Positions 1 through 49,038 of a stretch of 49,038 nucleotides of DNA are shown here, one piece after another (within the stretch, counting starts at the first letter, position 1; the number at the start of each line of letters is the position of its first letter). The notes under the pieces are model-generated. The model saw nothing but the letters and a program-made list of their open reading frames with translations, ran no database searches and had not been told where the DNA came from. The translations under genes were made by a program, and so were the position numbers. The stretch lies in the IMG/VR virus record IMGVR_UViG_3300022743_000287, positions 1 through 49,038 of that record; one strand, given 5' to 3'. The stretch comes from a virus.

Positions 1-2778
1 GTGGAAGTAGAGACTCAGCTCCAGCCCGGCGAACGGATCACCCATCACGAATTCGGCCAAGGCGTAGTTCTTGATCCGGCGCGCGATGGCTACCTGCGTG
101 CGTTTTTCGGCGTTGGTGAGCGCCGTGTGCCGGTTGGCTCGGTTCGCCGCCAACTCTCTCGCACCGAACGCATCTTGCGTGCGGTCGATGGCAACGCCGA
201 CCGCGCACGCAAGGCGTGGCTCTCCTACGAAGCGCACGCCCTGCCGGTGATGGAGAGCGCGTCGGCGCTGACGTCAGCCAAGATCGATCTGCTTCCCCAT
301 CAGGTGGTGCTGACGCACCGTATTGCCACCGCGTCGCCCAGACGCTACCTCATCGCCGACGAGGTCGGGCTGGGCAAGACCATCGAGACGGCACTCATTC
401 TTCGGGAGCTGGCCAGCCGGGGCGAACTGACCCGGGCGCTGATGGTGGTGCCTGCGGGTCTGGTGAACAACTGGCACCGCGAGCTGAACGAAGTGTTCAA
501 CCTCGACTTCGAGGTGTTCGGCTCCGAGGGCGACATCACTGACCGCAAGACCAACGCCTTCGCCAAGCACGACCGACTGATCGCCAGCATCGACACCCTG
601 AAGCGCCCGGCGCGCATCAAGCGCCTGCTGGATGCGCCGCGTTGGGATCTGGTGGTGTTCGACGAAGCGCATCACCTCACGGCATACCGCAATGGCGGCA
701 AGGTCAGGAAGACCGAGAACTACAAGCTGGCTGAAGCGCTGAAAGACCATTCCCGCGACCTGATGCTGCTTTCGGCGACGCCTCACCAGGGCAATCACTT
801 CCAGTTCTGGATGCTGGCGCAACTGCTGAACCCGACGCTATTCGGCAGCCCCGAGGAAATGCTGGAACACCGGCACCGCTTGAACACGGTGATGTTCCGT
901 CGCACGAAGGCGGACGCCTGTCAGCCGGATGGTTCGCCGCTGTTTGCACGACGCTGGGTGCATACCGAGTCCTTCCTGATGGGCCCGGAGGAGCGCATCT
1001 TCTACGAGAAGCTGCGCGAGTACCTGGAGGACGGCTTCGACCTTGCGCGTCGCCAGGGCGGCCAGGGGCGTGCCCTCGGCTTCTTGATGGCCATCTTCCA
1101 GAAGATTGCTGCGTCGAGCTTCGCCGCCGTGCGGCGCACCATGAAGCGCCGTCTGCTGATGTTGACGCTGCACGAGGCATTTCTGCGGGATAAAGACCTG
1201 GACATCGAGGGGCGTGAGCGGCTGACCGATGAAGCCCGCGAGCTGATCCATGAAGAATTCAACCTCGCACGCGACAGCATCGGCCGGAGCGAGGTGGACC
1301 GTGTGCTGGCCGATCTCAAGTATCGACTGGTCAAGAAGCTGGACGAGGAAGCGCTGGAACTGGCCTCCGACCCTTATGGCAGCGAATATGGAGCTGTCCA
1401 CGCTGAAGAAGCCGCATCTGCTGTCGTGGAACTGCATCTACCCGAAGAACGGCTGCGCATTGGCGATCTACTTAAGGTCTTCCCGCAGCAGCGCGAGACC
1501 AAGGCGCAGAAGCTGCTCGACGGCCTGGGCATCCTATGGCGGCAGAACCCGAGCGAAAAAATCGTCGTTTTTGCCACCTACCTCGGCACGGTGGACTTGA
1601 TTGCGAGGGAGATCGACCAGACATTCCCCGGCCAGGGCGTGGCGGTGCTGCGTGGTGGTGATCACGGTGCCAAGGTTGCAGCCGAGCGCCGCTTCCGGCA
1701 GAAGGATGGCCCGCGCGTGCTGGTTTGTACGGCGGCTGGCCGTGAAGGCATCAACCTGCAGTTCGCGCGCATCCTGTTCAACTTCGACTTGCCGTGGAAC
1801 CCGATGGATGTGGAGCAGCGCATCGGCCGCATCCACCGCTACGGACAGAACCACACGGCACAGGTCTACAACCTTGTGCTGTCCGACACCATCGAAGGCC
1901 GCATCTTCCTGATGCTGGACGAGAAGCTGGTGGAAATCGCCAAGACGGTCGGCAAGGTCGATGACCAAGGCAACGTCGCCGAAGACCTGCGTGCACAGAT
2001 TCTTGGCCAACTCTCCGAGCGGCTTAACTACGACCGCCTGTACCAAGAGGCGCTGTCAGACCCCGAGCTCAAGCGGACAAAGGTGGAACTGGAAGCTGCC
2101 CTATCGAATTCGCGTGAAGCGCGGCAGGTCGTGTTTGACTTGTTCCAAGACCTAGAAGGCTTCAGTCTCGATGACTACAAACCCTTCTCTGATGTGTCCT
2201 CCAGTCTGGATCGATTGGTGCGGTTCATGTCGGCAGCAGTGACAGATCGACAGCAGCGACTCGTCAAGGTGGACGACGAGACCTATGACCTTGTGGCCGT
2301 CGATGGTGCGCGCAAGGCCCGCTTCACATTGAACCGAGAGACGGCAACGAGTAACGACAACGTGGAGCTGATGGGGCTGGATCACCCACTCGTGCAGGAA
2401 GAGCTTGGCCGCTGGCGCATCGTGCCGCCGGAAGATCTTGGAATTGCTGTTGCGGCCGACGTCGACGACCCAGTACTGCTGTCGTTTTGGATGGTCGAGA
2501 CCTCCGGCAAGAACGGAGAGCGCCGCGTGGTGATTCAACCAATTGCGGTCAAGCAAGACGGCACTCGTGTGCCTGCGGTGGAACGGCAATGTGAACGCTA
2601 CCTGCAGGCACCGACAGCCACGCCGAGATTCACTCCGGATCAGCGACTCCATCTGTTTTCACAGGCAGTTGAGCCAACGCTGCAGCGAGAACTTAAGCAT
2701 AAGGGTGCAGCAAACGGAGATGGAAGCTACTCGGCTGACTTGATTGGCTATGTCGAGATAACTCCCCGTAGTAGTTAA
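1..2778 (+). CDS. SNF2-family DEAD/DEAH-box helicase
   Basis: This is a 925-residue ATP-dependent helicase or translocase of superfamily 2, acting on DNA or nucleoprotein. The N-terminal stretch (residues about 13-45, HHEFGQGVV then a short beta-rich segment) resembles a Tudor-like fold seen in other helicases. Walker A lies near residues 120-127 (DEVGLGKT), DEAH at 221-224, motif III SATPHQGN at 258-265, and motif VI QRIGRIHRYGQ near 605-616, so both RecA lobes look intact. The C-terminal 250 residues match nothing I recognise. The start is GTG at the first base of the window, so the ribosome-binding site is not visible and an earlier start is possible. Helicases of this shape occur in host genomes and in phage-defence islands, including DISARM DrmD, but no DISARM partner genes are visible here. 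Helicase identity is certain; the biological role is inferred from context. Confidence 0.9.
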   Translation: MEVETQLQPGERITHHEFGQGVVLDPARDGYLRAFFGVGERRVPVGSVRRQLSRTERILRAVDGNADRARKAWLSYEAHALPVMESASALTSAKIDLLPHQVVLTHRIATASPRRYLIADEVGLGKTIETALILRELASRGELTRALMVVPAGLVNNWHRELNEVFNLDFEVFGSEGDITDRKTNAFAKHDRLIASIDTLKRPARIKRLLDAPRWDLVVFDEAHHLTAYRNGGKVRKTENYKLAEALKDHSRDLMLLSATPHQGNHFQFWMLAQLLNPTLFGSPEEMLEHRHRLNTVMFRRTKADACQPDGSPLFARRWVHTESFLMGPEERIFYEKLREYLEDGFDLARRQGGQGRALGFLMAIFQKIAASSFAAVRRTMKRRLLMLTLHEAFLRDKDLDIEGRERLTDEARELIHEEFNLARDSIGRSEVDRVLADLKYRLVKKLDEEALELASDPYGSEYGAVHAEEAASAVVELHLPEERLRIGDLLKVFPQQRETKAQKLLDGLGILWRQNPSEKIVVFATYLGTVDLIAREIDQTFPGQGVAVLRGGDHGAKVAAERRFRQKDGPRVLVCTAAGREGINLQFARILFNFDLPWNPMDVEQRIGRIHRYGQNHTAQVYNLVLSDTIEGRIFLMLDEKLVEIAKTVGKVDDQGNVAEDLRAQILGQLSERLNYDRLYQEALSDPELKRTKVELEAALSNSREARQVVFDLFQDLEGFSLDDYKPFSDVSSSLDRLVRFMSAAVTDRQQRLVKVDDETYDLVAVDGARKARFTLNRETATSNDNVELMGLDHPLVQEELGRWRIVPPEDLGIAVAADVDDPVLLSFWMVETSGKNGERRVVIQPIAVKQDGTRVPAVERQCERYLQAPTATPRFTPDQRLHLFSQAVEPTLQRELKHKGAANGDGSYSADLIGYVEITPRSS

Positions 2779-2788
2779 TTTTTTCGTT

Positions 2789-2829
2789 CTCCGAATTCGG
2801 AGATTTTTCCACGCCACGTGTCACGTGGC
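2789..2829. terminator. two adjacent palindromes after the helicase gene
   Basis: CTCCGAATTCGGAG (2789-2802) is a perfect 14-bp palindrome followed by ATTTTT, which reads as a weak intrinsic terminator on the plus strand. Ten bases later GCCACGTG, one T and CACGTGGC (2813-2829) form a second perfect inverted repeat, followed by TTTCTTCTTCC. Both lie between the helicase stop and the next start codon at 2854. They could be a double terminator, or an operator plus a terminator. Confidence 0.5.
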
Positions 2830-2853
2830 TTTCTTCTTCCAAAGGGTATGACG

Positions 2854-3285
2854 ATGGCACTCAAGTCAAAGGAATGGTTCTACAAGAAGTGTTTGGCTGA
2901 AGTCAAAGACTATGCTCGCTTTTCACACCTCGCGTGGGGCATTCTTCAAAAGGGAATTGGCCAGTCTGATGGGACTCGCGGGCACGTGACACAAGCAATC
3001 GGCGTTAGTCAGGAATTCTTGGCGGCGTTTCCGGCTCACATTCCAACAATTCAGGGTGCAGATCCGACATTGCCCTTTGATGTTGCTGCTCACAGGAGGC
3101 TGCAAAATGACCTGACTACATGGATCACAGGTCAGAGCGGAAATTTTGGGCGCGGCGCCTATGGCTACAGCTACGACAGTTTCAAGAAAAATACTACGGC
3201 GACATTGGGCGGAACACGTCGCGGTGGTGGAGGTGCCGACGATGAATTTAAGCGAGTATTGAGGTTGATGGCCGAGTACTTGTGA
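2854..3285 (+). CDS. hypothetical protein in the helicase/DUF488 module
   Basis: A 143-residue soluble protein that I do not recognise. It starts MALKSKEWFYKK, has a charged helical N-terminal half, a glycine- and tyrosine-rich middle (residues about 99-112) and a GGTRRGGGG stretch before a helical C-terminus. There is no signal peptide or membrane segment. ATG at 2854 was preferred to ATG at 2848 because AAGGG then lies 7 bases upstream, the usual spacing. The gene is 75 bases after the helicase and 44 bases before the 276-residue gene on the same strand, so the three may be co-transcribed unless the palindromes at 2789-2829 terminate. Base composition is visibly less GC-rich than in the phage genes, which suggests a different origin. 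No function can be assigned. Confidence 0.7.
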   Translation: MALKSKEWFYKKCLAEVKDYARFSHLAWGILQKGIGQSDGTRGHVTQAIGVSQEFLAAFPAHIPTIQGADPTLPFDVAAHRRLQNDLTTWITGQSGNFGRGAYGYSYDSFKKNTTATLGGTRRGGGGADDEFKRVLRLMAEYL

Positions 3286-3329
3286 CTTTCGAATACGGGA
3301 ACTGGTGAGAAGGAGCACGGAGGCGACCA

Positions 3330-4160
3330 ATGGCACTAGATCGAGTCGAGCGCATTCTGATTTTGGCGAAAACCTATCCGTCGCCAAGCGCTCAGTACGT
3401 CGAGACATCTTGCATCGCTGGCATCAGCCAAGACGGTGTGATGCGGCGTCTCTACCCCGTGCCGTTTCGGATGATCGAAGAAGGCCAACAGTTCAAGAAG
3501 TGGCAGTGGATCGATGTTCGGGTCGAGAAGGCCAACAAAGATCATCGGCCTGAGAGCCACAAACTCTACGTCGACACGATTGCCTGCGGGGACGTGATCG
3601 ACACAAAGAAGGAATGGTCTGCCCGGTGGGAGTGGCTGGACAAGATTCCCGCGTTCGACAGCGTTGACGCTATCGATGCCGGTCGTCTGAATGACGGTCT
3701 ATCCATTGCGCTTCTGCGCCCCAAGAGGCTGCTCGGTCTCGACATCACGAAGGCTCGACACCAGGAGTGGACGGACGAGGAAAAAGAGAAGCTGATGCGC
3801 GAGCAGATGCAAGGCGATCTCTTCTCTGAGGCCGAAGCGAAGCGGCAGGTGAAGGAACTGCGCAAGGTGCCATTCGACTTCCACTACCGGTACGTGTGCG
3901 ACACGCCGGAAGGCGAAAAGGAGCACAAGCACAAGATAGTCGACTGGGAAGCTGGCGCGCTATTCTGGAACTGCCGCCGCGACCACGGCGTCGATTGGGA
4001 GGCCCCGTTTCGCGCCAAGCTCGAAGGCCAACTCGGCGGCAAAGACTTGATGTTCCTGATGGGCAATCAGCACCGGTTCCAAGACCAGTGGCTGATCATC
4101 AGCTTGGTCTACCCGCCTAAGCGAAAGCCAGTCGAAGTGAGGCAGGGCTCGCTGTTTTAG
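3330..4160 (+). CDS. conserved hypothetical protein, partner of DUF488 gene
   Basis: A 276-residue protein with an orderly N-terminus (MALDRVERILILAKTYPSPS) and several aromatic and charged motifs, for example RRLYPVPFRMIEE near residues 39-51 and a C-terminal DLMFLMGNQHRFQDQW segment. It is well formed across its whole length with no low-complexity tracts, so it looks like a real conserved protein, but I cannot name its family. A GGAGG-type ribosome-binding site lies just upstream of the ATG. Its last 44 bases overlap the end of the convergent DUF488 gene. Lying between a helicase and DUF488, it may work with them on nucleic acid; that is inference from position only. Confidence 0.75.
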   Translation: MALDRVERILILAKTYPSPSAQYVETSCIAGISQDGVMRRLYPVPFRMIEEGQQFKKWQWIDVRVEKANKDHRPESHKLYVDTIACGDVIDTKKEWSARWEWLDKIPAFDSVDAIDAGRLNDGLSIALLRPKRLLGLDITKARHQEWTDEEKEKLMREQMQGDLFSEAEAKRQVKELRKVPFDFHYRYVCDTPEGEKEHKHKIVDWEAGALFWNCRRDHGVDWEAPFRAKLEGQLGGKDLMFLMGNQHRFQDQWLIISLVYPPKRKPVEVRQGSLF

Positions 4161-4599
4161 TGGCCGCCGCCGTGATGTGCTCGACGTCCGCACCACCGGC
4201 ATCCCGAACGGCATTGGCCACCATCGAACGGTGGCAGAAATTGAAATCGGCTTCGTAGCAAAGCAGCGCACAGTTCGACGAAGCGGCCAACTCCGAGAGC
4301 TCGTCGATGGCTGCTCTCTGCGTCTTGAGATGCTTCAGGAAACCGTCGGTGTAGCGCTTCCAGTTGCCGTCTTCCCGGTAGCGATCACGCACCAGCTTCG
4401 GGCAACCCAGCGCGACCATGTGAACGTACTCGAGGCCAGAAAGATTCAGGACGTTGGCCAGCGCCTTCTTCGAAAACCCAGGCTTGCGCGACAGGGGCAG
4501 CTCGCGGATGTCCACGACGGTCTCGATGCCGTGCTCAGCGAGCAGCGACATGAACGCGTCGATGTCCAGTCCTTCGTAGCCTATGGTGAAAACAGTCAT
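4117..4599 (-). CDS. DUF488 family protein
   Basis: A 160-residue protein with the full DUF488 signature: TIGYEG near residues 5-10, a VVDIRELPLSR segment at 28-38, and the cysteine/histidine motif CYEADFNFCHRS at 114-125. The family is widespread and its biochemical role is not settled. The start is ATG at 4599 because AGAGGGG lies about 8 bases upstream; an in-frame ATG at 4665 has no such site. The gene reads on the same strand as the prophage lysis genes, 123 bases after the lysozyme gene, and overlaps the convergent 276-residue gene by 44 bases. It could belong to the left-hand module or be a passenger gene at the prophage end. Confidence 0.88.
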   Translation of the reverse strand: MTVFTIGYEGLDIDAFMSLLAEHGIETVVDIRELPLSRKPGFSKKALANVLNLSGLEYVHMVALGCPKLVRDRYREDGNWKRYTDGFLKHLKTQRAAIDELSELAASSNCALLCYEADFNFCHRSMVANAVRDAGGADVEHITAAATKTASPASLRLAFA

Positions 4600-4674
4600 T
4601 GATTGAGCCCCTCTAAACAGTGATTTTACCGGAGGATGCAGACCTCTGGCGAGGCCTGATATCATTAAAGGTTT

Positions 4675-4707
4675 GCCCGATGCAACGTTGTCGTTTCATC
4701 ATCGGGC
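4675..4707. repeat. inverted repeat between lysozyme and DUF488 genes
   Basis: GCCCGATG (4675-4682) and CATCGGGC (4700-4707) are perfect 8-bp arms around a 17-base loop that itself contains the palindrome CAACGTTG. Read on the minus strand it follows the lysozyme stop, as a transcript-end hairpin would, but no T-tract follows. It also lies where the left prophage boundary is expected, so an attachment-site function is possible but unsupported. Confidence 0.4.
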
Positions 4708-4722
4708 TCGCCATTCCTGCGC

Positions 4723-5178
4723 CTATCGCAACAGTGCCACTTCGCACGTTCGGCGTGCCACGAGCCCTGGCAAGACCCTCCCCCCGCCATTGACCCAGCG
4801 CAGCAACTCACGTGCCGCGCCCTCCCAGTCCCTCTGGTTGATACGCCGCCGTAGCGTCGACGTCTGCAGCCGTCCTGCGCCAAGGTTGAAGGTGAAGTCC
4901 ACGATGGCCGAAAGTCGCCCTTCGGGTTCGGCGGCAAGCACCGGGCAGTAACGCAGCGTCGCGGTGAGCGCTGTATGCAGGTCGCGCGCCAGATAGACCT
5001 CGGCTTCGGTCTCCGTGACCGGCGGGTGCGTCGGCTGGCACAGATGACCGTAGCCAATCGTCCAGTAGCCCGCTGGGCAGATGTACGGATGCGCCCGTCC
5101 AGGATCGGCCTTCGGCACCCGGTGGAACCCTTCGAAGCGCTTGGCCAGCTCGATGGCCGTTTTCGGCACTTCGCTCAC
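4723..5178 (-). CDS. phage endolysin, GH24 lysozyme
   Basis: A 151-residue muramidase of glycoside hydrolase family 24 (T4-type or RRRD), which cuts peptidoglycan at the end of the lytic cycle. The catalytic glutamate sits in KRFEGF near residue 16, followed by PAGYWTIGYGHLC, typical of the family's active-site cleft, and the family's C-terminal helices. There is no signal peptide or N-terminal anchor segment, so export should depend on the holin. The start is GTG at 5178, overlapping the holin stop as GTGA; an in-frame ATG 57 bases upstream lies inside the holin gene and adds an arginine-rich leader unlike the family. Translational coupling to the holin is likely. Confidence 0.9.
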   Translation of the reverse strand: MSEVPKTAIELAKRFEGFHRVPKADPGRAHPYICPAGYWTIGYGHLCQPTHPPVTETEAEVYLARDLHTALTATLRYCPVLAAEPEGRLSAIVDFTFNLGAGRLQTSTLRRRINQRDWEGAARELLRWVNGGGRVLPGLVARRTCEVALLR

Positions 5179-5651
5179 GAGCGCACCCGGTCGAACACGC
5201 GTCCGAGGAACCAGAAGTTCAGCACACCGGCCCACAGCGCCTGATCAGCTTCTGTCCACGCGTGCAGGATGGCCGTGCCCCAACCAGCGCCAGCGGTCAT
5301 GGCGGCCGCAAAAGCAGCCGTCTTGGCCGCGCAGTACAGCGCCATGAACCAGTAGGTGATCACCGGTCGCACGCTGCACGACAGTGCGTCGGCCCAGCGC
5401 ACGTCGGTCTTCTCACCCTGGGTGCGGACGGCGTCGCGCAGCGCATCGATGGCCCCGACGTTCCACGCCGCATCGGCGCTCGCGCCGATTTCGGCCATCC
5501 GCTGCGCGCCGCGCAACTTTTCGAACTCCAGCGCCTTGTCCTGCATCGCCAGTTCGTGGCCACGCTCGCCTTTTCGGTCGAGCCACTTGAGCAGTTCGGG
5601 CGCGAGACGGAAGGCCCCTCCAAGGAGGCCACCGAGCAAGGTCTCGATCAT
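5175..5651 (-). CDS. phage holin, 3TM type
   Basis: A 158-residue membrane protein resembling the three-transmembrane holins of gene-transfer-agent and phage lysis cassettes. An amphipathic glycine-rich N-terminus (MIETLLGGLLGGAF) precedes a long charged helix. The second half holds two hydrophobic stretches (VITYWFMALYCAAKTAAFAA and ALWAGVLNFWFLGRVF). It would permeabilise the inner membrane and release the endolysin. ATG at 5651 was chosen because it overlaps the upstream gene's stop by 4 bases and gives a family-like N-terminus. The order DUF6127, holin, lysozyme is a compact lysis operon. Confidence 0.85.
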   Translation of the reverse strand: MIETLLGGLLGGAFRLAPELLKWLDRKGERGHELAMQDKALEFEKLRGAQRMAEIGASADAAWNVGAIDALRDAVRTQGEKTDVRWADALSCSVRPVITYWFMALYCAAKTAAFAAAMTAGAGWGTAILHAWTEADQALWAGVLNFWFLGRVFDRVRS

Positions 5652-5938
5652 TGACCACCTCCGAACACCTTGAGTTTGATGATTGCGCCCGCGACCAGCG
5701 CCAGCAGGAATCCGGTGGTGACCATCTTGACCACGGTCAGCCACGCAGTGTGCTTGGCCGTGTTGAAGGCCTCCAGCAGGCCCCGCAGCTCGCGGATGTC
5801 GTTGGCCGCGTCTTCGCCATCGAGGCCCACATCAGCCAGCGCGTGGCGAGCGCCGCGTTCGGCGACGCGCTCCAGCAGTTCTTCGAATTCGTCCTTGGGC
5901 ATGGTCACCATGCCCTCCGTCACAGTCGGTGCGTTCAT
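5648..5938 (-). CDS. DUF6127-like phage membrane protein
   Basis: A 96-residue protein with a charged N-terminal half (KDEFEELLERVAERGARHAL) and one C-terminal transmembrane helix (TVVKMVTTGFLLALVAGAII). Proteins of this shape stand next to holins in prophages and are annotated as DUF6127; I assign that family from the sequence pattern alone. Its helix and polarity would suit a holin partner or antiholin, which is inference. The stop overlaps the holin start by 4 bases, so it is the first gene of the lysis operon, just after the terminator-like hairpin at 5951-5991. Confidence 0.75.
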   Translation of the reverse strand: MNAPTVTEGMVTMPKDEFEELLERVAERGARHALADVGLDGEDAANDIRELRGLLEAFNTAKHTAWLTVVKMVTTGFLLALVAGAIIKLKVFGGGQ

Positions 5939-5950
5939 TTGCGTGCTCCA

Positions 5951-5991
5951 AAAATGCGAAACCCGCCCGACGCGTGTGCATCAGGGCGGGT
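5951..5991 (-). terminator. terminator-like hairpin between tail and lysis genes
   Basis: Perfect 8-bp arms ACCCGCCC (5961-5968) and GGGCGGGT (5984-5991) enclose 15 bases. On the minus strand the stem is followed by TTTCGCATTTTT, a moderate U-tract. It lies between the last tail gene and DUF6127, so it could reduce or time lysis-gene expression. Confidence 0.6.
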
Positions 5992-6014
5992 CTCAGGGTT
6001 GAATCAGTTGGGTT

Positions 6015-6236
6015 TCAGATTTCGATGATTTCCAGCGTCAAGCTGGGGGCGATGCCTTCGATGGCGTCGTCGCGCACGAACACCTTCTGGCCGAGGGCCG
6101 CAGAGCCACGCGCCTTGATACGGCCACCTCCAGGCAATGCGACCGTGACCACGCCAGAGCCGACGTCGATCACGGTGCCCGCCTGCAGCGGCGGGTCGGG
6201 GATGAGCTGGCGAAACTGCTCGTAGAGGTTATGCAT
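6015..6236 (-). CDS. small phage tail-region protein
   Basis: A 73-residue protein starting MHNLYEQFRQLIPDPPLQAG. Its second half (VIDVGSGVVTVALPGGGRIK, then a KVFVRDD segment) looks like a small all-beta domain of the kind found in phage spike or baseplate proteins. ATG at 6236 overlaps the stop of the 672-residue gene by 8 bases. It is the last gene of the tail block before the terminator. Structural role inferred from position and fold-like pattern. Confidence 0.65.
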   Translation of the reverse strand: MHNLYEQFRQLIPDPPLQAGTVIDVGSGVVTVALPGGGRIKARGSAALGQKVFVRDDAIEGIAPSLTLEIIEI

Positions 6237-8247
6237 AGGCCTGCACTCCCAGCGTCTGCCAGACCTCGGGCATCCCGGCTTCCACCTGCGTCGCACGGAC
6301 GAGGCCCAGCCGCGTGATGCTGCCGTCCTGGTACTCCACGAACGCGCCGGGCTCGATGATCCCGGTCTCGGCGAGCACCGGCAGGCGCAGGCTGACCTCG
6401 AGCTGTTGACCGGTGTCGGCAAGCACTGCGATGCCACGCTGACGCGCGGCGGCGGCCTCGGTGATCAACGGATCGACGACCATCGGTGCCAGCACATCTC
6501 CGGCAGTCCCGGCCCGGGTCACCTGCCCGAGCACGCCGACATCCTGTCCGGAAACGAACACGCGGTTGTACGCGGGCTTTTCCAACCAGCGCAGCGACTC
6601 GCGGGCGACCGCATCGACGGGCAGCACGAAATCCGGCGTGACCGTGTTCCATTCCCAAGGGGCCACCGGGTATCGATGGCGCACGCGAATGCTTTGCGCT
6701 GAAGGGTGCGGGATCAGGTAGCCCCCCGCAGCGCCAGCGATGGCCGTCAATGCATCGATCCACGATCCCTGCTGCGCGAACGCTCCAGCCGGGACATTCC
6801 AGTCCGTCAGGCCCCAATCGACCGCCCAGCCCAGCGGGATGCCGTTGACCGTGAGCACGTCGTCCATCAACTGCCGCGCGGTGCGGCCCTCGGTGTTCGA
6901 GAACGTCATCACCGGCGCGTAGGGTGCAGCCAGCACTGCGTTGTGACCCCGACCGGAGATTCGGATGCTGGCATCGCCAAAGCTGCGCTCGCGGCTGATG
7001 CTCTCGGCGAGCACACGGAAGGTGGTGCCGTTGACGCTGGCCACGAGTTCGACGGGCCCCGATGTGCTGCCGGGGGCAACCAAAGCCTCTGCCCTGGCCG
7101 GTAACACCGCATCGAAGCCCCACGCCCAAGATGCGGCGTCCAGCGACAGCGAGAGGTTGAACACCGGCACCGGCGCGCCATCAGACGCGCGGTACAGGGT
7201 CACGTTGTTGATCACGAAATAGACCCTCCGAACAGGAACGACCACCGGCTCGCCATCGGGCGGCGGCTGGGTGATATGGTTTTCACAAACGAAAAGCAGG
7301 TGGCTATCCGCCGGTACCAGCACCGCAAACAGCAGGTGTGCGTTCGGCGTGTAGCAAGGTGTCGGTGCTGGCGGTTGTGGAACCACCCAGACGCTGATCC
7401 CCGGCGGTGGTGGCACAGCGTCCTGATACCGGCCACGCCACCCCTTGAGTGACGGGGTGGCACTCTGAAAGTCACTCCCTTGACGCTTGGTGAGCAGCCG
7501 CGAGACCTGCCAGAAGATCACCCGCCCCGCGCGCTTGGTGCGGTCACCGTCCTGATGCCGAAACAGCGTGGCATCTCGCAGTGGGCCTGCGTTCTGGAAC
7601 AGACCGCGTCGGGCCGCTTCGAAACGCGTGGCGTCCTGGTGTGCGAACCACGTCAAGTCCTGTAGGCGCGTGGCGTCCTGGTGGCGTGCGCCGCGTTGCT
7701 CCGGCGCGGCCGCCAGCACCGGTGGCAACTTGTGCTCGATGCCTTGAGGAATACCCAAGGTACGCCGCCAGAATGCGGCCCATCCAGCGGGCGTTGCGGC
7801 GGCGTCCTGCTGGCCCTGCGCGGCACCATCCTCGGTCTGCCTCGCCACCTGCCAAGGGTGCGCGGTCTGGCCCACTGTCGGTCGCTGAGTGCGCGAGTAG
7901 TACCTGACTTCACCTGAGAACACGACACCAGGAAGGCTTGCGCCGACGACACTCAGAGGAACGCTTGGGCGCAGCAGCAACGTGCTGACCGTTAGCGCCG
8001 GTAGCTCTGCCAGCAGTTCTGCCCGCGCCGGGGGAATGAATTTGATCGAGACGACTGGCAGCGGCAGGCTGGCCAGCACCACCACGTCGTCACGCGGAGC
8101 AACGAAGCCTGCCCCGAACACCAAATTGGCGTCGACGGCGGCGGGTTGGTCGAACAGCAGGTCGACCAGCGGTGGCCCGATCTCGATGCTAACCTCAGGC
8201 GCTGGCAGCGTGACGGCCAGCGTCAGTTCGCTGGTTACGCTCGGCAC
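6229..8247 (-). CDS. phage tail tip/baseplate-like structural protein
   Basis: A 672-residue protein whose C-terminal 350 residues (from RVYFVINNVTLYRASDG) resemble hub or baseplate proteins with repeated beta-sandwich segments. The N-terminal 100 residues are repetitive and hydrophobic-alternating (EVSIEIGPPLVDLL). Between them lies a polar linker of degenerate 7-residue units such as HQDATRL, HQDATRF and HQDGDRT, reported separately. The gene starts with GTG at 8247, with GGGG about 8 bases upstream, and follows the previous stop by 3 bases. It probably builds the distal tail and contacts the host surface; the exact role is uncertain. Confidence 0.7.
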   Translation of the reverse strand: MPSVTSELTLAVTLPAPEVSIEIGPPLVDLLFDQPAAVDANLVFGAGFVAPRDDVVVLASLPLPVVSIKFIPPARAELLAELPALTVSTLLLRPSVPLSVVGASLPGVVFSGEVRYYSRTQRPTVGQTAHPWQVARQTEDGAAQGQQDAAATPAGWAAFWRRTLGIPQGIEHKLPPVLAAAPEQRGARHQDATRLQDLTWFAHQDATRFEAARRGLFQNAGPLRDATLFRHQDGDRTKRAGRVIFWQVSRLLTKRQGSDFQSATPSLKGWRGRYQDAVPPPPGISVWVVPQPPAPTPCYTPNAHLLFAVLVPADSHLLFVCENHITQPPPDGEPVVVPVRRVYFVINNVTLYRASDGAPVPVFNLSLSLDAASWAWGFDAVLPARAEALVAPGSTSGPVELVASVNGTTFRVLAESISRERSFGDASIRISGRGHNAVLAAPYAPVMTFSNTEGRTARQLMDDVLTVNGIPLGWAVDWGLTDWNVPAGAFAQQGSWIDALTAIAGAAGGYLIPHPSAQSIRVRHRYPVAPWEWNTVTPDFVLPVDAVARESLRWLEKPAYNRVFVSGQDVGVLGQVTRAGTAGDVLAPMVVDPLITEAAAARQRGIAVLADTGQQLEVSLRLPVLAETGIIEPGAFVEYQDGSITRLGLVRATQVEAGMPEVWQTLGVQAYA

Positions 8248-8250
8248 GGC

Positions 8251-8646
8251 TTACCCCAGGATCGCCGACACCATCCGGGCATCACCGCCCAGATAGAGGT
8301 TGGTGCTGGCCAGCTTCACGTCGCCGCTGCCGTCGGTGCCGCTGCAGTCCAGATCCAGGGCGGTCACGTCATTGCCGTTGACCAGCCGCGCCCACGTGGC
8401 GACGCCTGTGCTGGTGATCAGACCATCCTCCTGCTGCGTCAGCGTGAGCAGCCCGCCTGCAATGGTGCCTGCGGGTTTGGTCAGCCTGATCTCGACCAGC
8501 ATTGCGCTCGCAGGCGTCGTCGCAGGGGTAGCGGGTCGCGTGCCGCCGTAGATGCGCAGGCGCGCCGGGTTGCTACCCGCATCCAGGAATGCCAGGGTGC
8601 CCGCCAGCCGCGCCTCGTTGTGTTCGACTGTGATCGCAACGGTCAC
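8251..8646 (-). CDS. hypothetical phage tail-region protein
   Basis: A 131-residue protein predicted to be mostly beta strand, for example RLAGTLAFLDAG, EIRLTKPAGTIAGGLLTLTQ and a DLDCSGTDGSGDVKLAS segment. I do not recognise the family. It starts with GTG at 8646, overlapping the previous stop as GTGA. Position within the tail-fibre block suggests a virion component. Confidence 0.6.
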   Translation of the reverse strand: MTVAITVEHNEARLAGTLAFLDAGSNPARLRIYGGTRPATPATTPASAMLVEIRLTKPAGTIAGGLLTLTQQEDGLITSTGVATWARLVNGNDVTALDLDCSGTDGSGDVKLASTNLYLGGDARMVSAILG

Positions 8647-9728
8647 GGCATCATCTCCGGGTGAAGGTTGTCCGCGATCACGGCGCGGTACATCTGTTTG
8701 TAGTCGTAGCTGACCACGGTGTAGCGCTGGGACGGGTCGATGAGCTCGAACCGGTACGCGCCCGTGGTGTCGCTCCAGGTCTCGGCCACCAGGACGCGGG
8801 TGTTCTCGCTGATGAGTTGCACCCGCCGCACCAGGGGCTGGTCAGGCTGGCCCTTCTCCTTGACCGTTCCGGCAATCACGCCGTGGCCACTGAAGTGGAT
8901 GTCCTTGCGGCCATTCGGAATCGAGTGGAAGTACCAGTCGTAACCGCCGCTCCGGCTCCACAGCTCAGAGTTGGGGCTGTTCAAGCGCATCAGGTCGCAG
9001 TCGGCGTTAACGCCGATGTCGGCGGCGGGGTTGGGCAGCACCGAGGTCGATCCACCAGCCAGCGGCAACAGGTCATCGGCGGCATTCACGCCCACGGTCA
9101 CGGGAAACCCAGGCAGCCCCGACGGTGTGTCACCGGCAATGGCGTGGACGCGCGCAGTGGCCCCGTACAGGAACACGCCCGGGATCAGCTTGCCCCGGTA
9201 AGCGGCATCCCCGACTTGGAACATCAGCACGCCACCGGCTTTGAATTGGATCAGGCGCGCCCACGGCACACCGTTGGCATCGAAGGCTCCGACGATGACC
9301 TCGCAACGCAGGGTCAAGCGCTGGCCGACGTTGAAAGTCGGTGCCGCGTCGGCAACACCGGCGACCGGCTTGGCTCCATCATTGACGCCGCCCGTCACTG
9401 CCGCACCGTCGCCGAAGGCGCTGTTCCACCGAGTCACGCTCCAGGCACCGTCAATGTGCGCGAACCGGTAGCCCTCTGAACCGTTGCCGGTGGTCATCCA
9501 CAAGCCGAGGTGCTTGCGCGCACTCGGGTCGGTCAGAAACTCGACGTCCGCCTCGAACCAGAAGTCGCCGTGGGCGGTTTCGTTGAAGCGCAGGATGGAC
9601 TGGGCGTTGGGAGCCGAGATGTCGATGGCCTGCAGTGCGCTGTTGTGGATCGCGGACATTCCGCCCAGGACTGCGGTGTAACCGGGCGCGGGAGCCGTGG
9701 CGAAGGTTTCGCTCAGCGGGTAGCTCAT
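8643..9728 (-). CDS. phage tail-region protein, receptor-binding candidate
   Basis: A 361-residue protein beginning MSYPLSETFATAPAPGYTAV. Residues about 45-180 look like a concanavalin-type beta sandwich (FWFEADVEFL, KHLGLWMTTGNGSEGYRF), common in glycan-binding phage proteins. The C-terminal 75 residues (GTVKEKGQPDQPLVRRVQLI to YRFELIDPSQRYTVVSYDY) resemble a carboxypeptidase-regulatory-like beta domain. A GGAGGTAAG ribosome-binding site precedes ATG at 9728. It is flanked by other tail-tip genes and is a plausible receptor-binding or fibre protein; the domain readings are pattern-based. Confidence 0.65.
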   Translation of the reverse strand: MSYPLSETFATAPAPGYTAVLGGMSAIHNSALQAIDISAPNAQSILRFNETAHGDFWFEADVEFLTDPSARKHLGLWMTTGNGSEGYRFAHIDGAWSVTRWNSAFGDGAAVTGGVNDGAKPVAGVADAAPTFNVGQRLTLRCEVIVGAFDANGVPWARLIQFKAGGVLMFQVGDAAYRGKLIPGVFLYGATARVHAIAGDTPSGLPGFPVTVGVNAADDLLPLAGGSTSVLPNPAADIGVNADCDLMRLNSPNSELWSRSGGYDWYFHSIPNGRKDIHFSGHGVIAGTVKEKGQPDQPLVRRVQLISENTRVLVAETWSDTTGAYRFELIDPSQRYTVVSYDYKQMYRAVIADNLHPEMMP

Positions 9729-9731
9729 GGC

Positions 9732-11003
9732 TTACCTCCACGGCCCGGTGATGTCGAACGCGATCTGCGCGCCCTCAGTCTCCGAGCTGTACTGCGTCCT
9801 GACCAGCAGGAAGCGCTTGCCCGCCTGACCGACCACGTTGTCCACGATGGTCTGATCGCTGTAGGGGCGGTCTTGGGGCATCCACAGCATCCCCGGCAGG
9901 ATGCCGCGCATATGGCCGTCCTCCTGCCGCACGTAGGTGGGCAGCAGCCACAAGCTGTAGTCCGCCCCGTTCGGGAACGGTGTCGGCCCCCGGCCGCAGA
10001 TCTGCTGGCCGTTGTTGGTGTTCAGGGACGTTAGCCCGAAGCGCACTGGGTTGCCGAGCTGGGTGTGATTGCGCAGCAACACCTTGCCCGTGAAGTCCAG
10101 GGACGAAACCAGCCCGTAGCCGTTGTACTGGCCCGGGTAGCTTGAGTAGCCGCTGTTGCTGTTGCTCCAGTAGAGGTCTTCAGCGCAGAGCAAGGTGCCG
10201 TAGTTGTCGCCGGGCTTGAAGCTGCTGATGTCGCCGAAGCAATACGAGCTTCGCCCATACCAACCGTATCCGGCGGCATTGCTGCAGAACAAAAAGAACA
10301 GACGATCATCGCCAATGAGCACCCAGTTGCGGTTGCCCCCGCCGCTGTCACCAGAGTTGTCGTAGCCGCTTGTGCGCCCGTGGTACCACTTGTACCAACC
10401 CCACTGGCCTGCTTGAACTTGCTTCCAGTTCTGCGTCGGGTTGTTCGGGTCATAGGGGGCCTGTGCGCCGACGATGGTGTCGATGTCCGACAGGTCTTCC
10501 ACGATGCCGACATTCGCCCACTTGGCCCAGGTAGTGGTGTAGCCGGGGGTCTTGAGGCTGTTGTCGATCAGCAGGATGTTCTGCGGCGACAGCGGGTTCT
10601 TGCTGCGGTAGGCGGCCTTGCCCGTTCCCGCGAACGGCTTTTCCCATCCGAGCGACGCCACCTTGGCGCTCAGATTCGTGGTAGTCGTTGCGGGCGACAC
10701 CGGCGCGCCCGTCACCGCGTAAGTGAATGCGGTCGTGGTCGTCGTCAGCACGCGGAATGAGCCGTTGTACTCCGGCTGCTCGGCTCCAGCGATCTCGACC
10801 ACCTGAAAAGGCCGGTAGGCATGGCCGGTGGAAATGGTGGCCGTGGCGATGCCATTGGCGAAGGTCAGCGTGTCGATGGCCTTCAAGGCGAAGCCGTTGA
10901 CGAGGCAGGCATCGAGCATCGTCACCAGATCGCCCCAGTTGTTGGCGATCTGCGGTGCGCCGGTCATGCCGCTGTTGAAGTATTTGACGGTCAGGTCAGT
11001 CAT
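9732..11003 (-). CDS. phage tail protein, aromatic-rich
   Basis: A 423-residue tail-region protein. The N-terminal segment (YFNSGMTGAPQIANNWGDLV) is an opening common to phage tail proteins of this position. The middle is rich in Tyr, Trp, Ser, Gly and Asn (GYGWYGRSSYCFGD, SNSGYSSYPGQYNGYG), as in exposed receptor-binding surfaces. The C-terminus ends EGAQIAFDITGPWR. It lies between the 1186-residue fibre-like gene and the 361-residue gene with short spacing. It is probably a virion surface protein; I cannot name the family. Confidence 0.7.
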   Translation of the reverse strand: MTDLTVKYFNSGMTGAPQIANNWGDLVTMLDACLVNGFALKAIDTLTFANGIATATISTGHAYRPFQVVEIAGAEQPEYNGSFRVLTTTTTAFTYAVTGAPVSPATTTTNLSAKVASLGWEKPFAGTGKAAYRSKNPLSPQNILLIDNSLKTPGYTTTWAKWANVGIVEDLSDIDTIVGAQAPYDPNNPTQNWKQVQAGQWGWYKWYHGRTSGYDNSGDSGGGNRNWVLIGDDRLFFLFCSNAAGYGWYGRSSYCFGDISSFKPGDNYGTLLCAEDLYWSNSNSGYSSYPGQYNGYGLVSSLDFTGKVLLRNHTQLGNPVRFGLTSLNTNNGQQICGRGPTPFPNGADYSLWLLPTYVRQEDGHMRGILPGMLWMPQDRPYSDQTIVDNVVGQAGKRFLLVRTQYSSETEGAQIAFDITGPWR

Positions 11004-11025
11004 TTCAATGGTTCCTGTCTACGGT

Positions 11026-14000
11026 TCAAGGGGTGTCAACGTCGCCGCGAATCAGCAACGTGAAGTTGTCGTCGGGCACGGATTCCGGCCCCTGCTGGAC
11101 GGTGCGCACTACCCAGACCGGGAACTGCGCGCCAATGGTGTTGAAGCGCAGCACGTTGCCGGTGGCCCAGCCATTGCCCCAGCCGAGCGCGGGCAAATGG
11201 AAATACGGCACGCCAGTGGCTGGGTTGTTGGGTGCGCAATCCGCGCTGGTGTTGCCCGTGGCGATCACGCCGACGTTTTCGCCGATGACCTCGAACGAGG
11301 TGCTGTTGGTCAAGCGCACGATCCAGCGCTCGGTCAGCGCGCCACGATTGGTCACGCGGATCGGGTACTGGGTGTTGTTGAAAGTCGCCGTCGCCGAGCT
11401 TCCAGACAGCGCATCCGACCATGCGCCGTTCCACGTTGCCTGGTCAAAGACGAGGTTGACTCGGGCGAACAGGTCACCGGCGACCAGGGCGCTGGAGACG
11501 TGACTCCCCAAGGGATATTCGTGAGTCAGCGCACGGGTGAAGCTGATCTCTCCGCTGATCTGCACGTCGCGCACGACGGCCATGTCCTCGATGCGGTGCT
11601 CGATGGTCACGGGCTGGCTGTAGCCCGCCACGTTGGTGAAGGTGACGGTGCCCGCTTCCAGATCGGTGGCGTACCCGGTATGGATCACCACCCCGTCGTG
11701 GCCAACGACGCGCACACGCGACAGGCGCACCCGCGCGCAGTTGATGGTCTGGCCGTTGCTGACCGAGGTTGTGATCTTGCCGGTGTGGCCCACCACGGCG
11801 AAACCGCCCGGGCGAAAGATCGGCACGCGCCCATCGCTGGGCAGGCGCACCGGATCGATGCCCAGTAGATCGGCATCCAGAGGCAGATAGCTGTATGCGA
11901 CGGCGCTGTAGCGCACGCTGGATGCAGCCACCGGCTCGGGCCGGAAGATCTTGCCGTCCGAGCCCACCCGGTCGGCGGCGTACCAAGGCTGGCTCTCGTT
12001 CCCGACCGCCGTGACCATCGTTCCGAAGCGCACGCGCACCAGACCGGTTTCGTAATCGACGCTGCCGCTGATGCCGGTTGCCTCTATCTTGCCGTCAATC
12101 CCGGCCGTCACGTTTTGCGTGCCACCAACCGCGCGGGCGTACTGGATCGACAGCGATCCAGGACGAAGCGGTGCCGCGCCAGTGCGAAACACAAACTCGC
12201 TGGAGATGTTCTCGCCGACCGTGGTCACGCAACTGGCACGGGTGATGGCGTTGTTCGTGCCCGCCGTCCAGGACGTCAGCGCCACGTCCCCGGACAGATA
12301 GTTGATCGTGCCGCGCGTGACCCAGCCACTGGTGGTGAACTCGCGCAGGGTGCCCTGGCCGTTGTCGCCCCACGGCTGCGCGCCACTGATGGAGAGAAGC
12401 ACCGTGCCCGTCACCACCTGAGCATTGACCCCCGGCACCAGCTTGAACGCCGGTAGAAACTGGAAGGTCTCCGAGTGGTTGCTGGTCGAGCCCGCGCTGT
12501 TGTAGCGCAGCTTGACGTAGCCGGACTCGTCGTTTGGGTATAGCGATGGCGCGGCGACATAGGAAATGCCACCGTAGTTCAGTCGCCAGCGTCCGATGCC
12601 AGCGATGGCAACAGCGGTGTAGTTCGGGCGTGGAATCTGGATGTTCACGTCCGGGTTGAATACCACCGCGCCGGTCGCGTAGTTGACAGTTCCAATGCTC
12701 GCGCCGTTGAGGACGACGTTGCCAGCGCCATCGTCTCGGGCGATCTGGGTCGGGTCGCGCCACGCGAAAGCCACGCCCATCTCCATCAACTGCTGGAAGG
12801 TGTACGCGCCCAGCACCGAAGTGTCGGTCAGCGTGTTCCACTCGACCTCCAACGACCCGGGCTCAATGGCCCCAAGGGTCGCGGTGACTGGCAGCGTGCC
12901 CGTGCCATTGCGCGAGGGGTGCGCAAACGAGTCCTCCTGCTTCGGGCCTGCGACGTAGCTCACGGTGAGTTGCGTGCCCACCGCTGGCAGCACATTGGGA
13001 GCGAAGTCCACGCGGTTCTGCGCAACGCTCAGATTGCCAGTGGCGGCCCCCGACAGCACGCCCGACGTGGCCGCCGTTGCCGTTTTGGTTCCGCCGTACT
13101 CCCAGGACACGGTGAGCGACCCTGGTTGCACTGCTGTCCCTGTGGGCGGGTTCAAGGCAAGGCTCTGGGCGGCCTTCAGGGTGGTGGATGGCTGCTGCGT
13201 CTCCTGTGTCGGCACATTCCAGGTCAACACCAGCGAACTGCCCACGTCGGGCAGCGCCCCCAGCGTCACCACGAAGGCCCCGGTGTTCCGGTTGAATGTG
13301 CCCGCGCCGTAGCTGGCGTCCAATCCTTTGAGCGAACCGTTGCCACTGTCGGACAAAACGTACCAGCGACCCTGGGCCATGTAGCTGATCGACAGCGTGC
13401 CGGGCTGCGGCACCGGGTTGACCGTGCCCACGTAGGACTGGCTGCGCGACTCGGGCGTGACCGGGATCTCCGAGCTTTGCGGCGCACGCAAAATCTGCGC
13501 GGCTGGCGTGTAGGTGACCGCCTTCGCGTTCGACATCGTCCCCGAGTTCAAGGCCAGGATGCCGTTGGCGTAGTCGATGGTGCCCATCGTCCCGCTGGCC
13601 GTCTTGAGCAGACCCGCGTCATCGAAGATCGTGATGCCGTCGGTGGCGATGGTCAGTGACCCCGGCAAGCAACCGCCCGGCAGGTTGAATTTGATGCTGG
13701 TCGTCCAGGCGTGGCTAGCCGTGTAGCTCACCGCAACGGCCCCGGGCACCGGCAATCCGGCGGCCGCGTAGGGAGGAACGAAGGAGATCGGCGTCTCGGT
13801 TTGCGCGCTCGGCACCAACTGCGTGTAGATCGAGGTGCCCTTGATCGGGAAATCGCCGACGGCGGCGGCCTGCGTCAGCGGTACCACCCCGACGTAGGTT
13901 CCGGCGTCCGCCACGACCGTGTCGCGCGTCTTAGTGCTACTCGCGGCGCGAGTGAACGTGCGACTTGCGGGCGAGCCGGTGAAGTCGTAACGCAGCGCGT

Positions 14001-14586
14001 CGCTGATGTCGACCGTGACGATGCTGGCCTTGTAGTCCTTGTCGCCGTCGTAGGTGAAGGTGCGCTCGACAACGGACACCGAGGTGGCCCGGATGTACTG
14101 CTCCTTCTGGGTGCCCAGCCCCTCGTTCTCGATCAAGACCAGGGTCTGGCCGACATTGGGAACGGTGTCGGTCGTGCGCTGAAAGAGCTGAATGACGCGC
14201 TGGCCCGCGATGTGGTTCTCGAACAGGTAGCCCGCCCACTCCGGGCCCTTGTTGAGGTAGGCCTCGATGCGGACTTGCGCCTGCTCGCGGGTATCGAAGG
14301 TCTTTTCGGTGCTGAACAGCGTGACGCTGACCCGGGCATCCAGTGGCGGCTCGGCCACGATCACGTTGGCACCGAAGTAGGTGTCGGTGTCGTCGGTCTG
14401 CACCGAGACGAAGGACTTGCGCAGGTTGACCCGGCCACCGGCGCGATCCAGCTCGGAGATGTCAGGAAAGATGGCGTTCGAGACACCATCGGCAATGGTA
14501 TTGCCCGTGGGTGCGCCACCGCCCTCGGGCACATCCGCCATCACGGCGGACTTCAGCAGTTTCACGTCGCCGGATTGGATCGGCAT
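11026..14586 (-). CDS. large phage tail protein with repeated beta domains
   Basis: A 1186-residue protein built largely of tandem beta-sandwich-like repeats. At least five units begin PG(S/T)L (LPGSLTIATDG, QPGTLSISYMAQ, QPGSLTVSWEY, EPGSLEVEW, RPGSLSIQYAR). Several carry a second motif of the form G-T-I/V-x-Y-A-T/N-G-x-V/L (GTIDYANGIL, GTVNYATGAV, GSVDYETGLV). Such repeats suit a central fibre or tail-tip shaft. It lies immediately downstream of the tape-measure and 135-residue genes, the usual place for tip proteins in siphoviruses. Start ATG at 14586, one base after the previous stop. Confidence 0.72.
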   Translation of the reverse strand: MPIQSGDVKLLKSAVMADVPEGGGAPTGNTIADGVSNAIFPDISELDRAGGRVNLRKSFVSVQTDDTDTYFGANVIVAEPPLDARVSVTLFSTEKTFDTREQAQVRIEAYLNKGPEWAGYLFENHIAGQRVIQLFQRTTDTVPNVGQTLVLIENEGLGTQKEQYIRATSVSVVERTFTYDGDKDYKASIVTVDISDALRYDFTGSPASRTFTRAASSTKTRDTVVADAGTYVGVVPLTQAAAVGDFPIKGTSIYTQLVPSAQTETPISFVPPYAAAGLPVPGAVAVSYTASHAWTTSIKFNLPGGCLPGSLTIATDGITIFDDAGLLKTASGTMGTIDYANGILALNSGTMSNAKAVTYTPAAQILRAPQSSEIPVTPESRSQSYVGTVNPVPQPGTLSISYMAQGRWYVLSDSGNGSLKGLDASYGAGTFNRNTGAFVVTLGALPDVGSSLVLTWNVPTQETQQPSTTLKAAQSLALNPPTGTAVQPGSLTVSWEYGGTKTATAATSGVLSGAATGNLSVAQNRVDFAPNVLPAVGTQLTVSYVAGPKQEDSFAHPSRNGTGTLPVTATLGAIEPGSLEVEWNTLTDTSVLGAYTFQQLMEMGVAFAWRDPTQIARDDGAGNVVLNGASIGTVNYATGAVVFNPDVNIQIPRPNYTAVAIAGIGRWRLNYGGISYVAAPSLYPNDESGYVKLRYNSAGSTSNHSETFQFLPAFKLVPGVNAQVVTGTVLLSISGAQPWGDNGQGTLREFTTSGWVTRGTINYLSGDVALTSWTAGTNNAITRASCVTTVGENISSEFVFRTGAAPLRPGSLSIQYARAVGGTQNVTAGIDGKIEATGISGSVDYETGLVRVRFGTMVTAVGNESQPWYAADRVGSDGKIFRPEPVAASSVRYSAVAYSYLPLDADLLGIDPVRLPSDGRVPIFRPGGFAVVGHTGKITTSVSNGQTINCARVRLSRVRVVGHDGVVIHTGYATDLEAGTVTFTNVAGYSQPVTIEHRIEDMAVVRDVQISGEISFTRALTHEYPLGSHVSSALVAGDLFARVNLVFDQATWNGAWSDALSGSSATATFNNTQYPIRVTNRGALTERWIVRLTNSTSFEVIGENVGVIATGNTSADCAPNNPATGVPYFHLPALGWGNGWATGNVLRFNTIGAQFPVWVVRTVQQGPESVPDDNFTLLIRGDVDTP

Positions 14587-14587
14587 T

Positions 14588-14995
14588 TCAGATCTCCAGG
14601 AATCGAAGGGTCAGGCGATAGAAGTCGGTGTCGGCACGGGCCGGGATGCCCAGCACCGGTTCAGCTTCGATGGCCGTTTCTGCGTGGCGGAAGGCCACGG
14701 TGAAGAAGCGGCCATCTTTGAGGGTCAAGGCAAAGCGGCCATTGGTGTTGCCGACCGGAGTCGCCGCCCAGCCGCGCAACTGCTCGACCGTGGCGCGCGT
14801 GACCCAGGCCATGTCGGGCGCACCCACCAGCGTGATGGGGCGACCGGCCTGCCGGGTGGCGGACTGGATCAGCAAGGCACCCGTGATGAGGTAGGACGTT
14901 GACGCCACGGCGGGCGACCACGCGTGCTCATCGCTCCACAGCAAATCGTCGGGCAGCAGCAAGGCCACCTCATCGGTGAGGTTCTTCAGTTGCAT
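14588..14995 (-). CDS. phage tail-region hypothetical protein
   Basis: A 135-residue protein starting MQLKNLTDEVALLLPDDLLW. It has alternating strands and short helices and ends DTDFYRLTLRFLEI. ATG at 14995 was chosen over an earlier in-frame codon because the upstream extension is arginine- and cysteine-rich and lies inside the tape-measure gene. Placement directly after the tape measure matches distal-tail or tip-connector genes in siphoviruses, but no family is recognised. Confidence 0.65.
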   Translation of the reverse strand: MQLKNLTDEVALLLPDDLLWSDEHAWSPAVASTSYLITGALLIQSATRQAGRPITLVGAPDMAWVTRATVEQLRGWAATPVGNTNGRFALTLKDGRFFTVAFRHAETAIEAEPVLGIPARADTDFYRLTLRFLEI

Positions 14996-15005
14996 CGGAA
15001 TAGAC

Positions 15006-18000
15006 TCAGACCGCCCGGGTTCGGGCAGCGTCAAGAAGTTGCAGAAGGCGCGATTCGTCGCGCGCATCGATGGAGGCATTGACCTTGCGGTCGCCGGAGG
15101 ACAGCTCCACACGCACCGTGCGGCTGGGCCCGGCATCCGCTGCCAACACTGGGCGTGCCAGCTGCGACCCAGTGGGTTGCACCAAGCCGCCCGTGGCGAA
15201 GCCCTGAACGCCTGCAAGCGCGCGACCGGCTAGGGCTTGCGCCGGGGCGGACAGGTTGTTGATCGCCTCGAAGAAGCCTGCGCCGTAACGGGACACGGCA
15301 TCCTTGTTCACAACGAACTCGCCCGGGGTGAGCATCGCCGGGACGGTATCGGACTTGGCCATGCCACCGCGCCGGTAGAACTCGCCCTGGTTCTGCTCCA
15401 TGTAGTCGATCAGCTCGCGCTCCAGGTCTTTGCCCCAGAGCAGCGGCTGGGCCATCGCCTGCCGCCACGTCTGTTTGATGCGCTCCAGGTTCTGGCGCTC
15501 GTTGCCGGTGAGCGTCTTGCGGCTGATGAAGTCCTCCAACGAACGCCGATCCTGCTGGGCCTGCTTGCCGTAGCTCTCCATCGTCTTGCTGCGCATATCC
15601 AGACTGACGGAGGCACCGTAGTTCCACTGGAGCCAGTTGGTGTACTCGTTCATCCCCTGCAGGCCGAGGTCGATCATCTTCATCGCCTCGACCGCTTCGC
15701 GGTTCTTCTTTGGTGTGCTGGGCGTGCCATCAGGGTCGTTGCCGGATGGGCGTTTGCCGCCACCCAGCATCACCGCACCGCCAGTAGCAAACCGTGCCAC
15801 ACCATTGGCCAGACGCGAGAGTGCGCCGCCGCCATACTTCTGCACAGCAGCCTTGCGAATCACGAAGGCCCCGGCATCCAAGGTTCGCGGCACCGTGTCG
15901 TGGTGGCCTGAGCCGGGAACCGAGCCGCCGCTCATTCGGGGAAAAGCCGGGGCCACCGCGCCGCCGTCGGCGAAGCGACGCACGCCACTGCCCACCAAAC
16001 CGCCAGTAGCGTTTGCTTCCACCTTGCGCACGTAGATCGTGTGGGTACTCGAAGTGTTGGCCCCGTTGAGACTCATGATCTCGGCGCGGGCCGCGTCGGC
16101 ATTGGTGCTGACCTGATGGCGCGACTCGGTCTGGATGCGATCCAGCGCCTTGATCATCCCCTCGACGTTGGTGATCGCGGCCTGCGCCTTCTCGGTGGCC
16201 ACCTTCAGTTCGAACTGCGAGTTCTGGTCGGCGTAGGTCTTGAGCTTGGCCAGCGCCTCCTTGGCTTTGGACACGTCGGCATCGACCGGCAGCGTCTTGC
16301 CTTCTTTCAGCAGTTGCTCGTACTGCTGCAGCTTCTTCTCAGCTTCCTGTAAATCAGCCTGAATCTTGAGCAGGAGCTCCTTCTCGGCGATGGCCTTGTC
16401 CAGATCGGTGATGGCCTTGTCGAAGCGCGTGGTGTCGGCGTCGAGCGTGACCTTCAGACCGTCTTTTAGCTTGGCGGTGATCTGGTCGATCTGGGTTTCG
16501 GTCTGCGTGAGGGTCTGCTGAATCTGCTCGCGCGCAGTCAGCGCAGCCTGTGCAGCCGTCTGGTGCGCCTTGGCTTCGGCATCCAGGGTCTTGTTGAGAA
16601 TCTCCTCGGACTCGCGGATGCGCTGGATGGCCTGATTGACGCCGTCCTTGCCCTGAGCGATCTGTGCGTCGGCATCCTTGGTCTTCTGGGCCAGTTCGGC
16701 GCGCAACGCGTCTGCTTGTCGCATCAGGGCTTCGGCCTGTGCGTATTCCTGCTTGCGGTAAGCGTCGCGCGACTGCGATTCCAGCTGTGTGACCTGCGAC
16801 ACCGCCTGTTCGGACTGCTTGCGGGCGTCTTCGCCGCGCTTGGCCTCACTGGTTTGCGAGCTGGCCACCTGCGAGGCCAAGTCCATCGCTTTCTGGGCGA
16901 GCTGCCGGGCCTGCTCGAACTCGCCATTGGCCAGCGCCTCGCGGGCCTTCTCCTGGTATTCGGCAATCTGACGCTTACGGTCTTCCGTGGCCTCGAAGTC
17001 GGTCATGCCCTGACGACGGATGTCGCGGACACGTTCTTCCGTCGTCATCGAAAGCTGGCGCTTCTCCTCTTCGATGCGCTTGATCTCAGCCAGATGCCGG
17101 TTGGCCTCAGCGTTGAGCGCGTCGATGTGCTGCCGATACTCGGCCAGCGCCTGCGTCATCGTCTGGCGCTTGGTGGCCAGGATTTCGTTCTCGACACGCT
17201 GGACGTTGGCCGCGCGCTCGGCTTCGGTCTGTCCGTCACGGCGCGCTGCCTCGATCTTGGCCCGGGACTCGTCGTCGATCAGCTTCAACGCGTCGTTCGT
17301 GGCCTGCCGCCGCAGCGTGGTCTGCTGCGTGAGGGCATCGGTCAGTAACTGCGTCGACTTGGTGATCAGCGCGGCTTCGGACTGCTTGGACGTTTCCAGC
17401 GCCGACTGTTCCTGCTGGTACCGCGCCTTCACCGCCTCGATCTGCCGCAGCAGGTTGGCCTCGATGATGGACGTCAGCCCCTTGTAGGCCTCGGCCATTT
17501 TGGCGGTGGCGTCATTGACGGTCTGATTGGCCTTGCCGACGGCCTGCTCGACCTCACCGAGGCGGGATTTCAGCTTCTCCAGGGCACCGTGGACGGCTTC
17601 GATGCCGCGCCCGACCGCTTCCTGGGTGCCCTGACGCACGGCTTCGAGCCGCTTGGCGATCTCTTCCGCAGCCGTCGCCGCCGTGTTCATCGCGCCCTTG
17701 GCCGCATCCGCCCCCTTGGTCGCGTCGGCGTACATCTGCGCGAAGATCTGGTTCATCTCGGCGAGACGGGCCTCGTGGCGCTTGGTGGCCTGTTCGATGG
17801 TGTCCGACGTGAATACCGCCTTGAAGACTTCCCAGCGGTATTGCAACTGCTCGATGCCCTTCATCAGCATCTCGACCATAAAGATGCCCGCCTTGCGGAC
17901 GATTTCAAATTTCTCGGACAGCCACGTGCCGATCTCCCAACCGACCAGGAAGGCCCCCAGCACGGCGAACGCCGTCTTGAGCACACCGACGCTGGCCACA

Positions 18001-19049
18001 GCCGCCGACACCGACAGGTTGGCCGTCGTCCAGGCGGCAGCGGTGGCGCTGGCGGCGGTGACGGCCGCTGCACCGGCGGTCTGCCACGCGGTGATGAGCG
18101 CCGGAATCAGGCGGTAGATCAGCACGGCCAGACCGACCTCGGCAATGCGCTTCAACCACTGCATCACCGTGTCCAGGTTGTTGGCGAGGAATGTCAGCGC
18201 ATCGGCCAGCTTCTTGGTCAGTCCGGTTGATTCGTCGACCCGGTTGATCCACTGCCCGAAGGCATTGCGCAGCCGCTCGAAGGCTTGGCTCACCGTCTGC
18301 GGCAACTGCGCGTACTCGCTGGCCAGCTTGTCTTTCTGGCTCATCAACGCGTTGACGACCACGTCGGCGGTCAAGCGGCCTTCTTCTGCCAGCTTGCGCA
18401 GCCGTCCGATGGGCACGTTCAAGCCATCGGCCAGGGCCTGCGCCAGACGGGGGCTGTTTTCGACGACGGAGTTGAATTCCTCGCCCCGAAGCACCCCGGA
18501 TGCGAGCGCCTGCCCGAACTGCAGCAGGGAGGACTGCGCTTCGGTGGCCGATGCGCCCGACAGGCGTAGAGCCTGCGAGATGCTCTCGGTGATCGTCAGT
18601 GCGTCCTTCTGCTCGCCACCCAGCATCCGCACAGCCTGCTGGAGCTTGCCGTACAGGGTGGCCGTTTCCTGAATCGGCACGCCGATGCGCTGGGCGATGT
18701 CGAACAGGGCCACTTGCGCCGTGGTGAACTCACGCTGACCCGCCGTCGCCAGCTTCAAGCGTGCGGACATCATGTTCCAGGCGTCGGCGATCTGGACGAT
18801 CTCCTGCACCTTGCCTGCGGCCCAGTTGATCGACAGGAAGGCCAGCAACTGCGTCTTGGCTGTGGCCACCTGATCGCCGAAAGCCGACATCCCGGCCTTG
18901 ACCTCCGCCATTCCGGCGGCGGCCTTGGCCCCGGCGGTCTTGGCGGTGGTCGAGAGCTCGCCGAGACTGCGCTCGGCGGACGTGATGGCGCGTTTGAGCC
19001 CGTCGTCGGCCCCTTCGAGGGCGACTAGGATGGAAATTCGCTTGGCCAT
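15006..19049 (-). CDS. phage tail tape measure protein
   Basis: A 1347-residue protein that sets tail length and travels inside the tail tube. The first 270 residues show the tape-measure N-terminal pattern (MSARLKLATAGQREFTTAQV, LSGASATEAQSSLLQFGQAL, GVLRGEEFNSVVENSPRLAQ). A hydrophobic alanine-rich region follows (about 290-360, LAVLIYRLIPALITAWQTAG), then several hundred residues of charged coiled coil rich in Gln, Glu and Ala. The C-terminal 300 residues are glycine-rich and contain two related segments (GSGHHDTVPRTLDAGAFVIRK and KSDTVPAMLTPGEFVVNKDA), a pattern I associate with tape measures. It is the longest gene of the phage and lies next to the tail chaperones, as expected. Confidence 0.95.
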   Translation of the reverse strand: MAKRISILVALEGADDGLKRAITSAERSLGELSTTAKTAGAKAAAGMAEVKAGMSAFGDQVATAKTQLLAFLSINWAAGKVQEIVQIADAWNMMSARLKLATAGQREFTTAQVALFDIAQRIGVPIQETATLYGKLQQAVRMLGGEQKDALTITESISQALRLSGASATEAQSSLLQFGQALASGVLRGEEFNSVVENSPRLAQALADGLNVPIGRLRKLAEEGRLTADVVVNALMSQKDKLASEYAQLPQTVSQAFERLRNAFGQWINRVDESTGLTKKLADALTFLANNLDTVMQWLKRIAEVGLAVLIYRLIPALITAWQTAGAAAVTAASATAAAWTTANLSVSAAVASVGVLKTAFAVLGAFLVGWEIGTWLSEKFEIVRKAGIFMVEMLMKGIEQLQYRWEVFKAVFTSDTIEQATKRHEARLAEMNQIFAQMYADATKGADAAKGAMNTAATAAEEIAKRLEAVRQGTQEAVGRGIEAVHGALEKLKSRLGEVEQAVGKANQTVNDATAKMAEAYKGLTSIIEANLLRQIEAVKARYQQEQSALETSKQSEAALITKSTQLLTDALTQQTTLRRQATNDALKLIDDESRAKIEAARRDGQTEAERAANVQRVENEILATKRQTMTQALAEYRQHIDALNAEANRHLAEIKRIEEEKRQLSMTTEERVRDIRRQGMTDFEATEDRKRQIAEYQEKAREALANGEFEQARQLAQKAMDLASQVASSQTSEAKRGEDARKQSEQAVSQVTQLESQSRDAYRKQEYAQAEALMRQADALRAELAQKTKDADAQIAQGKDGVNQAIQRIRESEEILNKTLDAEAKAHQTAAQAALTAREQIQQTLTQTETQIDQITAKLKDGLKVTLDADTTRFDKAITDLDKAIAEKELLLKIQADLQEAEKKLQQYEQLLKEGKTLPVDADVSKAKEALAKLKTYADQNSQFELKVATEKAQAAITNVEGMIKALDRIQTESRHQVSTNADAARAEIMSLNGANTSSTHTIYVRKVEANATGGLVGSGVRRFADGGAVAPAFPRMSGGSVPGSGHHDTVPRTLDAGAFVIRKAAVQKYGGGALSRLANGVARFATGGAVMLGGGKRPSGNDPDGTPSTPKKNREAVEAMKMIDLGLQGMNEYTNWLQWNYGASVSLDMRSKTMESYGKQAQQDRRSLEDFISRKTLTGNERQNLERIKQTWRQAMAQPLLWGKDLERELIDYMEQNQGEFYRRGGMAKSDTVPAMLTPGEFVVNKDAVSRYGAGFFEAINNLSAPAQALAGRALAGVQGFATGGLVQPTGSQLARPVLAADAGPSRTVRVELSSGDRKVNASIDARDESRLLQLLDAARTRAV

Positions 19050-19052
19050 GAA

Positions 19053-19697
19053 TCAATCCACCGTGCTGATCTGCTTCTCGACCGCCGCCGCCAGACGCGG
19101 GATGCGACCCGCAACCAGCCGCTCGACATCGATGCGCTTCTTGAGCACGACCTTGGGCACCAGCACGGCAATCGGGATATCTGCACCGCGCTTGATGCGC
19201 TTGATGCCCTCAGCCTTGCGATAACGGCGCTTGAAGCCCGCCAGTGGCCGGTCGTGCTCTTTGATGTTCTCGGCCATCAGGACGATGTTTCCCTTAGCGT
19301 TCTTGATGAAATAGGCATTGCCACCGCGCATCAGCTCGGCCACCTGCGCCTTGAAGCGCTTGCGGCCCACCCGACCGTTCAGTGGAATCAGCATCCGACC
19401 GGCGATCAGGCCGCCGGTCTCGTGCATCCCCGACCACGGAATGCGCGAGCCCACGTAGAGCGCGGGCAGCCGGTTCGGGTCTTTGTCCAGCACCTTGGCG
19501 CTGAAGCCTTTGAGGAACGACTTCTTGACCACGGCCATCTGGCTGGCGACGTGGCTGCGCACGTCCTGCTTGAGTTCGACCGCCTCACTGGCAATCGCCC
19601 GCGACACCGCCTTCTTGACCTTGTCTCTGAACTCACCACCCCAACGGCGCAACTGTGCCTGGGCAGCGGCGCTATCGATCTGAACGGAAATGCGCAT
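19053..19697 (-). CDS. DUF6441-like phage protein
   Basis: A 214-residue basic protein. The N-terminus (MRISVQIDSAAAQAQLRRWG) has the amphipathic pattern of phage minor tail and neck proteins. A conserved-looking middle contains LYVGSRIPWSGMHETGGLI and a lysine- and arginine-rich AGFKRRYRKAEGIKRIKRG segment. It matches what is annotated as DUF6441 in similar prophages, from memory of the pattern. It sits between the tail chaperones and the tape measure, an unusual slot, since in lambda nothing separates G-T from H. Confidence 0.65.
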   Translation of the reverse strand: MRISVQIDSAAAQAQLRRWGGEFRDKVKKAVSRAIASEAVELKQDVRSHVASQMAVVKKSFLKGFSAKVLDKDPNRLPALYVGSRIPWSGMHETGGLIAGRMLIPLNGRVGRKRFKAQVAELMRGGNAYFIKNAKGNIVLMAENIKEHDRPLAGFKRRYRKAEGIKRIKRGADIPIAVLVPKVVLKKRIDVERLVAGRIPRLAAAVEKQISTVD

Positions 19698-19702
19698 GGT
19701 CT

Positions 19703-20316
19703 TCAGGCACGGTCGGTTGCCTTGTCGGTGAGTCGGTCGAGGGTTTGGTCGAGGTGGCGGGCATCGCCGCGCGTGCCGATGGCAATCACGGACAGCAGCC
19801 GTGCGTCGCGGGCCGCATCGGTGCGCGCCGTCGCAGCGACGAAGCCGCGCACCTGCGCCAGGGTGTAGTCGAGGATGTCAGGCAGGCGGTGCCCGTGCTC
19901 GATCAGGTGCTGGACGGCATCGAACCAGCCGCCGCCTTCACGATGGGCGGCAGCTTCACTTGGGTGAACAGACCGTCGAGCTTGGGCATCACCGTCCGGG
20001 TAAAAAAATCGGCGTTCACCTCGATCACCTTGGCCGCAAGCAGGATCGCCTCGTCGGCGGCCAGTTCGTCGACCCACGCACGGGGTTTGCCGACCGCGAT
20101 GGCGATGGCCGACAGCAGGTCGTCGCCACGTTCACCGAAGAGCGCCAGCCAATCGATGTTCGTGGCGGTGAGCTGCTGCATCACCGGCGAGATCGCCCGC
20201 AGAAAGCCGGGCATCTGCCCAACCTTCAACGGCTTGATGGCCAACGACTCGCCATCGATCACCAGCTCGACCGACTGCGGAATCAGGGTCTCCAGATCAC
20301 TCATGGTGGCCACCAT
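19703..20316 (-). CDS. tail assembly chaperone G-T fusion, -1 frameshift product
   Basis: This is the probable long form of the tail chaperone, made by a -1 ribosomal slip. The zero frame of the G-like gene meets a run of seven T (plus-strand coordinates 20002-20008) in the phase T TTT TTT, a canonical slippery heptamer. Slipping back one base after residue 105 enters an open frame of 99 codons to the stop at 19703, giving about 204 residues. That tail contains WFDAVQHLIEHGHRL and ILDYTLAQVRGFVAATAR and lacks a good start of its own. In lambda, G and G-T bind the tape measure during tail assembly, and this gene pair has the same position. The open frame and slippery site are seen; use of the site is inferred. 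Confidence 0.7.
19903..20316 (-). CDS. tail assembly chaperone G-like
   Basis: A 137-residue protein read in the zero frame (MVATMSDLETLIPQSVELVI to AAAGSMPSST). Its size, acidic helical character and place between tail tube and tape measure match lambda-G-type tail assembly chaperones. ATG at 20316 overlaps the tail-tube stop as TGATG; an in-frame ATG at 20304 is an alternative. The T7 slippery run lies 32 codons before its stop, further upstream than in lambda. Confidence 0.75.
   Translation of the reverse strand: MVATMSDLETLIPQSVELVIDGESLAIKPLKVGQMPGFLRAISPVMQQLTATNIDWLALFGERGDDLLSAIAIAVGKPRAWVDELAADEAILLAAKVIEVNADFFTRTVMPKLDGLFTQVKLPPIVKAAAGSMPSST
20002..20008 (-). promoter_or_regulatory. 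probable -1 frameshift slippery site
   Basis: Seven consecutive T on the coding (minus) strand, phased T TTT TTT with respect to the G-like gene (GAT TTT TTT ACC). This permits P- and A-site tRNAs to re-pair one base back, and the -1 frame continues for 99 sense codons. Confidence 0.7.
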
Positions 20317-21068
20317 CAGAGTTGCACGATGCGGCCGAACTGGCCCAGCACCGCGTCGAAGGGCTTGGTGGTGTCAGCCAGCAGCGAGCCTTCCAACTCG
20401 AACTTGTTGTACTCGTCCGAGATGAAGGAGATTTCCTTCAGCGGATCGAAGGCCACTCGGTAGAGCTCGACCAGCACCTTGGCATTGCCCTGGGCGGTGT
20501 TGATGCCTTCGAGGCGCAGGAAGCGTTCCGGCAGAGCCTGCGTGAAGATGCCGATCTCGGTGGCCACTCCGTAGGCATAGCTGGCCTTGAACGGCGCAGT
20601 GAAGCCGGTGGTGTCCAGGAACTGGAGGGCACCGAAGTCGGGATCAGCGGTGTAGTTCGTGCCGAGGGTCAGCGTGGCAGGCGTGCCTGCAGAGTCCACC
20701 ACGACCAGAGACGACACCTTCGGGTGGGCCAGGAAATAGCGGTCGCCAGCAATCGGCGTGGCACCACCCACCGGCTCGGCGGTGACCGTGCCCGGCGTGC
20801 CGACGACGTGATTGCCATAGAGAGCCAGTGCCAGGTTTTCCTTGGTGAATTCCTCGATGGTGAGGTTCACGGTGGCGGACTTCTGCTTGACCATCCGGTG
20901 ATCCAGCGAGCGCTGGCCGGTCTGGCTCTCGTAGTGCTCCAGCACGTCAGTCTTGAGGGAGAGCTTCAGCTCGGCGACGTTGCCGGGCGAGCGCACTTCG
21001 ATGGGAAGGCCGTCGATGTCGCGCTTGCCGAGAAAGACGCGGCCTTGAAAACTTGCATAGGTGCTCAT
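20316..21068 (-). CDS. major tail tube protein
   Basis: A 250-residue protein starting MSTYASFQGRVFLGKRDIDG. It has the beta-rich pattern of siphovirus tail tube proteins: an N-terminal strand pair, ELKLSLKTDVLEHYESQTGQ, an inserted middle domain, and a C-terminal half ending KPFDAVLGQFGRIVQL. Many copies polymerise around the tape measure to form the tube. It lies between the tail terminator region and the chaperones, the standard position. It overlaps the 69-residue gene by 4 bases, so translation is probably coupled. Confidence 0.85.
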   Translation of the reverse strand: MSTYASFQGRVFLGKRDIDGLPIEVRSPGNVAELKLSLKTDVLEHYESQTGQRSLDHRMVKQKSATVNLTIEEFTKENLALALYGNHVVGTPGTVTAEPVGGATPIAGDRYFLAHPKVSSLVVVDSAGTPATLTLGTNYTADPDFGALQFLDTTGFTAPFKASYAYGVATEIGIFTQALPERFLRLEGINTAQGNAKVLVELYRVAFDPLKEISFISDEYNKFELEGSLLADTTKPFDAVLGQFGRIVQL

Positions 21069-21274
21069 TGCTTGGGTTCCTTGCGTTGGAGGGGTTTGGG
21101 TTCGGGGTCAGTGATGGGTTCGGGGACTGGGACAGTCGGCTCCGGCGTGGCGATGCCGCGCGCGATCAACCAGTCGGCTGATGTCGCGTCGATCTCGATC
21201 CGGTCACCGATGCCATACGCTTTGCCCGCATGGGTGTGCGGGCCTGTCAAGACAAGGTGGGTCATAGGGGTCAT
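21065..21274 (-). CDS. small phage protein, DUF7210-like
   Basis: A 69-residue protein: a short beta-rich domain (LVLTGPHTHAGKAYGIGDRI, then DATSADWLIARGIA) followed by a proline-rich tail of PEP repeats. Small proteins of this pattern sit beside tail-tube and tail-terminator genes in many prophages. Its role is unknown. It overlaps both neighbours by 4 bases. Confidence 0.6.
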   Translation of the reverse strand: MTPMTHLVLTGPHTHAGKAYGIGDRIEIDATSADWLIARGIATPEPTVPVPEPITDPEPKPLQRKEPKQ

Positions 21275-21717
21275 CCAAGGGTTGAAAGGTCATTGGCCAG
21301 CGTCCGGTACGTGATGCGATAGCGCGCAGGAAGCGCCACGGCCACCGCATCGGCGTCCTCGACTTCCCACTCGCTCTCCTGTTCCCGGATGCCGAGCGCC
21401 AAGCCACCGAGATTCCCGTCCGTCATCAAGGCAGCGTGGGCGGCGGTGAGCAGACGGTCGGCCTCAGTTTCCGGAGACGCGGGTGGAACGGCCCGAGCGA
21501 GAGCCACGACGCGAACAGTCAGTTCGCGAGTGACGCGGTCATTGGCGCGCTCAGTGATGGACTCCGACTCGGGAAACACCGCCAGCGCGGGGCATTGCTC
21601 GCGGCTGATGGCCACCGTGGGCGAACGGTGCAGCGTCGCTCCGAGTGCCTCAGCCGCAGGACGGGCCGCCGCCATCACCGCCAGCAGAATCCGCTCGCGG
21701 ATCGAGTTGTCAGCCAT
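21271..21717 (-). CDS. tail terminator-like protein
   Basis: A 148-residue alpha/beta protein (MADNSIRERILLAVMAAARP, CPALAVFPESESITERANDR, a middle RELTVRVVALARAV strand, and LPARYRITYRTLANDLS at the end). Length, fold-like pattern and position before the tail tube match siphovirus tail terminators (lambda U-type) that cap the tail tube. Family assignment is by context and pattern. Confidence 0.65.
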   Translation of the reverse strand: MADNSIRERILLAVMAAARPAAEALGATLHRSPTVAISREQCPALAVFPESESITERANDRVTRELTVRVVALARAVPPASPETEADRLLTAAHAALMTDGNLGGLALGIREQESEWEVEDADAVAVALPARYRITYRTLANDLSTLG

Positions 21718-21732
21718 CGGCGAGCCTCCCGA

Positions 21733-22035
21733 TCAAAGCCGGGTGAGCTTGGCGCGGATCTCCGAGCCGTCGCCCACGGCCCGGATGTCTCGCACCTGGA
21801 ATGACGATCCATCGATTTCGACGGCTTCGCGGGCAGCGAGTCCCCCGAACGCTGTGGCCGGGTAGGTCATCTCGTAGTCGGTGCTCAGGGCCAGTCCGTC
21901 GAGAAGGGATTCATCGGGCGCGGCAAAGCCGACCTGATGCCGTTGCGATGGCGCACCGTTCGACGGATACCAAAGGCACTCCTTCAGCAACCCAGCGCTC
22001 GCTGCCGACTCGTAGATCTGGGCGACGAGACTCAT
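21733..22035 (-). CDS. head-tail joining protein, FII-like
   Basis: A 100-residue protein starting MSLVAQIYESAASAGLLKEC, with a short beta barrel-like second half (AVEIDGSSFQVRDIRAVGDG). Lambda FII attaches tails to filled heads and lies directly after the capsid gene, as this gene does. ATG at 22035 overlaps the capsid stop as ATGA. Family placement is inferred from size, order and pattern. Confidence 0.65.
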   Translation of the reverse strand: MSLVAQIYESAASAGLLKECLWYPSNGAPSQRHQVGFAAPDESLLDGLALSTDYEMTYPATAFGGLAAREAVEIDGSSFQVRDIRAVGDGSEIRAKLTRL

Positions 22036-23051
22036 ACGCCAGCGCCCATGACCAGTTTGACCAGCAGCGCCGGGCGGTGGCACAGAGGTAGCGGGTTGGC
22101 CTGCGTGTGCAGGTCGGTGCCCCGGTCGAACTTGCGTGGTTCCTGCTTCGCGTACAGCGGCAGTGCCACCGTGTTGGCTGTCTCGTTGAAGTCGGCAGGC
22201 GCGTAGTAGGTGGCGAACGTGTCCATCGTGCCTAGCGGCAGGATGTGGCCTTCGTCGGGTTCGACGAATCGGCGCACAACACTGCCCGGCGCGACGGCGC
22301 GGCCGCGATGCTCCTCGAAGGTGATCCCGGCGAAAGTAAAGCCCGCGCGCATATCGGTGCGCAGCGCTTGGCCATCCTGCCAACGGTCGTAAGCGGCCTT
22401 CACCTCGTCGTGCCCGGTGAGCGCGTCGAAGAAGTCCTCGCCCACGAACGCGTGCAGGCCGCTCATCCGTTCGCCCTGCAGGTTGTCCTCGACGTAGCGG
22501 GCGACGTCCAGGCAAGCCTTCTTGACGTCGAATCCGTTGGCCGGATCGGCGATGTCAAAGGCGAACTCCTTGGGCGTGATCTCGAACTCGTTGTAGAGGT
22601 TGTAGATCACGCTGCCGTCAGCATCGAGGATCAGGCCCTTGAGCGCGCCGAAGCGCAGATGCTCCAGCGTGATCGCGTGCTTGTTGCGCATCGTCTGCAG
22701 GTGCTGCGCCATCACGCCTGCCACGGTCTGCAGTTCCGTCTCCGAACCGAAGGCGCGGATGCCCTGAACCTCCTCGGGCAGGATCACGTCGTCGTGGGGG
22801 ATGTGCGGGATGGTGAACGAGCGCACCTTGCGCTTGCCGCGCACGCCAACGGTGCCGGGCGAGCCCGGGGGCATTGTCGGCAACAGCGTGAGTACACCGT
22901 TCTGCTCTTCGACGATCACCGAGCGAAAGCGCTGCGGTTTGTCGACGAACAGGCCCATTGCGCTCAGGCGGTCGTAGTTGTTGGGCAGGAAGTTGATGGC
23001 GGCGGTGAGCGCCGACATCGAGAAGGCGGGGTTTTCGAAGATGTTCTGCAT
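22032..23051 (-). CDS. major capsid protein, lambda E family
   Basis: A 339-residue coat protein of the lambda gpE family. Recognisable segments are FLPNNYDRLSAMGLFVDKPQ near the N-terminus, the RSFTIPHIPHDDVILPEEVQ stretch, a GLHAFVGEDFFDALTGHDEV segment near the middle, and a C-terminal ETANTVALPLYAKQEPRKFD. It has the HK97 fold by family. ATG at 23051 was chosen because the upstream extension overlaps the gpD-like gene and is arginine- and cysteine-rich. The order C, D, E matches lambda. Confidence 0.92.
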   Translation of the reverse strand: MQNIFENPAFSMSALTAAINFLPNNYDRLSAMGLFVDKPQRFRSVIVEEQNGVLTLLPTMPPGSPGTVGVRGKRKVRSFTIPHIPHDDVILPEEVQGIRAFGSETELQTVAGVMAQHLQTMRNKHAITLEHLRFGALKGLILDADGSVIYNLYNEFEITPKEFAFDIADPANGFDVKKACLDVARYVEDNLQGERMSGLHAFVGEDFFDALTGHDEVKAAYDRWQDGQALRTDMRAGFTFAGITFEEHRGRAVAPGSVVRRFVEPDEGHILPLGTMDTFATYYAPADFNETANTVALPLYAKQEPRKFDRGTDLHTQANPLPLCHRPALLVKLVMGAGV

Positions 23052-23053
23052 GG

Positions 23054-23434
23054 TCAGACTCCTTGGCGAACGAGGACACCCAGCGCCTTGAGCTGGGCAA
23101 CGGCCGCCTGCTGTTCGGCGGTGGTGATACCGGTGGGCCACTGCAGCGCGTGGTCGGCGACGATGGCGTGACGCGCCACCATCAGACCGTCCGGACGTTC
23201 GGCCAGGGCGGCATCGACGGCCTGCATCAGCACGCCAGCGGCGTACTGACTGCCGTCAGTGGCCGAGGGGTCGATCTGCTTGACCTTGCCCGTGGCAGTG
23301 ACCATCCCGACGACCGCGCCCAGCGGCAGGGTTTGGCCTGCAACCACGGTGACGCGGTCGCGCGAGTAGAGGTTCGGGGCCTCGTACTTGAGCAGGTCGC
23401 CCAAGTTCATCGATTCAGAAAACACGGTGGGCAT
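23054..23434 (-). CDS. head decoration protein, lambda D family
   Basis: A 126-residue protein of the lambda gpD family, trimers of which stabilise the expanded capsid. The N-terminal part (MPTVFSESMNLGDLLKYEAP) and central VVAGQTLPLGAVVGMVTATG are typical, and length is close to lambda D (110 residues). It lies between the protease/scaffold gene and the capsid gene, as in lambda. Confidence 0.9.
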   Translation of the reverse strand: MPTVFSESMNLGDLLKYEAPNLYSRDRVTVVAGQTLPLGAVVGMVTATGKVKQIDPSATDGSQYAAGVLMQAVDAALAERPDGLMVARHAIVADHALQWPTGITTAEQQAAVAQLKALGVLVRQGV

Positions 23435-23435
23435 C

Positions 23436-23780
23436 TCAGATCTCCTTCTTCAGTGATGCGGACTTGGCAGCCAGCTGCTTCGCGGCATCGAGCAGCGGGT
23501 TGCTGGCGGCGGATGCGGCGGCATCGGGGGCGATGCGGCTGACGATCTCGGGGCTGGCTTCAGCCTGCGCAGCCAGCAACTGGCTGCGCACCTTGGCGGG
23601 TGAGGCCCTCGCCTCGAGGAAGCCCGCGATCAGGTCGGTTCGACCGGCCAAGGTGCAGGTCTGGGCGACCTCAATCGCGTCGGCCACGGTCATGGCGGTG
23701 GCGGCGGTCGGTTGAGAAGTGCTGCCAGCAGGATCAGCAGCAAGCCGATCAGGAGCAGCGGGGTCGGTTCGATCATTCAT
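23436..23780 (-). CDS. nested capsid scaffold, Nu3-like, in-frame internal start
   Basis: An in-frame ATG at 23780 inside the protease gene has GGAG six bases upstream (plus-strand 23787-23790), a good ribosome-binding site. It would give a 114-residue protein, MNDRTDPAAPDRLA to LAAKSASLKKEI, that is helical, alanine-rich and charged. In lambda the scaffold Nu3 is made this way from the 3' part of gene C. The ribosome-binding site and reading frame are seen; scaffold function is inferred from the family. Confidence 0.65.
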   Translation of the reverse strand: MNDRTDPAAPDRLAADPAGSTSQPTAATAMTVADAIEVAQTCTLAGRTDLIAGFLEARASPAKVRSQLLAAQAEASPEIVSRIAPDAAASAASNPLLDAAKQLAAKSASLKKEI

Positions 23781-24668
23781 TGATGACTCCATCTGGGGGT
23801 TGCTAAAGAGGCCCGAGTGGCTTGCCGCCAATTTCGGGGGTGGGGAAACTGATTCGCAGAGCTGCGCCAGCGCGTCGTCGAAGGTGCCGATGGCGTCGGC
23901 CAGCCCGATGGCGACGGCGGCCTGCCCGAAGAACAGCCCGGCTTCGGTGTCGCGCACGGCGGACGCCTCGATGCCCCGGTTGCGCGCCACCGTCTCAACG
24001 AATAGGCCGTAGACGCGATTCACCTCGCCTTTGAGAAAGGCGTGGGCTTCACTGGAAATCGGCTCGTGCGGATTGAGGTCGTTCTTGCGGTCGCCCGCAA
24101 AGACCGCCGTGTAGCGAACGCCTTCCTGGGCGTCCTTCTCGGACTGGTCGACGTGCATCGCAATGACGCCAATCGAGCCGACGCCACCAGTGCGCGACAC
24201 GAACACCTTGCTGGCGGCGGACGCCAGCGCGTAGGCCGCCGAGAAGGCCATGTCATTGGCTACCGCCCAGACCGGCTTGATGCTGGACGCCGCACGGATG
24301 CGGTCGGCCAGATCGAACACGCCGCCCGACTCGCCACCCGGTGAGTCGACGTCCAGCAGGATGGCAGCGACATTGGGGCTGGCCAGCGCGGCGTCCAACT
24401 GCGCGGTCAGACCGGCGTAGCTTGTCAAGCCGGATTCGGCTTCCAGACCCACGGTGCGCCGTACCAGCGTGCCGTGGATGGGGATGACTGCGACCTTGGT
24501 CGTCTGGGTGGCTGCGGGGCGCACGGGTGGCGTGAAGCCCGAGGGCGCAGCCAGATCAGCCAAGCCAATCCGGGGGCCGAGCACGGCCAGGATCACGTCA
24601 AGTTTTGGGCGATGGATCGCCAGCGGCACACCGTAGAGGCGTGCCGCCAAATGGGGCAACAGGGTCAT
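23436..24668 (-). CDS. head maturation protease, S49 family (lambda C-like)
   Basis: A 410-residue serine protease that processes head proteins during procapsid maturation. Residues about 105-113 carry DVDSPGGES. The nucleophile is probably Ser143 in NDMAFSAAYA and the base Lys195 in AGDRKND; this 52-residue spacing equals that described for lambda gpC (Ser166/Lys218). The C-terminal 115 residues are alanine-rich, helical and hydrophilic, like lambda's Nu3 scaffold, and have their own internal start (see 23436-23780). An AAGGA ribosome-binding site precedes ATG at 24668. Confidence 0.92.
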   Translation of the reverse strand: MTLLPHLAARLYGVPLAIHRPKLDVILAVLGPRIGLADLAAPSGFTPPVRPAATQTTKVAVIPIHGTLVRRTVGLEAESGLTSYAGLTAQLDAALASPNVAAILLDVDSPGGESGGVFDLADRIRAASSIKPVWAVANDMAFSAAYALASAASKVFVSRTGGVGSIGVIAMHVDQSEKDAQEGVRYTAVFAGDRKNDLNPHEPISSEAHAFLKGEVNRVYGLFVETVARNRGIEASAVRDTEAGLFFGQAAVAIGLADAIGTFDDALAQLCESVSPPPKLAASHSGLFSNPQMESSMNDRTDPAAPDRLAADPAGSTSQPTAATAMTVADAIEVAQTCTLAGRTDLIAGFLEARASPAKVRSQLLAAQAEASPEIVSRIAPDAAASAASNPLLDAAKQLAAKSASLKKEI

Positions 24669-24677
24669 GGGAATCCT

Positions 24678-26189
24678 TCAGGCAGACGACGAGCTGCCGG
24701 TTTGCGTGTTGTCGGCGGCGTTCTTGTTCGGCTCGGCGCTGCCGCCGTCCTTGGAGGTGCGGCGCGGGTCGGAGTCGAAGATCAGCCCGAGGTCGTCGGC
24801 GCGCTGGTTGTCGGCGGCGATCTCTCGGTCGACGTCTTCGGCGTCGTAACCGAAGGCAGAGATGGCTTCCGAGCGGCTCATCAGGCCTGCGCGGATGGCC
24901 AGCAGCATTGCCTTGAATTCCTTTTCCGGATCAACCCACTGCCAACCCTGGGGAATCCACTTCACCTGCAGGTACTGGCGGCGACGGACTGGGCCGCCAC
25001 GCGCGAAGCCGGGGGCTTCGATGGCACCGGAGAGCACGGCCTGCTTCATCCACGCCGCCCACACCGGGCGGCACATCTGATGCACAAGCACCCCGTGCTG
25101 CACCATCTCGCAGCGCCGCCGGAACTCCAGCATCCCGGCGCGGATGGACGAGTAGTTCACACCTGTGAGATCGCCGGTCAACTGCTCGTAGGTAACGCCG
25201 ATGGCGGCGGCGACGGCGCGGAACTGGGTGCGCAGGAACTCGCCATACGAGCCGCCGACGTCGGCCGGGTCGGAAAACTTGATGTCCTCGCCGGGCTCCA
25301 GAATCTGCAAAGTGCCCGGTTCCAGACCGGCGAGCGCGATGCCATCGCCATCTGCCGCGCCTTCACCCATCAGGTTGTCCTCCGGGTTCTGCCGTGTCAC
25401 GAACCCGGCGAACATCGCAGCGGTCTTCTTGCGCACCAGTTCGGCGTCGTCGTACTGGTCGAGTTCGTTGAGCTTGACCAAGGCCCGCGACAACCACGGC
25501 TCGCCCCGGATCTGGCCGGGACGCAGGACACGAAACAGGTGGATGATTTCCTTCGCATCGATGCGCACCGTGTCCATTCCGCCCTGACCCGACATCGGAG
25601 CCAGCCGACCGTCTTCGGGGTGCGAGCGGTACAGGTGGTAAGCGACGCGCCGCCCGAGGCTGTCGAATTCGATGCCGGAGCGCACCACGTTGCCCGAAGG
25701 CAGATCGAGGTTGAGACTGATCGGCAGGTGCTCCGGCTCCAGCAACTGAAGCTGCAGGGGCACCACCAAGCCATCCTCCGGGAGGCGCGGTCGCAGCCGG
25801 ATCAGGCATTCACCGCCTTCGAGCATCGCGCGGCAGGCCAGCGCCTGCAGGCCGTAGAAGTCGGTCTGGCCTGCCGCGTCCGCTTCCTCCGTCCAGTCAC
25901 GCCACAGCGCCTGCACGTCGGTCTTGAAACGTTCGTCTGCTGCCAGACTCTGCGGCTTGATGCCAGTGCCGACCGCGTTGGACACGAAGGCCTCAATCCC
26001 AGCCTGCGCCCAGGCATTGCGGCGCACAAGGTCGCGGCTCTTGACACGCAACTCAGTGTTCGTCGCCAGCATCGCGGCGACCGCGCCCGGGTTACCGGGC
26101 ATCCAAGCCAACGAGCGGCGACCACGGCCAGCCGCTTCGTGGACGGGTTGCTGACCGAACAGGCTGCGAATCTTTGAGTACCAAGCCAT
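24678..26189 (-). CDS. portal protein, lambda B family
   Basis: A 503-residue portal protein, forming the dodecameric ring through which DNA is packaged and the tail attached. Segments typical of lambda gpB-type portals include RSRDLVRRNAWAQAGIEAFV-like text near residues 52-70, the YQLTGDLTGVNYSSIRAG-like segment (EQLTGDLTGVNYSSIRAGML) and RRRQYLQVKWIPQGWQWVDP. ATG at 26189 overlaps the gpW stop as TGATG; an upstream in-frame codon adds a poor leader. The C-terminus is polar and low-complexity. Confidence 0.92.
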   Translation of the reverse strand: MAWYSKIRSLFGQQPVHEAAGRGRRSLAWMPGNPGAVAAMLATNTELRVKSRDLVRRNAWAQAGIEAFVSNAVGTGIKPQSLAADERFKTDVQALWRDWTEEADAAGQTDFYGLQALACRAMLEGGECLIRLRPRLPEDGLVVPLQLQLLEPEHLPISLNLDLPSGNVVRSGIEFDSLGRRVAYHLYRSHPEDGRLAPMSGQGGMDTVRIDAKEIIHLFRVLRPGQIRGEPWLSRALVKLNELDQYDDAELVRKKTAAMFAGFVTRQNPEDNLMGEGAADGDGIALAGLEPGTLQILEPGEDIKFSDPADVGGSYGEFLRTQFRAVAAAIGVTYEQLTGDLTGVNYSSIRAGMLEFRRRCEMVQHGVLVHQMCRPVWAAWMKQAVLSGAIEAPGFARGGPVRRRQYLQVKWIPQGWQWVDPEKEFKAMLLAIRAGLMSRSEAISAFGYDAEDVDREIAADNQRADDLGLIFDSDPRRTSKDGGSAEPNKNAADNTQTGSSSSA

Positions 26190-26410
26190 CAGAACCCCTT
26201 CGAGGTGGTGACCCGGATCTGCCGTGGCGCACCCGGCCACAGACCGGTGGCGGCGGCCTGTTCGGAAATGCCGCGCTTGACCTCGCGGATGGCGGCCATC
26301 AGTTCATCGACCGTGCGGTACTCGACGGTCTTGTCGCCGAAAGTGACGCGGCGTTCGCCTTTGGCGAGTGCGGTCTCCAGCGCCTGGAGTTGGACTTCTG
26401 TGTAGGCCAT
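26189..26410 (-). CDS. head-tail joining protein gpW-like
   Basis: A 73-residue protein with the gpW pattern: an N-terminal helix (TEVQLQALETALAKGERRVT), a short beta hairpin (FGDKTVEYRTVDELMAAIRE) and a second helix. In lambda gpW closes the portal and binds FII. It lies between the tail-fibre-like genes and the portal. Both ends overlap neighbours by a base or a few bases, so it is part of a tightly coupled operon. Confidence 0.88.
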   Translation of the reverse strand: MAYTEVQLQALETALAKGERRVTFGDKTVEYRTVDELMAAIREVKRGISEQAAATGLWPGAPRQIRVTTSKGF

Positions 26411-26802
26411 CAGCGGTACACCACAAGGTTGATTTCAGAGGAGTCGTCGAAGGACGCGGCGGCAGTCCCGCAGGAGATGTCGACGTACTGGGCAGTCTTG
26501 AGGTCGGAACTGGCGCGCACGACGGCGAAGCGTTGCTGGCCGGTGTTGGTGCTGCTGCGCGCGAGCGCCGTCCAGCAGTAGTTCGCATCCGGCATCGCCG
26601 CTGCGAAATGCACGCGGTACCGGCCCGCCGCCGTGCGCACGACACTGGCAACATTGCGCGCGCTGGCGATCACGACCTGACCGTTGACGTAGCCGAAACT
26701 GACCCACACCCGGGCAAGGCCGGGATGCGAGGCATCGATCTTGGTCTTGACCTCGAAGCCGATGCGCGTCGCCAATGCAGCGATGCTGGAGGCGAGGCTC
26801 AT
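26410..26802 (-). CDS. tail-fibre-like phage protein in the head cluster
   Basis: A 130-residue protein. From residue about 28 (GLARVWVSFGYVNGQVVIAS) to AAMPDANYCWTALARSS it has the pattern of the C-terminal domain found on many tail-fibre or appendage proteins, where VxF segments alternate with AMPDANY. The N-terminus MSLASSIAALATRIGFEVKT is similar to that of the next gene upstream (MSLATRIESLVIRV), so the two may be related or act together. It is out of place here, between terminase and gpW. Confidence 0.65.
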   Translation of the reverse strand: MSLASSIAALATRIGFEVKTKIDASHPGLARVWVSFGYVNGQVVIASARNVASVVRTAAGRYRVHFAAAMPDANYCWTALARSSTNTGQQRFAVVRASSDLKTAQYVDISCGTAAASFDDSSEINLVVYR

Positions 26803-27293
26803 CAGGCCAGCGCTCCGTCGAAGATCACCACGAAGTCGGTATCGGTGTTACCGACATCGCTGGCAGCGACCGCGCCGATGTTGGTGCGGGCCTGCAGTTG
26901 CTCGGCCACCGTCAAGGTCTGGGCAGCATCGAAGCGCACGCGCAGATTGACTGCGCCCAGGAGCGCGTCAAGACCGCTGGTGCCGTTCTGCAGCAGTTGC
27001 TGAATTTCCAGCAGGGTGTCGTAGGCTGCATCAGCACCGCCCAGGAGGTCAGCCTTGAGCGCGTCCAGCAGCGACACGATCTTGTTCGACGAGTAGGTGC
27101 TGGTGGTGGCGATCTGGTTGTCGTCGATGGCCATCGCGGACAAGACCGCCGCCTTGAGTTCGTTGATGGCCGCGACCAGACTCGATTTGTCGTTAGTGGA
27201 CAGGCTGGCCAGACTGCCTGCCGTTGCGCGGACGTCGTTGAACTCCTGGGCAACCCGGATGACCAGGCTCTCGATACGGGTGGCAAGACTCAT
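26802..27293 (-). CDS. fibre-like coiled phage protein in the head cluster
   Basis: A 163-residue protein with long helical, leucine-rich segments (SSLVAAINELKAAVLSAMAI, YDTLLEIQQLLQNGTSGLDA) and a QTLTVAEQLQARTNIGAVAA motif, typical of trimeric fibre stems and tail-fibre repeats. It starts MSLATRIESLVIRVAQEFND and its stop overlaps the next start as ATGA. Together with the 130-residue gene it could make a two-part fibre or capsid appendage. The role is inferred. Confidence 0.65.
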   Translation of the reverse strand: MSLATRIESLVIRVAQEFNDVRATAGSLASLSTNDKSSLVAAINELKAAVLSAMAIDDNQIATTSTYSSNKIVSLLDALKADLLGGADAAYDTLLEIQQLLQNGTSGLDALLGAVNLRVRFDAAQTLTVAEQLQARTNIGAVAASDVGNTDTDFVVIFDGALA

Positions 27294-27310
27294 GAAAACT
27301 CCTCTGAATA

Positions 27311-29278
27311 TCAGGACAGCCAGCGGCTCTTGATGACGCGCCGCCGTGGTGGGGTTGCAGAAACAGAGAGGCCACCGCGTTGGGTGGCCTCGTCTGGGTC
27401 GAAGGTTTGAATCGGGGGCGGCTCATCTGGTGGCCGTTCCATCCCGAGTTGGCGCTCCAGTTCGCGCCAGTGGCGCTCCTCGAAGCGATCCAGACCCGCC
27501 GCCGATGCGGCTGCACGGGCGTACACGTAGCAGTCGAGCGCCTCATTGCGCTCGCGCATCTTTTGCCACTCACGCACCGGGAAGCCGTTGCGGTCGCGAC
27601 GGGTGATCAACTGTTCGGCGCAGAGTTGCTGGATGAACTCCGCGTCGATCTTTGGCAGGTGAACGAATCCGGCCGGAAAGACCGTGGTCACGCCATCCTC
27701 ACTGACATCTGCGCTCTTGCGCAGGTTGTTGTAGAACTCCAGCTTGGCGATGCCCACCGCCACCGAGAACACCTTGATGCCCCGGCGCAGCTTCTTGCCG
27801 CCCTGCGAGACATCGATGGCCGTCGGCGTACCAATCAGGGCCGCGCCGCGTGGCACGCCTTTCACCGGCATCACGCGCGGATCGCGGCAAGCCCGCACGA
27901 AGGCATAGGCCTCCTGCGTCGCAAAGCCGGTGTCCAGTGCGAAGCGGGCCAGCGGCATCGCCGCGCCCGAGGCGTGAGTCCAGTTCTCGGCGATCAATTC
28001 GGCGAGGCGTTTCCACACCGCATCGCGGGCGGTATCGCCCATCAGCACACGGTGCTCAACCAACCAGGATGCCTTGCCGCGTCCGAAGGCCCAGACGGAT
28101 GCCTCGATACGATCCTTCTGCACGTCCGCCGCACCGACCAAGAGCAAGCCACCCAAGGGCACGGTGCCGATGCGGTAGTCCTCCCGGCGCTCGACCAGCC
28201 GCTGCCAGTCGGGAGCTTCGCCTTCCTCAACCCAGGTTTCGCCCAGTTCGGTGTTCTTGAAGGTCTTGATGGCAGCAGCCGAACCCGATTCCTTGTTGAC
28301 GGCGCTCTCCCACGCTGCCGCGATGTCGCGCCACGAACGCCAGCCCACAGGGCTGTACAGCGACGACAGATGGAAACCTGCCGTCTTGCCGGGCCCGTCG
28401 GTGATCATCGCGCGCCATTCGCCGTGCTCCAGCATCCACGTCTTGTGGTGCTCGGCAATCGGTTCATCGCAGGACTCGCAGATGTAGGCTGCCGTGTCCG
28501 GTTGCGCTTTTTCCCAACGCAACTGCTCGAAGCGCAGCCATTGGCGGTGCGAACAATGTGGGCACGGCACGAAGTACCGGCGCTGGTCACTGGCCTCGTA
28601 CTCGCGTTCGATGGCGCTTGCCCCCGAGATCGTCGGCGTCGAGACGATAAAAATCTTGCGACGCGCGAAGGTGCGCGTGCGGGCTTCCGCCAGCGAGATC
28701 GCATCACCCTCGCCATCAACATCCAGCGGGTAGCCGTCCACCTCGTCGAGGAACAGATACCGCACCGGCATCGACCGCAAGCCCACCGCGCTGTTGGCAC
28801 CGGTCATCACCAGCACGCCGCCCCGGAACTCCTTGGCCAGGATGGTGTTGCCCGAGTCGCGCGAGCGCGCTGGCGAGATCAATTCGCTCAGCGCCGCCGA
28901 CTCCTCGATCAGCGGGTCGATCCGCTGCTTGGAATTGCGCTTGGCCATATCCACCGTGGGCCACACCGCCATCATCGGCCCCGGCGCGTGGTGGATCACG
29001 TAGCCGATCCAGTTCGAGCCCATCTCGGTCGCGCCGAGCTGCGCCGCCTTCATGAACGCCACGCGCTCGACCGGCGAGGTCGGAGACAAGCAATCCATGA
29101 TGGCTTTCAGGTACGGCGTGCGGCTGGTGCGCCAGCGCCCCGGCTCGGCGGATGCCTTGCTGGACAGCATCCGGTGGCGATCCGACCATTCGGACACGGA
29201 CAACAACGGGTCAGGTGTCAGCCCTTCACGCCACGCGCGCTCAACTTCGGCCGCGCCTTCGTATTCAACGTCCAGCAT
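27311..29278 (-). CDS. terminase large subunit, lambda gpA family
   Basis: A 655-residue packaging motor and nuclease of the lambda gpA type, cutting concatemers and pumping DNA into the procapsid. The ATPase region includes FMKAAQLGATEMGSNW (residues 75-90) and the Walker-B-like YLFLDEVDGYP (174-184). Cysteine pairs at 239/242 (CPHC) and 267/270 (CESC) form the zinc ribbon seen in this family. The C-terminal part carries the nuclease domain (DTGFATQEAYAFVRACRDPR). Its start overlaps the small-subunit stop, as in lambda Nu1-A. Confidence 0.95.
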   Translation of the reverse strand: MLDVEYEGAAEVERAWREGLTPDPLLSVSEWSDRHRMLSSKASAEPGRWRTSRTPYLKAIMDCLSPTSPVERVAFMKAAQLGATEMGSNWIGYVIHHAPGPMMAVWPTVDMAKRNSKQRIDPLIEESAALSELISPARSRDSGNTILAKEFRGGVLVMTGANSAVGLRSMPVRYLFLDEVDGYPLDVDGEGDAISLAEARTRTFARRKIFIVSTPTISGASAIEREYEASDQRRYFVPCPHCSHRQWLRFEQLRWEKAQPDTAAYICESCDEPIAEHHKTWMLEHGEWRAMITDGPGKTAGFHLSSLYSPVGWRSWRDIAAAWESAVNKESGSAAAIKTFKNTELGETWVEEGEAPDWQRLVERREDYRIGTVPLGGLLLVGAADVQKDRIEASVWAFGRGKASWLVEHRVLMGDTARDAVWKRLAELIAENWTHASGAAMPLARFALDTGFATQEAYAFVRACRDPRVMPVKGVPRGAALIGTPTAIDVSQGGKKLRRGIKVFSVAVGIAKLEFYNNLRKSADVSEDGVTTVFPAGFVHLPKIDAEFIQQLCAEQLITRRDRNGFPVREWQKMRERNEALDCYVYARAAASAAGLDRFEERHWRELERQLGMERPPDEPPPIQTFDPDEATQRGGLSVSATPPRRRVIKSRWLS

Positions 29279-29805
29279 CAGTCCACCCTGGGTCGCAGTT
29301 CGCCCAGCTCCTGCAGGTGCTCACGCACCGCCGCCTCCAGGGCGACGTGCATCGTGTGCGGATCGACATTGAGCTTGGCGGCCATCTGTGCCGAAACTCG
29401 CGCGGGCCAGTTCAGCCACGCATCGCGCTCGGAGCGCGCCAGCTTGAAAACGTGGGCGATGGCCTGCGGCCTGTCCACCAACTCGCCCTTGAGCCGGGCC
29501 AGCCGCACCTTGTTGGTCTGCGCCTTGACTACCTCATTGACCGTGCGCGCCTGAAGTAAGGACGCACCGCCAGCGGGCAAGGCAGCAGGCCCGTCTCCAC
29601 CACCCTCTGGCACAGCGACCTTCGTGGCCTTGGCGCGCGTTCCCGCCTTGGGGGCATCGGAATTGCGCGCCCATTCGCGGTCAGCACGGTCGGCATCGAT
29701 GGTGCCGTCAGCCTCCGGCGTGATCCGACCGGCGCGAATTGCCTTGTGAACGGCGGTGTCGGTCACACCACGGTGACGGGCGTAAGCGCGAATCGAAATG
29801 CCCAT
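29278..29805 (-). CDS. terminase small subunit, Nu1-like
   Basis: A 175-residue DNA-binding subunit that should recognise the packaging site. The N-terminal helix-turn-helix reads SIRAYARHRGVTDTAVHKAI, and the C-terminal half is helical (VKAQTNKVRLARLKGELVDR, then LARSERDAWLNWPARVSAQM), as in Nu1-type small subunits. ATG at 29805 is the first methionine; a TTG 24 bases upstream is in frame and cannot be excluded, and neither has a strong ribosome-binding site. It begins the late head operon and is divergent from the DUF6900 gene at 29923. Confidence 0.82.
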   Translation of the reverse strand: MGISIRAYARHRGVTDTAVHKAIRAGRITPEADGTIDADRADREWARNSDAPKAGTRAKATKVAVPEGGGDGPAALPAGGASLLQARTVNEVVKAQTNKVRLARLKGELVDRPQAIAHVFKLARSERDAWLNWPARVSAQMAAKLNVDPHTMHVALEAAVREHLQELGELRPRVD

Positions 29806-29858
29806 TTTGAGAACCGGTTGTCCCTTCAATCATTTGTTTGTCATTCACTCGAAATCAG

Positions 29859-29922
29859 CTTGGCTTCTCTCTGGAACAGCGCGTTCATACGGACGTCATC
29901 AACACCATCAAAGGACGCAGCG
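29859..29922 (+). repeat. recurrent QRVH leader, copy 1
   Basis: CTTGGCTTC, six bases, GAACAGCGCGTTCATAC, then ATCAACACC and AAGGA before ATG at 29923 (64 bases from motif start to start codon). Near-identical blocks precede genes at 30216, 30829 and 46354. Read as protein the block encodes LGFSLEQRVHTD, here out of frame with the gene. Confidence 0.8.
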
Positions 29923-30120
29923 ATGAGCAAGCTCGAACAACTCCTGACCCAGATCGCGCAAGACAAGCTGGGCATCGAAACCCTCGAAACCCGCAAGTCG
30001 GACCGCCTCGACTTCCACGACGTGGCGGTCTGGTGCCTCCGCGACGCCCTTGAAGCCGCGTTCAACGCGGGTGTCGAGCAGGGCCGCAAGGCGGCGAAGT
30101 CGGACAAGGCCAACAACTGA
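29923..30120 (+). CDS. DUF6900-like small protein
   Basis: A 65-residue protein, MSKLEQLLTQIAQDKLGIET, then TRKSDRLDFHDVAVWCLRDA and an alanine- and lysine-rich C-terminus. The LDFHDVAVW pattern is what I know as DUF6900, a small accessory protein of mobile DNA with no known function. It reads opposite to the rest of the prophage and is first of three plus-strand genes. AAGGACGC lies just upstream, preceded by leader copy 1. The 95-base gap to the next gene holds leader copy 2. Confidence 0.75.
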   Translation: MSKLEQLLTQIAQDKLGIETLETRKSDRLDFHDVAVWCLRDALEAAFNAGVEQGRKAAKSDKANN

Positions 30121-30132
30121 TCAAGAACCGTC

Positions 30133-30159
30133 GAAGCCAAGCACAAAGCGCTTGGCTTC
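30133..30159. repeat. 10-bp inverted repeat inside leader copy 2
   Basis: GAAGCCAAGC (30133-30142) and GCTTGGCTTC (30150-30159) are perfect arms with a 7-base loop, directly after the DUF6900 stop. No T-run follows. The right arm is the start of the leader block. Copy 3 has a shorter version (GCCAAGC/GCTTGGC, 30752-30768). Confidence 0.6.
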
Positions 30160-30215
30160 ACTCCCGAACAGCGCGTTCATCACGTCACCCCATCAACCAC
30201 CCGAAGGACAAGCAA
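30151..30215 (+). repeat. recurrent QRVH leader, copy 2
   Basis: CTTGGCTTC, six bases, GAACAGCGCGTTCATCAC, then CATCAACCACC and AAGGA before ATG at 30216 (65 bases). The block reads LGFTPEQRVHHVTPSTTRRT in the same frame as the upstream DUF6900 gene, after its stop codon, and closes with a TGA that overlaps the next ATG. Confidence 0.8.
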
Positions 30216-30731
30216 ATGACCACCACCCAACTGACACCGGCCCAGCACGCGATCCTGGCCTACGCCCTCGAACACACCGACGGCAAGATCGACTGGTTTC
30301 CCGACAACATCAAAGGCGGCGCACGCAAGAAGGTGCTCGACGGCCTATTCAACCGCACCCTGATCACCTCCGACGGCACCCACTGGTTCGTCGCCGCCGA
30401 GGGCTACGACGCGATGGGGCGCGCCCGACCAGTACCTGCGCCAGTGGCCGCCGACCCCGAACTCGACGCAGCCGTGACGGCAGCCGAGGCCACGTGGGCG
30501 CAAGAAAAAGCAGCCGCCAAACCCCGCGCCCGCGAGAACAGCAAGCAGGCCACCGTGATCCAGATGCTGCAACGCCCCGAAGGCGCGACGGTGCAGCAGA
30601 TCTGCGAGACCACCGGCTGGCAGGCGCACACGGTGCGCGGCACCTTTGCCGGGGCCTTCAAGAAGAAGCTCGGCCTGACCATCGTCTCGGACAAGGTCCA
30701 GGGCGGCGAGCGGGTCTACCGGATTGCCTGA
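30216..30731 (+). CDS. DUF3489 domain protein
   Basis: A 171-residue protein of the DUF3489 family. The N-terminal half (LTPAQHAILAYALEHTDGKI) and the C-terminal winged-helix-like segment (KQATVIQMLQRPEGATVQQI, WQAHTVRGTFAGAFKKKLGL, a VSDKVQGGERVYRIA end) are characteristic. An alanine- and proline-rich linker joins them. The C-terminal domain suggests DNA binding; the function is unknown. Genes of this family are often found near DUF2924 and serine recombinase genes in proteobacterial islands, as is also true within this window. Confidence 0.88.
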   Translation: MTTTQLTPAQHAILAYALEHTDGKIDWFPDNIKGGARKKVLDGLFNRTLITSDGTHWFVAAEGYDAMGRARPVPAPVAADPELDAAVTAAEATWAQEKAAAKPRARENSKQATVIQMLQRPEGATVQQICETTGWQAHTVRGTFAGAFKKKLGLTIVSDKVQGGERVYRIA

Positions 30732-30762
30732 TCAGAAAGATCGAGAAAGTGGCCAAGCAGCG

Positions 30763-30828
30763 CTTGGCTTCTCAATCGAACAGCGCGTTACTACGGGTGT
30801 CGCAACGATCAACCCCAAGGAACCAGAG
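30763..30828 (+). repeat. recurrent QRVH leader, copy 3
   Basis: CTTGGCTTC, six bases, GAACAGCGCGTTACTACG, then GATCAACCCC and AAGGA before ATG at 30829 (66 bases). Here the LGFSIEQRVTTG reading is in frame with the downstream gene, so an upstream start could add it as an N-terminal extension. Confidence 0.78.
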
Positions 30829-31197
30829 ATGAACACCAACCAACAGATCCTCGCCACCCAGAACGAAGCCTGGGGCTTCTGGGGCACGATGAACGAACAC
30901 TCCAGCACCGCGTGGCCCCTGGCGATGACCGCCATCTCCGACGCTACCGGCCAGCCCCTCGAATCAGTCCGGGTCTTCCTCGACAGCCGCCACGGACGCC
31001 ACTTTGCGGACGATGTGCAAAACGGGCTGTACCGGGGCCAGATCCTGGCGGACGCGATCAACGCCGCTGCCCAACAGTGGATGGGATGGACGATTGGCCG
31101 CCAGACCAGCAAGCAATACGGTATCCCGCGCGGTCTGCCCTACCTGACGGGTTTCGTGATTCACTGCGAGATCACCGACGAGTCGCTGGCCGCCTGA
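30829..31197 (+). CDS. hypothetical protein, plus-strand cassette
   Basis: A 122-residue soluble protein (MNTNQQILATQNEAWGFWGT, then SRHGRHFADDVQNGLYRGQI and WMGWTIGRQTSKQYGIPRGL). I do not recognise the family; its regular helical pattern indicates a real protein. AAGGAACC and AGAG lie just before ATG at 30829. It is the last of the three plus-strand genes, and its final 37 bases overlap the convergent methyltransferase gene. Confidence 0.7.
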   Translation: MNTNQQILATQNEAWGFWGTMNEHSSTAWPLAMTAISDATGQPLESVRVFLDSRHGRHFADDVQNGLYRGQILADAINAAAQQWMGWTIGRQTSKQYGIPRGLPYLTGFVIHCEITDESLAA

Positions 31198-32429
31198 TCG
31201 AACGTCACGCCATCCGCCTCGCGGGTGGCTTGCTTGCCCGCCCAGTCCTGCCAGCGGCGCACGATCACGTCGACGTACTTGGGGTCGAGCTCGATAAGCC
31301 GCGAGAGCCGTCCTGACTTTTCGGCGGCGATCAGCGTCGTGCCAGAACCGCCGAACGGGTCGAGTACCACGTTGCCGGGGCGGCTCGAGTTGCGGATCGC
31401 GCGCTCGACCAACTCCACCGGCTTCATCGTTGGGTGCAAATCGTTCTTGTGCGGCTTCTTGATCTGCCAGACGTCGCTCTGATCACGGTCGCCGCACCAG
31501 TGGCGCGTCGCGCCCTCGGGCCATCCATAGAGGATGGGCTCGTACTGGCGCTGGTAATCAGAGCGGCCCAGCGTGAACGTGTTCTTGGCCCAGATGACAA
31601 AGGTTGACCACTTGCCACCGGCGGCGCGGAACGCGGACTGCAGCACATCCAGTTCACTGGACGACATCGCCACGTAGATACCGCCACGGCAATGCGCGAT
31701 GGTTGGCGTCAGCGCCGCCAGCAGGAAATCGTAGAAGCCGTCGCCCAGGTTGTCGTTCAGGATCGCGCGATCCTTGCCGCGCATCTTGTCCTTGGCGCTG
31801 TTGGCGTAGTTCACGTTGTACGGCGGATCGGTGAAGACCATGTCTACCGGCTTGCCGTCGAGAACCCGGTCGTAGCTCTCAGCAACGGTGGAGTCACCGC
31901 ACAGCAGCCGGTGGCCACCCAGCACCCAGACATCACCCGGGCGCGAGATCGGCGTCTCCGACAACTCGGGCACCGCATCGTCATCGGTTTCGCCTTCGCC
32001 ATCCGGATCGTCGCCCGCCATTAACTCGGCGAGCGCATCGGCATCGAAGCCGGTCAGCGACACGTCGAAGTCGTCGTCCTGCAAGGCTGCGATCTCGATG
32101 CGCAGCATCGCGTCGTCCCAGCCCGCGTTCTCGGCGATGCGGTTGTCCGCGATCACCAGGGCCCGGCGCTGAGTCGGGCTCAGATGGTCGAGCACCACCA
32201 CCGGCACCATTTCCAGACCGAGCTTTTGAGCGGCGGCAAGCCGCCCGTGCCCGGCGACGATCACGCCGTCGCCACCGGCCAGGATCGGATTGGTGAAACC
32301 GAACTCGGCAATGGAGGCAGCAATCTGCGCCACCTGATCGTCCGAGTGGGTTCGCGCGTTACGGGCATAGGGCAGCAGCTTTGCGGTCGGCCACTGCTCG
32401 ATCTTGTCGGCAAACCAGGAAGCGGTCAT
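31161..32429 (-). CDS. ParB-domain DNA methyltransferase (beta class)
   Basis: A 422-residue fusion. Residues about 12-105 form a ParB-like nuclease-fold domain with the GHGRL box at 60-64 (VIVAGHGRLAAAQ). The methyltransferase follows: motif IV DPPY at 201-204 and motif I DPFGGSGTT at 357-365, an order that marks the beta class (N6-adenine or N4-cytosine, DPPY favouring adenine). Phage methyltransferases of this kind protect DNA from host restriction. It overlaps the second methyltransferase gene by 4 bases upstream and the convergent 122-residue gene by 37 bases downstream. Confidence 0.9.
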   Translation of the reverse strand: MTASWFADKIEQWPTAKLLPYARNARTHSDDQVAQIAASIAEFGFTNPILAGGDGVIVAGHGRLAAAQKLGLEMVPVVVLDHLSPTQRRALVIADNRIAENAGWDDAMLRIEIAALQDDDFDVSLTGFDADALAELMAGDDPDGEGETDDDAVPELSETPISRPGDVWVLGGHRLLCGDSTVAESYDRVLDGKPVDMVFTDPPYNVNYANSAKDKMRGKDRAILNDNLGDGFYDFLLAALTPTIAHCRGGIYVAMSSSELDVLQSAFRAAGGKWSTFVIWAKNTFTLGRSDYQRQYEPILYGWPEGATRHWCGDRDQSDVWQIKKPHKNDLHPTMKPVELVERAIRNSSRPGNVVLDPFGGSGTTLIAAEKSGRLSRLIELDPKYVDVIVRRWQDWAGKQATREADGVTFDQAASDSSVISQ

Positions 32430-33835
32430 TGCTCGGCCTCCGTGGTGGTCAGACGTTCATTGACCACGTCGTCGAAGGACTGGCCTGTTGCCAACAGCGT
32501 CACGGGCACGCTGGGGTGGTTCTGCTGGAAGCGCTTGATGGCGACATCCACGTACTCCGGCGCAATCTCCACGCTGCGACACACGCGACCGGTGCGCTGC
32601 GCGGCCAGCATCGTGGTGCCACTGCCGCCGAAGGGCTCGAACACAACGTCGCCGGTGTCCGAGTAGGCCTCGATCACGAACTCCGGCAGTGCTACCGGGA
32701 ACACGGCCGGGTGGTCGATGTCCTGCCCGATCTTGCCCTTGTGGCGCATCACGCGGATCACCGAGTCGGGAATCCGGGTGTCCTGTGTTGGCTGACCCTT
32801 GTGCGTCCAGCCGCCGACTTCGCCGTCCTTGCCGCGCATGGCCGTGGACGACCCGTCGGCGCGCAGGTGCGATTCCTGCCCCGCGTGTTTACAGGGCACG
32901 ATCTTGTTGGGTTTGCGACTGGCTCGGTTGAAGTGAAAGACGAACTCGAAACTTGGGGCGAAGCGACCAGCCCAGTCGCCGGGCATCCCCGGCCCCTGAT
33001 CCCAGACGTACCAAGCGAAGCGCCGCCAGCCCTGGGAGCGCATCCAGCCAAGCCACGCGTCCCAATACGGGAGGACCTCGTTGTCGCGGTGGATCAGCCC
33101 AAGGTTGACCAGCACCTGCCCGTCGTCGGTCATCGGCACCCTGGCGAACACGCCGCGCATCAGGCCATCCCAATCGGTGATGCCGCCGGAGGTGTAGTTG
33201 CGCTGGTTGCCATAGGGCGGTGAGGTGAAGCACAGCCGGGCCGAATCGTCCTGCATCAGCGTGGCGACGACTGTCGGGTCGGTGGCATCCCCACAGATCA
33301 GACGGTGGGAGCCGATGGCCCAGACATCGCCGGTGCGGGACACCGGCACGACCGGCGCAGCGGGCACATCGTCAGCAGCGTCCGGCTCGTCTGCATCGGG
33401 CTCCTGGTCGGCGTCATCGGGGTCCAGGTCGTCAGCGAGCAGTGCCTCGATCTCAGCATCCTCGAAGCCGGTCAGTGCAAGGTCATACCCAGCCTCGGAC
33501 AGCTCGGCCATTTCCAACGCCAGCATCTCCTCGTTCCAACCGGCGTCGAGCGCCAGCCGGTTGTCGGAGATGACGTAGGCGCGCTTTTGCGTCGGCGACA
33601 GATGGGCCAGTTCGATGACCGGCACTTGATCCAGCCCGAGCTTGCGCGCGGCGGCCAGACGACCGTGGCCCGCGATGATCCCGCTGTCGCCGTCCACCAG
33701 CACCGGATTCGTCCAGCCGTACTCAACGATGTTGGCGGCGATCTTGGCCACCTGCTCGTCGGTGTGCGTGCGCGGATTGCGGGCGTAGGGGATCAGCGCC
33801 TCGACCTTGCGGTACTCGACGTTGAGGGTGTTCAG
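32426..33835 (-). CDS. ParB-domain DNA methyltransferase, CTG start
   Basis: A 469-residue second ParB-methyltransferase fusion, related to its neighbour. The ParB-like box GHGRL is at 56-60, an acidic linker (DPDDADQEPDADEPDAADDV) spans about 138-157, motif IV is TSPPY near 204-208 (SPPY often marks N4-cytosine enzymes), and EPFGGSGTT lies near the C-terminus. No ATG, GTG or TTG lies at the domain start. GAGG sits 8 bases before CTG at 33835, which gives MNTLNVEYRKVEAL, a natural N-terminus; ATT at 33838 is the alternative. An in-frame ATG at 33985 would read through a terminator and operator and is unlikely. Methylation specificity cannot be read from sequence. Confidence 0.85.
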   Translation of the reverse strand: MNTLNVEYRKVEALIPYARNPRTHTDEQVAKIAANIVEYGWTNPVLVDGDSGIIAGHGRLAAARKLGLDQVPVIELAHLSPTQKRAYVISDNRLALDAGWNEEMLALEMAELSEAGYDLALTGFEDAEIEALLADDLDPDDADQEPDADEPDAADDVPAAPVVPVSRTGDVWAIGSHRLICGDATDPTVVATLMQDDSARLCFTSPPYGNQRNYTSGGITDWDGLMRGVFARVPMTDDGQVLVNLGLIHRDNEVLPYWDAWLGWMRSQGWRRFAWYVWDQGPGMPGDWAGRFAPSFEFVFHFNRASRKPNKIVPCKHAGQESHLRADGSSTAMRGKDGEVGGWTHKGQPTQDTRIPDSVIRVMRHKGKIGQDIDHPAVFPVALPEFVIEAYSDTGDVVFEPFGGSGTTMLAAQRTGRVCRSVEIAPEYVDVAIKRFQQNHPSVPVTLLATGQSFDDVVNERLTTTEAEQ

Positions 33836-33847
33836 AATCGTTTCCTC

Positions 33848-33884
33848 AAAAAAGAAAACCCGCCGACGGAAAACCGTGGGCGGG
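33848..33884 (-). terminator. intrinsic terminator at the methyltransferase start
   Basis: On the minus strand CCCGCC, C, ACGG, a TTTT loop, CCGT, C, GGCGGG (33859-33884) folds into a stem of 10 pairs with one C-C mismatch, followed by TTTTCTTTTTT. The T-run touches the GAGG ribosome-binding site of the 469-residue methyltransferase, so it may act as an attenuator of that operon rather than a simple gene end. Confidence 0.8.
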
Positions 33885-34151
33885 CTCGTGATGGGTGCGG
33901 ACTGGGGCGGGTGCAAACTGCAAACCCTGCAAACCTTGGTTTGCAGTCGGACGCTAGGCGAATGCCGCGCTCGCGCCCCCCGCATTGCGATTCGGGAAGG
34001 AAGGACCCCTTTTGCCTGGGCCTATCGCCTCAACCGTCACCGCTGTCCAGAAGATAGCCGAAATACTACCCCCGACCGGGCTGTTTTGTTGCGGGGCTGC
34101 CGGGCCTCGAAACGGACAAGCAAGGCAAAGCAAGGACAAGCGCGGCAAGCA
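33885..34151. other. non-coding leader upstream of the methyltransferase operon
   Basis: Between DUF6362 and the methyltransferase start there are 316 bases without a convincing gene. They hold the terminator at 33848-33884, the TGCAAAC repeats at 33912-33946, and near 34116-34140 a direct repeat of GGACAAGC around GCAAGGCAAAGCAA. The largest short reading frames here have poor starts and biased composition. I see no clear promoter. Confidence 0.5.
33912..33946. promoter_or_regulatory. TGCAAAC repeat cluster, operator-like
   Basis: On the plus strand TGCAAAC occurs three times in tandem (33912, 33919, 33928). The last copy forms a perfect inverted repeat, CTGCAAACC (33927-33935), TT, GGTTTGCAG (33938-33946). 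The cluster lies 28 bases upstream of the terminator stem of the methyltransferase operon. It could be a repressor or partition-type binding site, or an RNA stem competing with the terminator. Confidence 0.65.
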
Positions 34152-34568
34152 TTACCCTAAATTGCCCACGTTTTTGGAAGGCAAACGCACGCCTTCGCTG
34201 TTGAGGTTCGCGGCCACGACCTCCATTGCCCGCTGCCAGCGCCGCCACGCCGTCGTGCGGTCGCAGGCAAAGCGGATCGTGATGTCCCTCCAGCCGTAGC
34301 GTTTGGCCCGCATCCACACCAGATGGCGCTGCTCGACCTCGAGCCATTGCACCCAGCGCATCGTCTCCAGCATCCGGTCGATGGCCTCGGGGCTCGGTGG
34401 GAAGGGCCGGTACACCTTCTCGTCGGCAGCAAAGGCTTCCCACTCCTTGCGAACGAAGGCGGGCCAGCAATTGAAGTAGCCCTGCACACGTACAGGGGGC
34501 AGGCGTCGTCCGGTGGTGGCGGCCTCTTCGAAGCGTGCTGCCACGTCGTCGGTTGTCCACTCAGCCAT
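34152..34568 (-). CDS. DUF6362 family protein
   Basis: A 138-residue protein with the DUF6362 pattern: MAEWTTDDVAARFEEAATTG, LPPVRVQGYFNCWP, MRWVQWLEVEQRHLVWMRAK and a helix-turn-helix-like end YGWRDITIRFACDRTTAWRR. It probably binds DNA and resembles terminase-small or sigma-like phage proteins; the function is not established. ATG at 34568 overlaps the upstream 69-residue gene by 8 bases. It is the last gene before the 316-base leader of the methyltransferases. Confidence 0.82.
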   Translation of the reverse strand: MAEWTTDDVAARFEEAATTGRRLPPVRVQGYFNCWPAFVRKEWEAFAADEKVYRPFPPSPEAIDRMLETMRWVQWLEVEQRHLVWMRAKRYGWRDITIRFACDRTTAWRRWQRAMEVVAANLNSEGVRLPSKNVGNLG

Positions 34569-34770
34569 GACGCGTCCCTCCCAGCCCGTACAGACGTTCA
34601 CCAATGCGTCGCACGATCTCGCGCTCTATGAAGTCCAGACGGTCGTCGGACGCGTTGACCACCAGGATGTGCTGGTCACGCCAGCCACGTTCCTTGATGG
34701 CGTCCAGATCCGTGGCTTGTGGCTGCAGTCGACCAAGGGGGCAGCGGTATTGGGGTGTCGGAACCTTCAC
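34561..34770 (-). CDS. small hypothetical phage protein
   Basis: A 69-residue protein, MKVPTPQYRCPLGRLQPQAT, then DLDAIKERGWRDQHILVVNA and DRLDFIEREIVRRIGERLYG. It starts with GTG at 34770, with a strong AGGAGG eight bases upstream, just after the RuvC-like stop. It is unrecognised. The second half is a charged helix. It overlaps DUF6362 by 8 bases. Confidence 0.62.
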   Translation of the reverse strand: MKVPTPQYRCPLGRLQPQATDLDAIKERGWRDQHILVVNASDDRLDFIEREIVRRIGERLYGLGGTRHG

Positions 34771-34771
34771 G

Positions 34772-35236
34772 TCACACCTCCTGCGTCTCGACTGCCCAGT
34801 GCAGCAGGGCCAGTGCGTCGGCTTCGTTGTCGTCGACTGGGGTGTGACCACGCTCGCGGACGGACGCGATCATTTCGTCCTTGCTCGCATTGCCCTTGCC
34901 GGTCGCGTGCTTCTTGATCGTGCCGACCGGAACGCCCTGGTAGGGGATGTTGTGATGTTCACACCACGCAGTCAGGTGCCCCATGAATCCGCCGTAGGCG
35001 TGCGCTGCGTCAACGCCAGCGTGCCTCCGAACTTCCTCGAAGAACACCGCGTTAATGTGATTGCTGACCGACAGCAGTTCGTTGAGCCAGCGCTTGAATC
35101 GAAGGAAGCGCATTCCGCCGCCTTCGAATCGCTGCGGCTTGAAGTGCTCCGTGCCGCTGGTGATGGTGCCGTCCAGGTGCTGCAGAGCCCACCCGGTGTG
35201 TGTGCCCAGATCGAGGGCGAGGATCGTCGTATTCAT
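34772..35236 (-). CDS. RuvC-like Holliday junction resolvase
   Basis: A 154-residue nuclease of the RNase H-like, RuvC-type fold, cutting branched DNA in phage recombination or replication. It shows the first acidic strand LALDLGTHTGWAL (Asp9), the second carboxylate in AVFFEEVRRH (Glu67/68) and the third cluster DDNEADALA (135-142), so the active site is intact. ATG at 35236 follows an ACGGAGTAAAG-type ribosome-binding site. It lies next to the dyad-symmetric element at 35264-35351 and downstream of the primase-helicase. Confidence 0.88.
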   Translation of the reverse strand: MNTTILALDLGTHTGWALQHLDGTITSGTEHFKPQRFEGGGMRFLRFKRWLNELLSVSNHINAVFFEEVRRHAGVDAAHAYGGFMGHLTAWCEHHNIPYQGVPVGTIKKHATGKGNASKDEMIASVRERGHTPVDDNEADALALLHWAVETQEV

Positions 35237-35263
35237 CGTCTTTACTCCGTGTTGGATGGGCAA

Positions 35264-35351
35264 GTGACGGATGCGACGGGTTGTCGGTACAACGTCCTTT
35301 ACGTGCGCGCACGTGTAGCGCGTCAATCAGGAAACCCGTCAAATCCGTCAC
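35264..35351. repeat. 88-bp dyad-symmetric element between primase and RuvC-like genes
   Basis: The outer arms are GTGACGGATGCGACGGGTT (35264-35282) and AACCCGTCAAATCCGTCAC (35333-35351), inverted repeats with 17 of 19 matches. A perfect 14-bp palindrome, ACGTGCGCGCACGT (35301-35314), sits at the exact centre: both have their midpoint at 35307.5. The flanks between arms and core pair only partly. It fills almost the whole gap between the primase stop and the RuvC-like start. It may be a replication origin, cruciform substrate, operator or RNA structure. Confidence 0.75.
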
Positions 35352-35364
35352 TCTCCCGGATTGG

Positions 35365-37656
35365 TCAGTCATCGCGGTAGGGGTAGGCGTGGCTGTACGG
35401 CTTGGGCCTGAGGGCGATGCCCGCGATGGCGCGAGCCCCTCCGGTCAGCCGACACTTCTCGAATTTGCGAGTCGCCATCAGCTCCGAGAAGCGCTTGACC
35501 GATCCCACGTACTCGCCCGCGCGCTCGGCCCATTCGCGCCAGTCGGCGAACAGTTCTGAGACGCCTTCGCGGTGGGACTTGGCCAGCAGACAGCGTTCTT
35601 CGATCCACTGCCCGAGCGCATCCTCGGCCTCGAAATACTCCTCGGTCGCCGACACCACGCTGGCGGGCGGCTTCAAGCCCTGGCGTTGCCACAGGCTGCA
35701 GCCCGCGACTGCCCACGCCAGAATCCCATCGCGCTCCTTGAGCAGCTTCTCGGTCAGCCTGCCGTCGCGGCGCTCGGGCGGGATAGTCACCGTGAACGGG
35801 ATCAGGTGAAGTCGGCGCTTCATCGCCTCGTCGACGTTGCGGATCGACGGCTTGTGATTGCCCGCGATCACCAATTTGAACTGCGGCAGGTACTCGAAGA
35901 AGTCCTGGCGCATGAAGCGCGCGGACACCTTGTCGCCACCCGTGATGGCCTTGACCTTGGACTCGTTCCAGCGCCGCCCTTGCTCGGTTTCGATGGATGA
36001 CACGAAGCGTGCGCCGCGCAGCCCTGCGAGATCGGTCGGGTGCCGGTCGTTGCGCGCCTCCATGAACGTGTCCATCGGCGCGTTGGCCGCGTAGTCGCCC
36101 AGGATGGTGGTCAGCACGTTGACGAACACCGACTTGCCGTTCGCGCCTGTGCCGTACAAGAAGAACAGCGCGTGTTCGCTGGTGACGCCCGTCAGGCAGT
36201 AGCCAACCATCAGTTGCAGGTAGGCCATCAGATCGACGTCGCCACCGGTGACATCCGTGAGGAAGGCTCGCCACGTCGGGCAGGCGCTGTCCGGATTGCC
36301 CTGCGGCGTGGCCGTGGTCACCTTGGTCATGCGGTCATCGCGCCGGTGCGGGCGCATCCTGCCCGTGCGCAGATCGACCACGCCACCGGGGGTGTTCAGC
36401 GCCCAGACATCAGCGTCCCATTCCTCGGCGGTGGATGCGTGCTTCGGGTCAGAGCGCGCGATCTTTTCAACCGACGAGATCGTGGCGGAACTGGCAAGCT
36501 TGCCCTTGAGCCTCGGCGTGTCCGCTTTCAGCGAGGCGTTGCGGCAGATGCCCCTGGAGAGATGCGACACGTAGAGCACCTGATCGGGATTCCAGCGCAC
36601 ACCCGTCCAGACCAGCCACTTGCCCCACAGGGCACAGTAGCGCCAGTCTTCGCCGTAGCGGCGGGTGAAAGCGCTGGACAGGCCATCCTCGGTCGTCCAA
36701 TCAATGCCCGTCAGCAAGTCTGGCGAAGGTGCTTCCTCCACCGAGCGCATCACCGGCATCCGCTCGCCGACGGCCAGAAAGCCACCGACATCGAAGCCTT
36801 CGGGAATGGCGTCGGCGGCGTCCCACCCCTCCGGCTTGTCGTCGGGCGGCATGAGGATGGCGACCGAGGTCGCGCCTGCGTGCAAGATCGCTTGCGAAGC
36901 CCGGTCGGCATAGTCCCACCCCGGCGCATCGCGGTCGGGCCAGATCAGAACCGCTTTGCCAGCCAGTGGTGACCAGTCGGTCTTGTCGACCGGGGCATTG
37001 GCACCGTGCATAGCCGTGGTGGCCACCACGCCGCTGGCGATCAATGCCTGCGCGCACTTCTCGCCCTCGACCAGGACGATGTGGCTTGCCGCAGCAAGGC
37101 CGGGCTGGTTGAACAGCGGGCGCGGCTCAGGCGGGGCCATCTTGCGGCGCTTGGCGTCCCACGGTCGGAATTCCTTCTTGCCACCCGGTGGGTCATAGCG
37201 GTAGACGACGGCGATCAGCTTGCCAACGGCATCGAAGTAGTCCCACTTCGCCGTAGCCGGGCCGAGGTCGTCGACCGGCGCTTCCTTCTTCGTTTTGCGC
37301 ACCGGCACCGACCGCGACCGCCCGAGCAGGTCAGCAGCGGCATCCAGCACGCGGGGAAAGTCGCTGTGAACGTTGATGCCGCAGTAGCCGCCGATCAGCG
37401 CATAGATGTCGCCGCCTGAGTTGTCGGCACGATCCGTCCACAGACCGGCCTTCTCACCTTCGAGCACCACCTCGAGGCTGTCACCTGGACTGCCGAGGAT
37501 GTCGCCGATCAGGAACTTGCCACGGCGCTTCTTGCCAGCAGGAAACATCGTGGTCAGCACCGACTCCAGTCGCGTCAGCAGATCGGCGCGAATCTCGTCT
37601 CGTTCAGATTCCCTGTTGTGCTCCGCAGGTTGGGTTGTGTCGTTGAAGTCGATCAT
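35365..37656 (-). CDS. phage primase-helicase, D5/P4 type
   Basis: A 763-residue replication protein joining a primase-like N-terminal half to a superfamily 3 helicase. A TOPRIM-like region is visible as IVLVEGEKCAQAL (193-205) and WPDRDAPGWDYA (239-250). The helicase Walker A, YGTGANGKS, is at 501-509, preceded by the D5 N-terminal region, and is followed by DLAGLRGARFVSSIETEQGR and FKLVIAGNHKPSIRNVDEAM, typical of P4/D5 ATPases. It should unwind and prime phage DNA at the origin. Its stop lies 14 bases from the dyad-symmetric element. It overlaps the upstream HTH gene by 4 bases. Confidence 0.93.
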   Translation of the reverse strand: MIDFNDTTQPAEHNRESERDEIRADLLTRLESVLTTMFPAGKKRRGKFLIGDILGSPGDSLEVVLEGEKAGLWTDRADNSGGDIYALIGGYCGINVHSDFPRVLDAAADLLGRSRSVPVRKTKKEAPVDDLGPATAKWDYFDAVGKLIAVVYRYDPPGGKKEFRPWDAKRRKMAPPEPRPLFNQPGLAAASHIVLVEGEKCAQALIASGVVATTAMHGANAPVDKTDWSPLAGKAVLIWPDRDAPGWDYADRASQAILHAGATSVAILMPPDDKPEGWDAADAIPEGFDVGGFLAVGERMPVMRSVEEAPSPDLLTGIDWTTEDGLSSAFTRRYGEDWRYCALWGKWLVWTGVRWNPDQVLYVSHLSRGICRNASLKADTPRLKGKLASSATISSVEKIARSDPKHASTAEEWDADVWALNTPGGVVDLRTGRMRPHRRDDRMTKVTTATPQGNPDSACPTWRAFLTDVTGGDVDLMAYLQLMVGYCLTGVTSEHALFFLYGTGANGKSVFVNVLTTILGDYAANAPMDTFMEARNDRHPTDLAGLRGARFVSSIETEQGRRWNESKVKAITGGDKVSARFMRQDFFEYLPQFKLVIAGNHKPSIRNVDEAMKRRLHLIPFTVTIPPERRDGRLTEKLLKERDGILAWAVAGCSLWQRQGLKPPASVVSATEEYFEAEDALGQWIEERCLLAKSHREGVSELFADWREWAERAGEYVGSVKRFSELMATRKFEKCRLTGGARAIAGIALRPKPYSHAYPYRDD

Positions 37657-37907
37657 TCGGCTCCCTCGACAGGTGCGTCCGCATCCTGAGCATCACGGCC
37701 CTGGACGGCGGTGCTGCGCGTGGCCCACGCAGAGAGTTCGGACAGGCGGTAGCGCACCAGACCGCCCATCAGGTAGTGCGGAATCCGGTACTTGGTGCGC
37801 ATCGCGTGGTCGGCGAACCAGTAGTACGGCAGGCGCAACGCGGCGGCCGCCTGCTTGGCATCGATCATCGGCTCGATGCCGGTGGCCGGGGTGTTGTTGT
37901 CGGTCAT
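37653..37907 (-). CDS. small helix-turn-helix protein
   Basis: An 84-residue protein with an excisionase or MerR-like arrangement: IDAKQAAAALRLPYYWFADH is a DNA-binding helix pair, and YRIPHYLMGGLVRYRLSELS is the wing with following helix. The C-terminus is acidic. ATG at 37907 overlaps the nuclease stop by 4 bases. It may regulate the replication operon or help load the primase-helicase; both are inference. Confidence 0.7.
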   Translation of the reverse strand: MTDNNTPATGIEPMIDAKQAAAALRLPYYWFADHAMRTKYRIPHYLMGGLVRYRLSELSAWATRSTAVQGRDAQDADAPVEGAE

Positions 37908-38641
37908 GCTTGTGTTCTCCAGCAGCGGTCTTGCCACGCGCACATCCGGCACTCGAAGTGAGTCGCGTCATTGAAGGCGCGCGGCAGGAGTTCGCCTGCT
38001 TCGGTGGCCGTGATGACCTTCACCGCCCGATCCGACATGCGCTGGGCCAGGGCTGCGTCAAAGGGCACGGCCTCGGTGTAGATCTCCATCGTGTCGGCGT
38101 TGAGCGCCGTGAAGATCGCCGGGTGCTCGTGCAGTTCGAGATAGGCTTGGTAGATCGCCACTTGCGCGGCGTAGACGGGCTTGGCCACGGCGAGCCGGCT
38201 CTTCTCCAGCTCGCGCCAGGACTTCATGCCCAAGCACTTGTTTTCCCATAGCGCCGGGTAGGCAAAGCCCTCCGGGCCATCGACGATGACGCCGTCGATG
38301 TGGCCCTGCAGACGGCCATCGGCCACGGAGAAGCCAAACTGCTCGCCATCGACTCTCCGGGTACGCAGGTCGAAGCCCGCATCGCGCAGCCACGCGACCA
38401 TGCAGTCCTCCATGACGTGGCCGCGCTCAAAGATGCGCAGCATTCGGCCGGGGGTGTCACGCCCGTGATCAACGGGTGCCTTGGCGTACCCGAACTGCAG
38501 CGCACGCTCGCAGGCCACGCCGAGACGCGAAGCTCCGAGGTACTGGCGCTCGGACTGCTGGGCTCGGGCCCGCTGCATCCCGGCATCGACCAGCGCGGTG
38601 ATCTGGCCCGAGATGCTCGAAGTGGAGTTGAAGTCCATCAT
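37904..38641 (-). CDS. PD-(D/E)XK nuclease, Cas4/RecB-like
   Basis: A 245-residue exonuclease-type protein. The core has GHIDGVIVDG (Asp116) and WENKCLG (Glu133, Lys135), the PD-(D/E)XK catalytic triad. Four cysteines, Cys44 (GVACERAL) and Cys231, Cys234 and Cys240 (CRMCAWQDRC), are placed as in Cas4 and AddB iron-sulphur nucleases. In phages such enzymes resect ends for recombination. ATG at 38641 (followed by a second ATG) overlaps the DUF6511 stop and has GGGGAAG upstream. It probably acts with the AAA ATPase at 40632-41480. Confidence 0.85.
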   Translation of the reverse strand: MMDFNSTSSISGQITALVDAGMQRARAQQSERQYLGASRLGVACERALQFGYAKAPVDHGRDTPGRMLRIFERGHVMEDCMVAWLRDAGFDLRTRRVDGEQFGFSVADGRLQGHIDGVIVDGPEGFAYPALWENKCLGMKSWRELEKSRLAVAKPVYAAQVAIYQAYLELHEHPAIFTALNADTMEIYTEAVPFDAALAQRMSDRAVKVITATEAGELLPRAFNDATHFECRMCAWQDRCWRTQA

Positions 38642-39138
38642 GGCTTCTTCCCCTTCGGTTCTTCCCAAGGCAGGTCGTCCTCCAGATCGGCGAACGGATT
38701 GGCCGAACTCGGCGTCATCGGATCTGGCGTCGGCGGCATGCCACGCACGGGCGGGAACTTGCTCGCCTCGTGGTGTTCGACCATCGCCTCGGTGTAGCAA
38801 GTGACGATGGCGTCGATCACCTGCAGCGCCTCGGCTTCGGAGTAGTTGCCCAGCGGTTTGGTGAAGCCGATCTCGCCAGCCGCCTCGCCGAAGGACTTGA
38901 GGCACTTGCGCATCGCGGCCAGCTCGATATCAGAGGGATCGATCATGGCGACCCCCTTGATGTCGGTGCGACCATCCTTGGCGCGCAGCCAGTTGCCGTA
39001 CATCGCGTGGAACGCGGTCTGGCAGCGCTGCGAGCAGAACACCCAGTCGATGGGGTAGCGCCGGGGATCGCCGACACCATGTCGGTTGTCGGTGTGGCCA
39101 AACCCCCGGGCCTGTCGTTTGCAGACCCAGCATTTCAC
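38638..39138 (-). CDS. DUF6511 zinc-binding-like protein
   Basis: A 166-residue protein. The N-terminus carries two cysteine pairs, CWVC (3-6) and CSQRC (35-39), consistent with a zinc ribbon, followed by helices (SDIELAAMRKCLKSFGEAAG) and a proline-rich acidic end (NPFADLEDDLPWEEP). This pattern is annotated as DUF6511 in related prophages. The function is unknown. It overlaps P63C upstream and the nuclease downstream by 4 bases each. Confidence 0.8.
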   Translation of the reverse strand: MKCWVCKRQARGFGHTDNRHGVGDPRRYPIDWVFCSQRCQTAFHAMYGNWLRAKDGRTDIKGVAMIDPSDIELAAMRKCLKSFGEAAGEIGFTKPLGNYSEAEALQVIDAIVTCYTEAMVEHHEASKFPPVRGMPPTPDPMTPSSANPFADLEDDLPWEEPKGKKP

Positions 39139-39989
39139 GCCACCTCCTCAAAGTCTTCGGCCAGCAGCGCCAACTGCAGCGAGCCGCCCGCGAAGGCCGC
39201 ATCGCAGCGGCGGTCAAAGTCGCGGTAGCAGGTCGAGCTACGCGCAATGGCGGTGACCGCGTGAATCTGCGTTTCCAGGCGGGCGAGGCCCTGGTCGGAC
39301 AGCCACTGGTGGTGTTTCTGCGAGATGCCCTTGCGAGAGCGGATCTCGTCAATCAGTGTGGCGGGCAGCACCGGGCCGTAGACCCAGCGCTGCGTGATCT
39401 GGCCGACAACGTGGGGCGGGTTCTGATCGTGGCCCTGGTACTTCCAGCCGAACAATCGGTAGAGGGCGCGGTAGTAGTCCGGGTGGAAGCGGCGCTCCCA
39501 CGAAGAGCACGACTGGCGCAGCAGCTTGGAGATCAATTCCTGCAACGCATCAGGCGCACGGTGGTACTGGTAGCCCGTCGCCTCGTCGATCAGCGCGACC
39601 TCGCCGGTGGTGGCCAGCGCGCGCATGATCTTCATGCAGTTGGGCACGATGCCCTGGCGGGCCTTGTGCAGCGTGCCGTTGATGGCGGCGCTGACCACCG
39701 CCGACGCGACGTCGGCAATGATCCCTGCGGGGAAGAACTGCGCCTGCCGCCCCGACGGCAACAGAATCGGCTCACGAGTTTTCTCCAATGCCGACAATGA
39801 GTTAGGCGCGAAGTCGGCCAGGAACCGGGCAAATCGGCCACCCTTGTGCGTTTCGTGGAAGCCCAGCAGCTTGGCCAGTTGGCGACGAACGTAGCCACGC
39901 TCGCCGCCCTTGAGGACGACGGCCTCGCATTGCAGATCGCCGAAACGCACGACGCCGTAGTGGCTGGCAGTGAGGACGGTTGTATTCAT
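39135..39989 (-). CDS. P63C domain protein
   Basis: A 284-residue protein of the P63C family found in phages and bacterial accessory genomes. The N-terminal part resembles phage antirepressor-type domains (GERGYVRRQLAKLLGFHETH, then FPAGIIADVASAVVSAAING). The P63C region covers SSWERRFHPDYYRALYRLFG, with RWVYGPVLPATLIDEIRSRK and the helical C-terminus. Its role is not known; a regulatory or DNA-binding function is plausible. ATG at 39989 follows a GAGGAGG-type site. Confidence 0.85.
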   Translation of the reverse strand: MNTTVLTASHYGVVRFGDLQCEAVVLKGGERGYVRRQLAKLLGFHETHKGGRFARFLADFAPNSLSALEKTREPILLPSGRQAQFFPAGIIADVASAVVSAAINGTLHKARQGIVPNCMKIMRALATTGEVALIDEATGYQYHRAPDALQELISKLLRQSCSSWERRFHPDYYRALYRLFGWKYQGHDQNPPHVVGQITQRWVYGPVLPATLIDEIRSRKGISQKHHQWLSDQGLARLETQIHAVTAIARSSTCYRDFDRRCDAAFAGGSLQLALLAEDFEEVA

Positions 39990-39999
39990 AGCCGCCTCC

Positions 40000-40626
40000 T
40001 CACTGAGCCCAAGACGGTTTGCCCGTCACTGGCGCGCGTTGCGGGGTGGGAGCTGCGAAGGCAGGAGCCACCTGGGCCGGAGCACCGGAGTTGCCGCTGC
40101 CTGGACTGCCCTTGGACGGCACGCCCTTCAACTTGGCGTAGTCGGGGTGGTCGGGCTCGACTGCCAGCTTGACCACGTTGCGGTCTTGGCCCTTGGCGTC
40201 CTTCTCGATGTCAACGCGCGCCAAGAACTCCAGGCCATCCAGTTCGACGAAGCCATTGATACGGCGCGCGGCGGCGGCCTGCGGGCTGTTGTCTTGCGGG
40301 TGGACGTTGCGGGCGCTGTTCAGCGCGGCGCGGATGAAGCTGCGCCCCATCTGGCCCCAGGTCGGGCCTTTCTTGGAGAGCAGGCCGACGTTGCTCCACA
40401 TCTTGCGCTTGGCATGGTCGCCAGCGGTGACCACAAACTCGGCCGCCAGATAGATGGAACCGGTCTCGAACGATTCGGTGGCGTAGCCGCCACCCCAGCC
40501 TTGCTCGGGGTCGTCATAGCCACCCGGCTTGATGGTCATGCGCACCGGCACGACGGTGCCCTTGGGGATCAGATCGAAGCCGGATTGCTGAGAGTCGGCG
40601 TCGTTGAAGTCATTCCATGCGGTCAT
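40000..40626 (-). CDS. hypothetical protein, possible ssDNA-binding partner
   Basis: A 208-residue protein. Residues 1-150 are beta-rich (IPKGTVVPVRMTIKPGG, SIYLAAEFVVTAGDHAKRKM, GFVELDGLEFLARVDIEKDA), consistent with an OB-like fold. The C-terminal 45 residues are a flexible Gly/Ser/Ala/Pro tail, as in single-strand binding proteins. It lies next to the AAA ATPase gene, as recombination partners often do. The SSB-like reading is inference; no family is recognised. Confidence 0.65.
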   Translation of the reverse strand: MTAWNDFNDADSQQSGFDLIPKGTVVPVRMTIKPGGYDDPEQGWGGGYATESFETGSIYLAAEFVVTAGDHAKRKMWSNVGLLSKKGPTWGQMGRSFIRAALNSARNVHPQDNSPQAAAARRINGFVELDGLEFLARVDIEKDAKGQDRNVVKLAVEPDHPDYAKLKGVPSKGSPGSGNSGAPAQVAPAFAAPTPQRAPVTGKPSWAQ

Positions 40627-40631
40627 TGCGA

Positions 40632-41480
40632 TTACTCCTGAGATTCGATGTGTGCGGGGTTGGCGGCGCTGGCGGGCGCGGGGATAGCGCCCGCGCACTT
40701 GGCGATCAGCGCGCCGAGATGCGGCGGCTCAAGCAGGTCGAGACGACCGCTGCGGTCTTTGGCCGGGAAGCCGTAGGGATTGACGGTGTGCGTGACGAAG
40801 GCGCGGTAGGAGCTGCCGTCCTCGGCCTTGATCTCGGCCAGCGTCACGACCTCATCAACGATGCCGGGCAGCTCCAGGCTCGTCTTGCTGCCTTCGATCT
40901 GCGGGACGAATACCTTGCGGTTGAAGTCATCCAGTCGCTCATCGAGGATCGCCACGAACACCACGTTCTTGCCACGGGCGAGCTGCAGGTGGGTCAACGC
41001 GCCGATCATTTCCTGGCCGAGCAGCCCGTAGGCCGCGCGCAGATCGGGCTTGCCGGAACGATCACTGACCGCGCCGGGCTGCGTCTTGCACCACGCAAAG
41101 CACTGGCGAGACAGTTGCGTGATCGAGTCGAGGAAGAAGGTCTGGTAACGACCGAGCTGCGTCGCATCGCCAAACTTCTCGATGACGTGGTCGTAGTGCG
41201 CCTGCGAGAACGCGCTCTCCGGCGGCAACGACTTGTCCGGGCCCGCGAGGAACACGAAGAAGTCGCGGCTCTCGGGCCAGGACGCCGGGCGGATGGTGTC
41301 GCCCGGCCAGTCGGCGACCGCCAAGTCGCCTGCCTCGATGTCAAGGAACAGCGTGGTGGCGGGGTCGAGGTCTTTGAGGCGGGACGTCTTGCCGATGCCG
41401 GACTTGCCCAGCATCAGCAGCTTCACGCCCTTGCGCTCGGCCATGCGCTCGACGGCGGACACGATGGGGAGCTTTTTCAT
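40632..41480 (-). CDS. AAA ATPase, RecA-like (AAA_24 type)
   Basis: A 282-residue nucleotide-binding protein of the AAA_24 kind. Walker A is GKSGIGKT (25-32); the Walker B-like strand is TFFLDSITQLS near residues 114-124; ARGKNVVFVAILDERLDD and the LPGIVDEVVTLAE segment continue the RecA core. Phage members include Sak4-type single-strand annealing helpers. With the Cas4-like nuclease and the SSB-like protein it would form a recombination set. It overlaps the upstream 160-residue gene by 4 bases. Confidence 0.85.
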   Translation of the reverse strand: MKKLPIVSAVERMAERKGVKLLMLGKSGIGKTSRLKDLDPATTLFLDIEAGDLAVADWPGDTIRPASWPESRDFFVFLAGPDKSLPPESAFSQAHYDHVIEKFGDATQLGRYQTFFLDSITQLSRQCFAWCKTQPGAVSDRSGKPDLRAAYGLLGQEMIGALTHLQLARGKNVVFVAILDERLDDFNRKVFVPQIEGSKTSLELPGIVDEVVTLAEIKAEDGSSYRAFVTHTVNPYGFPAKDRSGRLDLLEPPHLGALIAKCAGAIPAPASAANPAHIESQE

Positions 41481-41959
41481 GCCTGACCCCCATCGGTGCT
41501 CAGGGTGAAGGACGGCTTGCCGGAATCGACCGTGCGGGCGGCCGCGAACTGCTGCTGCAGCGCCGGGGGCCAGTTGATGTACCGGGACTCGGACACGGAG
41601 AGCTTGACGTCGAGGTAGCCCTCGACCTTCTCGCCCGAGGCCACGATGCGCTCGGCAATTTCGCCCAACTGCTTCTGGTTCCAGCTGACCTTCTTGGGCA
41701 GCTCAAACTTGATGCGTAGCGGGCCGTCGTTGATGTGGGCGGTGCCGAAGTCACGGCCGGATTCACGCAGCGCGGCGCGAGCCTGCTCGCCGTAGCACTG
41801 TTCCAGCGCCGCATCGAACTTGGTGCGGGCCTTCTTGAGCCAGTCGATGGCGGCATCGAGATTCTTGTCGACCTCGCGCTTCTGCTCGGGCGGCAGCGCC
41901 GCCAGTTGGCTCACCGACATCTCGGCGATGTCGACGGGGAAGATGGTCAGATCGCTCAT
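41477..41959 (-). CDS. hypothetical helical phage protein
   Basis: A 160-residue protein with a long N-terminal coiled segment (LPPEQKREVDKNLDAAIDWL, KKARTKFDAALEQCYGEQAR) and a beta-containing C-terminal half. It is not recognised. ATG at 41959 follows GGAGGAC and leaves 11 bases to the upstream HTH gene. Co-transcribed with the recombination genes, it is probably an accessory to them. Confidence 0.62.
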   Translation of the reverse strand: MSDLTIFPVDIAEMSVSQLAALPPEQKREVDKNLDAAIDWLKKARTKFDAALEQCYGEQARAALRESGRDFGTAHINDGPLRIKFELPKKVSWNQKQLGEIAERIVASGEKVEGYLDVKLSVSESRYINWPPALQQQFAAARTVDSGKPSFTLSTDGGQA

Positions 41960-41970
41960 GGCCGTCCTCC

Positions 41971-42234
41971 TCACTGGTACGCACGAGTGAAGCTCGAGTA
42001 ACGCGAGACGCGGCGCTCGAAGGCTTCGATTTCGTGCAGGAGGTATGTGACCCGACGACCGAGCTTGCAGTAGATCGGGCCAAGCTGCTCTTGACGCCAG
42101 CGGCGCAGAGTCTTGACGGAGAGCCCCCAGCGGATGGCGAGCTCGTTTTCGTCGAGGGCGATGCAGGCTGCACCGCCGGGATTCATCCGGCGGGAATTCC
42201 GACCGGATTCGATTGATGGAACTTGGGTTTGCAT
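41971..42234 (-). CDS. excisionase-like HTH_17 protein
   Basis: An 87-residue DNA-binding protein. The C-terminal two thirds (LDENELAIRWGLSVKTLRRW, RQEQLGPIYCKLGRRVTYLL, HEIEAFERRV) is the winged helix-turn-helix of excisionases and phage regulators. The start is ATG at 42234, with AGGAGG (plus-strand 42244-42249) nine bases upstream. That site lies inside an 11-bp inverted repeat, so translation or transcription may be self-regulated. It opens the replication and recombination operon. Confidence 0.82.
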   Translation of the reverse strand: MQTQVPSIESGRNSRRMNPGGAACIALDENELAIRWGLSVKTLRRWRQEQLGPIYCKLGRRVTYLLHEIEAFERRVSRYSSFTRAYQ

Positions 42235-42270
42235 TTCGATGTGCCTCCTAGATGAAATGGGCACATCGAA
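42235..42270. promoter_or_regulatory. 11-bp inverted repeat over a ribosome-binding site
   Basis: TTCGATGTGCC (42235-42245) and GGCACATCGAA (42260-42270) are perfect arms with a 14-base loop, ending one base before the ATG codon of the HTH_17 gene. The Shine-Dalgarno AGGAGG spans the loop and the start of one arm. It may be an autoregulatory operator or an RNA hairpin that limits translation. A second hairpin (CACGGG/CCCGTG, 42278-42296) and three TTTATGG copies lie just upstream. Confidence 0.7.
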
Positions 42271-42319
42271 GTCTCCGCACGGGTTTATGGCCCGTGTCTG
42301 GTTTGATTTATGGGCGCGT

Positions 42320-43276
42320 TTATGGGTTGCGTCGCAGTCGGTATTTGCCGCGCTTGACCAATGCGATCACGTCCTCGCGTTCAGCCTTTCCGCCGAAGGC
42401 GTCATCGAACGACTGGTAGCCGGTATTGGCGATCCTGTTGACCTCGGCCCAGGACACCTCTGGCGCGTTCTTCCCGTCGGCACTCCACATCTGCTTGACG
42501 ATCTTGGCGCGCTCCGCAGACAGCTCACGCGACTCGGTGAAGTGCGGCAGCTTCAGTCGATTGCCTTGGAAGAACTCAAACGGCTCTGGCGCACCGCTGG
42601 GCGTGACGTAGCCACGCAGCACCCTGTCGAATGCGTTCGCGTCGAAAACGTCCTGGCCGTCGTCCACGCGAACGAACTCGTCCAGCCAGCGCATGACATG
42701 GTCACGGGGCAGATCGACGGGATATCGCTGATGCCGCAAGACGATGCCGCCACGCGGCCAGATTGGGTCGCTCAACACCGAGGTCATCGCCGCAGCAGGA
42801 GCACGCTCCCACGCACTGGCAACGAATACCGGGGCGAAGTCGTGTGTGCCAGCGATTCGCACTTCCCCGAGGTGCCACAGGTGGCCCGGCACGCGATGTC
42901 GGCGGTCGGATCGTCGTCGATCTTCGATGCCGATCAAGGACGCCAAGTCGGCGAGCCACACATCCACCTGGAGGGCATACAGCGCGATGTCGGCAAGAGG
43001 TCGCTCAACCGTTCGTGACCGCTGCTGGGGACTGCGGTACCGGTACACCGCCGCGTCGTGATCGATCTCAACCTCGACTTCCTGCTCAGAATCCAGGACG
43101 GGCACCATCAGATGTGTGAGGTAGTCCTCTTCCGTGATCCATCGTCGCTGCATAAACGTCGGTCTGCATCGCCCGAGCTCGGCCGCCCTGACGCGGGAAT
43201 CGACCCAGGGCAGCCGCTCCAGCGCTGCCAGAAAACTCAGATGTGCCGACTTCGCGGTAGCGTCATCAGAACTCAC
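42320..43276 (-). CDS. unknown protein, second of an unrecognised pair
   Basis: A 318-residue soluble protein that I do not recognise. It begins MSSDDATAKSAHLSFLAALE, has beta-rich segments (VLDSEQEVEVEIDHDAAVYR, RSRTVERPLADIALYALQVD) and a helical C-terminus ending GKYRLRRNP. It starts with GTG at 43276, whose first bases overlap the end of the 478-residue gene by 11 bases, so the two are translated together. The pair lies between the lysogeny switch and the replication genes. Confidence 0.72.
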   Translation of the reverse strand: MSSDDATAKSAHLSFLAALERLPWVDSRVRAAELGRCRPTFMQRRWITEEDYLTHLMVPVLDSEQEVEVEIDHDAAVYRYRSPQQRSRTVERPLADIALYALQVDVWLADLASLIGIEDRRRSDRRHRVPGHLWHLGEVRIAGTHDFAPVFVASAWERAPAAAMTSVLSDPIWPRGGIVLRHQRYPVDLPRDHVMRWLDEFVRVDDGQDVFDANAFDRVLRGYVTPSGAPEPFEFFQGNRLKLPHFTESRELSAERAKIVKQMWSADGKNAPEVSWAEVNRIANTGYQSFDDAFGGKAEREDVIALVKRGKYRLRRNP

Positions 43277-44702
43277 GGAGCACCCCAATGCGCGTGAGCT
43301 GTTCCAGCACGCGCTTGCGGTCATCCTCGGTCTTGCTCTTGTCGTTCAGGCCGTTCGGCGACGTGATTTGGACAGCAACGTTGTGGGCCTTGCGGTGCGG
43401 CTGTTTGGCCATTCGGAACACCAGCTTCACCTGCGCCAGCGTGTAGCCCGTCAGGTCGTCGACGCCATAGTCGTCGTAGGCAACCTGATAAATCTGGCGG
43501 GCGTCGCGTCGATCCTTGCCGATCAGCATCGTGCTCGACAGGTGTTGGATCAACTCACGCCCGTTGGCAGCGTCGGTGGTTTGCTGCTCGAAGGGCCGGG
43601 CAACTTTGATCTGCAGGATCGAAATCTTTTCGATGCCCGCCACACGCTCCTGCTCAATGCGCTTGAGCATCGCCGGTGTCGAGAAGCCGAACAGGTCGAA
43701 CTCGCGCATCGGCATGTCATTGATCTCCCCGTCGCACGCCAAGACGACATCGCGGAAGATGGTCGCCAGTTCACGGCGCACCTCACGGTCTTCGCAGAAC
43801 ACGCCGAGCGCACCAGTGCCGGGCTCCCACGAGAAGCTGGCCGACATCGCTGCAGGCTCTTCGTGCTCGACCACCTCGCCGTTCGCAACCTGCCGGAAGT
43901 GCGCCATCGATCCATTGAAGGTTGCAGTCAGGGTGTGCAAGAGCACGGGCGTGACCTCATCGGCGTCCTTTCCGCCGCAGCGGTCGGCATGCGCGAGATC
44001 ACGGCGCGTGAACTGCTCGATGAGGATCTGGTCAGAAGCCACTTGCGGGAACAGCGCCGAAATGCGCCCGCGCAACACCCCCTCCACGTCGGCATCAATG
44101 CTCGGCACCACGCCCTTCGGGCCAAGGTAGTGGCTGGAGTAGTTCTCGCTTTTCCACTGCCGATGCATCACCTGCAAGCGCTCGGCGTTGTCGAAACGCT
44201 GATCGCGCTTGGCACCGGCCTCCGGAAAATCCTGCCGCAGACAGAGGTGCAGGGCCCGGCTATACCGGTCACTGGGCGTGGCCAAGACGGCAGCGTCGCT
44301 GGCGTCTTGGTCGTCAAGGAGGGATTGGACGGCCTGCGTGCCGTACTCGTCATCGAGCAGCACCACGCGCTCGGCCGCACGCTCGATGTGCTGCTGGACG
44401 TCCGAGCCAAGTTTGGCGACGGCGTGGAACATCGCCCTGCGGGACTGCACCGCGAGGATGCCTTTGGCCGCATCCGTAAGCGCTGCCAGTTCCGGCAGCG
44501 AAGTGGCGCTGGCACGTTCGACCAGGAGCAAGGCGAGGCCGGGACGCTTGGCTTTGCGCACCACGGTGACGAAGTGCTCCATGCACGGCAGGATTTCCGG
44601 GCCATCGTCGGATTGACGGGGTCGCACCTGCTTCGAGGACTGCTGCTGCGCGGCTGTCGACTCGTCGTGTTCCTGGGCGGTGATCTGTTCGTCTGCTGGC
44701 AT
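43266..44702 (-). CDS. unknown protein, first of an unrecognised pair
   Basis: A 478-residue soluble protein with no motif I can assign. The N-terminal 35 residues are polar and glutamine-rich; helices follow (LPELAALTDAAKGILAVQSR). A central region is DADVEGVLRGRISALFPQVA. The C-terminal third is well ordered (FDLFGFSTPAMLKRIEQERV, TDAANGRELIQHLSSTMLIG) and ends in a helical LEQLTRIGVLREF. ATG at 44702 was chosen because AAGGA lies 8 bases upstream. It is the first gene after the terminator at 44762-44785 and has an operator-like site upstream, so it is likely controlled by the Xre repressor. Confidence 0.75.
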   Translation of the reverse strand: MPADEQITAQEHDESTAAQQQSSKQVRPRQSDDGPEILPCMEHFVTVVRKAKRPGLALLLVERASATSLPELAALTDAAKGILAVQSRRAMFHAVAKLGSDVQQHIERAAERVVLLDDEYGTQAVQSLLDDQDASDAAVLATPSDRYSRALHLCLRQDFPEAGAKRDQRFDNAERLQVMHRQWKSENYSSHYLGPKGVVPSIDADVEGVLRGRISALFPQVASDQILIEQFTRRDLAHADRCGGKDADEVTPVLLHTLTATFNGSMAHFRQVANGEVVEHEEPAAMSASFSWEPGTGALGVFCEDREVRRELATIFRDVVLACDGEINDMPMREFDLFGFSTPAMLKRIEQERVAGIEKISILQIKVARPFEQQTTDAANGRELIQHLSSTMLIGKDRRDARQIYQVAYDDYGVDDLTGYTLAQVKLVFRMAKQPHRKAHNVAVQITSPNGLNDKSKTEDDRKRVLEQLTRIGVLREF

Positions 44703-44733
44703 AGGCAATTTCCTTTTCTAAACGAAGTGCGAG

Positions 44734-44750
44734 ATTGCGCGAGTGGTTAA
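44734..44750. promoter_or_regulatory. operator-like site A, ahead of the 478-residue gene
   Basis: ATTGCGCGAGTGGTTAA matches site B at the Xre gene (ATTGCGTGATTAGTTAA, 45947-45963) at 14 of 17 positions, in the same orientation. It lies 32 bases before the start codon and just after a terminator. A weak promoter (TTGAAC about 18 bases from CGCAAT on the minus strand) may overlap it. Confidence 0.6.
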
Positions 44751-44761
44751 CTGAGAGGTTC

Positions 44762-44785
44762 AAAAAATGCCGACACGCGGTCGGC
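44762..44785 (-). terminator. intrinsic terminator after the ImmA gene
   Basis: On the minus strand GCCGAC, CGCGT, GTCGGC (stem 44769-44785) is followed by ATTTTTT, 19 bases after the metalloprotease stop. It separates the repressor operon from the unknown pair. Confidence 0.82.
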
Positions 44786-44804
44786 GGCGAGGTGGAGGCG
44801 TTGA

Positions 44805-45656
44805 TCAGGCGATCTTGGCCCCCGGCTTGAGAAGGCCATAGCGCTCCATCCTGACTTGGATGAATCGCCGGTTGACGCCGAAGCGCTTGGCCACGGCCTT
44901 CTGCAAACATTCGATGTCGAAGAACCCGATATCGCCATCAGCCGTCAGGTGAAGGCAGGTGCCGGGCAAATCCGGATCAAGCGACGGGCTGCGATGGATC
45001 GTCACACCGTGTTTCGGAGCCAACTCTTCGACCGCCAGATTCAGGCGTTGGCGCGGCACCAGCAACGACCCCATGAACTCGTTGGCACGCAGCTCGGCGA
45101 AGTATTCTTCCTTGGTGGTGTGGCCTGGAATCGCCAGAGAGGGGGTCGCTGCCGCATCGACGACGGGCGGGACTTTCGCCAAATGATCCACGTCGCGGGT
45201 GGTCGTGCGGTAGGCCCGCCGCGCCGCATCGTTGGGGTCATCGAACAGCCCCGGCCCTTTGCTGGCATCAACGATCCATCCCGGAGCATCGAAGATGGCG
45301 TGGCCGAGCTCGTGCCCGAGGGTGCTCAGTACCAGCTCCTCGCTGGCATTCACGCCAACCGGTGACACCGACACCATCGCGGTGTCCGGCACGCCAGGAT
45401 CGTACTCACAGATGCCCAGGACAGGGTTCCCGCGCTCGTCATGCACGACGTCACCGGTGCCGACGAACAGGTCGAATACCACGCCGTTGATCTTCAGGCC
45501 GGAGATGGCGCTCAGGGTGGCGAGCGAGATGGCATCGGCAGCAGCATCCACCAGTTGCTGGCGGGCCAGGACGGCGATGCCCTCAATCTCGGAATTCTTG
45601 ATGTAGCTGGGGCGTTTTCGGTCGCAATGCCGGTAGCCAAGAGTCAACACCGGCAT
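44805..45656 (-). CDS. ImmA/IrrE family metallopeptidase
   Basis: A 283-residue zinc-dependent protease with HELGH at 115-119 (LSTLGHELGHAIFDAPGW) and a downstream AELRANEF segment (residues about 184-191) that supplies the further zinc ligand region. In ICEBs1 and many prophages such enzymes cleave or inactivate the partner Xre repressor in response to DNA damage or signals. ATG at 45656 follows the Xre stop directly (TGAATG), with GGGGA upstream. It is read from the promoter at 45972-46000 and ends at a terminator. Confidence 0.9.
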   Translation of the reverse strand: MPVLTLGYRHCDRKRPSYIKNSEIEGIAVLARQQLVDAAADAISLATLSAISGLKINGVVFDLFVGTGDVVHDERGNPVLGICEYDPGVPDTAMVSVSPVGVNASEELVLSTLGHELGHAIFDAPGWIVDASKGPGLFDDPNDAARRAYRTTTRDVDHLAKVPPVVDAAATPSLAIPGHTTKEEYFAELRANEFMGSLLVPRQRLNLAVEELAPKHGVTIHRSPSLDPDLPGTCLHLTADGDIGFFDIECLQKAVAKRFGVNRRFIQVRMERYGLLKPGAKIA

Positions 45657-45935
45657 TCACTTGTCCCCCGTCGCTTGCTTGCGATACATCCGTACCAGGC
45701 CCCCCACGTCGTCGCGCATGTCTGGCGGAAGGCGGCTGGCCTCAACAAAGGCGTCGTCGACATTCTCGCCAAGGATTTCTGCCGCCTTGCGGATCAGCTC
45801 GTCCTTGGGCGGCTTCTCGATGTCGCGCTCTATGCGCGACCAGTAGGCAGGCGAGATGTCCAGCTGCCGGGCGAAGTCATTCATCTGAATGCCCTTCGCC
45901 TCCCTCTTCTGTCTGATGTAGGCACCAAATGCCAT
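45657..45935 (-). CDS. Xre-family repressor
   Basis: A 92-residue helix-turn-helix regulator, MAFGAYIRQKREAKGIQMND, with the recognition region ARQLDISPAYWSRIERDIEK and a helical tail. It is the likely prophage repressor, partner of the ImmA protease. ATG at 45935 gives the family-like start; an upstream TTG is less likely. The operator-like sites at 45947-45963 and 46007-46020 flank its promoter. Confidence 0.88.
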   Translation of the reverse strand: MAFGAYIRQKREAKGIQMNDFARQLDISPAYWSRIERDIEKPPKDELIRKAAEILGENVDDAFVEASRLPPDMRDDVGGLVRMYRKQATGDK

Positions 45936-45946
45936 GTTGTGACCCA

Positions 45947-45963
45947 ATTGCGTGATTAGTTAA
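45947..45963. promoter_or_regulatory. operator-like site B at the Xre gene
   Basis: ATTGCGTGATTAGTTAA lies between the promoter's expected start site and the Xre start codon, and matches site A. A third related element, ATTGCGCGTTAACG on the minus strand (46007-46020), holds the palindrome CGTTAACG and lies just upstream of the -35 box. Binding by Xre here would give autoregulation. Confidence 0.6.
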
Positions 45964-45971
45964 TTGACGCC

Positions 45972-46000
45972 ATCGTATCGAGCAGATCGGTGCCTGTCAA
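45972..46000 (-). promoter_or_regulatory. sigma70-type promoter for the repressor operon
   Basis: On the minus strand TTGACA (45995-46000), a 17-base spacer and TACGAT (45972-45977) match the sigma70 consensus closely and point at the Xre gene, 37 bases further on. It is the clearest promoter found in the window. Confidence 0.82.
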
Positions 46001-46006
46001 CTGTTT

Positions 46007-46020
46007 CGTTAACGCGCAAT
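46007..46020. promoter_or_regulatory. palindromic operator-like site C
   Basis: CGTTAACGCGCAAT on the plus strand combines the perfect palindrome CGTTAACG with the reverse complement of ATTGCGCG found in site A. It ends 6 bases upstream of the -35 box of the repressor promoter. Confidence 0.5.
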
Positions 46021-46162
46021 CCGGTTCCCTGCCAGACAGGCACCGCTGGCCTGCCGGGGCATCGAGGCCGGGCCACCAGATGAGTCCGATTACCCGGAAT
46101 TGCCATCCGTTTCGGAACATCGCGCACATCATCTGTGACGGTTGCAATTCCTCGGAGCCGTC

Positions 46163-46354
46163 ATGAAGAACCTCGAACTCGCATCTCCCTCAGAGATGTC
46201 CGCCAGCGCCCGCGCTGGTGAAATCACCGCCATCCTTGCGGCCGCCATCGTCCGCACCGTCGTCGCAGAAGCGCCAAAACAGAGAGAAGTTGGCCTTGGC
46301 TTCCTGCCCGACCAGCGCGTTCATACAACCCCCTATCAACAGGAGAAGTTGTGA
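46163..46354 (+). CDS. small protein ending in the QRVH motif
   Basis: A 63-residue protein, MKNLELASPSEMSASARAGE, with a helical middle (ILAAAIVRTVVAEAPKQREV) and the C-terminus LGFLPDQRVHTTPYQQEKL. The last 20 residues are encoded by leader copy 4. ATG at 46163 has CGGAG five bases upstream. The stop overlaps the DUF2924 start as TGATG, so it is the first gene of the recombinase operon. I recall similar small proteins ahead of DUF2924 genes in other genomes; the function is unknown. Confidence 0.75.
   Translation: MKNLELASPSEMSASARAGEITAILAAAIVRTVVAEAPKQREVGLGFLPDQRVHTTPYQQEKL
46295..46353 (+). repeat. recurrent QRVH leader, copy 4
   Basis: CTTGGCTTC, six bases, GACCAGCGCGTTCATAC, then TATCAAC and AGGAG before ATG at 46354 (59 bases). 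Unlike copies 1-3 it lies in frame within a complete upstream gene and codes for that protein's C-terminus. Confidence 0.75.
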
Positions 46355-46806
46355 TGAACGAGAAACAAGCATCCGTCGCCGCGCGGATCGCGGAGCTGTC
46401 GAGCCTGCCCATCGCCGAGTTGTGGCCAGTGTGGGATCGGTACTTCAGCAGCCGCCCCATCAACCCCAACCGCGTATTCATTGAGTCGCGCATCGCCTAC
46501 AAGATGCAGGAGGAAGCCTTCGGCGGTCTGGCGCACAACACGCGCCAGCGCCTGGAGGCCATCGGTGCCAAGCATTCCAAGATCAAGCTGCGGGCACGGC
46601 CGCGCGACACCAACTTCGCGCCCGGCACCGTGCTGCTGCGCGAATGGGGCGACCGCGAGCACAAGGTGGCGGTCACCGCCGAAGGCCTGTTCGAGTACGA
46701 GGGCAGCACTTTCAAGAGCCTGACGGCCGTGGCCCGGCAGATCACCGGCACGCACTGGTCGGGGCCGCTGTTCTTCGGCCTGACCGGCAAGGCAGGTGCG
46801 CAATGA
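46354..46806 (+). CDS. DUF2924 domain protein
   Basis: A 150-residue protein of the DUF2924 family, which is regularly encoded just before large serine recombinases and is thought to assist them. It shows SSLPIAELWPVWDRYFSSRP, RVFIESRIAYKMQEEAFGGL and the beta region LLREWGDREHKVAVTAEGLF, then FKSLTAVARQITGTHWSG. AGGAG lies 8 bases before ATG at 46354; GTG at 46351 is an alternative. The stop overlaps the recombinase start as ATGA. Confidence 0.9.
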   Translation: MNEKQASVAARIAELSSLPIAELWPVWDRYFSSRPINPNRVFIESRIAYKMQEEAFGGLAHNTRQRLEAIGAKHSKIKLRARPRDTNFAPGTVLLREWGDREHKVAVTAEGLFEYEGSTFKSLTAVARQITGTHWSGPLFFGLTGKAGAQ

Positions 46807-48191
46807 AAGATGCCGTCCAAATCGCCTCTCCCAAGGCACGCAAACGCTGCGCCGTCTACTGCCGGGTGTCGTCGGACGAGCGCCTTGACCAGGAGTTCAA
46901 CTCCATCGACGCGCAGAAGGAAGCTGGCCACGCGTATGTCGCCAGCCAGCGCGCCGAGGGCTGGATTCCGGTGGCCGACGACTACGACGACCCCGGCTTC
47001 TCCGGCGGCAACACGGATCGGCCGGGGCTAAAACGCCTGATGGCCGACATTGAGCGCGGCCAGATCGACATCGTGGTGGTCTACAAGATCGACCGCCTGA
47101 CGCGCAGCCTTGCCGACTTCTCCAAGATGGTCGAGGTGTTTGAGCGCCACGGCGTGTCGTTCGTGTCGGTCACGCAGCAGTTCAATACCACCACATCGAT
47201 GGGGCGGCTGATGCTCAACGTGCTGCTGTCCTTCGCCCAGTTCGAGCGCGAGGTCACCGGCGAGCGCATCCGCGACAAGATCGCTGCCAGCAAGCGCAAA
47301 GGGATGTGGATGGGTGGCGTGCCGCCGCTCGGCTTCGACGTCGAGAACCGTCTGCTGGTCATCAACGACACCGAGGCGGCGGTGGTGCGGCGCATCTTCG
47401 AGGAGATGCTGACCATCGGCTCGCCCACCCAGATTGCCGCCAACCTGACTCTGGATGGCATCACCACCAAGGCGTGGACGACACAGGACGGTCAGACACG
47501 GGCAGGCACGCGCATCGACAAGAAGTACCTGCACAAGCTGCTGCGCAACCGCATCTACCTCGGGGAGTTGTCGCACAAGGGCAGTTGGTACCCGGGCGTG
47601 CATCAAGCCATCATCGATCCCGGGCTGTGGGGCCGGGTTCACGAGGTGCTGGCCAAGGATGGCCACACTCGGTCGGTCGAGACCAAGATCAGGTCGCGCA
47701 CCGACGCGTTGTTGCGCGGCCTGCTGTACGCGCCCTCGGGTGAACGGATGTACCCGACCTACTCGCGCAAGAACGGGCGCAAGTACCACTACTACGTGTC
47801 CAAGTCGGAAGCGCGCTTCGGCGCGCCGGGCAAGAGCTACGAGCGCCTGCCCGCGCCGGAGATCGAGGGGGCGGTGGTGGCCCAGATCCGAACGGTGCTG
47901 ACCAGCCCGGAGACCGTGGCGTCGGTGGTGCGGCACATTCAACGCAACGGGGCCCAGATCGACGAGGCCACCACCGTGATGGCGATGGGACGCCTCAACA
48001 ACGTGTGGGATCAACTGTTCCCGGTCGAGCGCCACCGCATCGCCAATCTGATGATCGAGCGCATCGACCTCGTCCACGCGGGCGAGGTGCAGGGGATCAA
48101 GGTGAAGTGGCGTGAGGTAGGTTGGAACGCGCTCATCGAAGATTTCGCCCCGGACAGCATTGGTGCTGAACTGCTGGAGGTCGAAGCCTGA
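46803..48191 (+). CDS. large serine recombinase
   Basis: A 462-residue site-specific recombinase. The N-terminal resolvase domain has the catalytic serine in AVYCRVSSDE (Ser23), IDIVVVYKIDRLTRSLADFS and the long helix region around MLNVLLSFAQFEREVTGERI. The Recombinase domain follows (RKGMWMGGVPPLGFDVENRL), then a basic segment. The C-terminal part lacks a clear zinc ribbon cysteine set. It could be the prophage integrase or belong to a separate island; its strand is opposite to the phage genes. It is co-transcribed with DUF2924 and two downstream genes. Confidence 0.92.
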   Translation: MKDAVQIASPKARKRCAVYCRVSSDERLDQEFNSIDAQKEAGHAYVASQRAEGWIPVADDYDDPGFSGGNTDRPGLKRLMADIERGQIDIVVVYKIDRLTRSLADFSKMVEVFERHGVSFVSVTQQFNTTTSMGRLMLNVLLSFAQFEREVTGERIRDKIAASKRKGMWMGGVPPLGFDVENRLLVINDTEAAVVRRIFEEMLTIGSPTQIAANLTLDGITTKAWTTQDGQTRAGTRIDKKYLHKLLRNRIYLGELSHKGSWYPGVHQAIIDPGLWGRVHEVLAKDGHTRSVETKIRSRTDALLRGLLYAPSGERMYPTYSRKNGRKYHYYVSKSEARFGAPGKSYERLPAPEIEGAVVAQIRTVLTSPETVASVVRHIQRNGAQIDEATTVMAMGRLNNVWDQLFPVERHRIANLMIERIDLVHAGEVQGIKVKWREVGWNALIEDFAPDSIGAELLEVEA

Positions 48192-48562
48192 TGGATGAGT
48201 CGATGGAAACCTTTGTGCCCCTGACGTTTCGCCGACGGGGCGTCCAACGCGTGGCTGCCGACGACCGGAACATCCACGACGTGACACTGCTCGACGGTGT
48301 GGCACGCGCCTTCTACTGGCAGCATCTGCTGGACACCGGCGCGATGCAAAGCGGGTCGGCCATCGCCCGCGCCGAGAAACTGCACCACTCGGTGGTCAAC
48401 GAACTGCTGCGCCTGACCCTGCTGGCCCCCGACATCATTGAGCAGTTCATGGCGGGCAAGCAGCCACGTCGGTTGACGCTGATGTGGTTTCAGCGAAACC
48501 GCCTGATGGTGGACTGGCACGCTCAGCGCCAGCTCATGGCCAGTTTTGAGGAGGATGTGTGA
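48191..48562 (+). CDS. recombinase-associated DNA-binding-like protein 1
   Basis: A 123-residue protein, paralogous to the next gene: both have METF(V/L)PxTxxRRG near the start, a (Y/H)WQ(H/R)LLD(T/E)G helix, and a ParB/KorB-like helix-turn-helix region (here AIARAEKLHHSVVNELLRLT, then LLAPDIIEQFMAG). A role as DNA-binding or directionality helper for the recombinase is inferred from the operon. ATG at 48191 overlaps the recombinase stop as TGATG. Confidence 0.72.
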   Translation: MDESMETFVPLTFRRRGVQRVAADDRNIHDVTLLDGVARAFYWQHLLDTGAMQSGSAIARAEKLHHSVVNELLRLTLLAPDIIEQFMAGKQPRRLTLMWFQRNRLMVDWHAQRQLMASFEEDV

Positions 48563-49038
48563 GCAAGAAGCATCGCGGCCACGCCAGGGGTGTCCCAGTG
48601 ACGTATCAGACGCCGCTGCCTGCTGGCGGCGTGCAGATGGAGACCTTCCTGCCCTGGACGCTGGTGCGCCGGGGTCTGAAGAAGCAGGTCATCACCCCGC
48701 TGGACGCGCCGCAAGAGTTTCTGGACGAAGCCCGCCGCGAACGACTGGTGCGCGAGATGGCGCAGGACACCCCATTGATGCGGGCGCTCGGCCTCGCGCA
48801 CCACTGGCAGCGTCTACTGGACGAAGGACGGTTCAGTTCGATGACCGAGATTGCGGCGGCCGAAGGCATTGGCCTCGGCCAAGCGAGCAAGATGAGCCGA
48901 CTGGCACAACTGGCCCCCGACTTGATCGAAGCCATCGCCCTGGGACGTCTCGAGGTGGGCGTCAGCCAGTTGCTGCGCGGCAGGTTGTCGGCGTCCTGGC
49001 TGGCGCAACGCGAGGCGCTGGTGGCAGGCTCGCGCTGA
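48559..49038 (+). CDS. recombinase-associated DNA-binding-like protein 2
   Basis: A 159-residue protein with a basic N-terminal extension (MSKKHRGHARGVPV) before the part shared with its neighbour. Its helix-turn-helix region is clearer: EIAAAEGIGLGQASKMSRLA, then QLAPDLIEAIALGRL, as in KorB/ParB-type proteins. It starts with GTG at 48559 (GTGA overlap, GAGGAGG just upstream) and ends at the last base of the window. The tandem duplication suggests a heteromeric accessory factor. Confidence 0.72.
   Translation: MSKKHRGHARGVPVTYQTPLPAGGVQMETFLPWTLVRRGLKKQVITPLDAPQEFLDEARRERLVREMAQDTPLMRALGLAHHWQRLLDEGRFSSMTEIAAAEGIGLGQASKMSRLAQLAPDLIEAIALGRLEVGVSQLLRGRLSASWLAQREALVAGSR

Follow-up and report, generated by a model that had tools for sequence, protein, structure and literature searches.

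A conserved gene pair between a phage lysogeny switch and its early operon as a possible DNA-binding control complex

The window analysed here is the whole 49,038-nt stretch of IMG/VR virus record IMGVR_UViG_3300022743_000287, and it raises the question of what two genes placed directly behind an Xre/ImmA lysogeny switch do. An initial annotation had described two motif-less reading frames of 478 and 318 residues, overlapping by 11 bases, and had suggested a superinfection-exclusion or abortive-infection system, or an early regulator. Both reading frames are present: P1 (478 aa, ATG start, 43266..44702) and P2 (318 aa, GTG start, 42320..43276) lie on the minus strand, like the switch, iteron, hairpin and alpA features below, and share 11 bp; were P2 to start at the in-frame ATG further upstream (43324), it would have 334 aa. 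Upstream lie the gene for an Xre/HTH_3 repressor (domain match, 45657..45947) and that for an ImmA-like metallopeptidase with a HELGH motif and a Peptidase_M78 score below the cut-off (44805..45656). Downstream, alpA encodes an AlpA/HTH_17-like regulator (41971..42264, likely ATG start at 42234) and is the first gene after an array of iterons; Sak4-like, SSB-like and D5-type primase genes are encoded in the same early operon. In 48 IMG/VR relatives (identity 61-98% for nearly all) both frames are intact and the order xre-immA-P1-P2-alpA-g41477-sak4 is kept, given a long enough contig, with SerRec-DUF2924 on the xre side. We concluded that P1 and P2 are real genes because both the frames and the gene order are kept. 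Elsewhere in the window, positions 31161-33985 hold two neighbouring genes that both encode a DNA methylase domain and match ParB_N weakly, and two small, apparently mutually related genes after the serine recombinase (48191-49038) are kept with it in most relatives.

As the initial annotation had remarked, the two proteins carry no placeable motifs: neither matched Pfam, NCBIfam or PADLOC above cut-off, and both window proteins gave insignificant scores against PHROGs. No PHROG or Pfam family was matched by the P2 relatives. The family phrog_37634 (unknown function) includes divergent P1 homologues and matches 23 of the 26 P1 family members, the window P1 being too divergent for a significant match. 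PDB sequence searches with single proteins and with profiles returned chance-level matches only, and a catalytic motif or known effector domain is absent from both. P1 consists of a disordered N-terminus (about 1-33), a helical domain (34-184) and a beta-rich C-terminal half that ends in PNGLNDKSK (PNGCNLKSK in other groups). P2 is composed of N-terminal helices, a beta barrel, an LWxLG middle domain and a C-terminal predicted winged helix (about 254-314), modelled as helix-helix-helix-wing. The P2 model (pLDDT 86, pTM 0.69) is stronger than that of P1 (pLDDT 78, pTM 0.41). Foldseek found nothing below E 1e-3 for P2 in the PDB and viral models, with no known fold for the whole protein; the best P1 hit, CENP-N/Chl4 (E 1.2e-3), was dropped in view of a TM score of about 0.2 and the uncertain domain arrangement (pTM 0.41). 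Structure and remote-homology comparison thus revealed no known replication or recombination fold.

The position of the pair behind the switch, also described initially, was borne out. An intrinsic terminator (44769..44785) separates immA from P1 and is kept in 14/14 aligned loci. The operator-like site upstream of P1 (O1, TTAACCACTCGCGCAAT, 44734..44750) has a second copy between the xre promoter and xre (O2, TTAACTAATCACGCAAT, 45947..45963), and a related site, TTGCGCGTTAAC (46008..46019), lies beside the xre -35 element (TTGACA at 46000). The consensus TTAACnAnTCRCGCAAT occurs exactly twice in the window, against 0 expected from shuffled sequence. Among the relatives, 43 of 44 carry it upstream of P1 and 37 of 40 upstream of xre; the 524 kb contain 80 matches, every one of them at one of these two positions. 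If Xre represses at this shared operator, the pair would be silent in an undisturbed lysogen, which does not agree well with constitutive superinfection exclusion. The regulators found beside P1-P2 in the genomes of relatives are Xre (23 loci), ImmA (22), LexA-like (7) and WYL (2) proteins, and at several loci the LexA gene overlaps or abuts P1. In one contig (L170/L215, 4241-4744) P1 is missing and only a remnant of P2 is left; both operators are retained.

Of 398 genomes sampled from one phylum, 26 (about 6.5%) yielded divergent relatives with a P1 profile, as did 19 of 48 genomes of one class; single-sequence scans of viral contigs gave few or no relatives. Gene calling on unannotated contigs was rough and some ORFs are antisense artefacts; the conclusions drawn here are based on homology searches. 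P2 follows P1 in the fetched regions wherever the contig permits, with a few degraded or too divergent exceptions; the two are always together, sometimes fused, and form one conserved unit, in agreement with the operon proposed at the outset. At 16 related phage loci with the same flanking genes the pair is a single protein of 740-760 aa, which aligns in hhalign with P1 (E 2e-31 over 386 columns) and P2 (E 8e-25 over 306 columns) in the order of the separate genes. Acidithiobacillus phage AcaML1, described as a prophage of A. caldus (PMC3826726), also encodes such a fusion as gp6, in the annotated order gp8-gp7-gp6. At most fusion loci one of two PIN-like genes and an HTH or Xre-ImmA gene precede the fused P1-P2. 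One PIN-like family passes the PIN_3 cut-off; the other is without a Pfam match and is called PIN solely from a DTNVILE motif. At L209, L253 and L284 (AcaML1 gp6-gp8) a PIN-like gene plus an HTH or Xre-ImmA fusion gene replaces the usual switch before the P1-P2 fusion. In this HTH-PIN-fusion group the fusion gene points away from alpA and has no clear iterons behind it.

More distant P1-P2 pairs (hhalign E 7e-30 for P1 and 4e-8 for P2) precede a primase-like gene in integrative elements. Two such elements (L135, 8123-13310; L136, 624-5502) carry the pair before a primase-like gene, an AlpA-like gene and a tyrosine integrase, and their P2 has a CxxC zinc-ribbon-like motif. Presence and absence were scored at 107 informative loci found through immA or sak4. 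An obvious split pair is missing at 42 of them, of which 16 have the fusion and a few hold divergent or partial copies. In a group with immA at about 39% identity, P1-P2 gives way to a 191-aa protein encoded behind a related Xre-ImmA pair, for example at L196 6902-7477 and its relatives; this protein resembles sigma factors weakly, with a Pfam score below cut-off and a PHROG E of 2e-5. At another 16 loci DUF2924-SerRec lies directly upstream of alpA and P1-P2 is not in view, even with a Sak4 of 89-96% identity; we therefore assign the pair to the switch region and not to the recombination genes.

Next, we consider the DNA behind P2. Four iterons with a period of about 12 bp (CCCATAAAC, CCCATAAAT, ACCAGACAC and CCATAAACC; 42280..42326) lie in the gap between P2 and alpA, the first overlapping the P2 stop codon. 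Across 51 distinct loci the P2 winged helix falls into three types, each with its own iteron type (51/51): type A with CCATAAA (28/28, including L031, which a strict pattern had first placed elsewhere), type B with CCGTA/CCGGA, in the form CCGTA(CCGGA) (6/6), and type C with TCCGGA (17/17). Repeats within one array vary jointly. The covariation persists when the rest of P2 is taken into account (partial Mantel r 0.69; 0 of 2000 permutations reach it). Between L012 and L014 the N-terminal part of P2 is 97% identical, the C-terminus 45% identical and the iteron type switched; a second case is seen between L025/L026/L031 and L027, with P2 N-terminal parts 85-87% identical. There are thus apparently at least two joint winged-helix/iteron swaps on otherwise similar P2 backbones. 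The winged helix is encoded right beside the iterons, and linkage, with the two transferred together, is therefore a real alternative for part of the covariation; the flank correlation in this comparison is 0.88, and only about two independent swaps are clear. Tandem repeats with a lag of 10-13 were found downstream of P2 at 12 of 31 loci, nearly all from other groups, compared with 7 of 93 random regions; the remaining 19 did not pass the test. Phased repeats behind P2 in other groups occur for example at L098, L105, L106, L113, L117, L120 and L130. On the window, this lag test left out the first iteron because its starting point was behind the P2 stop codon.

The same gap contains a conserved hairpin, TTCGATGTGCC-N14-GGCACATCGAA (42235..42270), a perfect 11-bp inverted repeat whose loop holds the alpA Shine-Dalgarno sequence. 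Its RNA fold is better than 200/200 shuffles (z -3.1), and translation of alpA may be controlled via this hairpin. No alpA promoter was identified.

At three bacterial loci, one of them on a Candidatus Tenderia electrophaga plasmid, MultiUb, JAB and E1/ThiF genes begin about 140-160 bp behind P1-P2. These five-gene P1-P2-MultiUb-JAB-E1 operons (L050 9839-12286, L051 and L052) come from the plasmid and two Gammaproteobacteria assemblies, and one of them adjoins a type I restriction system. The pair stays with the MultiUb operon across the three loci although the outer flanks differ, and the P2-MultiUb gap contains three TTCACA-type repeats that alone are at most marginally significant. P1-P2 precedes a Bub operon in these three bacterial loci only, most copies being in phage early regions. 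Known regulators that stand ahead of Bub and CBASS operons and react to DNA damage are CapW, CapH+CapP and CapK+CapS (PMC13373217). P1-P2 resembles CapK+CapS and VapK-VapS-VapC of that study in being an adjacent gene pair whose second member ends in a winged helix (predicted for P2), in lying, at those three loci, upstream of Bub operons, in having a variant linked to a PIN/VapC protein, and in having sites, here candidate sites, near the gene pair. However, CapK is an HTH-STAS-GHKL kinase and CapS a STAS-wHTH protein, whereas the layout of P2 is different and neither Pfam nor Foldseek gave a STAS or GHKL match in P1 or P2; the sites of CapK+CapS are palindromes and those of P1-P2 four phased direct repeats. 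Because the STAS and GHKL domains are absent, we place P1-P2 outside the CapK+CapS, CapW and CapH+CapP families. ImmR/ImmA and CapH/CapP share with the window an Xre repressor and an M78 peptidase next to an operon, with shared operators, but they are the upstream regulators, and P1-P2 is what such regulators appear to control.

Taken together, we favour, with a probability of about 0.5, the reading in which the switch controls a P1-P2 complex and this complex, bound to the iterons, governs the operon that follows. P1 and P2 would form one complex, and this would be what the operon behind the lysogeny switch produces first. Xre would repress this operon through the operator common to its own gene, and upon DNA damage ImmA would remove Xre so that P1-P2 is made; the damage trigger is an analogy drawn from ImmR/ImmA and CapH/CapP. 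P2 would then attach through its C-terminal winged helix to the four iterons, which lie in helical phase in the P2-alpA gap, and the bound complex would control transcription downstream, of the phage early genes here and of the ubiquitin-like operon in the three bacterial loci, with P1 as partner or sensor. The assignment of proteins to sites, the direction of control and the part given to P1 are what we infer. The reading builds on features observed directly in the sequences: the two genes are inseparable and fusible, the winged helix covaries with the iterons, and the operator is shared with xre. It builds further on the exchangeability of the neighbouring regulators (Xre+ImmA, LexA, WYL), on the sigma-like protein that replaces P1-P2 in a related group, and on CapW, CapH+CapP and CapK+CapS preceding Bub operons (PMC13373217). 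It is weakened by the possible linkage, by the failure to identify an alpA promoter, by the HTH-PIN-fusion group, whose fusion points away from alpA without clear iterons, and by the 19 of 31 other-group loci that fail the tandem-repeat test. The early-regulator part of the initial proposal is thus favoured by the covariation and the shared operator, and superinfection exclusion or abortive infection, for which no direct support emerged, is hinted at by the PIN-domain and MultiUb contexts only.

Iterons are a hallmark of replication origins as well, which also weakens the regulator reading, and the main rival, which we consider unlikely, is that P1-P2 is a replication initiator and the iterons its origin. 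In phage lambda, the O protein recognises four ori iterons, and its type-specific recognition segment swaps with its sites. P1-P2 likewise has four phased iterons beside the gene and a type-specific segment that swaps with them, but the recognition segment is C-terminal, the period is 11-12 bp, there is no sequence match to lambda O, and an AT-rich unwinding region is lacking (the GC minimum near the iterons is about 0.53, like that of other intergenic regions). An initiator would suit the Sak4-like, SSB-like and D5-type primase genes of the early operon, the primase-like gene behind the distant pairs, and the location of the three Bub cases on or near mobile elements. It fits poorly with the phages that share a closely similar Sak4 yet have no P1-P2 upstream of alpA, with the retention of the pair beside MultiUb while the outer flanks differ, and with its travelling together with repressors and PIN genes.

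Rather improbable, in our judgement, is that the prophage uses P1-P2 as a defence or toxin-antitoxin-like module, produced upon damage or infection and comparable to RexAB behind cI. Lambda RexAB is also two genes behind a repressor gene; P1-P2 differs in having its own operator, in lying on the early-operon side and in showing no sequence match. The PIN-like and HTH or Xre-ImmA genes before most fusions, the position at the head of the MultiUb/JAB/E1 operons, and neighbouring regulators of the kinds used by CBASS and Bub operons speak for such a module, but the PADLOC library gave no match and the shared operator predicts silence in lysogens. A dedicated defence function was set aside since the searches revealed neither a catalytic motif nor a known effector domain and the pair keeps one fixed place across the whole phage family instead of being swapped like cargo. 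TubR and ParR bind phased repeats at the centromeres tubC and parC, and the 11-12 bp phased direct repeats together with a winged helix recall these sites; the weak Foldseek similarity of P1 to CENP-N/Chl4 would also fit such a role. A partition or segregation complex with P2 as the repeat-binding protein is nevertheless very improbable: the conserved pair has no motor NTPase, P1 has no nucleotide-binding match above cut-off in Pfam, and the hosts are integrated prophages.

Returning to the regulator reading, P1-P2 may, with somewhat less than even probability, represent an undescribed and widespread kind of control complex that binds DNA in mobile elements and has an exchangeable winged-helix/iteron specificity cassette; the complex would be wired to phage early operons, PIN toxin genes and ubiquitin-like immune operons under interchangeable DNA-damage regulators. 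If the regulator reading is true, it would give a function to two unnamed families present in about 6.5% of the sampled genomes of one phylum, and a protein/DNA-site pair whose specificity changes by domain swap; the three iteron types provide binding predictions for all three at once. It would also tie a phage group's lysogeny switch to the way in which bacterial ubiquitin-like operons are controlled.
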